Source: Colius striatus (taxonomy: Eukaryota > Chordata > Aves > Coliiformes > Coliidae). Taken from it: a DNA stretch of 64,000 nt. Both the position numbers and the translations under genes were made by a program. Each line of letters begins with the position of its first letter. The first letter of the stretch is position 1. The stretch is from assembly GCF_028858725.1 (NCBI RefSeq), contig NC_084776.1:620001-684000 (forward strand), read 5' to 3'. Below, piece after piece: positions 1 to 64,000 of this stretch. The notes beneath the pieces are model-generated. The model was not told the DNA's origin, ran no database searches, and was given only the letters and a program-made list of their open reading frames with translations.

Positions 1-1551
1 ACGCTGCCAGGCTGCCTGCACAGTGCCTACAGCCCTGCCCCTCCCTGTCCCCACAGTGCCTGGGGATGTGGGCTGAGATAACGGGCCAGAGGCAGGAGGG
101 AGGGGGGGACACAGGCACCCAAGAGGGGACAGGCCCTTTGCAGAGAGTGTGGGCAGCAGGGAAAGACCTTTGGAGCTTTTCCCTATCCCTCCTCCCCTTC
201 CCAGCCCCACCAAAGGTGACTCATGAGCCAGGCATCCACCCTGGCCTCACCACCCTGCCCCAGCATGCCTGCCCTGTCCCCAGACCCCAGACCGACACGG
301 TACCCGCTGCCCAGGCTGGTGATCACTCGCACCCCCAGTGCTCAGAGTGCACACTTTCACCTAAACAACAGGATCCTGCCCCAAAAGCCTTCCTCATGGC
401 CTGGCTCAGCCCAGCACAGCACCCTGGGCTCAGGCACTCCAGCATCCCAGAGAGCATGTGGGGTGCAGCCTGGCAGCACGAGGGGAGGGGAGATGGACAC
501 AGCCGTGCCCGAGGCCAGAGCGGGGGCTGCAGCACCGCAGCGTGTGGGATGGGGCAGCCCAAACCTGTGCCCATCTGGCCATGCCCCAGCTCAGACCTGC
601 TGAGCACTGGGGCAGCACCACACGTGTTTGGCCACGGCTGCCCTGGGGCCCAGGGCGAGGTGCTGCGTGCCCAGCTCCGCACCTGCAGCCCCTCCAGTGC
701 TGATGCAGCAGGGAAGGGCAGCAGAGCTGCCCAGGCTGGGCCATGGGGCCACCAGCTACTGCAAATATTAGCTTTGGCCCCACACACGATGTGGGCCCTC
801 AGGAAAGGTTTCTCCCTGTGGCAGCCAGCTCCCAGCCCACATCCATGGCTCTGGGAAAGTGGGACTTGTCTCCTTGCAAACCCTCAGATCAAGGGCTGGC
901 AGCTCCTGGGGCACAGGGGCCCCTTCCACAGGGCCTGTGCTGTGGACATCCTGCACGCTGTGGTGCAGGAGGGAGGATGCAGGCACACTCCCCAGGCAAG
1001 AATGGGGTAGGCAGGGCTGCACCCCAGCATCTGCCCCATGGCAGCTGGAGCTGCCTGTAACTTTTTCAGGTGCTGACACCGAGTTGCTGCTCTTGGGCAT
1101 CCATGAGAGGCAGCTGAAGCCAGGCTGAGGTGGAGCAGCAGCACGTGGCCCAGGGCTTGGACAGTCAGGCAGAGACTGCTGCTCCACTCCACCTTTGGCT
1201 GCCCAGGTAATTCCCTCTCCCCTGCATGCCAGGGCTCAAGGGGCTGCATGTCCCCAGCTCCCAGCTTGCTGGTGAGCCCCAAGCCCCTGCACTTCTCCAG
1301 TGTGGGGCTCCCCAGGAACTCACTGGAACATCACCAAGGCACATGGCCCAGCTAAAAGCAGCTGCTTAGATACAGATGGTCCTTGCAGCTGCAAGAGATG
1401 GGGAAAGCTCAGGTGTACAGTGCCTGGGGCTGAGTGGCACACCAGGTCCTGTCCTGAGGATGGTGCAGGGCACAGCCAGGCTGGCAGGGCAGGGCATCTC
1501 TGCCTCTGCCAGGCTGTGCTGTCCCCCTCAGCCACCCCTGGCATCTCACAG
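1..1551. other. 5' flank or upstream intron of C1QTNF1; no coding exon recognised
   Basis: GC-rich sequence with overlapping open frames in many phases and no domain I recognise; these frames look like compositional artefacts. A pyrimidine tract ending in CAG at about 50-56 resembles a 3' splice site, so a non-coding leader exon is possible, but no partner donor is clear. The stretch ends with an acceptor-like CATCTCACAG at 1542-1551, just before the first C1QTNF1 coding exon. This suggests the promoter and at least one untranslated exon lie in or left of this interval. Confidence 0.5.
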
Positions 1552-1565
1552 GGCACGGACTCAGC

Positions 1566-2937
1566 ATGGAGGGGCTTTGGGCACTCGGTGTCCTGCTGCT
1601 TTCCTGCCTGCTGGTGCCCTGCCCTGCGGGCAGCCAGACCACTCCCAGCCCTGACCAGCGTTGGCAGATGGACCCCGAGGAGGCACCATCCCAGCACCGT
1701 GCCAGGTGAGGGCACCTCAGGGCCAGGGCGTTTGGCAGTGGGGGCTGGGGCAGCCCTGGCACCACAAAGGACCGTGGCCCCTTTGCAGCTCCCTGTGGTG
1801 CTTTGCTCTGTCCTCGCCAGGCCTGTGCAGGAGCAGGAGCCCGGCGGTGCCCAGGAGGGGCTGCACTCGCGGCCCCGCTGCGTTCGCTGCTGTGAGCCGC
1901 CCAGCCCACACTTCTCCTACCCCCCCTACCAGCCCCTGCCTCAGATCAACATGACCATCCTGAAAGGTGAGGGCTGGCAGCACTGCCTCCAGCCAAACCT
2001 GGGCACCATCAGTCTGCCTGGTCTGCTGGCATCAGCCCAGGGTCAAGGCAAAGCTGGGCTCCCAGTGCCAGCTCCCTGGGGAGCCAGTGTTGACCAAACT
2101 GGGAGCGAGATGCTGGGGGTTGGTGCCTGCAGTCCAGTGCCCTGTGTGGGCAGAGGGGCAGCAGGCAGAAGATGCTCTGAGGCATGAGCTGCTTGTGCTC
2201 TTGGAGGCCTCTGGGCAGCAGCTTTGGAGGCAGCACATGAGCCCGTGGAGGGGGCAGGGGCTGGGGGGAGGGGGGTGGTCCCTGCCATCCTCACCCCTTT
2301 CTGTCAGGCAAAGGGGCTCCTCAGGCATTGGGTTTAGAGGTGGCACCTGCCTCTGACTGCACAACCATCCCTCCTGCTTTGCCCAGGTGAGAAGGGGGAT
2401 CGTGGTGAGCGAGGCATGCAGGGCAAGTTTGGCAAGACAGGGGTGGCCGGCAGCAGGGGCCACGCAGGGCCCAAGGGGCAGAAGGGCAGCGTGGGGGCGC
2501 CGGGTGAGCGCTGCAAAAGCCACTACGCAGCCTTCTCGGTGGGCCGCAAGAAACCCCTGCACAGCAACGACTACTACCAGACCCTCATCTTTGACACCGA
2601 GTTTGTCAACCTCTACGACCACTTCAACATGTTCACGGGCAAGTTCTACTGCTACGTCCCCGGCATCTACTACTTCAGCCTCAACGTGCACACGTGGAAC
2701 CAGAAGGAGACGTACCTGCACCTGATGCGCAACGGGGCGGAGGTGGTGATCCTGTACGCGCAGGTGAGCGACCGCAGCATCATGCAGAGCCAGAGCGTCA
2801 TGCTGGAGCTGCGGGAGCAGGACGAGGTCTGGGTGCGGCTCTACAAGGGCGAGCGCGAGAACGCCGTCTTCAGCGACGAGTACGACACGTACGTCACCTT
2901 CAGCGGCCACCTCGTCAAGTACAGCGGCGACCCCTGA
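1566..2937 (+). CDS. C1QTNF1: C1q and TNF related 1 (CTRP1), secreted collagen/C1q-domain protein, 3 coding exons
   Basis: Exons 1566-1705, 1821-1966 and 2387-2937 join in frame (140+146+551 nt) into 278 aa, against about 281 in human. All introns are GT-AG. Residues 1 to about 23 form a signal peptide ([16 protein letters not shown] start). A variable stretch with a Cys cluster (RCVRCC) follows, then a conserved sequon N90-M-T just before the collagen part. Residues 96-137 are 14 uninterrupted Gly-X-Y triplets. C138 and the sequence to the end form the C1q/TNF-like trimerising domain, with near-identical CTRP1 stretches such as [31 protein letters not shown] and [18 protein letters not shown]1 is an adipokine-like plasma protein that forms trimers and higher oligomers. 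The start has a good Kozak context (A at -3, G at +4), and an acceptor at 1551/1552 implies an upstream untranslated exon. ENGASE follows on the same strand, as in mammals. Confidence 0.95.
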
Positions 2938-3425
2938 GCGCCCGCTGCCCTCCGAGTGCCCCCTGCCCCTCATCCCCTGGGGAGGGTGTCCCCGGAGCCC
3001 CCGCTGCCCCCTCACCCCGGGCACTCCTCCCGCCGTGAAGCTGTTGGCCCTGCTGTGTACCGCTCCCCGAGCAGCGTGTGAACATCCCCCCCAGCTCCCA
3101 GGCCCTGTGTCTGGAGGGGTTGGAGCCACTTCCAGCCTCCGCTGCGTTTGCTTCCCCAGGGCTGGCAGGGAGCTCATTCACCCCTGTGCCCTTCAGAGCT
3201 GGTTTGCTGGGGCACAAGCACCCCTGGCACTGGCTGTGAGCTGGTGCCAGATGAATGGGTTTGGCTCCCAGTGCCCCGGTGCAAGGCAGGACAGACACGT
3301 GCACTGTGTTCCCCCCTTTGCCTGGCTTGCACTGTGCTGAGCTCTGCAGGCTCCTGCTCCTGGAAGAGGGCAGAAAGTGCTCAGCATCCAGCAGGAAAGG
3401 AAATAAAACCACTAAGGGCTCTTTT
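2938..3425 (+). other. C1QTNF1: C1QTNF1 3' UTR (proximal poly(A) version)
   Basis: Non-coding sequence after the TGA at 2935-2937. It runs to the first AATAAA at 3402-3407, with cleavage expected 10-30 nt later. The end is inferred from the signal only. Confidence 0.6.
3402..3407 (+). promoter_or_regulatory. C1QTNF1: AATAAA poly(A) signal of C1QTNF1
   Basis: Canonical hexamer in an AGGAAATAAAACC context about 465 nt after the stop codon. A second, weaker hexamer ATTAAA lies at 3746-3751 and could give a longer 3' UTR. No other gene starts between here and ENGASE. Confidence 0.65.
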
Positions 3426-4380
3426 GCTGAGCTGGGCCCCAAGGCACAACACAGTGCTGGGTGCTCTCTGGGCTGATACCTCCCCTAAGCACTCCCACGA
3501 GGTGTGAATTTCATCAGCTCCCCTCAGCATGCCCTGTCACAGTTCCCCCATCACAGCCTCTGCTCGGTGTGAGCTGCAGAGGGGGGCTGGCTCCCCTCCA
3601 CAGCCACTGCCGGGCCCTTCAGCCCCAGCCACTCCCTCTGCACTCAGATATCTGCTGGCCAGGCTTTGCACTTCTGTAGATGCAATAGCAGAGCGAGGCC
3701 TAGGGCAGCCTGCTCGCCCTTGCTCTCTGTACAGCTTGTGACCACATTAAACACCCCACAACTTCCAGTCCTACTCACAGTTTCAGTGTGTCTCTTGCTT
3801 TCTGTGCAGGGAGGCTCTGAGCAGCTCAGGGCAGGGTGCTGCTGGGCTGGTGGTGGGAAGGGAGGGACAGACTGGCCTTGGCGAGCCAGGGAGACCTGAG
3901 CCAGCTCCTGCAAGGGCCAGGAAGCTGAGCACAGTAATGAGCCTGTCATCTTGCAAGCAGGGCAGGCTGGGGGGAGGATGAGCTTACCAATAATCCAGAT
4001 AACTTGGAGTCCACGATGATGAGGCAGGTCTGAGGTCTGGCTGGGAAGCTGGTGATTAGGTGCTAGATTAGTGGGTCTGTGGCTGGGCAGAGCAGGGCTG
4101 CACCTAGAGACCAGCACCCCTCCTTCCATACCAAAGGAGTGAATGTTTGGGGCTGAGCTTAAATAGAGCCCTAGTCCCACAGGTGGGTGCTCAGGTGGGG
4201 CTGGTCAGGCCATCCAGGGCTGGAAGTGCCTCCAGAGCCCTGGTGCTGCTGCCCCATGGCCCCAAGGACCCCGTGCACCAGGCCCTTGGCTGACACATGG
4301 CAGGAAGGAAAGGCTGCCTGTGGCAGGACGACTGCCAGCCCAGGGACTGGCTCTGTCCCAGGCAGGGCCTGGGAGACAAC
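3426..4380. other. Intergenic C1QTNF1-ENGASE spacer
   Basis: About 950 bp between the C1QTNF1 poly(A) signal and the repeat upstream of ENGASE. It contains the alternative ATTAAA at 3746-3751. I see no exon, RNA gene or mobile element in it. Confidence 0.5.
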
Positions 4381-4676
4381 ACATCCCAGGACACGTGTCC
4401 CATCCTGGGACACATCCCACCCCTACAGTCACATCCCCACTCTGGGACGCATCCCATCCCGGGATGAGATACACAGTGTAACCCAGGACACACATCCCAT
4501 CCCGGACACACGGTGGAACCCTGCACACACACCCCATCCTGGGACAGGGATCCCATCCTGCACACACGGTGTAACCCAGCACACACGCTGTAGCGCTGCA
4601 CACACGGTGTAACCCAGCACACACGGTGTAACCCAGCACACACGCTGTAGCGCTGCACACTCCCATCCCGGGACAC
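4381..4676. repeat. Tandem repeat array upstream of ENGASE, including five 19-bp units
   Basis: The left part (4381-4560) is an irregular array of CATCCC(G/T)GGACAC-like words. The right part is five exact-length 19-bp units starting at 4563, 4582, 4601, 4620 and 4639. They are of two kinds, CACACGGTGTAACCCAGCA and CACACGCTGTAGCGCTGCA, in the order A-B-A-A-B. The mixed order suggests unequal exchange or slippage. The array ends at the start of the GC-rich ENGASE promoter. Confidence 0.85.
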
Positions 4677-5060
4677 GGGGGCCGGAGCCGGGTCGCGGCG
4701 GGCGGAGCATCGCGGGCCGCGCCTCCGGGCGAGCGGGGCCAGGACGCGGCCGCGCCGCCGCCAGTGCAGGCAGCAGCAGCGGCAGCAGCGGCAGCAGCAG
4801 TAGCAGCAGCAGCAGCAGCGGCGGCAGCAGAAGCAGCAGCAGCGGCAGCAGCGGCAGCAGCAGTAGCAGCAGCAGCGGCGGCGGCGGCAGCAGCGACAGC
4901 AGCGACAGCGACACCATGGCGGCCGTGGCGGGGGAAGGGCCCGGGCGGCGCGGCAAGAGGCCCGGAGCCGGCGCCGAGGAGCCGGCGGAGGCGGAAGAGG
5001 AGCAGCCCGGACGGCGGCGGCGGAGGTGGGAGCGGGCCCGGGCCCGGGTTCGGGGCCGGG
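4660..5060 (+). promoter_or_regulatory. ENGASE: CpG-rich promoter and first-exon region of ENGASE
   Basis: Dense CG dinucleotides begin at about 4675 (CCGGAGCCGGGTCGCGGCGG and on) and continue through the first coding exon into intron 1. No TATA box is obvious. The start site is not visible from sequence and is placed somewhere in 4670-4770 by inference. The left boundary coincides with the end of the 19-bp repeat. Confidence 0.5.
4772..4912 (+). repeat. ENGASE: NGC trinucleotide tract (CAG/CGG/TAG mix) in the ENGASE 5' UTR
   Basis: About 140 bp of nearly pure NGC triplets, mostly AGC and GGC with occasional AGT and ACA, ending a few bases before the ENGASE ATG. The sense strand reads poly-Ala or poly-Ser depending on frame. 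In the ENGASE frame it is Ser-rich with no upstream ATG, so it is taken as leader sequence. Confidence 0.85.
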
Positions 5061-8000
5061 GTCGCGGTCGGGGCCGGGGTCGGCGCCGGGGCTCGGCGGG
5101 CGCTGGCCGCGGTGCTGGCCCGGCCCGGCCCGGCCCTCACCCCCCGCCCCGCGCAGCTTCCAGCCGGCGGCGGAGTCCCGGGGAACCACCGTCCTGCACG
5201 AAACCATCAGCGCCCGTCCGCAGCCGCTGCCGGGTGAGGCACCGCGGGGACGGCACCCGCAGCTCCACCGGCTTCCAGCGGGCGCTCCCGGCTCAGTCCC
5301 TTGCCCCTCTCCCCACCCGCCCCAGCCAGGTACTTCGACACCGGGACGACGGAGCCCATCAGCTTCTTCTTGTCCGGCCTGGAGGAGCTGCTGTCCTGGC
5401 AGCCCGACAGCAACGGTGACTTCAACATCTCGGCCGTGCCGCTGGCGAAGCGAGAGCCGCCGCTGCACAGCAAGAGGCCGCGGACGCTCGTGTGCCACGA
5501 CATGCGCGGCGGGTACCTGGAGGACAGGCACGTGCTGGGCGCCGGGGAGGCGTGACAGCGGGGCTCGGCATCTCAAACCCTCTTCTGCTTGAGTTGTTTC
5601 CTAGCCAGCCCTGGGTCTGTGCTTGGTGCCACAGCCCTGCCCGGTTCTGGGGGCATGAGTCAGGCTCCTGCCCAGCCCCGCAGCCGTCTGCCCGCGTCCT
5701 TCCTGCCTTGCCCAACCCTCTTCCCTGTCTATGGCTGCAGGTTCATCCAGGGCTCGGCCACACGCAACCCCTATGTCTTCTACCACTGGCGCTACATCGA
5801 CATCTTCGTCTACTTCAGCCACCACACCGTCACCATCCCGCCCGTGTGCTGGACCAACGCGGCGCACCGCAACGGCGTCCCCGTGCTGGGTGAGGGCGGC
5901 GGCACCGGGCCCGTGGCAGCCGCTGGCCTGCTCTGTGTTTGCCAGGGCACACGGCTGACGCCGCTCTTGCGCCTCCCAGGCACGTTCATCACGGAGTGGA
6001 CGGACGGGGAGAAGCTGTGCGAGGCGTTCCTGGCCGGCGGGGAGGAGGCGTACGGCGCGGTGAGCGAGCAGCTGGCCCGCATCGCCCGGCACTACCACTT
6101 CGACGGCTGGCTGGTCAACCTGGAGAACACGCTGAGTGTGAGCCCTGGCACTCCCTGCCTCGCCTTGCCCTCCCTCAGCTCCCCCTCCTATGCATGACCC
6201 CCCTCGCCTTGTGCCGACCATCCCCGCTCTGTCCTGGCAGGCGGCTGTGGCACGGAACCTGCCGCCGTTCCTGCGGCACCTGACGGCACAGGTGCACAGC
6301 GCCGTGCCGGGCGGGCTGGTGATCTGGTACGACAGCATCCTGCAGAACGGCACGCTGCGGTGGCAGAACGAGCTCAACGACGAGAATAGGTGAGGCTGGG
6401 CCCTGCCCAACGCCTGACTTTGCCCAGGCTAAACCTCCCCTGGGTGGGGGCCGTGAGCACACCCCAAACCCGGTGCTCAGGGGTGATCAGGGAGTGGGCT
6501 GTGTGGTCTGTGGGGACAGCCACAGCACCCACCTGCTGCCCTGGCCCTCGTCCACAGGGTGTTTTTCGATGCCTGTGATGGGCTGTTCACCAACTATAAC
6601 TGGAAGGAGCAGCAGCTGGAGCAGACGCGCAGGCTGGCCGGGCCACGCCGCACCGACGTCTACGTGGGCATCGATGTCTTTGGCCGCGGGGACGTGATTG
6701 GTGGCGGCTTTGACACTGACAAGGTGGGTGTGCTGAGGCTGGGCCAGAGCGAGACCCTGGGCAGGGCTCTGAGCTCCCAGGGATGACCGTGCTGGGATAT
6801 GCTGGGCTGTTCACCCAGGGAAGCCAGAGCTGCTGGGCTGCTGATCACCCGTGGAGAGGGAGGCGGGGGGATCCCGGTGCTGCCGGCCCTGGATGGGGAG
6901 GTGCCACAGCACATCACCGTGGTGTTGTTCTGCCCCACCACTGGGCCAGCGGGACTTGGGGAAGTGGGGACAGGGCAGGTGATGAGGTGACTCACTGTGC
7001 TGCTCACTGCTCCTCTCTGCAGTCCCTGCGCCTGATCCGCCAGCACGGCCTCTCTGCTGCCATCTTTGCCCCTGGATGGGTCTACGAGCACCTGGGGGAG
7101 GAAAACTTCCTGAGCAATGAGAACAAGTGAGGGCAGCTGGGCTGAGTCAGGGCTGTGATGGGGAGACAGGCCTGGGAGCAGCCTGGGGTTGCAGGGCTGA
7201 GGCAGAGCTGCTGGCAGCCCGAGGTAGCTGGCCAGGACCTGGCTGCCCAGCCCTGCCCCTGCTGCAGCGGTGCCCAATGCCATGCCAGGGCTGTACCAGA
7301 GCTCTCTGCTTCCCCTTTCCTCCAGGTTCTGGGGCTTGCTGGCTGAGTACCTGCCCATACACAGCATCTGCACGCTGCCCCTCGCCACCTCCTTTAGCCT
7401 GGGCATGGGCACCAGCAGGTTCCTGGATGGGAAGGTGGGTGTGGGTTGATGGCTCAGCTCCAGCTGGGCAGGGGTGGACTGGGCAGAGGGTCCCTGCTTC
7501 CAGCCCCTCACCTGGCCAACTCACCCTGTCCTGCAGGAGGAAGAGACCGGTCCCTGGTACGACCTGAGTGTGCAGGAGATCCAGCCGCTCTATCCAGAGC
7601 TTGAGGGCAGGCTGAGCACCAGCTGCTGCCTGCAGGATGCCTGGTGTGGGGGCAGCTCCCTCAGGGTGCAGGGGACCATCCCCCCTGGCGAGGAGCACGT
7701 GGCCATCCGGTGAGCTGGGGATGAAGCCCTCTTGCCACCCTCTCAGCAGCAGCACAGGCAGAGCTGTGCAGCCTTGAGGCCTCGCGGTGAGCGTGCCGCG
7801 GGGCTCTCTGCCCACACTGCCCAGCAGACCTAACTCGACACATCTTCTCTTTCTCTCCTCTCTCTCTGTCTCTGTCTCTCTCTGGGTGGATTTGGGGTCA
7901 TCAGCCTTTTCTCTTTGCAGATGCCGGCGCCCCCCAAGCTCTTCCTGACCCTGCTCTACAAGCTGGAGGGGCCGCACCTGGATGAGATCACGGTTGCCCT

Positions 8001-8983
8001 GGAAATCACCACATGGGACTCGGGTACCTGCCACGAAGGCAACATGACCTCCCTGCCCGGTGAGGACACTGCCCCCTGTGCTCTCTGCAGCGAGCACCCG
8101 CTGCAGGGCCAGCTCAGCCCCTCACTTCCTTGACTCTGCTCCCTCTGCAGAGCCCAACGGCCGCCACCACCCCCGGTTCCTCCCAGCACCACCGCCCGGC
8201 CTCGCCAAGCTGCTCGCTGCCTGCAGCCGTAGCTCCCATGGCTGGACCAGCCGGTGAGTGCCTCGCCAGCACCCTGTGCTCATGGGCAGCCGTGGGCACC
8301 CCAGGGCCCTCCAATGCCACATCTGCTCTGTCCCTCTGCTCTCAGGTGCTACGAGCTGGACCTGCAGGACTGCAGCCTGCGGGACCTCTCCCTGCTCGTG
8401 TCCCGCCACCAGCCCAGCCCACAGGAGACCCCCTTCACCTGCCTCCTCGGCGAGGTCCGGGTGAGTGCCCACTGCTCCTGCTGGCAGCCGCCTGCCCCGG
8501 TGCTGCCCTGTGCCAGGAGCGTGGGAAGGGCTCCCGCTGCTCGTCCCGGCCCCAACCATCCTGTGGTTCCCCCTGCAGGTGCTGGATGCGGCCAGCGTGG
8601 CGGCTGCTGCGCCACAGGTGCAAAGCCTGGTGGCCTCACAGTTCTGGTGGCAGGAGGGTCCCTCAGCAGAGCAGCTCTCGCTCAGCCTCACCCTCCGCTG
8701 GGTCTTTCCCCCCGGCCGCGCCAACTGCTTCCGCGTGCTCAGCCTGGGTGCCCGCTGTCGCCAGGGCCAGACGGCGCCGCAGCTGCTGGGGCTGGCGCAG
8801 GGCTGCCTGTTCCGTGCCGTGGGGCTGCCGGTGCCGCGGCCGGTGCCTGGCCAGTCCTGCCGGCTGGAGCTGCTGGTGGAGCCAGTGCTGCGCGATGAGC
8901 TGCCCGTGGGCACCGAGCGCTGGGGCCGGCTGGTGCTGGTGTACTCTGAGCCAGCCGGCGGCACCAGCCGGGACGGGCATTAA
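4916..8983 (+). CDS. ENGASE: Cytosolic endo-beta-N-acetylglucosaminidase (GH85), 14 coding exons
   Basis: Exons: 4916-5025, 5157-5233, 5326-5527, 5741-5889, 5980-6137, 6241-6389, 6558-6723, 7023-7126, 7326-7434, 7537-7709, 7905-8059, 8151-8253, 8346-8460, 8579-8983. They sum to 2175 nt, or 724 aa (human about 743). The enzyme cuts the chitobiose core of N-glycans, leaving one GlcNAc on the protein, and acts on free and misfolded-glycoprotein glycans in the cytosol. There is no signal peptide; the N-terminus is Arg/Glu-rich. The GH85 barrel runs from about residue 65 to 380, with landmarks HDMRGGYL, FYHWRYIDIFVYFSHHTVT, GTFITEW and FAPGWVYE. The catalytic pair is N226 and E228 in GWLVNLEN. The C-terminal half is the family's beta-sandwich region. 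All introns are GT-AG except intron 3, which starts GC. The ATG has a strong Kozak context (ACCATGG). Exon 1 is the least conserved part and its donor at 5025 is chosen because it keeps the frame. Confidence 0.95.
5528..5740 (+). other. ENGASE: ENGASE intron 3, non-canonical GC-AG
   Basis: The conserved peptide GGYLEDR-FIQGS needs the junction AG|G between 5527 and 5741. The donor after 5527 then reads CAG|GCACGT, a GC donor, and the acceptor is GGCTGCAG at 5733-5740. The nearby GTGCTG at 5531 would put the next exon out of frame. Confidence 0.8.
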
Positions 8984-8984
8984 A
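8979..8984 (+). promoter_or_regulatory. ENGASE: ATTAAA poly(A) signal overlapping the ENGASE stop codon
   Basis: The last codon and stop read CAT TAA, followed by A, so ATTAAA spans the stop. A GT-rich stretch (ATGTCTGTGTCC) follows at about 9005-9016, as expected for a downstream element. No other AATAAA or ATTAAA is seen before the RBFOX3 3' end. Confidence 0.6.
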
Positions 8985-9690
8985 GGTGAACGAGGTGCAA
9001 TCCCATGTCTGTGTCCCCTCTGTGCCATGTTTCATCACCCTGGTTCAGTGCATCTCTCTTTGCCCACCTCGTGGCTGGGCCCAGCTCTTGCCATTGGCAG
9101 CCCACTGGCTGGTGGCCAGGGGCTCGTGAGGGGCTGCCAAGGACTTTCCCCGCTCTTGCAGCTCCTGCTGCCTGCAAAATGCACTCGCTGGGGCTGGAGG
9201 TCCCTGCTTGAGACCCCCCCAGCCACTCAGGGACCAGTGCATCATTCTTGAGGAGCCTCCCAGTGCGAGCAGCTGCTGCACCCATCCGCCACCCCTGAGC
9301 CCAGCGCTGCCCTCCCCGGGGCTGGCAGGCAGCGGCTGTGCCCCTGCTGCCTCCCTGCACGTCTGATGTGGAGAAGGAGAGAAAATTTATAGCTGCAATT
9401 ATTTTCTCACAGTCTGGTGAGCAAGCAATTAGCAGGCAGGGAGGCAGGCGAGTGCATGGCGCAGCGGGGTCACCCAGCCCCAGCTCCCCCCAGCACCGGC
9501 CCCGGTCCCACAAACAATGCTGGCTCCAGCTCAGGAACATTAATGTCAGCAGCTCAGCTGCTGCTCCTCTGCTGAGGGACTCGCTCTGAAATGATTTATC
9601 TGATAGTTTGAAAAACGAAGGGCCCAGCCCTTTGCTCCCTCGCTATGGCTGCAGTCAGCCCCGCTGCACCAGCGCCCCAGTCACAGCCCG
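8985..9690. other. Gap between converging ENGASE and RBFOX3 3' ends
   Basis: About 700 bp separates the two convergent poly(A) sites. Two AT-rich patches, at about 9370-9435 (AAAATTTATAGCTGCAATTA and on) and 9585-9625 (ATGATTTATCTGATAGTTTG), stand out from the GC-rich surroundings and may be conserved non-coding sequence. No gene is seen. Confidence 0.5.
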
Positions 9691-9716
9691 AGTCACCCTG
9701 GTTGAAGAAAGAAATC

Positions 9717-9722
9717 TTTATT
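9717..9722 (-). promoter_or_regulatory. RBFOX3: Distal AATAAA poly(A) signal of RBFOX3
   Basis: Plus-strand TTTATT, read on the minus strand as AATAAA. A second copy at 9793-9798 lies 76 bp earlier in the transcript, on the other side of the AAT microsatellite. Either could be used. Confidence 0.5.
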
Positions 9723-9726
9723 AATA

Positions 9727-9750
9727 ATTTCAATAATAATAATAATCCTT

Positions 9751-9788
<38 letters not shown>
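9727..9788. repeat. (AAT/ATT)n microsatellite between two RBFOX3 poly(A) signals
   Basis: About 60 bp of TAA/AAT triplets with one interruption (CCTTG at about 9746-9751). The 3' part is a pure run of at least 12 AAT units. Confidence 0.9.
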
Positions 9789-9789
<1 letters not shown>

Positions 9790-11649
9790 CTGTTTATTAG
9801 AATGGTCACACCTTTGAAGCATACAGGATGGGCCGGTGCCAGCCTGCGCGCTGGCGGCCGGCGCAGGGGCTGCTGTAAGGAAGAAGCCAGTACAGCGATG
9901 GAAGGAGCTTTGTACACGGGGCGCGGGGCCGGGGCGGCCGGGGCTATGTACACCGGGAATAGAAAAGGGGGAGCTCATCGCTGGAGCATCGGGGCATCTG
10001 CAGACTATAAAGTGAGGTTTGAGGAGTGGCAGGGCCACGCGGGGCAGGGGGCTGAGCACGGAGCCACCCGTGGGACGGGGCTGCAGCCCGGGGTGGGCCC
10101 CGCAGCGCCCTGTGCCGCTGCGCACTGGACCCGGCCTGCCAGCGGCTGCAGGCCGGCCCCGCGGCTCGGGCTCGTCCTCGTGGGCTGTGCCAGCCCCCAG
10201 CCCTGGGCAACGCAAAGGCTGAGCCCCTGCGCCGAGGGCTGGTGGGGTCCCACTGTCCCAGGCAGGGACGGGTGGCCGTGAGCGTGTCCCGCGCCGCAGA
10301 ACAGGCGGGAGCAGGACTGGGGCCGTCCCCGTCCCGGCTCGGTGCAGGGGACCGTGAGCGGCGTCAGTCAGGGCTGCTCCCTGCGAGGTGGGAGCCCTGG
10401 GTGCGTCAGGGGATGGAGGGGAGGGGAAAGGGATGGCAAGCGAGTTGCAAGCTCCTCTTAACAAAAATTGCCTTTAAAAGGCAGAGGCTCGTGCCCCTGC
10501 AACGCCCAGCGCCTCAGAACGCGGCTGCGCGGCCGCCGCCGTGCGGGAGCCGAGGCCTCGCACACTCGACACGCTGCTGCCCAGTACACATGGAGCCGGT
10601 TCCCACCCCGGCACCGGTCCCAGAGCCAACGAAGGGGCAGCGTCCGCAGCGCTCCGCCGGCACCCCCAGCGCCGCCGTGCCGGGGCTCAAAGGAAGACGT
10701 GGTGCCCAGGCCCTGCGCCTGGGTGGGCAGAGGCCCCTCGGCTGCCCCGCGCCCGCTGGCACACGGCTGCTCCCTCCCTGCCGCGGCCGTGCCAAGAGGG
10801 GCCCCGCGGCCGGTCAGTGCTCGGCGCCGCGCTCCTCCGGGCCTCGCTTGCTCGGTGCGTGTGTGGACATGTGGGACTTTCACTTGGCTGTTACCGCTTT
10901 GCTTTTGTTGTTGTTGTTGCTTTGCTTTTAACTTTTTAGGTTTGTAATGTTTGATTTTTTTGTGTGTGTCTGTGGATTGTTTTTTGCCCTTCCTGGTCCC
11001 AGAAGGAAACGGCCACGGTTTCACTACAACAGAAACAGAGAGGCAGGTCTTTGGCTGGAGCAGCACACAGGGCAGCCCCCCGAGCCTCGCCCTGTGCCGC
11101 ACACCCCGTTCCTGCCTGGGGGCTGTCCCCGGGGTCCTGCACCCACCCCAGCCTGGCGCCGTCCCTGGAGCACCTCTGCCAGCTCCTCTCTCTGTTATGG
11201 GCTGAGGGGCTGCTGCCATCACACCCCTGTGTTTGTGAGCTGAGCATCTCCCCCTGCCTCGCAGAGGAGTGAGCCCTCTGCACCCCCAGCATGGGGCTTG
11301 GGCTGGAGCTGCACGGGGACTCTCGTCCCAGCTCTGGGGTTGGGGTACCACTGGGGCCAAGGGCCGTCCCTGCTCCCCATGGTCCCCAGAGGTGCCTGGG
11401 CAGGAGCTGCCCGTGCGGCGCGTGGCAGCGCCGGGGCACGGGGCAGGCGACGGTGCAGGAGCGGCGGGCGGGCGGCGGGACGAGCGGCTCGAGGGAACCC
11501 TACGGGCTCAGCGGAGCCCGGCGATGCCCAGCCCCAGGCCCCGGGCAGCGCCTGCGCTTCCTCCAGCGGCCCCGGGCTCTGTCTGCCTGGTTTGGTTTGG
11601 TGCTAGTGAGCGCTCAGTGTTAGTGGTGGGAGGGGCTGGGTCTGTCTTG

Positions 11650-11694
11650 CTAGTAGGGAGTGAAGCGGCTGTACCCTCCTCGGTATAGACTAGC
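11650..11694 (-). CDS. RBFOX3: RBFOX3 last coding exon, C-terminus [14 protein letters not shown]
   Basis: 45 nt after the acceptor TGATGTTTCAG encode [14 protein letters not shown] and TAG. It joins in phase 0 to the exon ending ...SIGTM. The peptide closely matches the RBFOX1/2 ending (RGGY.RFAPY). The human NeuN reference, as I recall it, stops at GTM, so this is a longer, family-type C-terminus that may be used alternatively. Confidence 0.85.
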   Translation of the reverse strand, partial: ASLYRGGYSRFTPY

Positions 11695-14600
11695 CTGAAA
11701 CATCAAAGATGAAAAAAAAGCCAATCAGTATTTGAGAGAGAGGCAAAGCCCAGTTCTTCCCTTCATTTTTTTCTCCTTTTTTCTTTTAAAATGCCACCAA
11801 ATTGTTTCTGTCCTTGGGACATGAGGGGCGGTCAGGGCTGTGGGCGCCCAGCGCTGCCTGGGCTCAGCGGCGGCTTGGGCTGCTGCCTGGCAGCCGAGCA
11901 CAGGCTGGCAGCCGTGGGGAGCATCGAGCCTCAGTGACCCCAGCGTGGCATTGCTGTAACTGGGCCTCCTCCTGCCTGCAGTGACCACAGAGGAGCCCAT
12001 CCCCATCCCTGCCGCAGCACCGGGCTGGCACCTGCCTGCCATCCCCTGTGGGACAGGGCTGCCTGGGGCTGGGGGTGCTGAGGGGCGCTGGGCAGCCCAG
12101 CCCCGGCGTGAAAAAAGGGAAGAAAAAGAGAGTTTGGCTTTGAGATCCCACCCATGAGTTGGATTTTTCATCTTTGATGCTGGCTGCAGAGCTGAGAGCC
12201 GCGTGCGTGCGTGGGCTGCAGGCGCCGGCAGGCACACGCCTGCTGCCTGTGCGGGATGCATGTGGGTCTGGGGATGTGGGACGAGACAGGGATGTGCGAG
12301 GACAAATGGGGACCTGGTCCCCAGGCAGGGCCCATGCAGTCAGTGTCGGGGGTAGCCAGGACCCCGCCCCTGGCATGTGTGGGCAGGACTGCACAGGGCT
12401 GCACCAGTGGGTGTGACGGGGCACGGGGTGGGTGGGGGTCTCCTCTCTCTCCTGCCTGCAGACAGAGCCTGGCAGGGGCTGCGCTGCTCCTGCCGCTGCC
12501 GCCGGCTCCCCCCGCAGCCCCTGCACCCCGCGAGCGTCCCGGCTGCTGGGCCGGGCCCCCTCCCCAGGCCGGCTGCAGCTCACATCGAGGGGCAAAGAAA
12601 GGCCGCAGGGGGTGCTCTTACCATGGTGCCGATGCTGTACGTGGCGGCGGGGCCGATGGTGTGGTGGTACGGGTCTGCCGCGGCGTACACTCTGCCGTAA
12701 CTAGGAGCAAACACAGCACTGGGTGTTAGTATCCAGGGTCGGGGGGCTGTCTCCCCTCAGCAGCCCCCCTCCCTTTGCTGTGCCCAGGAGCCCCTCGGGC
12801 TCCCCGCTTCTCCCTTTGCAGAGTGAGCCCCAGGAGAGCACGTGGGCCTTGGTTTGCAGGATGCCTTCATGGTGCCTGGCTCTGGTCTCATCCTGTGGGG
12901 CTTGAGCTGTGGGTGTGTGGGGCCGGTTGCTGCAGGAGGAAATGGGGCATCATCCCCCGGAGCAGTGCTGCGGTGCTCACCTGTCGCTGTACGCTGCTGC
13001 TGCTGCTGCAGGCTGAGCGTATCTGTAGGCAGCGTAACCCCCCTGCAGCAGAGAGAGACGTGTCAGTGAGGGGGCAGCCTGGGGGGCTGGGGAAGCTGCA
13101 CACCCCTGGGCACTGCCAAGGAGCAGCGAAGAGACCCCATGGGAGCCGGTGCTTGTGCCACCCAGCACACAGCAGCCTCATTAACCATTCCCCAGGGGCT
13201 CTCACAAACATTAACCTTAAAACATTAAACTTCCAGAGGAGAGAATGTCACCTCCCTGATCGCTTTAATGAGGTGTCATGTTAGATAAATCCTTCAGCTG
13301 CCCGCCTGAAATATCACCCACGGCTTCTTAAATACGGAGGTTAAACGTGGGTGTGAGAGGGCACCGGCGCCCGCCATGGCTGGGGACGCCACACAGGGCC
13401 CTGCGAGGGGCTGCCTGCGGCACAGGACCCACGCGGTGCCAACCCTGCCCACTCCCCTCTGCCCGGGCTCCAGCTGCCTTCCCTGGGGAAGGAGCTGGCA
13501 GGGGGCAGAGCCCAAGGCTGAGCCCCCCTGGTGCCGCTCGCTCCCAGACCCTGGCACAGCAGCACTTACGTAGATCTCGGCTCCGTAGAACCCGTCCTGG
13601 TAGACGACCCTGCAAGGAAGGTGGAGGCATCAGAGCCCAGCCTGTGCCACTGGCTGCCAGGGAGGGTTGAAATGGGGGGAGCTGCTGCTAGAGAGGCCAC
13701 CCAGGCAGCCTGAGGTCACATCCTGGGCTAGGACTCCCGGTAGCGAGGGCAGGGATGTGGGGGTGGGCACAGGGCAGGTGGTGCCACAGGGATGGAGAGG
13801 TCCAGGGCATGACCATTGCTGGGAGCAGCCACAGATCGCCATGTCTGTGCCTGACACTGGAGTGGCCGCGTGTGCCGGGACAGAGCATTCCCATTGAACC
13901 ACCCACCTCAGCCGGGGTGCCGGCCGGTGCTTTGGGGCACAGGGGCTGCTGGACCCAGGGTCAGCCCAGAGGCAGCAGCTGGGGGAAGGGTGTCACAAAG
14001 CCCAAGCCCAGGAGGTGCTGGGGGAGCTTCCGATGGCAGCGGAACTGGAGCGATGTGTTGGCAAAGGTGCCGGTGCTGGTGGGTACTCACGCGCCGTAGG
14101 TGGGGATGGGCGGGGGCGGCGGCGCAGCTCGGAAAGTGTTGTAGACGGCACGTCCTCGTCCCCGTAGGTGAGCCCCTCGGTAGGCCACGGCTGTCCCCGT
14201 GGCGGGGTAGGGGAACCCCGTTACTGCGGGAGGGAGGGAGGGATGTGGTGGGGCCGGGCGCTGTGTGGGGCCAGTGTCAGGGGGGACCCACGGCAGGGCT
14301 GGCCCCAACCCCGTGTTACCTGCGTAGAACTCGGGGCCGTAGACCGCTCCCACCACCGGGTTCAGCTTCCAGCCTGTGGGCACAGAGAGCTGGTGAGGCC
14401 GAGGGCATCCTCCCCCTGTGCTCCCCCCACCCCGGCCGGGCTCCAAGGGGCAGCAGCTCCCATCCCAGCGGCCGCCCTCCTGAATGCCTGAAGGTGTGAC
14501 GGGTGTTTGCTGCAGGAGCTGAGCAGCAGCCTGGCAGCGAGGATGCTCGGGGATGCCCCCACCACCGCAGCTCCAGCCCGTACCGTTGGTGTAAGGGTTG

Positions 14601-17369
14601 GCAGCCTTCTTGTTCGTCATGACCCGGGCTGTGGCGTTGTTCACCTGTGGGGAGAGGAGGGAGCTCAGTGCCTGGGGGCTGTGGGGCTGGTGGGGCTGTG
14701 CCCAGGCCCACTCGGCTGCACTCGGCGTGTCACTGCTGCTTCAGGTGCCAGAGTGAAGGGTGGCAGCAGCACGGGGAGACGTGGGGCGAGTCTCTGCCCG
14801 CAGCCACGCTGCCGTGACACTGTCCTGCCCGTCCCCCCAGCCCAGGCCTCCCAGCTCGAGTGACAGGCACTGGTTGGGCTGGTGGCCAGTGCCCTCACCG
14901 CTGCGGTGTCATTGCTCAGGCTGAGCCCTGACATGCTGCCACCAGGTCCAGACACCTCCTGTGTCCACCCCAGCCCACCTTGGCCCACAGGAAGGACAGA
15001 CAGTGGGCAGAAGCCCAGCTCCCTCCTGCGAGTGCCTGTGAGCTCCTGCCTGCTTTGTCAGACCATGTTCTCCATGGGGGCATCACTGGGCCCTGCCCGG
15101 CTGCCCTGCCCTGTGCTGAGCATTGCTGGCAACCTCAGCATCCTGCTGCCCCCTCCCCATGCTGCCCCACTTCCCACCGCCAGCAACCAGCAAGGTCCTG
15201 CCAAGGAGCCAGCAGAGCCTGATCCCTCTGCCTGGCTTGAAGAAAGAGAAGCCTTGTTGTCTGGGCAGCGTGGCAGCTGCCTGCACAGCACCCTGCCCTC
15301 TCTGGCACAGCACACGGAGCAGAGAGCCCCCCTGCTCCCTGCAGAGCTCAGGGCGGCTGAGCAGAGGCATGGGGGGCTCCTTGTGTCAAGGGCTGACTGT
15401 CCCGGCAGCCGGCACACACGCTCCCGGACGCATGCACGCGCTGGGCACGGCTCCCCCGGGCATGCGGGACCGGGCTGGGACCTGGCGCTGCCCCAACGCG
15501 TCCCCTGCCCCAGCTCTCCCCTGGCTGCAGCCCCAGGCAGGAGAAAGCCCCCTGGGCAGGGCCAGGGGCCGCACGCACACGCGGGCATGGCACTAGCACA
15601 CTTATCTGAGCACCTCAATCTTCCGGCCCTCTACGATGGTGCCATTCAGCTTCTCCCGTGCCCGGTCGGCATCTGTGCTAGTTTCAAAAGTTACAAACCC
15701 AAAACCCTGTGAGCAGAGGAGAAAAGGAGAAAGAAAGAGACAGAAAGAGACAGAGAGAGGGTGCGGGGACAGAGAGAGAGAGGGGGTGAATCAGGAGAGC
15801 TGGCGCAGGAGATGAGGCTGCCGCAGTGCAGAGATGGAGAGCCCAGGCTGGGGTCCCCGCTCGGGCCGGGGGTCCCAGCTGAGGCCCCGGCATCGCCTGC
15901 GAGCTGGGAGGAGAGTCTGGGAGAGGGGCACAGAAAGCAGGGAAGATACAACAGAGACATCCACACAGAGAGGGACACGAGCTGCCTGTGCAGGGGGGCA
16001 GAGCAAGCCCAGCCCTCCCTCCAGTGCTCAGGGACCCACATTGCCCGGTGATGGGGTACCCCATGCCTGGGTCCTGCAGGGCAGCAGAGGAGGGGAGAGC
16101 GGGTAGAGGAGCTGCTGGGCACCCCGGCTTCACCTGGTCCCCTCCCCAAAACAGCACCAGCCACAGGCAGCACCCACCTTAGAGCCCCGCTCATTGAAAA
16201 TGATCTCCACGTCCAGGATCTTCCCAAATTGCTGCAAGAGGAGAGGGCAGAGGGGTGAGCACCCACAGAGCCCCCAGCCCCACACCTGGGGCTGCTGGCA
16301 CAGGGCTGCCATGGGGACTCCTGGTGCCATGCAGGCAGGGCTGGGGCAGGGTCCCTGCGGTGCTGTGGGGCAAAGAGCAGAGAGCAGAGGCTGCAGGTGC
16401 CTGGATGGGGCTGGACTCACCCCGAACATTTGCCGCAAATCGGGGTCCCGGAATCGGAAGGGGATGTTGGAGACGTGTAACCTCTTGGGCTGCTGCTTGT
16501 CTGTGTTGTCTGAGGAGTGTAGCTGCTGGCTGTCTGTCTGTGCCGCCTCGTCTGTCTGCTGAGGGAAGCACCACCGGCTGTCAGCCCGGGACTTCCCAGC
16601 CCCACGTTCCCCCTCCCCTGTGCCTGGCCCTGCCCCAGGGGCACCCTTGACCCAGTGGTCCCCAAGCTCTGGGCAGCACCCTGTGGGTCTCCCCACAGCC
16701 CAGTGAGCTGGGAGGTGATGGAGGGAATCTCTGCCTGCAGAGACTTGAGGAATGCCCAGCCTGGGGAAGAGCCATCGCCCCTGCCCACAGCCAGCGGGGT
16801 CAGAGCACCACCCACTCCAGGGGACTGCGTGTTGGGGGGCACAGGGAACACACCCTGGGGTGACCCCGTGCAGAGGGACAGCCAGCATCATCATGTGGCT
16901 TCTCCCGCTGTCGCCGGGCGGCACACGGGCACGCTGCAGCCGGGCTGCGAAGTGCTCAGCTCAGCACTTTCCTGGCGCTGCATTACAAGCTCGTAATTGA
17001 AGCTCTCTGGTGGGAAGGCAGCCAAGCAGGTAGATTACAAGTGATTAGAAACGACAGGAGGGGCTGTGAGGGAGCAAGCTGGCGAGGGCAACCCACCCAG
17101 CACCCCAAGGGATCGCAGCCAGCCCAGCACCGCTGCCCCCGCGCCCTTACCGGTACCGTCTGCGTCCCTGCTATGGACTGTGTGCTGGCGTCGGTGCCCG
17201 GCTGCTCGGCGTGGCTCTGTGCTGGTGTGTAGAGGGTCATGGCGTGCTCTGGTACTGTGCTTTGCCCCGAGTAGTCCTGTGTGGGGTGCGGGTGCGGCGG
17301 CGCGTATTCTGCGGGGATCCCGTTCTGGGGGGGTGGGGGGTACTGGGCCGGAGGGTAGGGCTGAGCCAT
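11650..17369 (-). CDS. RBFOX3: RNA-binding Fox-1 homolog 3 (NeuN), all conserved coding exons
   Basis: Minus-strand exons in transcript order: 17402-17151 (ATG at 17369), 16558-16421, 16231-16178, 15706-15614, 14644-14584, 14373-14320, 14223-14091, 13609-13570, 13042-12981, 12700-12622, 11694-11650. They join in frame to 325 aa, and every intron is GT-AG. Residues 1-98 are the Pro/Gln-rich N-terminus ([20 protein letters not shown]). The single RRM covers about 98-176, with RNP2 LHVSNI at 100-105 and RNP1 KGFGFVTF at 137-144. The C-terminal part carries [17 protein letters not shown], the Tyr-rich [12 protein letters not shown] and a six-Ala run. The protein binds UGCAUG in pre-mRNA of neurons and controls alternative splicing; NeuN is the classic nuclear marker of mature neurons. 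The 54-nt and 93-nt exons inside the RRM match family exon sizes exactly. The MAQ start has G at -3 and G at +4. The first exon also encodes [11 protein letters not shown] upstream of MAQ, as in RBFOX1/2, so longer N-terminal isoforms are expected. Confidence 0.96.
11701..11716 (-). repeat. Inverted repeat arm at the 3' splice site of the last RBFOX3 exon
   Basis: Reads TTTTTCATCTTTGATG in the transcript and occupies positions -7 to -22 before the last coding exon, that is, its polypyrimidine tract. It is a perfect 16-nt reverse complement of 12164-12179. Confidence 0.85.
12164..12179 (-). repeat. Upstream inverted repeat arm in the RBFOX3 last intron
   Basis: Reads CATCAAAGATGAAAAA in the transcript, so it can pair with the arm at 11701-11716. 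The loop between the arms is about 447 nt. Similarity extends a few bases further (TTGG next to the arm) with mismatches. Confidence 0.85.
15431..15436 (-). promoter_or_regulatory. RBFOX3: UGCAUG RBFOX binding motif downstream of the 93-nt RRM exon
   Basis: Plus-strand CATGCA, read as TGCATG in the RBFOX3 transcript, about 177 nt past the 93-nt exon (15614-15706). A second GCATG lies at 15461-15465. In RBFOX1 and RBFOX2 this exon is under autoregulation through Fox motifs in flanking introns. Confidence 0.5.
15720..15785. repeat. GA-rich simple repeat in an RBFOX3 intron
   Basis: Purine-rich run of AGAAAGAGACAG-type units just 5' (in the transcript) of the 93-nt exon. In the minus-strand transcript it is a long CU-rich tract adjoining the acceptor at 15707-15709, and could bind polypyrimidine-tract proteins. 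Confidence 0.6.
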
Positions 17370-17402
17370 CGCGTCCGGCGGAGCCGTGGCGTCCTGGTTA
17401 CC

Positions 17403-20400
17403 CTGCCGAGACAGCGGCACCAGCCCCTTACCCATCAGGGGCCCCGGGATGCTGGGGTTACCACCTGCCCCAGGGAGGGGGCCTGGTCCCCTCAGCCAGA
17501 CCCAGCCCCCTCAGCCCCAGCACAGCCTTTGCTGTCCACCCCCAACCCAGGTCTCTGTGCCATGGCAGCTCCCGGGTGGCATTGCCAGCAGCTGAGCCCC
17601 CATCTCCCCTCACTCCGGAGTCGTGACTGCCCAGTGCTTGGGGCTCAGGCAGCAGGAGGATGGAGCATCCCCTCACCCCCTCCACTGGGTCTTAATTAGG
17701 GGAGCCTGCACAGCACCTTCTCCTCCATGAAGGAAACCAGGGCAGCCCTTGGATTGGAGCCCTGTGTGGGGCAAAGCAAAGCCAGGAGAGTAACATTGCT
17801 CCAGGGGGGGCTGCAGAGCACCAGTACCCACAGAGGCAGCAGTGAAGGGGAGCAAGGCCAGGGAAGGGAGGCAGGGAAGGGCAGCCAGGAGGGATGCCAA
17901 CGGCCCCTTGGCAAACACCAGACATGGATCAATTAACTGCTAAATATTTGATTAGACCTTTTGCTCTAACTCAGCGGCTGGGCTGCCCTGGTCAAACGGG
18001 GTGAGCTGCACCCGCACCACGCGCCAAGGGCTGCCCGCTGGGGTTGGGGCTGCCAGCCTGGGCCTCTCCTGCACACCCATCCTCACAGCCCTGCATGCAC
18101 TCTCCAGCTCTCCTCTCTCACCCACATGTGTGCAGCACCGGCAGCCACAGACACCCACCGTGGCACACGGCAGCAGCTCCCGCCATGGCCAAGAGGCCAC
18201 GACCGCCTGGGCCAGCGCCAGCAGCCCCTCAGTGCTTTACAACCTGCCGTGGCAGCCACTCGCCCATGAAATACAGCTGCGGCTCAGCCCTGCAGACAGG
18301 CTCCTTAATTGTGTGTGTGGCCGATTTATGGCGTGGAGGGGCAGCGGGGGGCTGCTGGGGGGCCGCAGCTGGCAGAGCTGGCGAGGCCATCGCGCCTGCG
18401 AGGGAGGCAGCGGAGCCCGTGCTGGGGACCACGTGCAGACCCCGCTACAGATCTGCAAGTCACCGGCAGCTGCGCCAGCGCCTTCCGTGCTGACTCAGCT
18501 GCTGGGGGCCACGCCAGCCTCAGGCACCTGCCAGCACGGCCAGGGGCTGCCGGAGCTGCGGGGCGGTGCAGCCCCATCGAGCCAGGCAGCCGGGGTGATG
18601 CTCCTGCCTGCACCACTGAGGGTTTCCATCCTGTGCCCAGTGCCCGATTGCCCCTGCCTGCAACCCCTGCTCACATCTGACCCTCCCAGCCTGCGAAGGG
18701 AGCCAGCAGCAGGAGCAGCCAGGGCCGCTCCTGCATTCCCTGTGCTGGACACTCGTCCTTGAGGATGGGCACCACTGCCCAGGCGGGATGAGCCAGCAGG
18801 CAGGGGGATGAAGGTGGGTGCTGGGGCAGAGATCATCCCCACCTGCCCAAGTCTTGGGCCCCACTGGCCCCTTGCCAGCCTATCCCGACAGCCACGTTCA
18901 TATCTGTTATTAATTAGAGCCGTCGCAGTGCTTGTCAGCCTGAGTATTATTTCATTCAGGGACCATTAAGTTCCCCTGTTTTGCTGCCGGTGCTGCAGAG
19001 GTGCAGACCTATGGCTCCCAGTGCCTTCCTCCCAACAGCACTGCCCCTCCATCCCTGGGCAGGGCCAGGGCTCGGTGGTGGGGGGATGCCAGGGGCAAGG
19101 GCCCCTGGGGAGGGGTATGGCAACTGGTTTGGCTGTGCAAGGCCCATCGATGTCACAGAGAAGTGGCTGCCTCCGTTCCACACCTAACACTGCCTGGGCC
19201 CTCCTCTGTCTGCAGCTCCAAGCAGCCTGCAGTGTGGGAACAGCCCTGTCCCCAGACAGTGAGCGAGCCCCTCTGCCCCCCAACACAGCAGTGCTTGAGC
19301 CCGTACCAGAGAAACCCCTTCCCTGGGTCTCTCCTTGTGCCAAGTACCTGGGGGATCCTGGGGACCCACCTCTGCCCCACAGCTCAGGGTGCCCAGCTGC
19401 ACAGTGAGCCCTCCGTGGTGCCAGGGACAGGGGTCTGACAGGCATCCCCTGCTCACACTGCCCAGGGTGTGGGGGATGCTCCTGCCCAGCACTTTGTGAG
19501 GCATCTATATTAAAAGAAATTCTGATCATTGATAGCCTGTAGCCCTGATTTAATACAGGAGACAGATCAGTGCAGAACTCAAAGCTGAGCATGGAGCAAA
19601 GCCATCAGTATTTGACATAGCATGGGGGGCACGAGCAGCACCCCAGTGCCTCTGCTCCCCACTCTGCCCCTCTGCTTGGGCAGGATAGCCTCAGGGCTGT
19701 GGCACAGCCTTAGGTGAACCATCACGGGGCTGAGAGCAGAGGGGCTGGGATGAGGAGCTGAGGCTTTTGCCATCAAGGGGCTCTGGGAAGCGCAGGACAG
19801 GCTGCTGCATCCCATGGGCATCCTGCTGCTCCAGCTCCTCTACAGAGCACTGTGCCAAGCAGCTTGAGGAGCCCCGGAGGCCCAGGTAGCCCCCGGGAGT
19901 GGCTCCATCCAGCTGGATGCAGGAAACTCCCCAAGCCCAGCACGAGGGGCAGAGCTGGCAGGACCCTCAGCTCCCCTGACGGTGTCCCCTGCCCTGCCCG
20001 CGGCTCAGCCTCGTGCCACCAGCCCTGTGCAGCGGCTGCCGCAGCAGGCAGGGGGTAGATATCATCTTTAGCTGATTAAATGTCCCTCATTAACGAGTTT
20101 CTTTAATTAATGAAGTTTTTTTTGTTTGCTCCACTTGCTTTCTCCCCACTGCACTCTGCCTCCTCAGCACAATCCAGGCCATTTCCTTTCAAGTCATTTA
20201 GCGCGTGGGGCCGGTTCCTGCCGACGCCGCACTTTGGTGATTGTGCCTGTCAGCTCGGGGCTGACGACGCCATTTCTAACATTTGCTCCTTTCTAAGCAA
20301 ACAGCGCACCAGGAGCCCCCAAACACAGAGAACACGTCTGAGCAATGAGCTGAGCACAGAGCATCAGGCTGACGACAGGGCACGCGCTGGCCCCAGCACC

Positions 20401-23400
20401 CTGCAACGTGCCAGGACACCTTGGCCGCGGTGGGCATCCTGCTGGCATGGTGCAAAGGTGCAGTGTGGGGGTCTCAAGCTCCCCAGTCCCTCACGAGCAG
20501 CTCGCCAGGCTGGCCAGCGAGCTGTGCCTGTGCTCAGCCACAGCCTCTGCTTGCACACACAGTCACAACGTCCACCCTGGTGTGAGCCTGGCCTGGGGCT
20601 GATCCCCTCACTCCTGGCTGCTGCAAAAGTGTCCAGAGTTTCCTCCAAAAGCCTCGTGGTCACCCTGCTGCCCTGGCCTGGTCTGTGCTCATCTCCAGCC
20701 CAGAGAAACTCCTCCCGACAGCTGTGCCTGCAATGCCTCGTCCTGCACACCGGGCTCAGCCCGACACAGTCCCGTCACCACACGCTCCCCAGCGCCAGCA
20801 GGAGGGAGCCCCAGCGGCAGCACACACCCGGGGGTCTGCAGCTGCGGTGTCTGGGAGACGGGCAGCACAGACCCACGGGCAGCCAGCCCAGCCCGGGCCC
20901 CGCTGAGACCAGCCACCTGCTGTGTCCTGATCCTACCACAGTGTCCAAGGACACCACCAAGACGTTCTCCCAAGCTGCAAAGCCACAACAGGCAGCACGT
21001 CCTGCAGGCAGTGCCGGCAGAAAGCGCGTTCCGCTGACCCAGCCTGCCGTCAGGGCATCCCCTCACACACGGTGACACAGCCCAAGCTCAGAGCTGAGCA
21101 GGAGACGGGTGCTGAGCAATTCCCTGAGGTCACTCCCAGCCCGTGGCTCTGCCTGCACTGAGGCAGCCGCCTGCTGCTGCAACAGGCCTGCAGCGCGTTG
21201 CTGCGCTGGGGTCCGCCCGCGGGACACGGAGCTGGGGCCGGCCAAGGCACCACACACAGAGGCTGGCAGGAGCCTGTGCCCTCATGCCCGCTGCCTGGGA
21301 GCAGGGCAGTGAAGCAGATGGGCTCAGAAAGTGCCCTGGGGCAGCGGGAGAGCCTCCCCCAGCACCCGGGGGCTGCACGGCCATGCCCGGCACGGCTCAT
21401 CCACGTGACTGCTGCAACGTCCCCGCTTCGATCCGGCCACTGGCTCATGCTAATGACTGTCAACATGAAACAGAGGCCGTGAAGGGGAAGAAAATTACTC
21501 CCTGAAAAGGAATTGACTGATCCCCGTCATTTCTCAAGGAATCACTGACCTGTGAATATTTCATTACCCAAAATGCTGTGCCATCCATACAAAGCAGTGT
21601 GTCCAGTCCTGAGCAGCCACCAACCCCGAGCGGTGGTGGGGGACTGGGGTCGGGGTGCTCACCCCAGGACGTCCTCAGCCCCAGGAGGGACAAGCACTGC
21701 CATCACAGGAGCCGGTGGAGATGACAGGAGGTCGTACCTACTTCCCAGGATGGAGACCACTGTGGCCCCACAGAGAGCTGGGGCACAACAGGGGAATCGC
21801 TCCCCTGGGAATGAGCCGTGGAAGGAGGTGAGGAGCTGCAGAGGCCAGAGGTAGCAGCCACCACGCTTAATGTCTTCATTACTGAGGAGGCAGGGGAGGG
21901 GAGAGAGGCTGCTAATGGCATCTGCCTGGGATGCTCAAGTGGGAAGCGCTGCAACAAGCGGCAGGGCTGGAGAGTACAGGCAGGACCCCGGTGGCAGGAG
22001 CAACGCTGCAGAGGAGGCGGCAGGGCAGCTTGCTGGCACAGCAAAAAGGCTGTTTGTCCAGGCTGACACACACTGTCCTGGCACTTTCCACCCTCCCCTG
22101 CTCCAGGACCCTGTAAGAGGGGATCTGCCTCAGGCAGTGGGCTGCCAGGGGCCTGGGCACGGCTGGACGCTGCTTCCCCTCCACCTGCAGGAGCCTGGGC
22201 AAGAAGGACATGGTGTCAGCAACACCCAGGAGGAGGAAGGAGATGCCAGCGTGGGTGCCAGGCACAGACGTCCCCATGAGTCCCCGTCACCTCCTGCGTG
22301 GGGCAGGGGAGAGCATGGTCCGGCCCTGGCTCCTGGCTCTGCCAGTCAGAAACTTCGGAGCTGAGGCTGCATGAAATATTCATGAAGTAAATGGTGCAAT
22401 TTCATCTGCATTCAGCCAACTTCATGTATATTTCAGAGTATTATGAAATGATAATGTTGTGTAAGCGAGGCGAGGCAGGGGTGCTTGGGAGGGGGGTCCT
22501 GGCCACCCCCTGTGTGCATGGGGCTGACACGTCCCAGGCTCACACGTACCTGTGGCGCCGCGCCGGGGACGGACCGGGCTGTGTCACCGTCTGAGACGCG
22601 CCAGGATGGGGCTCACAGCGAGCAGGAGGATTGCAGCTCCGGGATGCACGGCACTCTCACCTGAGCAGCTCCTGGCATCGCCAGTGGGGCCAGGGCTCAC
22701 CCACAGCAGCTACCAGCAGATCTTTCTGGAGGGCAGCAGCCAGACTCGAACCCCAGCACAGACCTCCCTGGCACACCAGAGCGATGCAGGCCCGGCACAC
22801 GCCGTGTTGTCCGGGATTCCCGGCAGCGCTTGGTCCCCAGCGGCAACTACAGGGTTTAGGACAGGCGGGTACATGAGGCACAAGCTTGGCTGCGGAGCCC
22901 AGTGATGGGACAGGCTGCAGAGGACCCGAGTCCTTGGCAGCATCAGCCTGAGTGACCTGGTCCTCCTGAGCCCTGTAGACACCAGGGGTTTGGACGTGGG
23001 TGCCCAGGCACCATATGGCTCTGCACACCAGGGCAATCAAGCCATGCTGGAGACTGAGCCATCCTGGAGGGCAACTATTGTCTCCCCACTGCTGGCAAGG
23101 GCTGGCAGCTCTAGAGAGCAGCCGCTGCTCTGGGAAGGGGCAGGATGTCGGCCATGGTGAGCCAGAGCGTGGGGCTGCCAGCTCCCAGCCCTCCCCAGCC
23201 GGGCATGAGTCCCCATGACACGAGTCATGACACGAGTGCAGCATTGGGCTCATTTCCTCAGCTGCTCCTGCCTAAGGACCCGCACTCTGCCGGCAACCAT
23301 GGCCCTTGCACAGCACTGCCAGACCTGCCGGCAGCTGGGGTCAGCTCAGCTGCATCCACACAGCTCAAAACACAGCGAGCAGCAGGACAACAGCCACATC

Positions 23401-26400
23401 CACCAGCCTCACAGCTCCCCTGCAAGTACACCAGCTCCAGCCACCATCCCAATACCTGCCCTGCAGCTCACAAGTCCGTGAGGAGCCCAGCTAGCCCTGC
23501 CTGGCCCTTCGCCTTGCTCCTGCAAGCCCTTTGCACCCAGCAGCTCACCCACAGCTCGCTGGCATTGCCACAGGGCCACGATGCCGGGCTCTGTCACACG
23601 TGGTTGCCGGGGGAGCCGTGGGCTGCGTGTGCCCCGGACACGCACTCGCCCACAGCCCTCGCTAATAGGCAGGCGGGAGCATAATTTTTCCTCTAATTAC
23701 ATATTCAGCACTTCTGAGAAAATGAGATTTTGGTAATTCAATTGGACTGAGGAGCAGGGCCGTAATAAAATGAAATTTGTAACAATCGCGCAGTTAAATT
23801 AGTTAAATGGAGAGGAAGGAGCTGTGGAAAATTGACCCCTCGATCTCCTAAAGACTAATCAGACATTTGAACCGAGTTGCGCTAACAAAGCCCCCGGGGT
23901 GCTGCGGCGGCAGCGTGAGAGGAGAGCTGGAAAACAGCTGGGACCCTGCAGTGCCATGGAGGGGACCTCCGGCTGGGACGGGGTGGGTTTGGCAGGGAGG
24001 ATGCCAGGGTACGAGGCCAGTGCCATGCCCTCTGCGGCACTGGCCCTCACTAGGACTTGCTGATGGCCACGGAACCGACCAGCTCCTGGACACATCTTTG
24101 CAGGCACCGGGGCATGAGAATGCACAGAGGACAGTGGGTGGTCCCTGTCTGCTGAGGGATCAGCCTTGAATGGGAACCACCACCACAAGGACACCAAGGC
24201 AGGGATGGGCACGGCACTGGGCAGCTGCACCGGTCGGGAGAGGAGCATCCTGCGAGCTGCAGGGGCTCTGCAGCAGGTACAAAGTAATTAGCCTCAATAT
24301 TTATCTTGTTGTTCGTCTTTTTTAGTTTCTTTTTTCTTGTGAAAGAAAAGGAGAAAAAGATGAGTTTCTCATTTGCAAGTTAATTAGTCTAATTAGCTCT
24401 AATTAAGAGCTCCCCACACAATGCAGATCACAAATAAGCTGCCACTGTCGCCTGCTCCCGCTCTTCTCTCCCCACTTTTGATTTGATACCGGAGCTGTTT
24501 GAAGGCTGCGTTTGGTGCTGTGGATGGGGAGAGGCCGCGTGGGTCACACGTGGGATCCCCCGCCTGGGGCTGCTCCCTCCACAGCCGCTGTCTCCAGCCA
24601 TGCTCGGGGACAGCCCTACTGCTGCTCCCCCTGTGACCTCATCCTAGGGCCAGAGCTCAGCTCAGCCCGGGGCTCTCCAACTCCCTGCACCGAAAAAGGA
24701 CCTGCATGTCCCTCCCCTGCTTCCCTCCCTGGGCAGCTGTGGTCTGCACCAGAGGCTGTGCCCCCACTCCCAAGGTGGCCACACGGCCAGCACAGGGGCA
24801 GCCAGGGCAGGCTGGGGCACAGGGGCAGCCGGTCACGGCACACAGCTTCCTGATGTACTGCCCCGGCACTGCCGTCCCCTCTTCTCCCCAGCTCTGCCAT
24901 GGCTTGGCTGGATGGGAAGGTGATGTCGGGGGGAGGACAGGCCAGGCAGTGTGTCCCCCACCCCGCCTGCCCCCCGCGCTGCCGGGAGGAGCTGCCGCGA
25001 GGCGCGGGCAGCCGCAGCAATCACGGCAGCTTATGTGTCATTTTCTACTCGGGTAACGCCAGCAGTGAGGGATCGCTGCGAGGAGACGAGGGGAAAATCA
25101 TGACAAAGTGCTGCAAGCCCGCTGCTTTGGTGAGGGGGAGCGTGAGCAGCCAGACCTGCTGCTGAGCATGCTGGTGGCTACACCCGCAGCGAGCCCCTCA
25201 GCCAGCACGGCCTGGCCACAGCGCCTGGGTGCTGGCCACACGGCCACCCTGGCTCTGCAGACACTGCAGCCCCAGCACCCACTCCATGCTGTGGGAGCCC
25301 TCCCGGGAGTGAGTGTGGCACAGTGGCTCCTGGATGGAAGAGGAACAGCTGAGACTCCCATGAGTGGGGATGTGACACAGCTCTGCAGGTGCTGACCCCG
25401 ACAGGTCCCCAAACCACCTGCCTTCCCTGGCAGAACCAGCCTGTCCCATGCAACAAAACCTCGCCAGCACTGGCACAGAGACAAGGGCTGCTCCTAGGAC
25501 CACCCCCAGCACTTGCCTCCCCCACCTGGGTCTCCTTCCAGCACTCATCTCACTCTGTTTAATCGGTTATTGCTGCTCACACCAGGCTGGATAGGATGGT
25601 GCTGATGCTGTGCAAACTCCGTCTGGGAGATCCAAGTGGCAGCACAGCCGGGAGCTGCTGGATGCTCAGGAAGGCACCAGGGGGCAAAGTGAGAAGCCAG
25701 GTGGGAGGATACCGGGGCTTGGGATCAGGGAACCACACCTGACCCCCAGGCAGGCAATGCCTGAGGCCCTGGGGGATGCCTGTCCTGCAGCAGCCACCAC
25801 AAACCCTGTCAACTCACTGCAACGCGGCCTTTCATCCCTCCCTGGCCAGACTGTGCCCAGGCCAACACCTCCCCTAACTGGGGTTGGCAGCGGGGGCTGC
25901 TCCTGGGCTCTTCTTGGGGGCTGCTGTTTCCCTCCTCAGCCCAACTCCTGCCCCCAACAACCTGCTTCAGGGCTGGATGAGGCTGGGCTGGCCTGGCTGC
26001 CGTGGCCCCAGAAGCAATGTTTGACATGGCTTTGCACGGGCTCAGAGCTTCCTCTGCCCCACTACCCCAGCCTGGGCATCCCAGCATTGGGCAGAGCCAG
26101 CTTTCCTCAGAGGTTTGGCTCCCTCCTCTGCCAAGGCACCTTTCCCAGTGTTCCCTGAAGCCAGCACTTTCCCAAGCCCCGTGCTGTGCCTGCTTGCCAG
26201 TACCAGCTGCACCTAACACCCTTTCTGAGGGGCCATTGTGCCCCTCAGAGCCCCAGCTGCTCAGCAGCTCCAGCACGGAAGCTTGTGACTTCCCAGATGC
26301 TGCCCTGGGAATGGGCAGCATGGCTCCTGCTCCCCACAGAGCCGCAGTGCCCATGGGTCAGTGCTGCCAAAGCCCCTCCAGCACCACAGACACAAAGCAC

Positions 26401-26990
26401 CCACGTGCAGGAGCCCTGTCTGGGGGTAACAGCAGGGTCTGGGCAGGAGCTGGTGGCAGCTGGGGAGCAAAGTCACTGCCATGACTCTGCAGATCCCCGG
26501 TGAAGCGCGAAGTCCGCCGGGCTCAGCCCCGGCAACCTGCACCCAGCATCTCGCTCAGCCCCGGCTGCAAACCCCAGACCTGTCCTGGCCCTGGGACAAC
26601 GCAGCAAAACCTGGTTTCGGACGCACTTTCCTCTTTGGAGGCTGTGGCCTGGGTGACAGCGGCCATGGCTGGGGGCTGCCAGGGCTGGGGGCGGTGGGAG
26701 CCAGCGTGGGTACCCTGCACCTGCCTTCTAATTAGCCCTTCTTCTTTGTTAAACCCCTCCACCGCCTGCCTGCAACGCTTTAGAGAATGATAGATACTAA
26801 ATCTAATTTAATCTACTCATTCACCCATCACTACAGTACTAAAATAGGATATACCTATAAAAAGAGCATCGCCAGGCAGTGTGGGCCTAAATTACAGCTA
26901 TTGTGGGAAAACCAGCTTTGCAAAGCTAAAATTAATGTCAGTGTTTTCAATATATGTAAAGGGGAAAAAAAGGAAAAGGTGGGTTTTGCA
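17403..26990 (-). other. RBFOX3: RBFOX3 5' intronic sequence, left part
   Basis: No convincing coding exon. The sequence is GC-rich with AT-rich islands at about 17925-17965, 18895-18970, 19495-19620, 20065-20125, 21440-21570, 22365-22465, 23665-23880, 24280-24500 and 26735-26985. These are rich in TAAT/ATTA words and are candidates for conserved non-coding elements. A strong minus-strand donor, CACAG|GTACGT, lies at 22550/22549 next to a small CpG cluster. Long open frames here have no recognisable domain. Confidence 0.6.
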
Positions 26991-27049
26991 GCTTTCGAGC
27001 CCGTCCTGCACCGCGCCAGCGAGGCGGCCGCTGCAGTGCGGGCATCGGC

Positions 27050-27458
27050 CGGGGCCCACAGTCGTGCCGGGGCCTGCAGCCGTGCCAGAGCCTGCAGCTG
27101 CACCAGAGCCTGCAGCCATGCCAGGGCCTGCAGCCATGCCGGGGCCTGCAGCCATGCCGGGGCCTGCAGCTGCACCAGAGCCTGCAGCCATGCCGGGGCC
27201 TGCAGCTGCACCAGAGCCCGCAGCCATGCCGGGGCCTGCAGCCGTGCCAGAGCCTGCAGCCATGCCGGGGCCTGCAGCTGCACCAGAGCCCGCAGCCGTG
27301 CTGGGGCCTGCAGCTGTACCGGGGCCCGCAGCTGTACCGGGGCCCGCAGCTGTGCTGGGGCCTGCAGCTGCACCAGAGCCCGCAGTCGTGCTGGAGCCCA
27401 CAGCCGCAACGGGACCTGCAGCCATGCCAGGGCCTGCAGCTGCACCAGGCGCAAGCTG
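27050..27458. repeat. 18-bp minisatellite (unit GGGGCCTGCAGCCATGCC)
   Basis: About 22 tandem units of 18 bp with substitutions at a few fixed positions (CCATGCC / CTGCACC / CCGTGCC; GGGGCC / AGAGCC). Because 18 is a multiple of 3 and stops are absent, several frames stay open on both strands and give fake PGPAAM or LQAPAW hexapeptide repeats. Confidence 0.95.
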
Positions 27459-30440
27459 GGTGAGAACCTGGGTTTGGGTTTGACATGAACCCGCTGCTGC
27501 AACACGCTACGATACTGCTCGGAATAGACTTCCCTCCCTAAAAACACAATATGCTAAACTTGGCAGCGGCCCTTTTGGAAAGGAATTTTCCAAGCAGCCT
27601 TTTGCAGAGGCTGTTTCCCGCCGGGCTCGGTGCTGCTCAGCGCCGTGGGCTGAGCGGGGTGGTGTGACCGTGGGCATTGGGGCTGTCCCTGGTGAGCGGC
27701 ACCTCAGGGACACTTTTGGTTTCAGCCTCCCTGTACATCGCCCTGTGCCCACGTCCAGCCCCACACACACATCACTGACTGCACCAGGCTCAAACACTGA
27801 TGCTGAGCCTCAGAGTCTGGGTCTGTTTTGGGTCAGCACCGTGCCTCATCCTGGAGGAATTAGCTGCTCACTTGTAATTACAGCAGAGACGCTTTATAAG
27901 CAGCAACTGATTCCTCTGATAATGAAATGAAGTCACCAAAGTCTCCCTCTGCCCTCAGGTCCTCTCTGAGCAAGAGCTGAACATTCCTGCCAAGCCCCAC
28001 TGAAGGATGCCGCGTTCTGCCTGTCCCACCGGCACGGGCTGCTCCGCCATGGGCAGGCACCCACCGTCCTCCTGCCTCCCTGGGAGCCTCGGTGCTGGAG
28101 CATGGCAAGGCCAGGTGGAACCCACCATGCAGAGTGCCACAAACCACAGCTCCTCTGGGCAGGACCGAGGCGGCTGCACAGCTGCAGGAGGGAGCTGAGT
28201 TGAGCTGAGTGGGCTATGAGGCCCCCACTGCCGCCTGGCTGGAGCCATTTGCGCTGCCAGAGCCCAGCAGTAGCTGGATTTGCCCTGGCCCTGGCTATTC
28301 AAAGTTTAGCAGACAACTGCATTCCCTGGTCATTGCTTCAAATATCAGCACTGTGGAAAACGACAGGACTGGGGAGCTACAAAACACGAGCAGCCTCCTT
28401 AGGAGCAAACACAGCCACCACCACTGAGTTCTCTGAGGGTACAGTACATGCCCAAAGGGCATAAGGCCAGTTACTGCGCCCTATCCAGATGTGCATCCTG
28501 GTACAGGAGGAGCTGGTGGCCAGCACAGGCCCTGCAGGCTGTGCCCACCCAGGTCTGATGCACAGACACCTGTCTTCCTACATACACACACTCCAGCCAG
28601 GGAACCATAACCCAGAGGGTCTAAACTGCACCACAGACCCCATGTCACAACACCTCTGGGGAGAGTTGGTTAAGCCTCTCCAGGCACAGCTGGCTGTGCA
28701 GAGGTGAGCGGAGCCTGTGGGCAGAGGCAGCATTGCTCTCCATGTGCTCCCTTAGCAAAAGTGTGCACATCTGAAATCCAGAGCGAATTCAGAGCTAAAC
28801 CCCAGGCAGGACGAAGGGCCTGTGCCCCTTCCCCACATGACGGCTGTCGGTGACGTCCCTCTGCCTGAAGCCCCATGGTGACACACGTCAGGAACACCCC
28901 GTTCCCTGAGTGCTGGGTGCAGAACCTCAGCAAGGGACAAGTCCCAGGAAGAGGACGGAGATTCTGGCCTCCATTGCACTCATTAGCTGGGTGAAAATCC
29001 AACTCCAAATCTCTTAATAAAAATCCTCCTTCCTGGCTCACAAGTCCAAGGCTGCTGCCAAGGAACAGGAGGCTTCTGGGAGAGCGTGGAGGAAGAGGCA
29101 CTAAACACGACAGCAAAATTATAACAAACAGAGAAATGGGGGAACCAGGAGTTGCTGGGCACAGAGAGTCATACACCACGAGAAAGCTTCTCCTTCCCAG
29201 GGACCTAAACTCCACTGGTGTGCAGCCCAGCTGGGTGCCGGCAGCAGCCCATGTGTGCCCACAACACCACCAGCCGCAGCCCCAGGAGCCGCTGGGCAGC
29301 ACAGTCGGGCCGTGCTGGAGCATTCAAGGGGTGGGCAGCACAGCCGAGACCCTCGTGGCATCAGAGGACGAGGGGATGATGGCTGGAGGGAGAAATCTCC
29401 CACACTGCCATCCACTCCAGTCAGAGGCCCCAGGCCCTGTGCTGGCTGCAGTTCAAAGCATCACTGTCCTCCCTTGAGAGGGACAGAAAACCTCCCTGGG
29501 GTCAGGTGGGGGTCTGGGGACGGTTTCTGCCCTGTGTCAGGTGTGCCTTGGCTGCTGAGCAGCTATCACGAGGACCTCGGTGCAGCCTGGGGAACCCGAG
29601 ACCAAAATCCAGCCCAGCCCCAGCTCTCCCCAAGCCTTTGCCTGCAGGAGGGTGCAATAAATCACGCACCCGTCTTGGCTGGCCTCTGCAGCAGCCCCGG
29701 CGTGAGCCCCGGCCCCGTGTGCGCCTGCTGCCGCCGCCCTTGTGTAATCAGCCCCAGCTCCAGCCTGGACCCCACCGGCAGCGTGGCCACGCTCCGGGCA
29801 CCAGCCCTCTGGGACACAGGCCATGGATATCTCAAGGGACCGAAACGCTGCTGAGCCGTTCCCAGCTGGGGCAGGAAGGTTTTCCCCCGCGCCGCCCGTC
29901 CTGAGCTGCCGGGCCAGCCGCGCAGGCCACGCCGAGTGCCGCGAGGATGCCATGAATTTTTAAACTCCTGAAAGCACAAATGGAGCAGTTTGCTGGGCTG
30001 GGAGACAGGATTTCCGACGCAGCAAAGAGGCTTTTGAAGAAAACGCTGCCTCTCCCGAGCTGCCCTGCCCCTGGGGATGATGAGCCCGGAAAGCCGGCAT
30101 GTTGGGTACAGCACGGGACCTGAGGGCTGCCCCACAAGACAGCACGCCCTGGACAGAAGTTAAGGACCAAAGTGACAGCCCAGGCACCCTCTGGCCAGGC
30201 TGCCTGGTCCTGGGGCTCACCCAGACCCACTGCCCTCCCGGGTCCCTCTGCAGCACCTTCCTCTTGACAGCAAGACAAATCCACACACGCTCGACCCCGC
30301 GGCCCAGCTGCAGACACGCGTGACGTGATGGCACACATGCACACACGTGTGTGTGCACAAGCTCATCACCTTCCCTTCTCCCTAGAGGCTGCTCAGGCCA
30401 TGCAGGAGCCTCCTTCCTTTATCCGAGCATCCATCATCAC
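27459..30440 (-). other. RBFOX3: RBFOX3 intronic sequence between the 18-bp repeat and the CpG-rich interval
   Basis: Non-coding by inspection. An AT-rich patch lies at about 27855-27935. A self-complementary run of CACACA and GTGTGTG lies at about 30330-30358. No RNA gene or mobile element is recognised. Confidence 0.5.
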
Positions 30441-31760
30441 CCCTCGCCTCTGCTGAGCGGCAGCCGCACCAAGGCAGGAACGCGCTGGACCTGCGCCGGC
30501 GGCTCTGCTGCCGCACTGCCCTCGGCTCCACCACGCTCCAGCCCCGCTCGCGCTCCCGCTGCCTCGGCACAGACACCGGAGCAGCCCCAGAGGAACCACG
30601 GCCGGGGACCACGAGCCACCACTGCAACACAACTCGCCGGTACCGCGGGGCTGGAGCCAGAGAGGCCCCGTGGCCAGGGAGGAAGCAGTTAAGCTCTGAG
30701 CCTCTGCCGAGAGGGAACTGACCAGAAACACGTGTGAACCGGAAAGCAAATAACAAATAAATCCCCCAGAGAGGGTGACTTACCTGTTGGAGGTAGAGGA
30801 AGGCTGGAGGACAGGGGAGAGAGTGAGGAAGCATGCCTGAGTTGGAGACAAGGAGGCAGCCCGAGTTAGCCATGGAGCACAGCATGTGTCGACAGGTAGC
30901 CGTGAAGCTGCTCGCGGGTCCGTCCTCTTCCGCACACCGCTATCCTCGTCTTCCCGGCTCGCCCCTCGGGCTCTCCCCTCCTCGGCCGTCCCTCCCGACC
31001 CCTCGGCGCTAGTTAGGAGGGATTCATCTGCGGCAGGCTGGCTGTGCCCTGCGCCCCGCAGCTGCGCCCGGCTCTTCACTTCGGTGCCATTAGACACTGG
31101 CACTGAGCGCACGGTCTGCAAAGGGTGTGTGTGAGCCAGAGCGGGAGCGGGGAGAGAGAAAGGAAGGGGAGGAGGAAGGGAGAGAGGGCGAGGGAGCGAA
31201 ATAAAAGGGGTGGGAGTTGGAGGAGGAGGGGGGAGTCCCCTGTGCATTCAGACATCAAACAGAGCTCTGTACAAAATGAAGAGAATCCGTAATGACATGA
31301 GAACAGCTGATCCCGCACTTAACCCCTCCACCGCCGCCACCGCTCGCAGATGGCTTCCCCACCGCCTGGGCAGCCCTCGGGGGAGAGGCTGGGCAGGATG
31401 GGGCTGTACTGGCAGAACTGTCTCCCTTCCCAGCACCGGCTCCCGAGGGGAGGAGGAAGAGTCTTACCGGGAGTTTCGGCGGGCGCCCCGGGAAGCAGCG
31501 CGGAGCAGGCAGCACGCGCAGCCCCCGCGACAGCAGCGCCTCGACGGGACTCCCCCAGGCACACGCAGCCGGACACGTGCACACGCACCACGCTCTCCCC
31601 GGGAGACACACGCAGACAGGGACGGGCAGGGAGCCATGCAGCAGACCCAGCTCCGCCTCCCCGGAGAGGCACATACCTGCTCACGCCTGCAGCCCCGCAG
31701 CACGCGCAGCCCCGCGCTGCAACGCCACAGCCACAGGGCCGGCACCCACCGGCCTTCCCT
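30440..31760 (-). promoter_or_regulatory. RBFOX3: CpG-rich interval, candidate alternative RBFOX3 promoter
   Basis: CG dinucleotides are much denser here than in the flanking 10 kb, with clusters at 30460-30650, 30890-31080 and 31320-31720. It encloses a candidate exon with a strong minus-strand donor (30784). On the minus strand a long CT-rich tract (about 31135-31250) precedes TTTGCAG at about 31116-31122. The start site is not determinable by eye. A TATA-like AAATAAAAGGGG at 31200-31211 reads on the plus strand, so divergent transcription is also possible. Confidence 0.4.
30784..30885 (-). CDS. RBFOX3: Candidate alternative N-terminal exon of RBFOX3
   Basis: An open frame from ATG 30885 to a near-perfect donor CAACAG|GTAAGT encodes 34 residues, beginning MLCSMANSGCLLVSNSG and ending FLYLQQ. 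The donor is in phase 0, and the MAQ exon starts in phase 0 with [11 protein letters not shown], so the join ...[12 protein letters not shown] is in frame and would give about 370 aa. RBFOX1 has an analogous brain-type first exon ending in ...LIQ before GNQE. The peptide itself is not recognisably conserved, and the ATG context is weak (C at -3). It could be an untranslated leader exon instead. Confidence 0.45.
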
Positions 31761-34700
31761 GCGAGAGGAGCCGTGGCCTCGGCACACCCTGGCCCTGCCA
31801 TGGGCAAAGGAGGGCGAGCCCCAGGCAGTGTCTGCTTCTGGCAGCTTGAGAGACCCCCACTAGTCTGGGAAGGGGGAGCCCGACACTCCAGGGCAGGAAC
31901 TCTGAGTCCTGCCTGTAGGCACCAGCTTCTCCGCGCTTCCCACCGTGATGGGGACCCCCTGCCCTGAGCATCTCCCACCGGCAGCAGGCAGGGGGCTGGA
32001 CCCAGGACAGCTCAAGAGGTTTTTTGGCATTTTGTACTGGTCTGTTGGTGCTGCCAGCAACCCCAACACATCCACACCACAGATCCCATTGTCACAGCTG
32101 TCATGGCAATAGCCTGTGTGCCAGCACACGCTGGGGATAGCCAGTGTGGGCACACGTGTGTGCTCATCCTGGTCCCACCTCATGCCTCCTCCCATCACGG
32201 CCTCATGGCAGCCCCAGCACCTTGGGGTGCTGCAGCACTCAGCACTGGCATCGGGGTCCCTGCCCTGGCACCCTGCTCTGCCAGCGCCACGGCACCCCCG
32301 ACATCAGAGCCACAGCAGCCGGGACGGTGTTGTGCTTGGGTATGTGGGAAACAAAACCTGGGCTCAGCTCTGTTTCCATCTTGGCCAAATATGATGCACA
32401 AAGGCAGGTCTGTGCCAGCAGCTGCTGATGCTCCGTCTCCGCCGGAGCCTCCAGCACACACCAGCCCTGCTCGGAGGCTGGGATTTTCCACACTATCCCC
32501 AGACACAGCGACATGCTGCAGTGTCCTGGTACACTCGCAGCAGTTCCCGTTTCTGCTGCAGACACTCACCAGCAGCGACATGTGGCACAGCCGGCCCGCA
32601 GCCGCTGGCAGACTCACGGCAAACAAACAGCTCTGGGAAGAGCCATCCCGAGAGGGTGCCAGCCCCCCACAGGGTCCTGCTGCTGGGTTCACCATGATCC
32701 AGAGGGACAGCGAGGTGCTAAATCGGGAGGGGATGCTGGGCAGGGGGAGGGTTTCTCACGGCCAGTACCCCACAGTACAGAGAGCCCAAAGGCTGTCGGC
32801 AACACCCACTACCAACAGCATCCCCTGGTCACTGCTCCCTGCGAGGGACACAGCACAGCGAGCTCCCGTATCCCACCACAATCCCTTGCCCTCCAGCTCA
32901 CAAGGGTCTGCAACAGATCCCTATGCAGTGGCCCATCCTATATACCTTGCTGCTCAGACCCCACACTCCCCGCTTGCCTCCAGCTCCCCTTCCCCAGAGG
33001 CTGCCATGGCCCCGGTGCCACTCTCTCTCTCTCCGGCATGCTCCAGTGCCCAGGGCAGAACACAGGGCAGCTTTACAAGGCCTGGGGGACAAGCGTGTCC
33101 TCCAGCAGCCCCTCACCATGACATGGGGCAAGGGATGCCCTGGGCAAGGTGATGGACACCTCTAAAGGCTCCAGGCTCCAATGCAGCTCCCACACCGCCC
33201 TCAGGAGGAAGGGAAAAAGGAAGGGCACGGCCCAATGTTCTGGGCTTGCAGTGCCCAACCAATTATGCCACGTGAGCCAGGAGCCAGCTCCAGGATGAGG
33301 TAATGTGCCTGTCCTCCCCCGCCAGAGCCTGGCTCTGGGCAGGGTGACTCAAAGTCGTTCCTGGCCGGTGTCAGCGCCGTGAGCCCTGGCACTGCCCCGA
33401 GCCAGCAGCCCACGCCGTGGGAAGGGTCGGGCTGGCACCACAGGGCAGGGGGAGATGCTGCTCTCCTGCATGGAGACTGCACAGAGCGAGGTGGCAGGCA
33501 GATACCCCCACCCTGCTGGCACAGACTCCCTCCGTCACAGCCATCAGCAGGAACGGGCTGTTTCCCCAGGATAAACACCTCAGTAGTGCATGAACAGGGC
33601 AAGGCTCTGGGAGCAGAGCCTCTCCCTCCTCCAGCCATCTCCACAGCTGTCTGGGCAGTGACGCCGTGCTGCAGCCCTGGCTGGTGGCACCGGCAGCGGC
33701 ACTGGGGCTGCACCGGGGTAAGCCCGTGGCGCCCGGGCCCAAGGAGCCCCAGCCAGGGCTGCCCAGCCCCGCGGAGTCGCAGCCTCGGAGGAACCCCTCC
33801 AAAACTGAAGTCTCCTGGAATGAAAGTTTATTTATCTGTTTAATTAAGATGTGTTCACCAGGCGCACAGACCCTGTTCCATCTGTCTCACTTACAGCCGC
33901 GTCCCAGTAAAATTAAACCTAATAAATATCAGAGGAGGGAAAGCAAAGGGCACATGTAAGATATATGATCAAAGGCAGAAGTTGCACAGGGCTGCAGTTC
34001 TAAGCACATCTTTCTCTCTGCCCTTCGGGGCCGGGCTGGCGATGCGCTGCCATGCACAGGATGGGGCTGATTTTCCTTCCAATCAGCACTATTTCCATTT
34101 TTTTATTTATTTTAAATGAACCCTGGAGGGCTCCTTGCTTTTGTTTTCTGGAACAGGGAGAACAACATGGCATCGGGGACAGGAGTGGCCTCGACTGCTC
34201 CCCCTGGAGCTGAGTAAGATGCTGGAGCTGTGGGGCAGAGTATGTACTGGGAGGTCTGAGGGGCACAAGCTCTCTGAGCTGCTGAGGGAACCCACAGAGG
34301 TGGGTGCAATGCTTTGAGCAGCTCCCCGGCAGCAGGAGGTACTGGCCATGTGTACCTAGAGTCCAGACACCTGCCAGGAGGTGCCCAAGGCTGCACCACC
34401 ACCATGTCCAGATCACCGACCCGCCTCGCACAGGGGATGCCGTGGGAAGCCACAGCCGCCGGCACCACAGCCCTCGCTGGGCAGCCATCCCCTGCTCTCT
34501 CCCGGCACAGAGGGGTGACACAGTGTCCCATGGATCTGCTGTGGGGATGCAACACACAACTGCAATGGGCTGGATGGCCCTGGGGGCTGCAAGTAGCTGG
34601 TGTTGAACATGGCAGCTCCCAGCACAATCCCGGGGTGCTCAGGGAGCTGCCAGGAGAGACACAGGTGCTCTCAGCCTCCATGGGGCCAGCCTGTGAGTGC

Positions 34701-35770
34701 AGCACCGCAGCCCCACAGCACCCAGGAGTGGGGTACCTGTCTAGTCCTCTCCTCTCAGCTGCTCCAGAATACCCCCAAGCAACAGCATTCATTAATTAAA
34801 AGCTCATTAGTAGTTATTCACAGACATAAAGTGATTAGATGAAGACGCCAATAGATCTGAGCTACCGTGAAGCAAGAGGAAGGTCCTGCACCCCCGTTGG
34901 CTCAGCTGCAGGGAGCTCTCCAGCATTGAGCACAGACCAGGACAACGGGAAGGGACTGACAGAAGTGATGGGTGAGAGCATCGTGTGCCAGCAGGCTCTG
35001 CCCTGCTGCAGAGGTTCCTGCCCGGCTGCCTCCACGCCATCACTGTGCTGCTGCACCTCCTGGGCTCCCTCAGTTTCTTGCTCCATCTCCAAAAGACACA
35101 TGTGGTTTAAACTAACCACAGGCACATCACAACCCGGTGTGGCTGTTAATAGCAGCTCTGCCAGGGCACAGGGACCCCAGAAGTGCAGGTGGGGTGTTGG
35201 GAAGGACACCTGGCTGAATCTCTTCTGCACTTAGTTAAACTTGTCCTCCATCTTCCCCTGCTCCTTCCTTCCTCCAGTCAGAGCTGCCAGAGCGGTGAAG
35301 AGCGGCTGTGCCAGCACCCAGGGACGTCCTGCTGCCCCTTGGGCCACAGCTCCTCTGCCCTTCAGCCAACACAGGGGGAACTTCAGTGCTCTCCACAAAA
35401 GCAGTGCGAGTCTCAGCCATCCTGAGGTGCGTGTGCAGGGCAGCTGCCGTCCCCTCAGCCCACATCTGAGCCCTGCACCCCTGCCAGACACACAGCAGCT
35501 CCCATGGGGATGCAGTTCACACCTCTGCATGGGCAGGACAAGTGGGAGCTTGCTGCCACGGCGCTGGGAGAGCTTGGCTCCTCACTTCACTCAGCACAGC
35601 CCTTCCGAAAGCCCTTCGCCTTGACAAAATATTTACATGAAATAGCAATTAGGCTCCCTAGATTTAATGAGAATTAACGTGCAAGCAGCAGAACCGTGGC
35701 AGAACAGATGCTACCGAGCACCTCGCGCTGACAGGCCAAGTGGGCAGTGCGGGCAGGGCTGCGGCAGGTG
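31761..35770 (-). other. RBFOX3: RBFOX3 intronic or leader-region sequence
   Basis: No coding exon recognised. AT-rich islands at about 33800-34000, 34075-34145, 34785-34860 and 35615-35705 look like candidate conserved non-coding elements. The rest is GC-rich unique sequence. Confidence 0.5.
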
Positions 35771-35774
35771 AAAC

Positions 35775-36118
35775 GGCTGCACCACGCCCACGGCACCGGG
35801 GCTGCCCCAGCCAGTGCTGCAGCCAGTGCACGGGATGGAGCCTGGCATGGCAACAACAGCGGCTGCACCACGCTCACGGCACCGGGGCTGCCCCGGCCAG
35901 TGCTGCAGCCAGTGCACGGGATGGAGCCTGGCATGGCAACAACAGCGGCTGCACCACGCCCACGGCACCGGGGCTGCCCCGGCCAGTGCTGCAGCCAGTG
36001 CACGGGATGGAGCCTGGCATGGCAACAACGGCGGCTGCACCACGCTCACAGCACCAGGGCTGCCCAGGCCAGCACCGCAGCCACTGCACGGGACGGAGTC
36101 TGGTGCTGCAGTGACGGC
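35775..36118. repeat. 86-bp minisatellite, four tandem copies
   Basis: Units begin with GGCTGCACCACG at 35775, 35861, 35947 and 36033, so the period is exactly 86 bp. The first three copies are nearly identical (CCCACGGCACCGGGGCTGCC or CTCACGG variants). The fourth diverges toward its end. As 86 is not a multiple of 3, each frame cycles through all three phases. Confidence 0.93.
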
Positions 36119-39100
36119 GGGTGACACGAGGAAGGAGCAGCTGCGGACCTGGGGACACAGAACACCACATTCCCAGAGCCCTCCCCTTCCCTGAGACTCG
36201 CTGCCTGATGAAGGGTTCCCAGGAGAACGCATCCCCTGAGTGGGTGCAAAGCTGCCCCTGGCCTCGGGGCCGCGACAGGCAGGATGGGATGGGATGGATG
36301 AGGCTGCCTGTGGGGTGAGCACATCCCTGAGCAGGGCTGAGCGTGGCCCAGACGGTGCTGGGACACCCGGGGAGCAGCAGACAGGTGAGGTGGGCAGCTG
36401 GGGGGCACCAGACAGGAGGTGCTCTGGAAGCAGACACTCAGTCCTCATCACAAGCCTTTTGAAACGCACAGACAGGATATTAGCGTTTCAACAGGCTCCA
36501 GGACTCCAGGGCAAACTTTAAAAATCATAATATTTACACCCCCCTCCCTGCACTCGCCCTGCTCGCTCTTCATTTCACCTGCAATTACTGCTAACTTGAA
36601 GACGCTTTGCTTTGGCACCTCAGCCTGTTGTGGTGTGGATTACCGAGCTGCCCGCCACTGCAGTGCTCCCCGCAGCCACGCTCCCGCCACGCACCAGACC
36701 AAGCCCCTCTGCTCCCCCCCATGCTCGGCACCCAGACACCCATGGTGCCAGGACTTGATGCTCAAGAGCTCTGCTTGGGCTCTCTCCCACCGGGCTGGGG
36801 ATGCTGCCACGTCCCATGTGATGCCAAGACCTGTCTGTCCCGAGCTCAGTGGTTGCATCCACCCTGAGGGAGACCCTGGAGTGCCGCTGCCCCAGGCAGC
36901 AAACACGTTGTGGGGAGCTGCTTGGGGGTCCCATGGGGACAGGCCCTGATGCTGCTGCCCTGCACCAGCCAGAGATGCGGCGCCTACAGAGCCACAAACA
37001 AAAACTCCAGAGCAGTTCCCTCTCTCAGCCAGGGGAGCTCATTAAGTCCCTGGCAGAATTAACACCCCAGTAGAAGAAGGCTCTGTGAGCCCTGATGGGC
37101 TCCTGGCTGGCAGGGATCGACGACTGCACCGAGATCTCTCATGACAAAGCACCTTACGCCTGAAAGCCACTTCCCTGAGAAACAATGAATTCGCATTATC
37201 CTCCTCCTCCTCCCATAAGCTCCTTTCCCAACATCACCTGGCTCTGCCTGCTCTGCTCCTTGCTCCAAAATCCAGAGAGTGCAGCTCCCTGGAGCCTATG
37301 ATCCCCGAAAGGGCTGCTGCAGCCACCAGCCCACCATGAGCTTGGCCAGCTCTGAGGAGTGAGAGCAGGGGGGAAGAGTTGAAGGAGCTGGTGCCACTGG
37401 CTTAAGCCCCAGTTTGTGGGCTGGGATGCCACTGGGAGCCCCCTGGGTGACAGAGGCCATCTGCTGCTCCACATAGGCCCATCACCTCAACGCATCGCTG
37501 CCACCAAAGTCCTGTCCTAGCACAGCCCCCTGCTCAGGGTCCAGAGCCCACCCCTCCCCAGCCTGACACAGCCAGAAGGGAACGGGGCTGGGTGGCCTCT
37601 GGGCAGATGAGGGGACTGCCTGAGAAAAACCCCAGCAGAGAGGGAGGGAAATTGCCCACCACTGATAGTGGTACCTACCCAAAAATACATCATCGTGTTG
37701 GCAGCATGGTGCTGAGGAGCTCCACAGGCTCGGCAGGAGGGCAGTGGGCTGCTCCCTGGTGCTGGCTGCTCCCGCTCGGTGGGCTCTGTTCCCTGGGGTG
37801 CTCGTTCTGTGGCTCCAGCGCCGAGGGCCGGCGCCCTGGGTGCTTGCCTGGCCTCTCCCAGCACAGTCACCCGCTGCCGACTGCCGCACGCCCCAGAGCC
37901 GGCTGCCAGCACCCAACCTGGCTGTGGGCAGCTGAGGGCAGGGGCCAGAGGCCACGGGGACAGCCCCGGGCGTGCAGCAGCTCATTCACCCCGGGAACAA
38001 ACCGGAGAGGGAGGAATGCAAATGAAATCCTCTCTAGTGTCTTCAAGGGCAAAGGGAAGGGTGAGTGTGTGTGAGGGAGCCAATCCACTCCCCAGCAGTG
38101 CCCAAGTGGGGGTCCGGGGCCCGGCGGGTGCTGGGGGCCGCCAGCAGCGCGTGGGCTCCTGCAGGGTGGGCTCCTGCAGCGTGGGCTCCCGGCTGACACT
38201 CGGAGGAGCCGATGTCCTGCCTCAGCATTTTTCAAGCTACCCTGTCAATAAGGGAATCGGCAGCTCTCACGGTTAACCTGTGAGCTGCCAGCGGGCTCCC
38301 GGCACACACTGGGTGGGCAGGGGGCTGCAGGGCTGCCCGTTCCCTGTGCCCACCCCCAGTAGGCAGGATGCCTGCCCAAGGCCCACGGGCTCTGCTGGGA
38401 TGGGCTGTCTTGGCCAAGCTGTGAGGGGACAGAGCCAGCACCCCCCAGTCCCCCTATGCTGGAGCAATGAGGACAGTTCCTGCAGGAGCCATCTGTGGCT
38501 GCTCTGGATGAGAAGGGCACACACAAATCCCCACCAGCAGCGAGGCAGTGGCTGGCCCCCACACCGCAGCATGGCACCCCGGCAGACCCCTGTGTCCTGC
38601 AGGGGAGGGCTGCAGCCGGTGGTAGTGGGGGTCCCAGGCCAAGATGGGCCTTGCCAGGGGGCACAGGCTCCCGGCGCCTCCGGCACATGCCACGGGCACG
38701 GCTCGGCAGCGGGGCACAGCCGCCTGTCAGGCACTAAATCTCCGTCCTCCTGGGGCACCGCTTGGTGCAGGGGAGTGTGTGTGCTGAACCAGACACGGCA
38801 GCAAGGGAATAAATAAGGGAAGGCGCAGGAGCGAGAGGGGTGGCAGATAGGTCTCTGGGGCCCAGCTGGCTCTGACATCTCCAGCCCCATAATCATATTC
38901 AAAGCAGAGCTGGGCTGAGGCATTTCTCCTCCAGCACGGCAATAAAAGAAAGCAACACTCTCAATAATTCAGCACCAGGAGAGGGTGATAAAGCAGAGGA
39001 GCCACCACTGCAGGCAGCTGGGGTGGGGGGCTTTCTGCTCTGTCTTATATCTCGGTGATGAAAACTCTCTCCTCCTTCTCTGCCTTACAAATGCAACCCC

Positions 39101-42100
39101 AGCCATGGCTGGACCTCCACGCTGCTGCACGGGACATGCCCTCAACACATGCCAGCTGCACAGAGTCCTGAGGCAGAGGGACACAATGCAGCAGAATAAA
39201 ACTCCTCCATCCCCATGCCAGTCAAAACCATCCTGGAGCTGGGGCAGGCTTGGCAGCAGGAGCATTTCCCCAGCTCAGCTCCCTGACCCAGCTCTCTTCC
39301 CAGTGCTGCTTCACCTTCTCCTGCTTCAGCATCCCCAGCCCTGTGTCCACACACACCCCTCTCGTCCTGCAGCACCTCTGCAGCCACAGCCACAGCCTGG
39401 CACAGCCGAGGCATCCACAGCCCCAGGCACTGAACGGAGGGTCACCTGTCCCCACATGCAGCCAGACAGCGGACGGAGCAAGGCCCTCACTTTGGCACAG
39501 GGAGCAAGTCGCAACAATATCAGGATGGACACAAGTGCCACAGGTGCTCCAGCCCCCAGCCCCACAGCCCACACAACTGCTGCTGCCCAGCACCTTTTTC
39601 CCCAGGCTCACACCCACAGCTCAGCCTTCATCCTGCTAATCCCAGCTCCCAGCTCATGCTGCCTGTGAGCCCAACTCTCTCTCTGGCCTCCCCGCTCCTT
39701 CTAGCAGCCAGAGAAATGTCCACATTTCTCAGGACCCTCTGGACCATAACTCCCTCCCAGTGAGTCACCTTTGTCCCCATCCTGCTGACGACAAGAGCGC
39801 TCCCTCCCCATCTTTCCTCCATCACTTTGCACAGCAACAGCTCCCTGTGCCCAGTGCTGCTGCCCCAGCCAACCTCTGGTCCCGCTGCTGCACGGATCAG
39901 TGCTGGGGCACAGAGAAATAGACCCACCAGTGTCCTCAGCCCCAAACTCCTCTATTCTCTTTGCTCCTCTGCTTAACCAGCTTAGATCAGGGACAAGTGT
40001 GGGTTTGTGCTGAAATCAGCAGGACCAGGAGAACTCAGTCCCCTCACCCTCTGATGGCACCAGAGTTTACTGCCACAAAGCCCAGCAACATGAGGTTATG
40101 ATGGGAAGGAGTCATCTCTGTCTGCCTAGTGGGCACCAGGTTGGCAGGGGGCACGTGGGCTGGTCCCCCTTTCACATGCACGAGCCATTGCCTGCCTGAG
40201 CTAGGTCTCAGCTGTGGGGACATCAGGAGCTGGTGTGACACCTCATGGCATGGGCGGCAGGATGCCAAGGGCAAACATCCCCCACAGTGGGCAACTGCCA
40301 GGTCAGAGCCAGGACCTGGGGTTGGTGCCACCCTGGTAAGGGCAGAGTACCCTCAACAGGAGCCGCACAGAGCACAGACAGACAGCAACATCAGCACATA
40401 GAGACAGCTCAGACACCGCAGCCTTCAGCCCTCCTCACGCGGGTCTTGCATGGCTCAGGTCACGCCTCGGGGCTGCTGGCAGAGAGCAGCAGGCAGCTGT
40501 GCCCCTGGTGCTCCCTGGCACACGGCTCTGCACCCACCACTGCCGGACCCCAAAGCTGCAGGGCAGAAGATGCTGCCCTGTCTCCTCCAGCCCCACGTCA
40601 CTTGGGCTGCAGCACCCACCACCTGCCCCTAACATGCAGCTTTTAGCATGCAGCTCCTGGTCCCGAGAGCAGTGGCTCAGGCTGTGCAGCCAAGATGGGG
40701 GCAGGACCCACTGCCCAAGCCCCAGAGCAGCCCCTCGCCTCGCCGGCCCGGCAGACACGAATGTCTCTGTACCTTTTACTCAGCCCAGCTCGTCCCGCGG
40801 TGCTCACGCCGGACTCTCTAAGAAAAGACAAGAGAGAGGAGGAAGAATGAAAATCGATGATGGTGGTTGCTAACCTGCTCACAGTCAATGCTGTTTGCTC
40901 ATTGACTGGCAAAACGTTCGAATGCGAGCGTGAGCGTTACGTCCCCGGGCACTGGGAAACCTGCCCTGGTTAAGAGCCGCGGCCAAGCCCCGCCGCCGAG
41001 CAGCAGCAGCGCCTGCCTGTGCTCTGTACGGGGTGCTGGGAGCAAGACTCCTTCCTCCAGCTCTGTCAGACCACCCCAGAACTGACCCAGCTCCTACACA
41101 CCACGAGTCCCTTCCTCAGCTTCCCTGAGTGCAGCTTCAGCTCCAGGCACAGCCCAGGCTCAGCAGGGCTGGACGGGCATGGCCGGGTCGGTGTGTCCCG
41201 AGGCCTCTGCCCTCCCCTGCATCCCAGGGATGTCCCTGTGCTTGTGCCCCCCAGCAGTGCCCGTCCCTGCCCCTCGCTGTGCCACGCTCCCTGCAGCACG
41301 TGGCCCCAGGCGCTTCTTGGAGAATATCGCCACATTTCAAAGAAAACTTCCTGAAAGCTGCACTTCAACTAATTGGCTTTTGCAACATTGCCAACGCCAA
41401 CGTTCATAAATCATGTCAGACCCTCAGAAATAATGAGAACAGCTTATACACCACGAGAGCTTCTCAAAAAGACTAAGGGAGGGCTGTTTCTGTTCGTTAA
41501 CTGCTTCACCTGGACCTGGGGCTGTCGAGTCCCGCAGCCTGCCCGGGCCCGGACAGGCAGTAGCAGCAGCTCTGCTCAGCACCAGGGCTGTACCCCTGGT
41601 CACCTCAAAATGCAGCACCCTCAGACACGGCAGCCCCTGGGTGCACAAGCTGGGGGGTAGTGGCCACAAGCCTGGGGTCAGTTGAGCAGCAGCCGCTCCA
41701 GCCCCGCGGCCAGGCTGAAGGTGCAGGTGCGGCTCCGGAAGAGCAGAGCCGGTTCCCAGGCACTCCTGTCAGCAAACACCACTCTGAGCCGCACAGCGGG
41801 ATAATCAATTATGGTAATTCCTGCCTCAATGAATCAGATTCATGGAGGAGCACAGCTCGTTAGGCTGGTGCTGACTTCCATTAGTGCTCTTATGATAAAA
41901 ACCCTCCAGAAAGCTCTCCCCTGGTCAGAGGCATTCTCCAGGCTCGGAGTCTCCCCTCCTGGCCCCCCACACCAGGGCAGGCTCAGCTGTCCTAAAGATA
42001 CAGGTGTCCTAAAGAAGTTGGTGGGAAACTGGTGGGTCCCCAGCAGTAAAGGGACCCCCCAGCACGGCCATGGGCCCTGCAGAGCCTCCTGTCTCACAGC

Positions 42101-45100
42101 GACCGCTCCTGAGTTCTGCCCCAGTGTTACCAGGAACATGCTCCTCAGGAGCTGCAGCCAGGGAGGGCAGGAGATGGGAAAGTGGGAGCAGAGAACTCCA
42201 GCGTGTGCCATGGTGGGTCTGGGTGTGCTGGGAACCCAGACAGCCTGCTGGGTGATGAATAATTGAAGGACACTGGCTCTGCTCTGGGGAGGTGCCATGA
42301 TGGGCAAAAATCTCATTTCCCAAACACATTTCCCAAGGAAGGTGCCTTCTGAGAAACTCCCCACGGCAGCTCAGGGCCCTGCAGCCAGGACACACCGCAC
42401 TCACCCGCGTGTCTGCAGAGCTCAGCGAGCCTGGCACCGGCCTGGCAGAGACCTCAGGTGGTCCCAGGCTTGGCAGGGACCGGGACACTCAGTCAAAACC
42501 TCCCTGGCCAAGGTGGGAGAGGAAAAGCCCCAGAGAAGCATTGACAGGACGTGGGCTGAGACCAGCTCAGGGCTCTGGGTGATTGGGGTCAGAGTTACTG
42601 GAGGGATCTTGTCCCTGTTCCTGCTTTTCTAGTAACGCTCTGGGTTGATTAGCTCTGTCTGGAGCCCCAAGCAACCTCACAGGGACCTGCACCCAGGACA
42701 AGCCCAGCGCAGCTCAGCTCACCAGCTAAATCCATCCCAGCCAAAACCCCTCAGTTTGGCTCAGGACATCTGCATGCAGTCCCCTGGAAACACAGCCTGT
42801 GTTACCTATCCCAAGGGACCCCACGGCCTCTGCATCCCACCAACTCCACTCCTGCTTTGCCACCATGGGGCAAACCCCACGCCAGCCCCAGGCTGGCCGC
42901 TCCAAAACTTCCCAGTAGCTTTTCAAAGTTCTCTTTGACCCCCCTTCCCACCACCAAAAACCCTTCATTAATTTTGCTTTTAATTAAATTCATTAGCAAA
43001 GATTATCTGGCTGAGGAAAAATAATACCCCACCCCTCCCCCAGCAGCCCTCTCTATTTATATCCCCTCTATACATAAGCAGCAGCGAATATTTCTTTATG
43101 GGCCATTAAAGGTTTAATGTTTAATTTATAACGGCGTTCTCTGGCGGGCGGGATGGCCAGGCACAATGTCAACACTTTTAATTAAATGAGAAGCATTTTT
43201 TTTAACTAAGGCCAAACCACCCCGTTCCCAGCAGCTGCAGGAGGCGGGTGGCAGGGGCGGGCAGGGGCTGCAGCTGGCACAATTTGCCTCTCTGGCTCTA
43301 CCATGGAGCTGGGGCTGTGCTGAGGCCTGTAGGCAGGAGATGCTCCAGCAGGAGCCCCGGCTCTCATGGCAGGGATGGGTGAGGGGCTGTCACTGGGATG
43401 GCTTTAGGGCTGAGTAACCTCAGGGGAGTCCTGGAGGCAGCAGCTCCAGTCCAGGAAGCACAATCACACCTTCGGGACAACTCCTGGCACTGACCCCCCC
43501 ATTGGATTCCCCTTCCAAACGCTGCAGCCACCCAGCTCTGACCTGCTCAGGGCAACTGCTCAGCCTCACCAAGCCCAGCCAGCTCATGCTCAGCAATGGG
43601 CTGGGTCCCTGGCACAGGGCTGGCTGCCAGCTCCAGCCCTGGGTCCCTTGGGGGTAGAGCGATGTGGGCTGCAGTGGTGTTGGGTGATGCTGAGCAACCT
43701 GTAGCTCCCCACACCGAGGGACAACAGTCTGCTTTGGGAAGGGACAACCAGAGCCCATCATCCTGCAGGGAAGGGATAGTGTGGCCCAGGGAGTGCACCT
43801 GCTGGGCACAGCCCCTGCCAGCACCACGAGCTCTAACTGCAGTCACCAAAACACCCGCCTGAGCAATCACCATGAATGTGGCAAACGAAATTATTGCTGC
43901 AACTTCTGCTCCTTCCCCAACGCCTCCTCCTGCCGGGTGACCACGGCTCTCACATGGCCACCTCCTCCCTCCCACAGCACCGCACTCCTGAGGACTGAAT
44001 GCTTCCAACACCCATCAAACCCGTTGGCAGAGCCACATCGCACCCGCTCACACAGCACTGCTGGAGAGGTCTGGCATTCCCAGCTCACACCACTGGCATC
44101 CCTCTCACAGCCCCTCATCCCACCCCACAACACACAGGAGCAAAAGGGGAGCGTGTCTGGCCATGTAGCTGCCTGTGCCCGTCCCCGGTGCCCTCCCAGC
44201 AGCAGCAGCCTCAGCTCTCAGCAGCGGGAGGGCACAGCCCTTCCTGCCTGGAACCCAGACAGGGACGTCTCTGAGTAGGCAGGTTCCCATTAATGGAGTA
44301 TTTTATCTTACGGGAGAGATTAAATCTCTGTACAGAGCAGTACAGAAGCGCTGACTCAGCAGCTGGCTGAGGGGTGGCAGGTTCAGCCATAAGCATTTGG
44401 CTCTGGCACAGCACTTGAGCGCTTCACCCTCCTGCAGCCATGCTCCCCCAGGCAGCACCCAGCGCTGGCACATTCTGCACACCCTCCCCCTGCCCTGGCA
44501 AGCGCCAGGACAGCTGGAGGAGCCACAGACACCATGGGTAGTGGGCAGGAGCAGCCCCAGCCCCCTTATACCACCTGGCAGTCCTCTGCCATGCTGCCAG
44601 GCACCAAGGCAGCCGAGTGCTCCGTGGCACTGGTGCTCTGCTCCTCCCTCGTCACCCATGGCACAGCAGACACAGGTTGGCAGGAGGTATCCCAAGTGTG
44701 GTCACTGTGCCCACAGAAGCCTGCCAGGGCACTAGGGTGCAAAGCTCACCTTGGGCACAGCCCTTGTCAGGCAGCAGAGGTCCCCAGCCCAGGCTCTGCT
44801 GCCCCTCACCATGAGCCCACGACCCTACATCCACCTATGAAGCCAAGTAAGAGGCAGAGGCCACTGGCCGGTCCCGCACACGCGTGGTGCAGGCGCGCGA
44901 GGGCCGGCCACCGCGAGCCAGGGAACAGAGTGGTGATGGCACTGTGCCTCTCACTAAAAGCATGAGTGTCACTAAATCAATAATTCATTTACTTTAATGA
45001 GATAAGTACTTTGAAAACTAATTGCAAACCTGCTCCATTTACTCCAACCCGTTATAGCCTTTAATGTAAATGGCAGAAACGCTGCTGGAGGAAGGGGAAG

Positions 45101-48100
45101 GGCTTTGGTGGGAGGCAGCGACGTCCTTCTCCCTTCTTCTAAGAAAGAGAAACACCAGAGAGAAACAGGGATGGTGGAAATCACCACATGGAAGTGCTGA
45201 TGGCAGAGCACAGGGAACTCCCAGCCCACCCTCCTGGGGTCACCACTGTCCCTCTGCACCCACCACCACGGCGGAGGGGGCTGCTGAGAAAACATCCCCA
45301 AAGACTGTCACAGGCACCAGGAGACGACGGAGAGGCCGAAAGTACAAGCAGCACATGGGAGGTGCTGAGCTGCTGTGGGCACATGCTGCAGTTGGGAGCT
45401 GGGATCAGCCTGTGTGTGAGCAGCAGGGCCCAGGGGCCACTGGGCAGAGGGAGCAGCAGCATTTGGAGCCCTGACCAAGGGGCTTCCCTGGCTGCCACCA
45501 CCGGCACTGCCCAGCAGCACCAGGGCTCTCAGCGCTGTCCTTGGCAGGAGCTGCCGGTGCCCCCCCGTCCCTGGATGGGGCATCACGGCTGTCCCTGTGC
45601 CACAGACCACACGCTGGCTGCCGCACACGCTGCAGGTGGTCACTGTAACGATCCACAGCTCGTTATAAAAGCCAGTGCCGTATCCATGGCACGGCAGCCT
45701 CCAGTGCCAGCTGGCAGCTACCTCAGTAGGAGCTGCCCCTGCCCAGCGCGGGCAGGGGGAGCAGCACAGCCCCCAGGTGCTGTGCTGGGGAGCAGGAGCT
45801 GGCAGGGCCATCCTGCTGGGGCTCAGCACCGTTCCTGAAAAGGAGCGAGCAGCTCCCGGCAGCGCCGTGTTCCTGAACGGCAGCCGGAGCGGGAGCTGCG
45901 TGCCAAGGGCTCTCTCCTCGCTTGCTGGAGCAAATGGCAGGTCATAAAAAGGAACTGTGACAGAAGAGAAAATGTACCAGATTCCACAAGGACCAGTCCA
46001 GGGTAAATCCATCTGCTCAGCAATTTAGCTAGAAAATCCTTCCCAGTCATCCGTGCTGCAAGTCCTTCACCCCAACGTGCAGCTCCAGGCACAGCGCCTC
46101 CTGCTCTGGCAGCTGCCCACAGCTCATGTGGGACCCTGGTGACCCCACAGCACCTTGGTGGGGAGGGGGACACGTGGGGGGGAGAGGGTCCTGCTGCCTC
46201 ACAGTGTGCCCACGCTCCAGGGACCCTCTTGCTGCTGCAGCTGGTGCCAGGAGGGGATCCAAACCACGTGCCCATGGGCAGGAGGGACAGTACCCAGGCA
46301 GCAGCAGGCGGGACCCCAGGCAGGGGGCAGGCAGGACAGGACAGGGACTGCCAATGGCACTGGCTGTGTGGGCTCTTCACCGAGGAAGAGTTCCCCAATC
46401 CCTCCCACAGTCCTGGATCCACTGCACCATCGGTGGGATGCAGGAGGGCTCCTGGGAAGCCCAAATCCCACTTACATCTCTATGCCTGGCGCTTGCCTGG
46501 TCCGGCAGACAGAGGCAGGAGCCACAGCGAGGAGGGACGGGATGATCCCCGTCTGGCAGAGGCCTGGGCACAGCTCAGCCACTCACTGAGCACACACAGC
46601 CCCAGAGATGTCCCTGCAGGCATCCCTGCGAGTCCCACCTCAGCCACTCCTGGCTCACAGAAAATCAATGGCAAGCATCTCAATTAATCACATCAGGGGC
46701 AAATTGATTAGGAGCCTAAATAAGGTCAACATGGTTGTCTGCTTATAGGGTAGGACCCCTTAATCATCATTTTATCTGCAATAGGCTGCGGAACCTGCAA
46801 TCACACCGTCTTTGGGAGCATGGAGGGATTTTTCACTTATCCCCTGCAATTGCTTGGGCCAGCAGAACAGGAGCCACGGCTCTGCCAGAGAGGAGCAACA
46901 TTCCAGCACGCAGCAACCTCCCAGGCACCCGCAGCTGCAAGCCCCACAGCCACCGAGCCCCCTCTGATGCAGAGGAAGACCAAAGCAATTAAGTGCCACT
47001 GCTCTGGGTGCAGTACATTCCCTCCTGACCCCAAACCCAAGAGCTCATGCCGAAGATTTGATTAGCCCTGTCATTATCTTAGATTGCATACCTGAAAATA
47101 TCGTTAGTGGTCACGACAGCACTGAACCTTTGCAGAAGCACAACCACAGGGCTCCTCACGGCTTCCCTCAGCACCTGCAAATCCCCAGGGCTGTTCCTCT
47201 GCTCCGCTCCTCGCTGTGCCCTCATCCCTGCACACCTTCCCTGCTCCCCAGGACCCACAGGGTGCTGCCCACAGCCCCCTCGCCTCGCTCACCCCCCGCA
47301 GTAACACGCTGCTCCCACTCGTTGTAAATACAGTTGTAAATATTACAATTTGGTTTAATATTTAATACAGTCAGGTTAAATAAGCATTCCCAGCCCCACA
47401 AATCATCGTTATCAGAGGGTTCTAATTGTGCTGTTGGGATCCTGCTTCATGACTTATTTAGAGGGCAGACACTATTCCCATCCCTGGCTCCCCCACACGC
47501 CGTAAATTAACCTGTGGCTCAACCTCTTTAGCAAGAACCTGATGGGACACGACAGAAGGCGACAGCCCTGCTTCAGGGTGACCACTTGATGCAGAGCAAA
47601 GGAGGGAGGCAGCAGCCAGTGGGACCGAGCAGGAGGGGACAGGGGACTGTAGTGGCCAGAGGAGCTGTGGGAAGAGCAGCCTGTGGCAGCTGCAGCACCC
47701 ACGAGTGGGGTTAGACCCCAGACATCAGCTCAGGGCACCCTCAGCTGTGGGCTCCTGGGCACAGGCATAGGGCAAGCCCTGGAGTGGAGGTGGGTGAGGG
47801 ACTCTCTCTGCCCCTGCTCCTCCCAGGCTCCACCAGCAGCACCGTGGGGACACAGAACACAGCAAAGCAAGCAGAGGGCAGAGGAAGCTTTTATCCTAAA
47901 CACAAACCCACGGCAAAATTGATTGCAAACAATAGCAAAAAAACCCAACAAACCAAACAACCCAAACCACCAAAAACCCAGAGCATGTGGGGAATTGGCC
48001 AGGGGCGAGGGTTCTGAAAGCAAGGAACTGACACACGGAGGATAACTGGAGTGCAGGAAACCTCCCTGTAAGAGCTTCTGCCCCTAAAGGGATGAGCTGA

Positions 48101-50769
48101 TGTGTTGCTTAAAAAAAGAAAAGGTTTGGGTTTTTTTTTCTCTCTGTAGCTTAATTTCATCCTGAAATGAAAAACTAGAGAAGTAAATGGAAAGAGCCCT
48201 CTCCAGGAGGCTGGGCTGCCCTCGGCACCGCTGGGCTCAGGCACTGGAAAGGCAGGGTCTGCTGCTCTGTGCCTGGGCAGGAACAGCCCCTGAGCCAGGA
48301 GCAGGGTGCTGGGGGAGCAGCTGTGTGCTCAGCCCCAGACAGACACACTGCCAGAGCCCAGCAGGACTGGGGACACCAGCCTGAGGGAAAGCTGGATGTT
48401 TTCCTGCTCCCCAGATGCCTCAGTCAGCTCCTGCTCCCCTGCCCAGGGCTCCCTCCTGGTATGGTCAGGACAGTCACATACCCCTGAAGAGCATCCCATG
48501 CCCTCCCACCATGCAGGTGGTGGTCCAGGGCACAGCCCCCCAGGTGGGCACCACAGCAGCACCTCTCCCGACCCCCAAAAGCGATGCCTCCCATGGGCCC
48601 TGCGAGCAGCTTCACATCGATCCCTCTGCCCAGGATGGAGTTTCCACTGAGTAAGAGGAGCAGAGATCGTGCTGAGAGGAAGCCTGGGGTTTCCATTTCA
48701 TCTCTGCCCTCATTTCTCCTGCTCAAGTCAGTGCATTAATCAAAGAGATTGGCCAAGTCTTGCTGCGAATGAAGCAGCAGCCACGTGGGGCACTTTTCCC
48801 AATCCTGCCCCCGAGTCGTTATCACCAGCAGCTCAGATCCTGACAGGCCTGGCTGGGGAGAGAGAAGCTGTGGAGCATAGAGTGATGCCCAGGAGGTTTC
48901 CCAGTCCTAGGGAGGGATGCAGCAGAGGGGGCTCCCAGGACCCTGAGGCGACGGCCCCTCAGGAGCAGGTCTCAGCGTCTCAGGCACATTTGCTCCTGGC
49001 AGAACCAGGGGACCCTCCCCAGGACATGTGTGTGCAGAGTGGCCCCACAGCCCGTGCCAGCCCTGACTTTGGGCTGCAGCTCCTTGGAAAATGGTGTATT
49101 TTATCTTTCTGTGTCAGGATTTATATAAAAAGGGGATAGTTCAGCTCTAAATGTAATGAGATGGAAGAACAGCCCTCCAGTGGCTTCCTCCAGCTAGAAT
49201 GGCATCAATAACATCGATTGCTAAAAATAACTAATAACCACTTCTACGGGCCACGACTTGGGACTTCACACCCTGGGCAGCCACCACAAGACACCGTCCC
49301 TCCAAGGTCTGTAAATAATGAGTGAGGACCAGTAAAGTCCTCATGTGCAACTCCTCCCTTTCTACCATTGCACATTCCCAAAAGAGCAGAAGGATACAGC
49401 CCTGCCTGCTCCAGAGGAGAAGAGGTGAGAGCTGCCCATCTGCTGGGTTACCCCAGCATCACCCTGATGGGTAACACCAGCACACACAGCACTCTCCTCC
49501 TTCCACCTTCCCCAGCTCCCCAGAACGCGAAAGAAAACCAGAGAGAGAAGGAAATGATAAAACACTAGCCTGCAGTTAGGGAGAGAGAGTTATTTAGTCT
49601 GTTGGAAATGAGTCTAACTTAATAGAGAAGAAATAAAGTGTTTTAAAATTAATGACATAACTGTCAGTCCCAGTCGTGGGGACGTTAAACCACACGGTGA
49701 TCTGAGTGCCTCCGCAGAGCCACCTCTGCTGCACGCCGGGCGAGCACCAGCCCTGCAGCAGGGCAGCAGCAACCAACGGCAGCACCAGCACCTCTCCTGA
49801 GCCACTGCCCAGGCTCACACCAGCGTGGACCCCCCGACACACTGCTCTGCTCATCGGCCGCCCACCGTGGTGCCAGGCAGCTGCCTGAGCCCAGCACTCA
49901 GCTCATCCTGCACCAACAAAGCCCTCAAACCCACCCAGGAGCAGAGAAACAGACACTGTTCCCGTAAAAGTAATTTTAAACCCCCAAAGACTCTCATCCA
50001 GATGTTGGCAGAGACTCTGCCAGAAGCTGCCACTGAAAACAAATGAGCCCATGGAGCATGGTCCTGCACAAGCGAGGTCACTGCGGCGAGGAAACGGCCA
50101 CGCTGCAGCCCCTGTGCCCAGCCCCACTCACCCACGGCCCCTGCGACCCTCTGCCCCAGTAGGACCAGCACAAAGCCCCTGGAACTGATGCCCGCGGGGC
50201 TCCAGGAACACACGTGTGCCTGCGTGTGATGGGAGGGAACACACACATGTGCAGCACAGCCAGAGAGCAGTTATTAGTAAATAATCCTTAATTAATGAGG
50301 AGCTCAGTGAGAGATGGCTCCGTGTTACTCCAGGCAGGGACGATGGCAATCGCCATTCTTCCACTTTTCAATTATGTCTTCGGGGAGGCAAAAAGCAGAG
50401 AGTGGCCAGGGTGAATTAGAGTGACTTTTGTCACGTTTAATATCAATTCATTTTGCAGACTGCTGACGCAGCGGGATTTGCACAGCACACAATTTATGGT
50501 TCTTCTCAGAGACATGCGCAAAAAAAAGAGGGGGGAAAAAAACCCCCACCCTGCCATCAGCACAAACCCATCGACTCCTGCAGCAAGGAGCCAGGATCTG
50601 GTGGGACCCCTCAGGGGGAGCAGAGCTCAGCACAGCCGGGTCCACAGCACCTGCCTGCCTCGCCTGCAGGAGGGAACCAAAGGCTCCCAGGAGCCCCCAG
50701 GCTGCCCTTCGTCAGGGTGCCCGTGTCCCGGAGCCGCCGGGTCGCTGCCCGGGAGGCACAGGCATGAAC
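36119..50769 (-). other. RBFOX3: RBFOX3 intronic or leader-region sequence with many AT-rich islands
   Basis: No protein gene seen. AT-rich islands stand out at about 36500-36610, 41325-41470, 41800-41910, 42950-43215, 44945-45075, 46665-46800, 47060-47110, 47325-47470, 49085-49340, 49540-49690 and 50260-50500. A perfect POU octamer ATGCAAAT is at 38016-38023, and an RE1-like word at 38968-38987. An A/C-rich simple repeat lies at 47930-47985. Confidence 0.5.
47930..47985. repeat. A/C-rich simple repeat (AAACCC/CCAAA type)
   Basis: Low-complexity run of AACCCAACAAACCAAACAAC type words with no G. No flanking target-site duplication or element body is visible, so it is called simple sequence rather than a retroposon tail. 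Confidence 0.7.
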
Positions 50770-50965
50770 AGAGCCGTTATTACGCAGCATAACTCGGCCC
50801 CAAGGGGGTTTTATGCAAAATGACACACAATATAAATGACTGTTGTAAACAGAGAGTTTAATAAAGGGCTGTGTGCGAATTTACAGCCTCCCCAAGGATA
50901 ATTAAAATTATTTATCTACTTACCTAGCTAGCCGCTGGAGCAGTCTATTAATTATTATCTATTAC
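50770..50965 (-). promoter_or_regulatory. RBFOX3: AT-rich candidate conserved element with a strong minus-strand splice donor
   Basis: Contains TATGCAAAATGACA, ATAAATGACTGTTGTAAA, AATTAAAATTATTT and TTAATTATTA words. On the minus strand TAG|GTAAGTAG sits at 50924/50923, close to the ideal donor. This could be a non-coding RBFOX3 leader exon of about 50 nt if the acceptor GCAAAGCAG just upstream is used. Confidence 0.35.
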
Positions 50966-53900
50966 ACAGGGCCTGCTTTGCATGCTGCCAGTGCATCGCC
51001 TCACACCCCCATCCCACCCCCCACGGCCGCACTGCAGCACGGGGAGCACTGCAGGGCTCTGCCAGACCCCCCAAAGCCCCTGTGAGCAGCTGATTCTAAC
51101 CCAGCCTGCAGCCAGGGACACCCTGCCTGATTTTATAAAGCAGCAGCTCCGTGCCCCCAGTGCAGCCCAATCCCAGTGCAGTGTGAGATGATGCTCTGCC
51201 AGCATGGCTCCAGCCCCAGGGGACAGACAGGAGGGAGGGATGGAGATGCCACCAGCATCCCCTGAGCTGCACAGTCCCTCAGAGGCCCAGCAGCCTCTGC
51301 TGCTCCAACTCCCTGCCACCGAGAGCACAGTGAGGTGGCTCATGGGGTGCCCAAACACCATTGTGGTGGGCACCTCAGGAAGGGCAAGCGCAAGCCTGGT
51401 GCATGGTGGCGGTGGGAGACGCAGCAGCCGCCCCGCAGCCTGGCGCAGTGCTACCTGCTCCTCTCTATTTATTAGCGTGACAGAGCAATCATCAGTGCAG
51501 AGGCACTGGGATCCCCCAGCTCCTCTCTGCACATAAAGAGACCTCAGGGGGCTCCAGCGTGCGGATACTTAACATTGTTTTATTAGCTTAATAAACCCAG
51601 ACGACGCTGACAGAATCTCCAAGCCGGCCGCGAGCCCTCCTCGCTGCAGGAGTGGGCAGCAGCGGGGAGAGCTGCCGTGGCACAGGCTGTCAGCGACCTC
51701 CCGGGGTCTGGCTTGCACCGGGAGCCCGTGTGGGACTGCCCTTGGCAGGCCACGGCCCCGACAGCCCGGGGGGTCTGGAACAGCTTGTCGGGAGCAGAGG
51801 ATCCAGCTGCTCCTCGCCACCGCGGGCACAGCGAGCTGTCAGATCCCACCAGCGCACCATTAATCACTGCTGCAATTGCTTTTCCTGCCCCTCCTGCCCA
51901 GCTCCCAGAGCTGCCCTCGGCAGCCCCAACGCCAGCCTGCACAGTGCTGCAGTGGCACCCAGCACCGCCGGGGTCCCCCACAGCCCCTGGGACACGCCGT
52001 GTCCTCAGGCACCACGCAGTTGGTGGGACCCAGCTCCGACGGGTCTGACCCTGGTACTGAGGTACAGCAGGATAGCCCCAGGAGCTGCTGGCAGCCCGGC
52101 AGAGGAGCACATCACTGCCCACACGTGCCCACTGCAGCTCGAACCCTTCAGCAGGCTGCCGCGCTGCTTCCATCTGCCGGGGCGGCCGGCAGCGAGGGAC
52201 TCGTCCCCCTCAGCCCCGTGGTGCCTGCTGTGCTTTGATCCTGTACGCTTACCCTTCCAGTCTCACAACCTAATGAAAGCCTCGTGATCACATTCCAGGT
52301 CATTACTCAAGGAAAGAGACCCCTCCACAGCCGGCAGCAAGAGCTTCAAGCCAATTAAAGCAAGCCCCGTGCTGCTGCCTGTGCCTGCCACACTCTGCTC
52401 TCCGAGGGCCGGGCTCGCAATAAGCAAGATGCAAAAATGTTAATGGAAGTGCTTAAAGGCCATGCCAGGGGGATTCTTGTAAATAAGGGCACTTGGAGAG
52501 GCAGGGGCAGCTTCTCAGGCTTGGCTGCAAGGCAGCACCGATAAAAAGCAGCTCTGAATCCATCTAGGAGAGGCTTCTGGGGGAAAAGCTCAAGGATTTC
52601 CTTCTAAAACTCTTGGTGAGCACGTTGGCCTGCAACAGCTGCCTGCAGGCAGCCCAAGGCAGGGGAAGAGGAGAGTGAGAAGCCAGGCTGACAGAGTCCT
52701 TGGCTTTGGGTCTGCTCTCCTGCCCACTCCTGGGACCAGTGGCATGGGGACAGATGCCCCATGGCAGTGGGCTTGGTGACCACCCTTGGCACTGGCACAG
52801 GGAACCCCCAGCCCAGCTCCAAGCGACCACATCACAGTCCACCTGCATCCCCTGGCACTCAGGCACAGACACACACGTTTCAGATGTTAAATACCAAATA
52901 AAATCACCGTAACTGATGCTGGGGGAGGGTCGATATGGATATTTAGCACCACAGCAGGGTATCGCCGCCCCCCACACTGCTGCCAGCAGCATTGACACGG
53001 CAGGTCGGGTCTGTGGGGAGGGGGCAGAGCCTGGGCAGCGTGATGGGCATGGCACAGACAGGCAGGGGCTGGAGCCAGCACAGAGCCCCAAGGACCCTGG
53101 GACAGAGAGCTTGGCCAAGCCTGAAGCACAGAATCACCAGATCAAGAGCACAGGCTACCAGGGCTCTGCTGTCACAGCTCAGGAGGGGCTGAGTTCCGCA
53201 GCCCCAGGCAGAGCCCATTGCCACAAGACAGAGCCCAAACTGCCAGGCTGAGCAGGGCTGTGCAGGGGCTGGAGCTGTGCCTTGCTCAGCAACAAGCACA
53301 CAGGTGCCCATCAGCATGTGGTGAAGGCTCAGACAAGGCAGTACCAATAGCCCATTCAACCATATTGGAAAGGATGTCACCAGAGACACCTGTAACACGC
53401 CACAGGCCCTGCCCAGCCCATGCACAGGCTCTCAGGTGCCAGAAGCAGCAGAAACTTTTTTTCACAGCCCAGCTCAACCCAGGCAGAGAGAGAACAGCAG
53501 CATCCCAGAGCTGGCACTGCTGAGGGGAAGAGCACAGCACATTGCACCTTGCAGCAGCCAAGCGCAGACCTGCAGCAGTGGGAGCAGAGATGATGTGCAG
53601 AAGGGCAGCTCCCTGTCCCACTGCCTGGGCTCCTGGTGCTGCCAGGTTGTACTACACACCCATCTCTGCTACCTGGTGTCAGGAGCTGGTGTTATCACCA
53701 GGAGGAATCACAGAGCACCAACGCCCACAGCCACAGCACAGAGGGGATGCCAACCTGTGCTCCTGCCTCACGCAGCAGTACAGAGAGCAGAGCGGGGTAG
53801 CCACCTCAGGGAAGCCCCCACCTCAGTGGGGGTCACACCACACTCACCAGAGCCAACGCAAACAGGGCTGTGCACAAACACACCCTCGCTCCTGCTGCCT

Positions 53901-56900
53901 TCCCTCCGGCGGCTGCTCCAGCTCCAGCCCCAGCCCCCGGGATATTTATTGTTCCTTCCCTCCTAAATCAGGGCTGACGGTGGGGCTGCTCACACTCCAT
54001 TACCGAGAGAGCTCGCGCCGCGTCGCAGTTCCGTTTAGCTTGCAGAAAAAGCAGCCTCAGAGGAGAAACCCACCCCGGCGCTGCCCGGCGCTCGGCTCGG
54101 CATGATGGACGATTATGGACCATCTGCACTTTCAGGAGGGGATAGATTTATGAGCAGCACAGACAGCTAGAAGAGTGTCCATTACTATAACTCACTGGCC
54201 TCTTCAGAGATATTGTAATCAGGCCCTGTGCCGCGGTGGTGGGAAAGTCTGGGTTAAGCGCTGGCAGGAAGGAAAATCAATTATGCTTTTTTAATACGGT
54301 GCTGGCAGCGGGCAGGGGAGGGCAGCCCGGGCAGCTGCTAGGGGATCTGCCTGCAGACCAGGCTGTGCTGTGCTGCCCCAGCACCGCACCAAGGGCCAGC
54401 AGTGCCATGGCCCCACAGCTGTGGGTAAACAGCCAGGGCTCCTCACAGCCCCACTCATCCACCTGGGACAGGGCTGGTGATGTTGGTGTTGCTTTGCCAG
54501 AAAGGGCCCTGCAGCTCCTCCCGGCTGTAGCACCGATGAGGCTGCTCTGTCCCCCTTTGCAGGGTCCAGCACCAGTAAGGATGCAGATGCGAGACATGAG
54601 CACAGCAGCACGTGTCCCCTCGTCAGCCCAGGGCCCATGCAGGCACACAACCCAGCACAGAGTGTGGCCACTCGGAAGGAAAAAGCTTTGCAAAAGCTGC
54701 ATCCAAGATGAAGAGCCGCTTCCCAGAGCTGTGGGCAGCTGAGGACTGGGAGGATGGCTCATCACCATTTAGGTCACTTCTAGCTCCTGTTCAGGCTGAG
54801 CTTCTCACTCCAGAGGAGTTGCTGAGCACAGACCCAGCACCATCCCCAGCACCGCTGAGGAGAGTTGCCCCAAACACCACTCATCAGAAAACCACGACCT
54901 AAAAGCACCTGCCCCGCAGCTCACGGCGAGCGCAGAGGATGCCCACGGCACAGGGGAGGATGGCAATGGGTCCTGACTCAGGCAGCCCCAGGGTAGGAAG
55001 CTCCTCACCTCCCACTCTGGCTGGGACCCACGTTTCTGTGCATCACACACTCTCCCAGGAGCAGCAAGTGCCGCGGGCTGAGGGGTCCCTGGCAAACTCC
55101 CACCAGTGTCCCAGGACACCGCAGCTCTGCTCTGCCAGCCACAGCCCGCTCCATGCTGGCCAAGGGCCTGTGCCAGCCGCTGAGGGTGGCCCAGCAACCC
55201 CCTCCATCCCCCTCACTGCACCCACCATGTCAGCAGAGGTCTCAGCCAGCCCCACGCTCACAGCATCATCCCCGGCCGGGTGGAAGGATGGAGCAGATGG
55301 GATCTCTGAGAGAGCAGCGGGGAGAGGAGGAGAGAGATACACGTTGAATAACAATGGTGAATTCCCCTGAGCTTTGATGTTTTTAATGGTGGATTAGACT
55401 GTCAGGCAGCAACTAAATGGTGTAATAAAAAGCTAAGTGCTCGTATTTCAAGGTCCCTGCGCCTGCTCAGCGGGAGGTGTGGGGCAGGGGGGAGCTGTGG
55501 GGCAGGGGGCTGCTCCCCCTCCCCACCGGCTCCAGCCTGGGGTTTCCAAGGAAGAGCAGAGGAACTTTTCAAAGGAGATTTGCACACAGTTTACACAAAA
55601 TCTGCCAAACGTGGAACCACGGCACATAAATCTGTGCAAAGCTCTCCCTGCAGCCTCTGCACGTGTGGCTGTTGAACAGAACGCTTGCCGTGCTGCCCAG
55701 GGCTGGCAGGGACACAGAGGGACCCCACAGAGCTGCAGCCCCTCTGCCACTGCCTGGAGCCTTGGAGCCAAGTGCTCCCAAAAGGGAAAGGCAGAGGAAG
55801 CCGTGGGGAGCCCAGTGCTGTGCAGAGCTCCACTGGAGCCTCACCACCACTGCATGCCCTCTGCAAAGGATGTGGGGCACTGGCAGCTCCGGTTGCCCCC
55901 AGACCCCCAACCCAGCGGGGCCCGATCCTGTGCATCACTCAGAGGAGTCAGGAGCTCCAGCAGAACCCACAGTGCCCAGTACAAACCTCTCAGCCCCAGG
56001 GCAGCCTATACCAACCCTAACCTGTGGGTGCTCACAGCTCTGAGGACCATTGACACCATTTCCTTCCCTCCTCACACTCCACCTGCTGCTGCTGCACCCA
56101 CAGTCCTCTTGCTGGGCATGAGCAGCATTTCCCCAGGGGAATGTTGTCTCTCACCCCCAGCTCCTCACAGAGCCCACTGCTGAGTCCCCAACACTCCCCA
56201 GGCAGGGAAAGCACCACAACACTCCCTTCCTGGGGTGGAGAGTTTCAGAGAGATTATGGGGACACAGAATAACGGCTCTGCAGTGGCATTTCCATGGCAT
56301 TAACACCCATCACAACGTCTGTTCTGTCACCCCCTCCTGCTCCTGGAGAGCTTTGTTTATTAAACGTTCACCCTGTTGGCACCATCTCTCTGCAGCCACA
56401 CACAGCCCATCACAGCTTAAGGGTGGGCACATGGGGTGACTGACTGCCCAGCCCCAGGGCACTGCAACCCCACCACTGTCCCCATTCCAGGGCAGGGATG
56501 GAGCAGCCAGTACCCCAGGACACACCAGGGCTCTGGCAGATCTCAGAGCCAGGAGCCAGATCCAAGGCAGGGAAGGTGCTGTGACCCCAGCTAGGCTCCC
56601 ACTTGCTGTGTGTGACCCAGAGAAAGGGTTTTCCCACAGAGCACTGCTGTCCCATGCCCCAGACATGCCACAACACTGAAGGAACCACTGCACACTGTTG
56701 TCCTCCCACACCAGTGTGGACAGGGCACTGGCATCACAAGGGCCATGGCACCACTGCCAAAACCCCCTCCCCACCCTGTGACCACTGCCATAACCCCCAG
56801 GGCGACTGGCACTGCCAGTGTCTGCACAAAGCAGGGAAGAGGCTGCAGAAGCGAAGAGACACTGAAACATCATTCTAAAACATGGGAACTTCATCTTTGA

Positions 56901-59900
56901 AGACACTCTTTACGATCACAGCCTTCATTATTCACTACTTGTTCTCAAAAATAATGTATTTGAGAGGCGTTTCATGCCCAGCAGTGCAATAGCAGATGTC
57001 CCTGATGCCAGCAGCACTCCAAGCACTCTCTTCTGCACTCCCCAAGCTGATACCCCCACAGCCACAGCCCAGCACCCCCAGCAGCGCTGGTGAAGCCCTG
57101 GCAAACCCATGCCCAGAGAAGTGATAATGAGGAAACAGTGCTCAAGAGGGACTTGCCCACAGCTACACCCAGCTCAGCCCCAAGTCTCAGCATCCTGATA
57201 CGACCCTGCAAAACTCAGGGCTTCTGGGGCCAGAGAGACCAGAGGAAACCCCACAGGGGAGATCCCAAAGAACCACAGACACCTCACAGCCAGATGCTCT
57301 CAGCTCTGCCCAAGCTGCCTCTCCCCATAGAGGCGGTGGCCAGGAGCAGGGCCAGTTCAGTCCATCCTCCCTCTCCCAGGGCTCAGAAGCATCCCCACAG
57401 GCGGCTTCCCCTTCCCACCCCGCTCCTCATCCCTCTACACCGTCATGCAGGATTAGATGTAATGAAACCCATGTGCTTTTCTAACCTCCTTGTGCATCTC
57501 GTGTTTAGGGCCCTTGCTTTATCAGTTTTTATCCCGTGTAATATTCATCACACTGGTTTATTTATGGGCCCCCTCTTCGGGAAGGTATTTTTCAGGCCTG
57601 GTGAATAAAACATAAGCCTTTGCTGCTTGTCAGAGCGAATGCAGCTCCTCTGATGTCAGCCTGACTAACGGCCTTTGGTTTTCTCCAACAACTGCACTTT
57701 GAGAGAAATTTATTTGTATTTGGGTTTGCATTGGTTGGGGAGATGTGAATTCTTTTTGTTTCAGAATAAATGATGCTTCAGCTGTACAGTGAAGGGTGGG
57801 AGCAGGATGGAGTGGGAGCAGGACCCTGGGGCACACGGCCCCTCCAGTAGCTCTCCCATATTGGGAGACACACAGGAGAGGGTGGAAACAGCACCTGGCT
57901 TTTAGTTCTGCTCCTGTCCTAACTGGTTGGCATCTCCCATACTGCAGAGCTCCAGCCCCTCCTCACGCAGAACTCTTCTTCTTTGGGACCCCCCAAGAGC
58001 TCTTCCCCTGGCACTGGAGGCTCACCAGGCTCAAAGCAAACACCAAAAGATGCAACAAGCTCCTTTCTTGTGACAGCATCTCCAGTCTGGAGGCAAGAAG
58101 CCACAGGTTTCCTCTCGCAGCCACACTCCCAGAAACACCAGCTGATCCCTGGCTGCAGCTGCCTGTGGGCTGGATGGGCACATGCTGCAAGTGCAGAGGT
58201 GCAGCCCACCCATGCAGGCTGCTGCAGCTTCCCTATGCTCAGGCAACACCTCAACCAACTCCTTCTTCTGGCAAATTGGCAGCAGGCTTTGGTCCTTCGC
58301 TTGCCACATGCCAGGGGATGGTGCAAGTCATCACCAAGCAGTGCCAGCAACATTTTATCCCCTCTCTGTAGAGAAGGGGACCAGTTGTGCCTGCACAGCC
58401 TCATCTCCCAGCAGCTGCACCAGTTGCTGTGGGCAGCTCAGCAGCATTAGGAGGAAAGAGTCAGAATCCTCCTTTGCAGCACAGATCATAACAAACATCA
58501 AACACCAGCAACAGGCTGCAGCCTGTACTGAGCAGCCCTGTTAACAGCAGGGTCTGTTGCCCACGCTGCAGCCCTGCCGTGCCCCTGCTGCCAGGCCTCT
58601 GCGCGCTTCTGGAGAGAAAGCGCATCCAAAGCCATCTCAATGCATAGAGGAGTCATCACCAGTGTGTGCCCCCAAAGCCCAGGGGCCTTTACACCCTCCC
58701 ACTTGCTCAGTGCCCCGGACCCACAGACCCCTCTCCCCTGGCAGGGCCGTGGTGGTGGGCAGACGCAGGTGAAGGCAGCAGGGGCAAACCCTTCCCTTCG
58801 CCGGTTAAGGGATTCCTGGCTGTGACCCAAAACTCCTATTAACAAATCAAACTATAAAAACCAACAGAAGCAGCCAGGAGATTTCCCTCCATCATCTGCT
58901 AATTTATAGGGTTACTGGTGTCAGCAGTTTAAAAAAAAGCCAAATTCTGTCAGAGAGCCACCGAAACCCGGCGCTGGGGCTGTAAAACAAACGCTCAGCT
59001 CACAGACTGCTCGGGATATCATTCCTTGGTGCTTAATTATTAATATCCCAGGCAAAGTAGTTAAATTCTACTGAGGAGAAGCAATCAGAGTTAAAAATTA
59101 GCTGAAGGAGTATCATAAATTGTTCTGGGGACAGTTTTTGCAGAAGTCCCACTGGAGACACTTGTGCTGGGAGAGAGGGTCTGCTGTGCCCCGGGAAGCT
59201 TGGAAGGGAGGAGAGGGAACTCGCAGCACATGATGCCCCCAAGACAGGGAAAGGCTGCAGAGTGCTTTCCAGAGCAATGTGGCTCTGTGCTGCCCAGCCA
59301 GGCAGGAGCAGCAGCAGGATGGGCACAGCGGCTCCATCCATCACAGGAGGCAGCGGCTCTGACCCCTGGCTCTGCTCAGTCCATCCTCTGTCTCACTTGC
59401 CAATGCATCTCACTGACGCTGACTGATGCACCTCCTCGCCCTCAGGACCAGAGAAGCTCCTCTTAGCACAGGTGCCTCTGTAGCCTCTAATATCTGGGGA
59501 CACCTCGCTGGCGTCCCAGACCCCTCCTGCCTGCTCAGCACTCCAAACCCAGCGTGTGGGATGCCATGTGACAGAGACAAAGTCCAAACACAACTCTTGA
59601 GGTGATGCCCAAAACTGTTGCCCACACTCTGAACAAAGCCTCCCACCTTCCTCCACAGCCCTGACACTCCCCACACCACCGCCGGGTCCTGGCACAGCCA
59701 CCCTCCCTGGCCGCACGGTGCCCAGCATCAGCCCATGGAAACCATACAGATTCTGGGTCCAAATCCAGGGTTTTCTACTGTTTCTCAGCTTCCAATTTCT
59801 TTTCCCTTCAAATCCCCTGGACACAGCTCCAAAGGGAGGGCGACAGACAGTGCTGCTGAGCCAACCTCCTGCCTCTTACTGGGTTCACAGTAACCACACA

Positions 59901-62900
59901 CTGGGGCCTCCCAGTTCCCCAAGCGCACACGACACTTTTCTTCCCCCTCTCCTCTCCCTCCTTTGCTATTTAGTTTTACTTATCTAGCAGAAAATAAGAG
60001 AAGCCAAGGCTTCTTGCTGCTTCATCTTGATTCAGTCAGTTTTATATCCCACAAATGCACACGCAGATTTCTCTGCTTCTTTATTTGTTCATTAAGACTT
60101 CAATAAAAACGTTATAAAAATGCCCTTTTTTGTTGTTAATTGCAATTTCTGGTTTAATATGCAAGTTGTGCTGGTTCTCCTCAGAGACTCCCCAAGCCTC
60201 TCTGTAACTAACACAGCCACTCACAGTACTGCTGCGGATTCACTTGGCCATTGGAGCCCAGCGGGGCCACGGCAGCGACCTCTCCACACCGACTGCTCAG
60301 CTGCCCCCAGCGCGGGGAATTCGGCACAGGGCTCCCAGCACCAGAGGCATCACCTCCTCCACAGCACATCCCTCACAGGGGACCCCAGTAGCACGGGGGA
60401 ATGGCAACACAGAGACCCCTCCAAGCCCTTGGTATCGCTGCCCAGCCCCACGGGATGCACCACAGCTGCCCAGAGCAGCCCACACCAGGAGGGTGAGGAC
60501 AGTACGGCTGGCCAGTGCCATGGGTGCCAGAGCAGGCCTGGAGCAAGCTCTGCTGAGGCTGCAAAGGCTCCACAGCACATGGGGCGATGCAGCAAGGGGC
60601 AAGGAAGATTCCCAGCCTGCACAGACATGACGTGGGAGGTCAGTGTTGGGTTCCCGAGTGCCCAAGTGCAGGCAGATGCTGGGGATGCAGGCAGCTCGCT
60701 CAGCTCCAGGTTGCTGGAGTCTTTATAGATTGCAGTGCCACTGTTCAGCGATTCCCCAGCACTTTCAAAGGCCCCATTATCACTTGTCTGCGTCTTTGTG
60801 CAACGCGAGTCATTTTGCTCTGATGTTTCCCACATTGAGTGTCTGCCTCAGGCTGGAATTTTGAGGGAAGTTTTAGTGAGAATGGTTCAAACATTTCCGA
60901 GAACAAGGCTGGGGAAAAATGCTGGTTTGACACATTAAAAAAAACACCACAGTGTTCTGCAACTCTAATGCAGAGGAAGCTGCTCACCCTCCCGAGGCTG
61001 GGAGCAGGGCAGCAGGCGGGTGCCCTTGGTCCTCACTCCCCCTGCCCACCCAAAGCTCCGCCACCTGCACACTCCTGCGCTTCCCCTCTTCCCTGTACAG
61101 TCAAGGAATAAGTTGCAAAGCACCAACAAGAACCTTGCGATGAGGCTTTGAGACATGGCCCAACCCCTGCACTCCTCCAGCCCCACAGTGCCAGAGGGAC
61201 AGTGCCAGGTTTGATAACAGCCTCAAGAGCCAGAGGGACAGACAGCTCCTCAGTGCCCTGACAGGGGGGATTCACACGCAGGGACGATGTATTCTACCTG
61301 CTCCCATGCCTGGAAAATTCACAAGCCAAGGAGGACCAGGAATGTGGGGGCACACAGAGTCCCCGGGCTGGAACAGCAGCACACTGGGTGCTCGCTTGCA
61401 AAAGCAGAATTTGGTTACTGGCAGCCAGAAACTCAACTTCTGGAGTGAAAACAGCTCCTGCCAGTGCTGCTGCAGCAGCAAAACATGGCACAAGGAACCC
61501 AGGAGTGAGCTTGGTGTAACTGCCTCCAACAGCCTCCCAGTCAGCAGTAAAATCAACTTTCTGGTTGCTAATTCTGGACGCCTGAAGTGCACAAAGCTGA
61601 AGGTTTCTTTATACCATCATTTTTCACTCTGAAGAAAAAAAGCCATTCAAGCAAAGGTTGGGCTGTGGTGGCAAATGCCCGTTTTGGAAGCCAGTTGCTC
61701 TTGTGTATCATATTGTTCTGGTACCGCATCACAATCTATCAAAGTCGGAGTCCCCAGAGCAAGAGAAATCAAAACATCATGAATAAAGTGCAACTTTAAA
61801 ACTCCAGCAGCCTGGCAGTGTCAGACTAAGCCTCCTAACACGCAGCGCCGTATCGATGCTTTCCCCTAATAAAGTCGATGCTGGCCCAGCTTCACTGCCT
61901 ACAGCGCATTTGCTCAATTAGAGGAGAACAAATAAGGCAAGGAGCCAAGATGGAAGCGGTAAACACTGCGCTGGGCTCGCAGGGGCTGGAACACGCACCG
62001 CTCCCCTCCACCCGCCCGGGGCTGCGGGGCTGAGAACACACCCGAGCGGCTGCAGCACCCTGGGGGTCTGCAGGAGCCAGGCAGGTGGCAATGCAGGAGC
62101 AGGAGCGAGGCAAAACCCCAGGGAAAAATGGACAGCAAAGGGCAGAGGGGAGAGCAGTCACAGGCAGGATCGGCCACCTCGCACTCCAGATGAGGAAACC
62201 TGATTTACACCAGTCCTATTGCTCACTCCCTGGCCCTTCTCCATGAGGAAAGGGCGAGGGCTCCAAAGGCTCTCCCAGGGAAGGAGACTTCTGTTACCCA
62301 GGAGTGAGTGGCGATGGCCCTGCTGCCAGCCCAGGGCACCAGCACAGAGCTTGTGCCAGGCGCCACAAACGCACGGACAGCACGGGAACTAAATAGCCTC
62401 TAGCATGGCCAAGCCCATCGCCTCTCGGAGCCGTGCTCTCCTGGGCTGGCAGGTGGAAGAGTGAGGCTGTAATAGAAAATCTCCCCACGGCTCCATCCAG
62501 TCTAAGCAGAATTAGATCAGAGCAGCCGAAATCCCCCAGTGCCAAGAGCTCCAGCCGGCGCTGAGCCCAGGGAGCGGCGCGGGCAGCTCATGGAACCATG
62601 GCAGCTCATGGCACCACGGCAGCTCATGGCACTGTGGCCTTTGCCAACACCAAGACCTCAAAGACCTTTCCCCAGTGGGGGCAGTGTCGAGTGCTGTGGG
62701 AGCTTGTGGGAACCAGGGACGGGGCTCAGCTCAGCAGGTGCCCCGTGGCTCAGAACAGGGTCCCAGCTCAGCCATGGGGAGCTGCAGCACTGGCTGAGCC
62801 CCAGACTCCTCACCTGTGCCACCACCTTTGCCAGGCTGCCATGGCCAAGGCTGAACAACGTGTGACACAGTGGCTGCAGCGCACAGACCTCCTGTGACTC

Positions 62901-64000
62901 CTCCTAAAGCTCTCTCACTGCCAGAGTCTTCCTCTGCTCCGGCCCAAAGGCATTTTTAGCATGCTTTAAAGCTCTGTCACATCCCACTGAGCTCTTTCTC
63001 TCACCACCAGCTCTAAATCCACAACCCCAAATGTAGGGTTTCCACTCAGCCACCTCCCCCGCCAGCACAGTGGGGAGGGATTATGGCACCTCAGCTCAGT
63101 GGCAGAGATAATCCTCTGCCTACCAGTGTGGGGGGCAGCTGGAGGGAAGGATGGCTGGAGCTTGTGTGTGCCCCAATGCCAGTGCCACCCACCCCAGCTC
63201 CCAGTAGCGGGAAAGAGCTCCTGTCTGGCTGGAAGGTGCCAGTCCCTGCAGCAACCTGCTCTGGAGACTGCACAGAACCCACCTGTCTGCAAAAACTCTT
63301 CACAGTCACAGCCTTGTAGGTCAGGGCTTCACACCCAGGAGATCTGGGCTGGCATGGCAAGGGGACAGCCCTGGGCCAGAGAAGACAGAGCAGCTGCAGA
63401 GCTGCCTCCTGCACTCATGCAGATAGTGAAAGCAGTTAAAACACAACTCAGAGCCAGCGCTAAGTGAGCAGCGTTTGCCACCACAGACCCCCCACGCCTG
63501 CCACTCGTGCTCCCCTCAATCCTCTCCCCCTCCATCCCATCTCCCCACTGTCCTGTAACCCCCCCCAGCCAGCCCTATTGCTGGGAACACACAGGGCACC
63601 AGTACAGCAGAAGGATTTAATTGCATGTCAAAATTAAATCTCTTTTGATGAAGAACAATTCAACTACGGCTCTGCCTAATCAAATTAACAAAGTCTTTTT
63701 TGATTTTCAATTATCTTCTTCACTGGAACACTTTATCCTGGGCTCCTGTGATACAGCTGACAAGCCCCGACTAGCAATTGAGGTGTTTTGCTGCGTTCTG
63801 GCAAGAAAGGGTGACCAGGGCAGTCCCTCTGCCACCCCCGGGGCCAGCTCACCCCAGCACCCCCATGCCAGTGGGGCTGTGCATGGACCTCACAGGCCCT
63901 GGAGAAGCTCCGAGCTCCCTGCAGCTGGAGAGACATTAAGCTGTGATGGCAGGGCAAAACGTATTAAAAGATGCTAATTTAATTAAAAGAACACCAGAAT
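50966..64000 (-). other. RBFOX3: RBFOX3 intronic or leader-region sequence to the right edge
   Basis: No coding exon recognised. AT-rich candidate conserved islands lie at about 54105-54300, 55360-55445, 56870-56960, 57440-57785, 58830-58960, 59020-59130, 59940-60170, 61600-61920, 63600-63790 and 63940-64000. The gene's first exon is not identified and may lie beyond the window. Confidence 0.45.

Follow-up and report, generated by a model that had tools for sequence, protein, structure and literature searches.

A predicted long-range intronic duplex at the proximal of two candidate alternative acceptors in the last intron of RBFOX3 from Colius striatus

Background

NeuN is widely used to mark neurons. 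Whether mouse Rbfox3/NeuN is made in a nuclear or a cytoplasmic form is decided among the acceptors of its last intron: in the available text of Dredge and Jensen (2011, PMC3126832), joining to exon 15 yields a nuclear protein ending in -FTPY, while joining to exon 15A yields a predominantly cytoplasmic protein ending in -IGTM. A sequence-only reading of the bird Colius striatus had noticed an inverted repeat in what appeared to be the equivalent intron, with one arm upon an acceptor. This raises the question of whether a stem between the arms could hide that acceptor, and so be a candidate mechanism for the choice between the two forms. The two arms are short, which makes such a question of splicing control approachable by experiment. 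The window examined was a whole stretch of 64,000 nucleotides (contig NC_084776.1, positions 620,001 to 684,000), and all positions below are counted from its first base.

Results

The RBFOX3 locus and its two candidate acceptors

The gene on the minus strand is, on the evidence of its domains and termini, RBFOX3; it encodes an RRM (Pfam RRM_1, 8.5e-20), a Fox-1 C-terminal domain (Fox-1_C, 4.3e-30) and an IGTM/FTPY C-terminus like that of mouse Rbfox3. Its last intron was placed at 12621–11695 on the minus strand, with a GC content of 65%, and measured 927 nt rather than the 926 nt given previously. The donor, GTAAGA, begins at 12621 (minus strand) after an exon that ends in ...YSIGTM (12622–12700, minus strand); this exon is the equivalent of mouse exon 14, and the mouse primer e14-R matched it at 12641 (2 of 20 positions mismatched). 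The proximal acceptor leads into the coding part of exon 15 (11653–11694, minus strand), which begins at 11694 with GCTAGTCTATACC, supplies the -FTPY end and corresponds to the nuclear isoform in mouse. Both the sequence and the mouse primer e15-R, which matched at 11665 without gaps (4 of 25 positions mismatched), indicated that this acceptor is present.

The distal acceptor, which had not been placed before, was found de novo. Every AG lying 3' of the donor, 1025 in all, was scored with a simple weight matrix; among the 14 of these where a stop codon would directly follow IGTM, the sole strong site was cctgcctctctgtttctgttgtag before TGA at 11023. This site opens the equivalent of exon 15A (10990–11023, minus strand; ...TGTTGTAG before TGA), which would end the protein at -IGTM and corresponds to the cytoplasmic isoform in mouse. 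The mouse primer e15A-R matched at 11011 (3 of 22 positions mismatched), and so a second acceptor with an immediate stop after IGTM is represented by sequence and primer match alike. The suggestion of two alternative C-termini, which is documented for mouse Rbfox3, was upheld to the extent that both candidate acceptors occur here. Since the mouse primers match both exons, the 16-nt arm described below would cover the equivalent of the proximal member of two competing acceptors.

Two other open frames in the window lie on the strand opposite to RBFOX3. The first (2338–2937, plus strand) contains a C1q domain (Pfam C1q, 3.6e-39) together with a collagen stretch and is presumably a C1q/TNF-related protein gene; the second (5556–6197, plus strand) contains a glycosyl hydrolase family 85 domain (3.3e-38) and is presumably an ENGASE-like gene. 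A simple-repeat run at approximately 9706–9790 was recognized solely by poly-I and poly-Y in the translated frames.

The inverted repeat and its inward extension

The two arms, 11701–11716 and 12164–12179, were complementary at 16 of 16 positions with a spacing of 447 nt, and hence the perfect repeat and the loop of about this length that had been reported within the last intron proved exact. Read on the minus strand, the upstream arm (12164–12179) is CATCAAAGATGAAAAA, the 5' arm in the transcript; the downstream arm (11701–11716) is TTTTTCATCTTTGATG, which lies 7–22 nt ahead of the -FTPY exon and constitutes the polypyrimidine tract of the proximal acceptor, as had been claimed. Complementarity was not confined to these arms. 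It extended inwards in collinear fashion, through CCAA/TTGG, CAAAGCC/GGCTTTG and pyrimidine/purine tracts, to give a duplex of 57 pairs, comprising 53 Watson-Crick and 4 G-U pairs.

The calculated energy of the extended duplex was -56.5 kcal/mol, which none of 2000 shuffles reached (mean = -26.3, sd = 4.3), while the 16-bp core alone gave -18.7 kcal/mol. Most of this signal came from the core; without it, the inner blocks were only modestly unusual (5 of 2000 shuffles were as good), and the middle part alone was equalled by 75 of 2000. When 12000 random pairs of similar size were taken from the window, GC-rich pairs had energies down to -106.6 kcal/mol; of the 256 pairs with both sides below 50% GC, none reached -56.5 kcal/mol and the nearest unrelated pairs were at -54.2 and -52.5. 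When the intron was searched for the sequence that pairs best with the acceptor tail, the value obtained was not matched in any of 60 shuffled introns.

The two pairing blocks coincided with the sole two AT-rich islands of the intron (12105–12184 and 11670–11839). The upstream island (12105–12184, minus strand) was mostly paired with the acceptor region; its GC content was 0.41 for 12105–12179, compared with 0.65 for the intron. The acceptor-side block (11695–11790, minus strand; GC = 0.33 for 11701–11790) contained a purine tract, CUCUCUCU, a branch-point-like CTGAT with its A at -31, the polypyrimidine tract and the AG.

Collinear complementarity of this kind might also be the relict of an inverted duplication, in which the acceptor region (approximately 90 nt, including the first bases of the exon) was inserted upside down further upstream and has been decaying since, with the stem as a by-product of little or no effect on splicing. 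The plus strand at 12110–12185 indeed aligned to the minus strand at 11783–11692 across 94 gapped columns, passing over the splice junction into GGCT. The alignment score was 60, compared with a maximum of 45 among 2000 shuffles and with 29 in direct orientation, and a copy would be expected to give the observed pairs (53 of 57 Watson-Crick, 4 G-U). However, the TTTCAG adjoining the core was not intact in the putative copy, and the alignment scored 34 when the core was removed, a modestly unusual value that was reached by 6 of 2000 shuffles. A perfect 16-nt core amid gapped flanks suggests a core that was held rather than one that was decaying, and a selected stem would yield an equal collinear alignment. 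A non-functional relict was considered unlikely, although worth serious attention; duplication as the origin of the element is compatible with a function.

Predicted folding of the intron

The stem was predicted with a mean pairing probability of approximately 0.93 across four transcript contexts and at both 37 and 41 °C, and the polypyrimidine tract was paired in every context tried. These predictions favour the suggestion that the arms could form a stem over the acceptor, and under the folding model the nuclear-isoform acceptor could plausibly be masked. The stem was predicted once the acceptor had been transcribed; beforehand, the upstream arm was 54–60% unpaired. When the upstream arm was masked in silico, the unpaired fraction of the tract rose from 0.16 to 0.62, but that of the AG and first exon base fell from 0.42 to 0.09. 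Therefore, breaking the stem is predicted to expose the tract and not every element of the acceptor. The distal polypyrimidine tract was also mostly paired in the prediction (0.22 unpaired).

Folding of the intron, which had been proposed as a check, supported the local stem but not the intron at large: the entire intron was no more stable than its shuffles, 5 of 20 of which did equally well (z = -0.81). When the lowest z per window was taken in a coarse scan (30 shuffles, 45-nt step), the proximal acceptor (-3.1) did not stand out beside two others at -3.2 and -4.1; its best window in the same analysis gave z = -6.0.

Candidate protein-binding motifs and other readings of the arms

PTB motifs are pyrimidine tracts, and a pattern of short ends is expected under PTB repression. 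Under a different interpretation, the AT-rich islands would be putative splicing-factor sites, chiefly for PTBP1; PTB bound to both would keep the proximal acceptor repressed in non-neuronal cells, and the complementarity would be incidental. Candidate tracts were visible in the sequence, namely CUCUCUCU at approximately 11733–11742 and a pyrimidine tract at approximately 12110–12132, and the islands that would bear them are the only AT-rich ones in the intron. In mouse P19 cells that had not yet undergone neural induction, the scant product was the short end, according to the available text of PMC3126832. However, PTB binding does not need a perfect 16-nt complement upstream, and CATCAAAGATGAAAAA is not a pyrimidine run. 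PTB sites with incidental complementarity are considered an improbable explanation.

A single RBFOX motif, UGCAUG, was found on the minus strand between 10000 and 13700; it lies at 12333–12338, approximately 155 nt upstream of the stem. Its presence was not significant, given that 23 such motifs per 64 kb imply approximately 0.3 for an intron of this size. An RNA bridge acting through this motif was rejected on the same count and by distance, the available text of PMC8052449 setting a limit of 50 nt between an RBFOX site and an arm. A small unannotated exon at the upstream arm, prompted by ctgcagccag ahead of it, was likewise rejected, because its acceptor fell outside the best 40 of the 1025 scored AG sites.

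Rarity of the repeat

Nine acceptors were tested within RBFOX3 by comparing their last 27 nt with upstream sequence; the longest match was 16 at the proximal acceptor, and none of the other eight exceeded 11. The comparison was widened to 654 strong acceptor-like sites, the majority of which are certainly not genuine acceptors, drawn from both strands of the window and of a control, with the last 27 nt of each compared with the preceding kilobase. Here, the RBFOX3 proximal acceptor again had the longest match (16), followed by a match of 12 at one site, 11 at eleven sites and lower values at 641. The control comprised 200 kb of the same chromosome, in twenty 10-kb stretches. With one low-complexity row dropped, its longest perfect inverted repeat within 1 kb, at a minimum gap of 50, was 14 nt. 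In the 1.21-Gb genome, the 16-mer was found at 8 places on either strand, two of which were the arms themselves; the chance of another copy falling inverted within 1 kb upstream was approximately 3e-6. On the other side, a genome has in the order of 10^5 acceptors, and a few matches of such length would be expected among them by chance.

Dinucleotide shuffles of the intron, taken without its first two bases, contained a 16-nt inverted repeat in 3 of 3000 cases. Across the whole window, one inverted repeat of at least 16 nt within 1 kb was observed, compared with three in 40 shuffled windows, and so, judged by shuffles at this scale, the repeat taken by itself is moderately rare at most. The assertion that it was very unlikely by chance was therefore overstated for the window, but it stands for the proximal acceptor. 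The second longest perfect inverted repeat within 1 kb in the window was 15 nt (18131–18145 and 18983–18997).

A chance match, amplified by an A or T run in both arms and by a search by eye for anything striking, might draw on those three repeats in shuffled windows and on the weakness of the middle blocks alone (75 of 2000), but it is very doubtful beside a match of 16 where 654 acceptor-like sites offer 12 as next best, a 16-mer with two of its 8 genomic places in the arms, and a maximum of 14 in the 200-kb control.

A dispersed repeat was rejected as well: a 606-base stretch, and the 17-base arm with the acceptor, each occurred at one place in the genome, in a search where common words call for caution. 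The 22-base pattern of the acceptor arm had no matches in the viral collection and none in the prokaryote collection. A search of Rfam with 10500–13000 returned one match, which scored under the gathering threshold of an archaeal family and was taken as chance.

Comparison with paralogues

Two other loci, which from their C-termini we take to be RBFOX1-like (L008, C4) and RBFOX2-like (L009, C1), lacked the 16-nt repeat in their last introns, where the longest repeat to the acceptor tail was 8 nt. Therefore, the element is probably either newer than the split of the RBFOX family, or has been lost beyond recognition in the two paralogues. When the duplex search was applied to the RBFOX1-like gene, the minimum observed at its two acceptors was reached by 37 and 2 of 60 shuffled introns respectively; for the RBFOX2-like acceptor tail, which had no long perfect repeat, it was reached by 1 of 60. 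The last of these and the better of the RBFOX1-like pairings are weakly suggestive. The two possible acceptors of the RBFOX1-like last exon, at approximately 2558 and 2636 of L008, are 78 nt apart and one of them precedes ASIYRGG; the C-terminus of this gene could likewise vary through alternative acceptors.

Discussion

The observations on this locus comprise two complementary arms and their rarity, the sequences of both acceptors, and a predicted fold. The interpretation considered most likely, if tentatively and at somewhat less than an even chance, is that the duplex makes splicing to the proximal acceptor less frequent, so that more RBFOX3 ends in -IGTM. A long-range intramolecular duplex in the last RBFOX3 intron, consisting of the 16-bp core and its inner extensions, would hold the proximal acceptor, at its branch-point region and polypyrimidine tract, against the AT-rich island upstream. 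In the paired state, this acceptor would be poorly visible to U2AF and U2 snRNP, and the donor would splice more frequently to the distal acceptor, which lies 671 nt further downstream. The product would be the short -IGTM protein, whose nuclear localisation signal lacks its second half, whereas an opened stem would shift splicing towards the nuclear -FTPY form. We infer all three of duplex formation in cells, lowered use of the proximal acceptor and regulation.

A more elaborate combination of these elements has only a slim likelihood. This would be an autoregulatory switch, in which the stem masks the nuclear-form acceptor, and its binding or opening in neurons, by PTBP1/2 at the two pyrimidine tracts, by RBFOX itself at the upstream UGCAUG, or by ADAR editing of the A-rich arm, sets the nuclear share of NeuN; the element would have been gained in the RBFOX3 lineage only, through inverted duplication of its own acceptor. 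If it were true that an inverted copy of an acceptor came to regulate that acceptor, this would show how such switches originate.

No paper joining RBFOX3 with PCCRs was found in a search of the main texts of largely open-access papers; the main text on IRBIS does not name RBFOX3. Among the papers listed for RBFOX3 and RNA structure, none concerned such a stem, judging by title. An earlier report of the stem may exist.

Mouse Rbfox3/NeuN is the same gene, with the same two C-termini produced by alternative acceptors of the last intron, and mouse primers match both exons here (PMC3126832). The accessible part of that report gives no mechanism for the choice and names no RNA structure as a regulator; its localisation experiments used cell lines carrying mouse protein constructs, and not birds. 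Rbfox1 offers a second splicing choice tied to nuclear RBFOX: its exon 19 is excluded on depolarisation, which moves RBFOX protein to the nucleus (Lee et al. 2009, as recounted in the available text of PMC3424503). That case concerns an excluded exon, however, and the RBFOX1-like paralogue here is without the repeat.

The RBFOX RNA bridge of ENAH exon 12 (Lovci et al. 2013, as described in the accessible text of PMC8052449) resembles the RBFOX3 stem in being a long-range intronic stem near a regulated exon. However, the ENAH bridge brings an RBFOX site near to its exon, whereas the RBFOX3 stem would instead cover an acceptor. Another comparison is offered by the PCCRs of the same source (2021, PMC8052449), which are defined by conservation, whereas the RBFOX3 stem is known here from one genome. 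According to its available text, PCCRs have intronic arms of at least 10 nt within 10 kb; the RBFOX3 arms form 16 bp, are 447 nt apart and have a predicted core energy of -18.7 kcal/mol. Regions on inactive splice sites were enriched among PCCRs, and 43.2% of the complementary regions that overlap polypyrimidine tracts also block the acceptor (PMC8052449). The downstream arm in RBFOX3 similarly lies on the polypyrimidine tract of an acceptor, and the stem is a candidate for a long-range intronic structure that hides an alternative 3' splice site.
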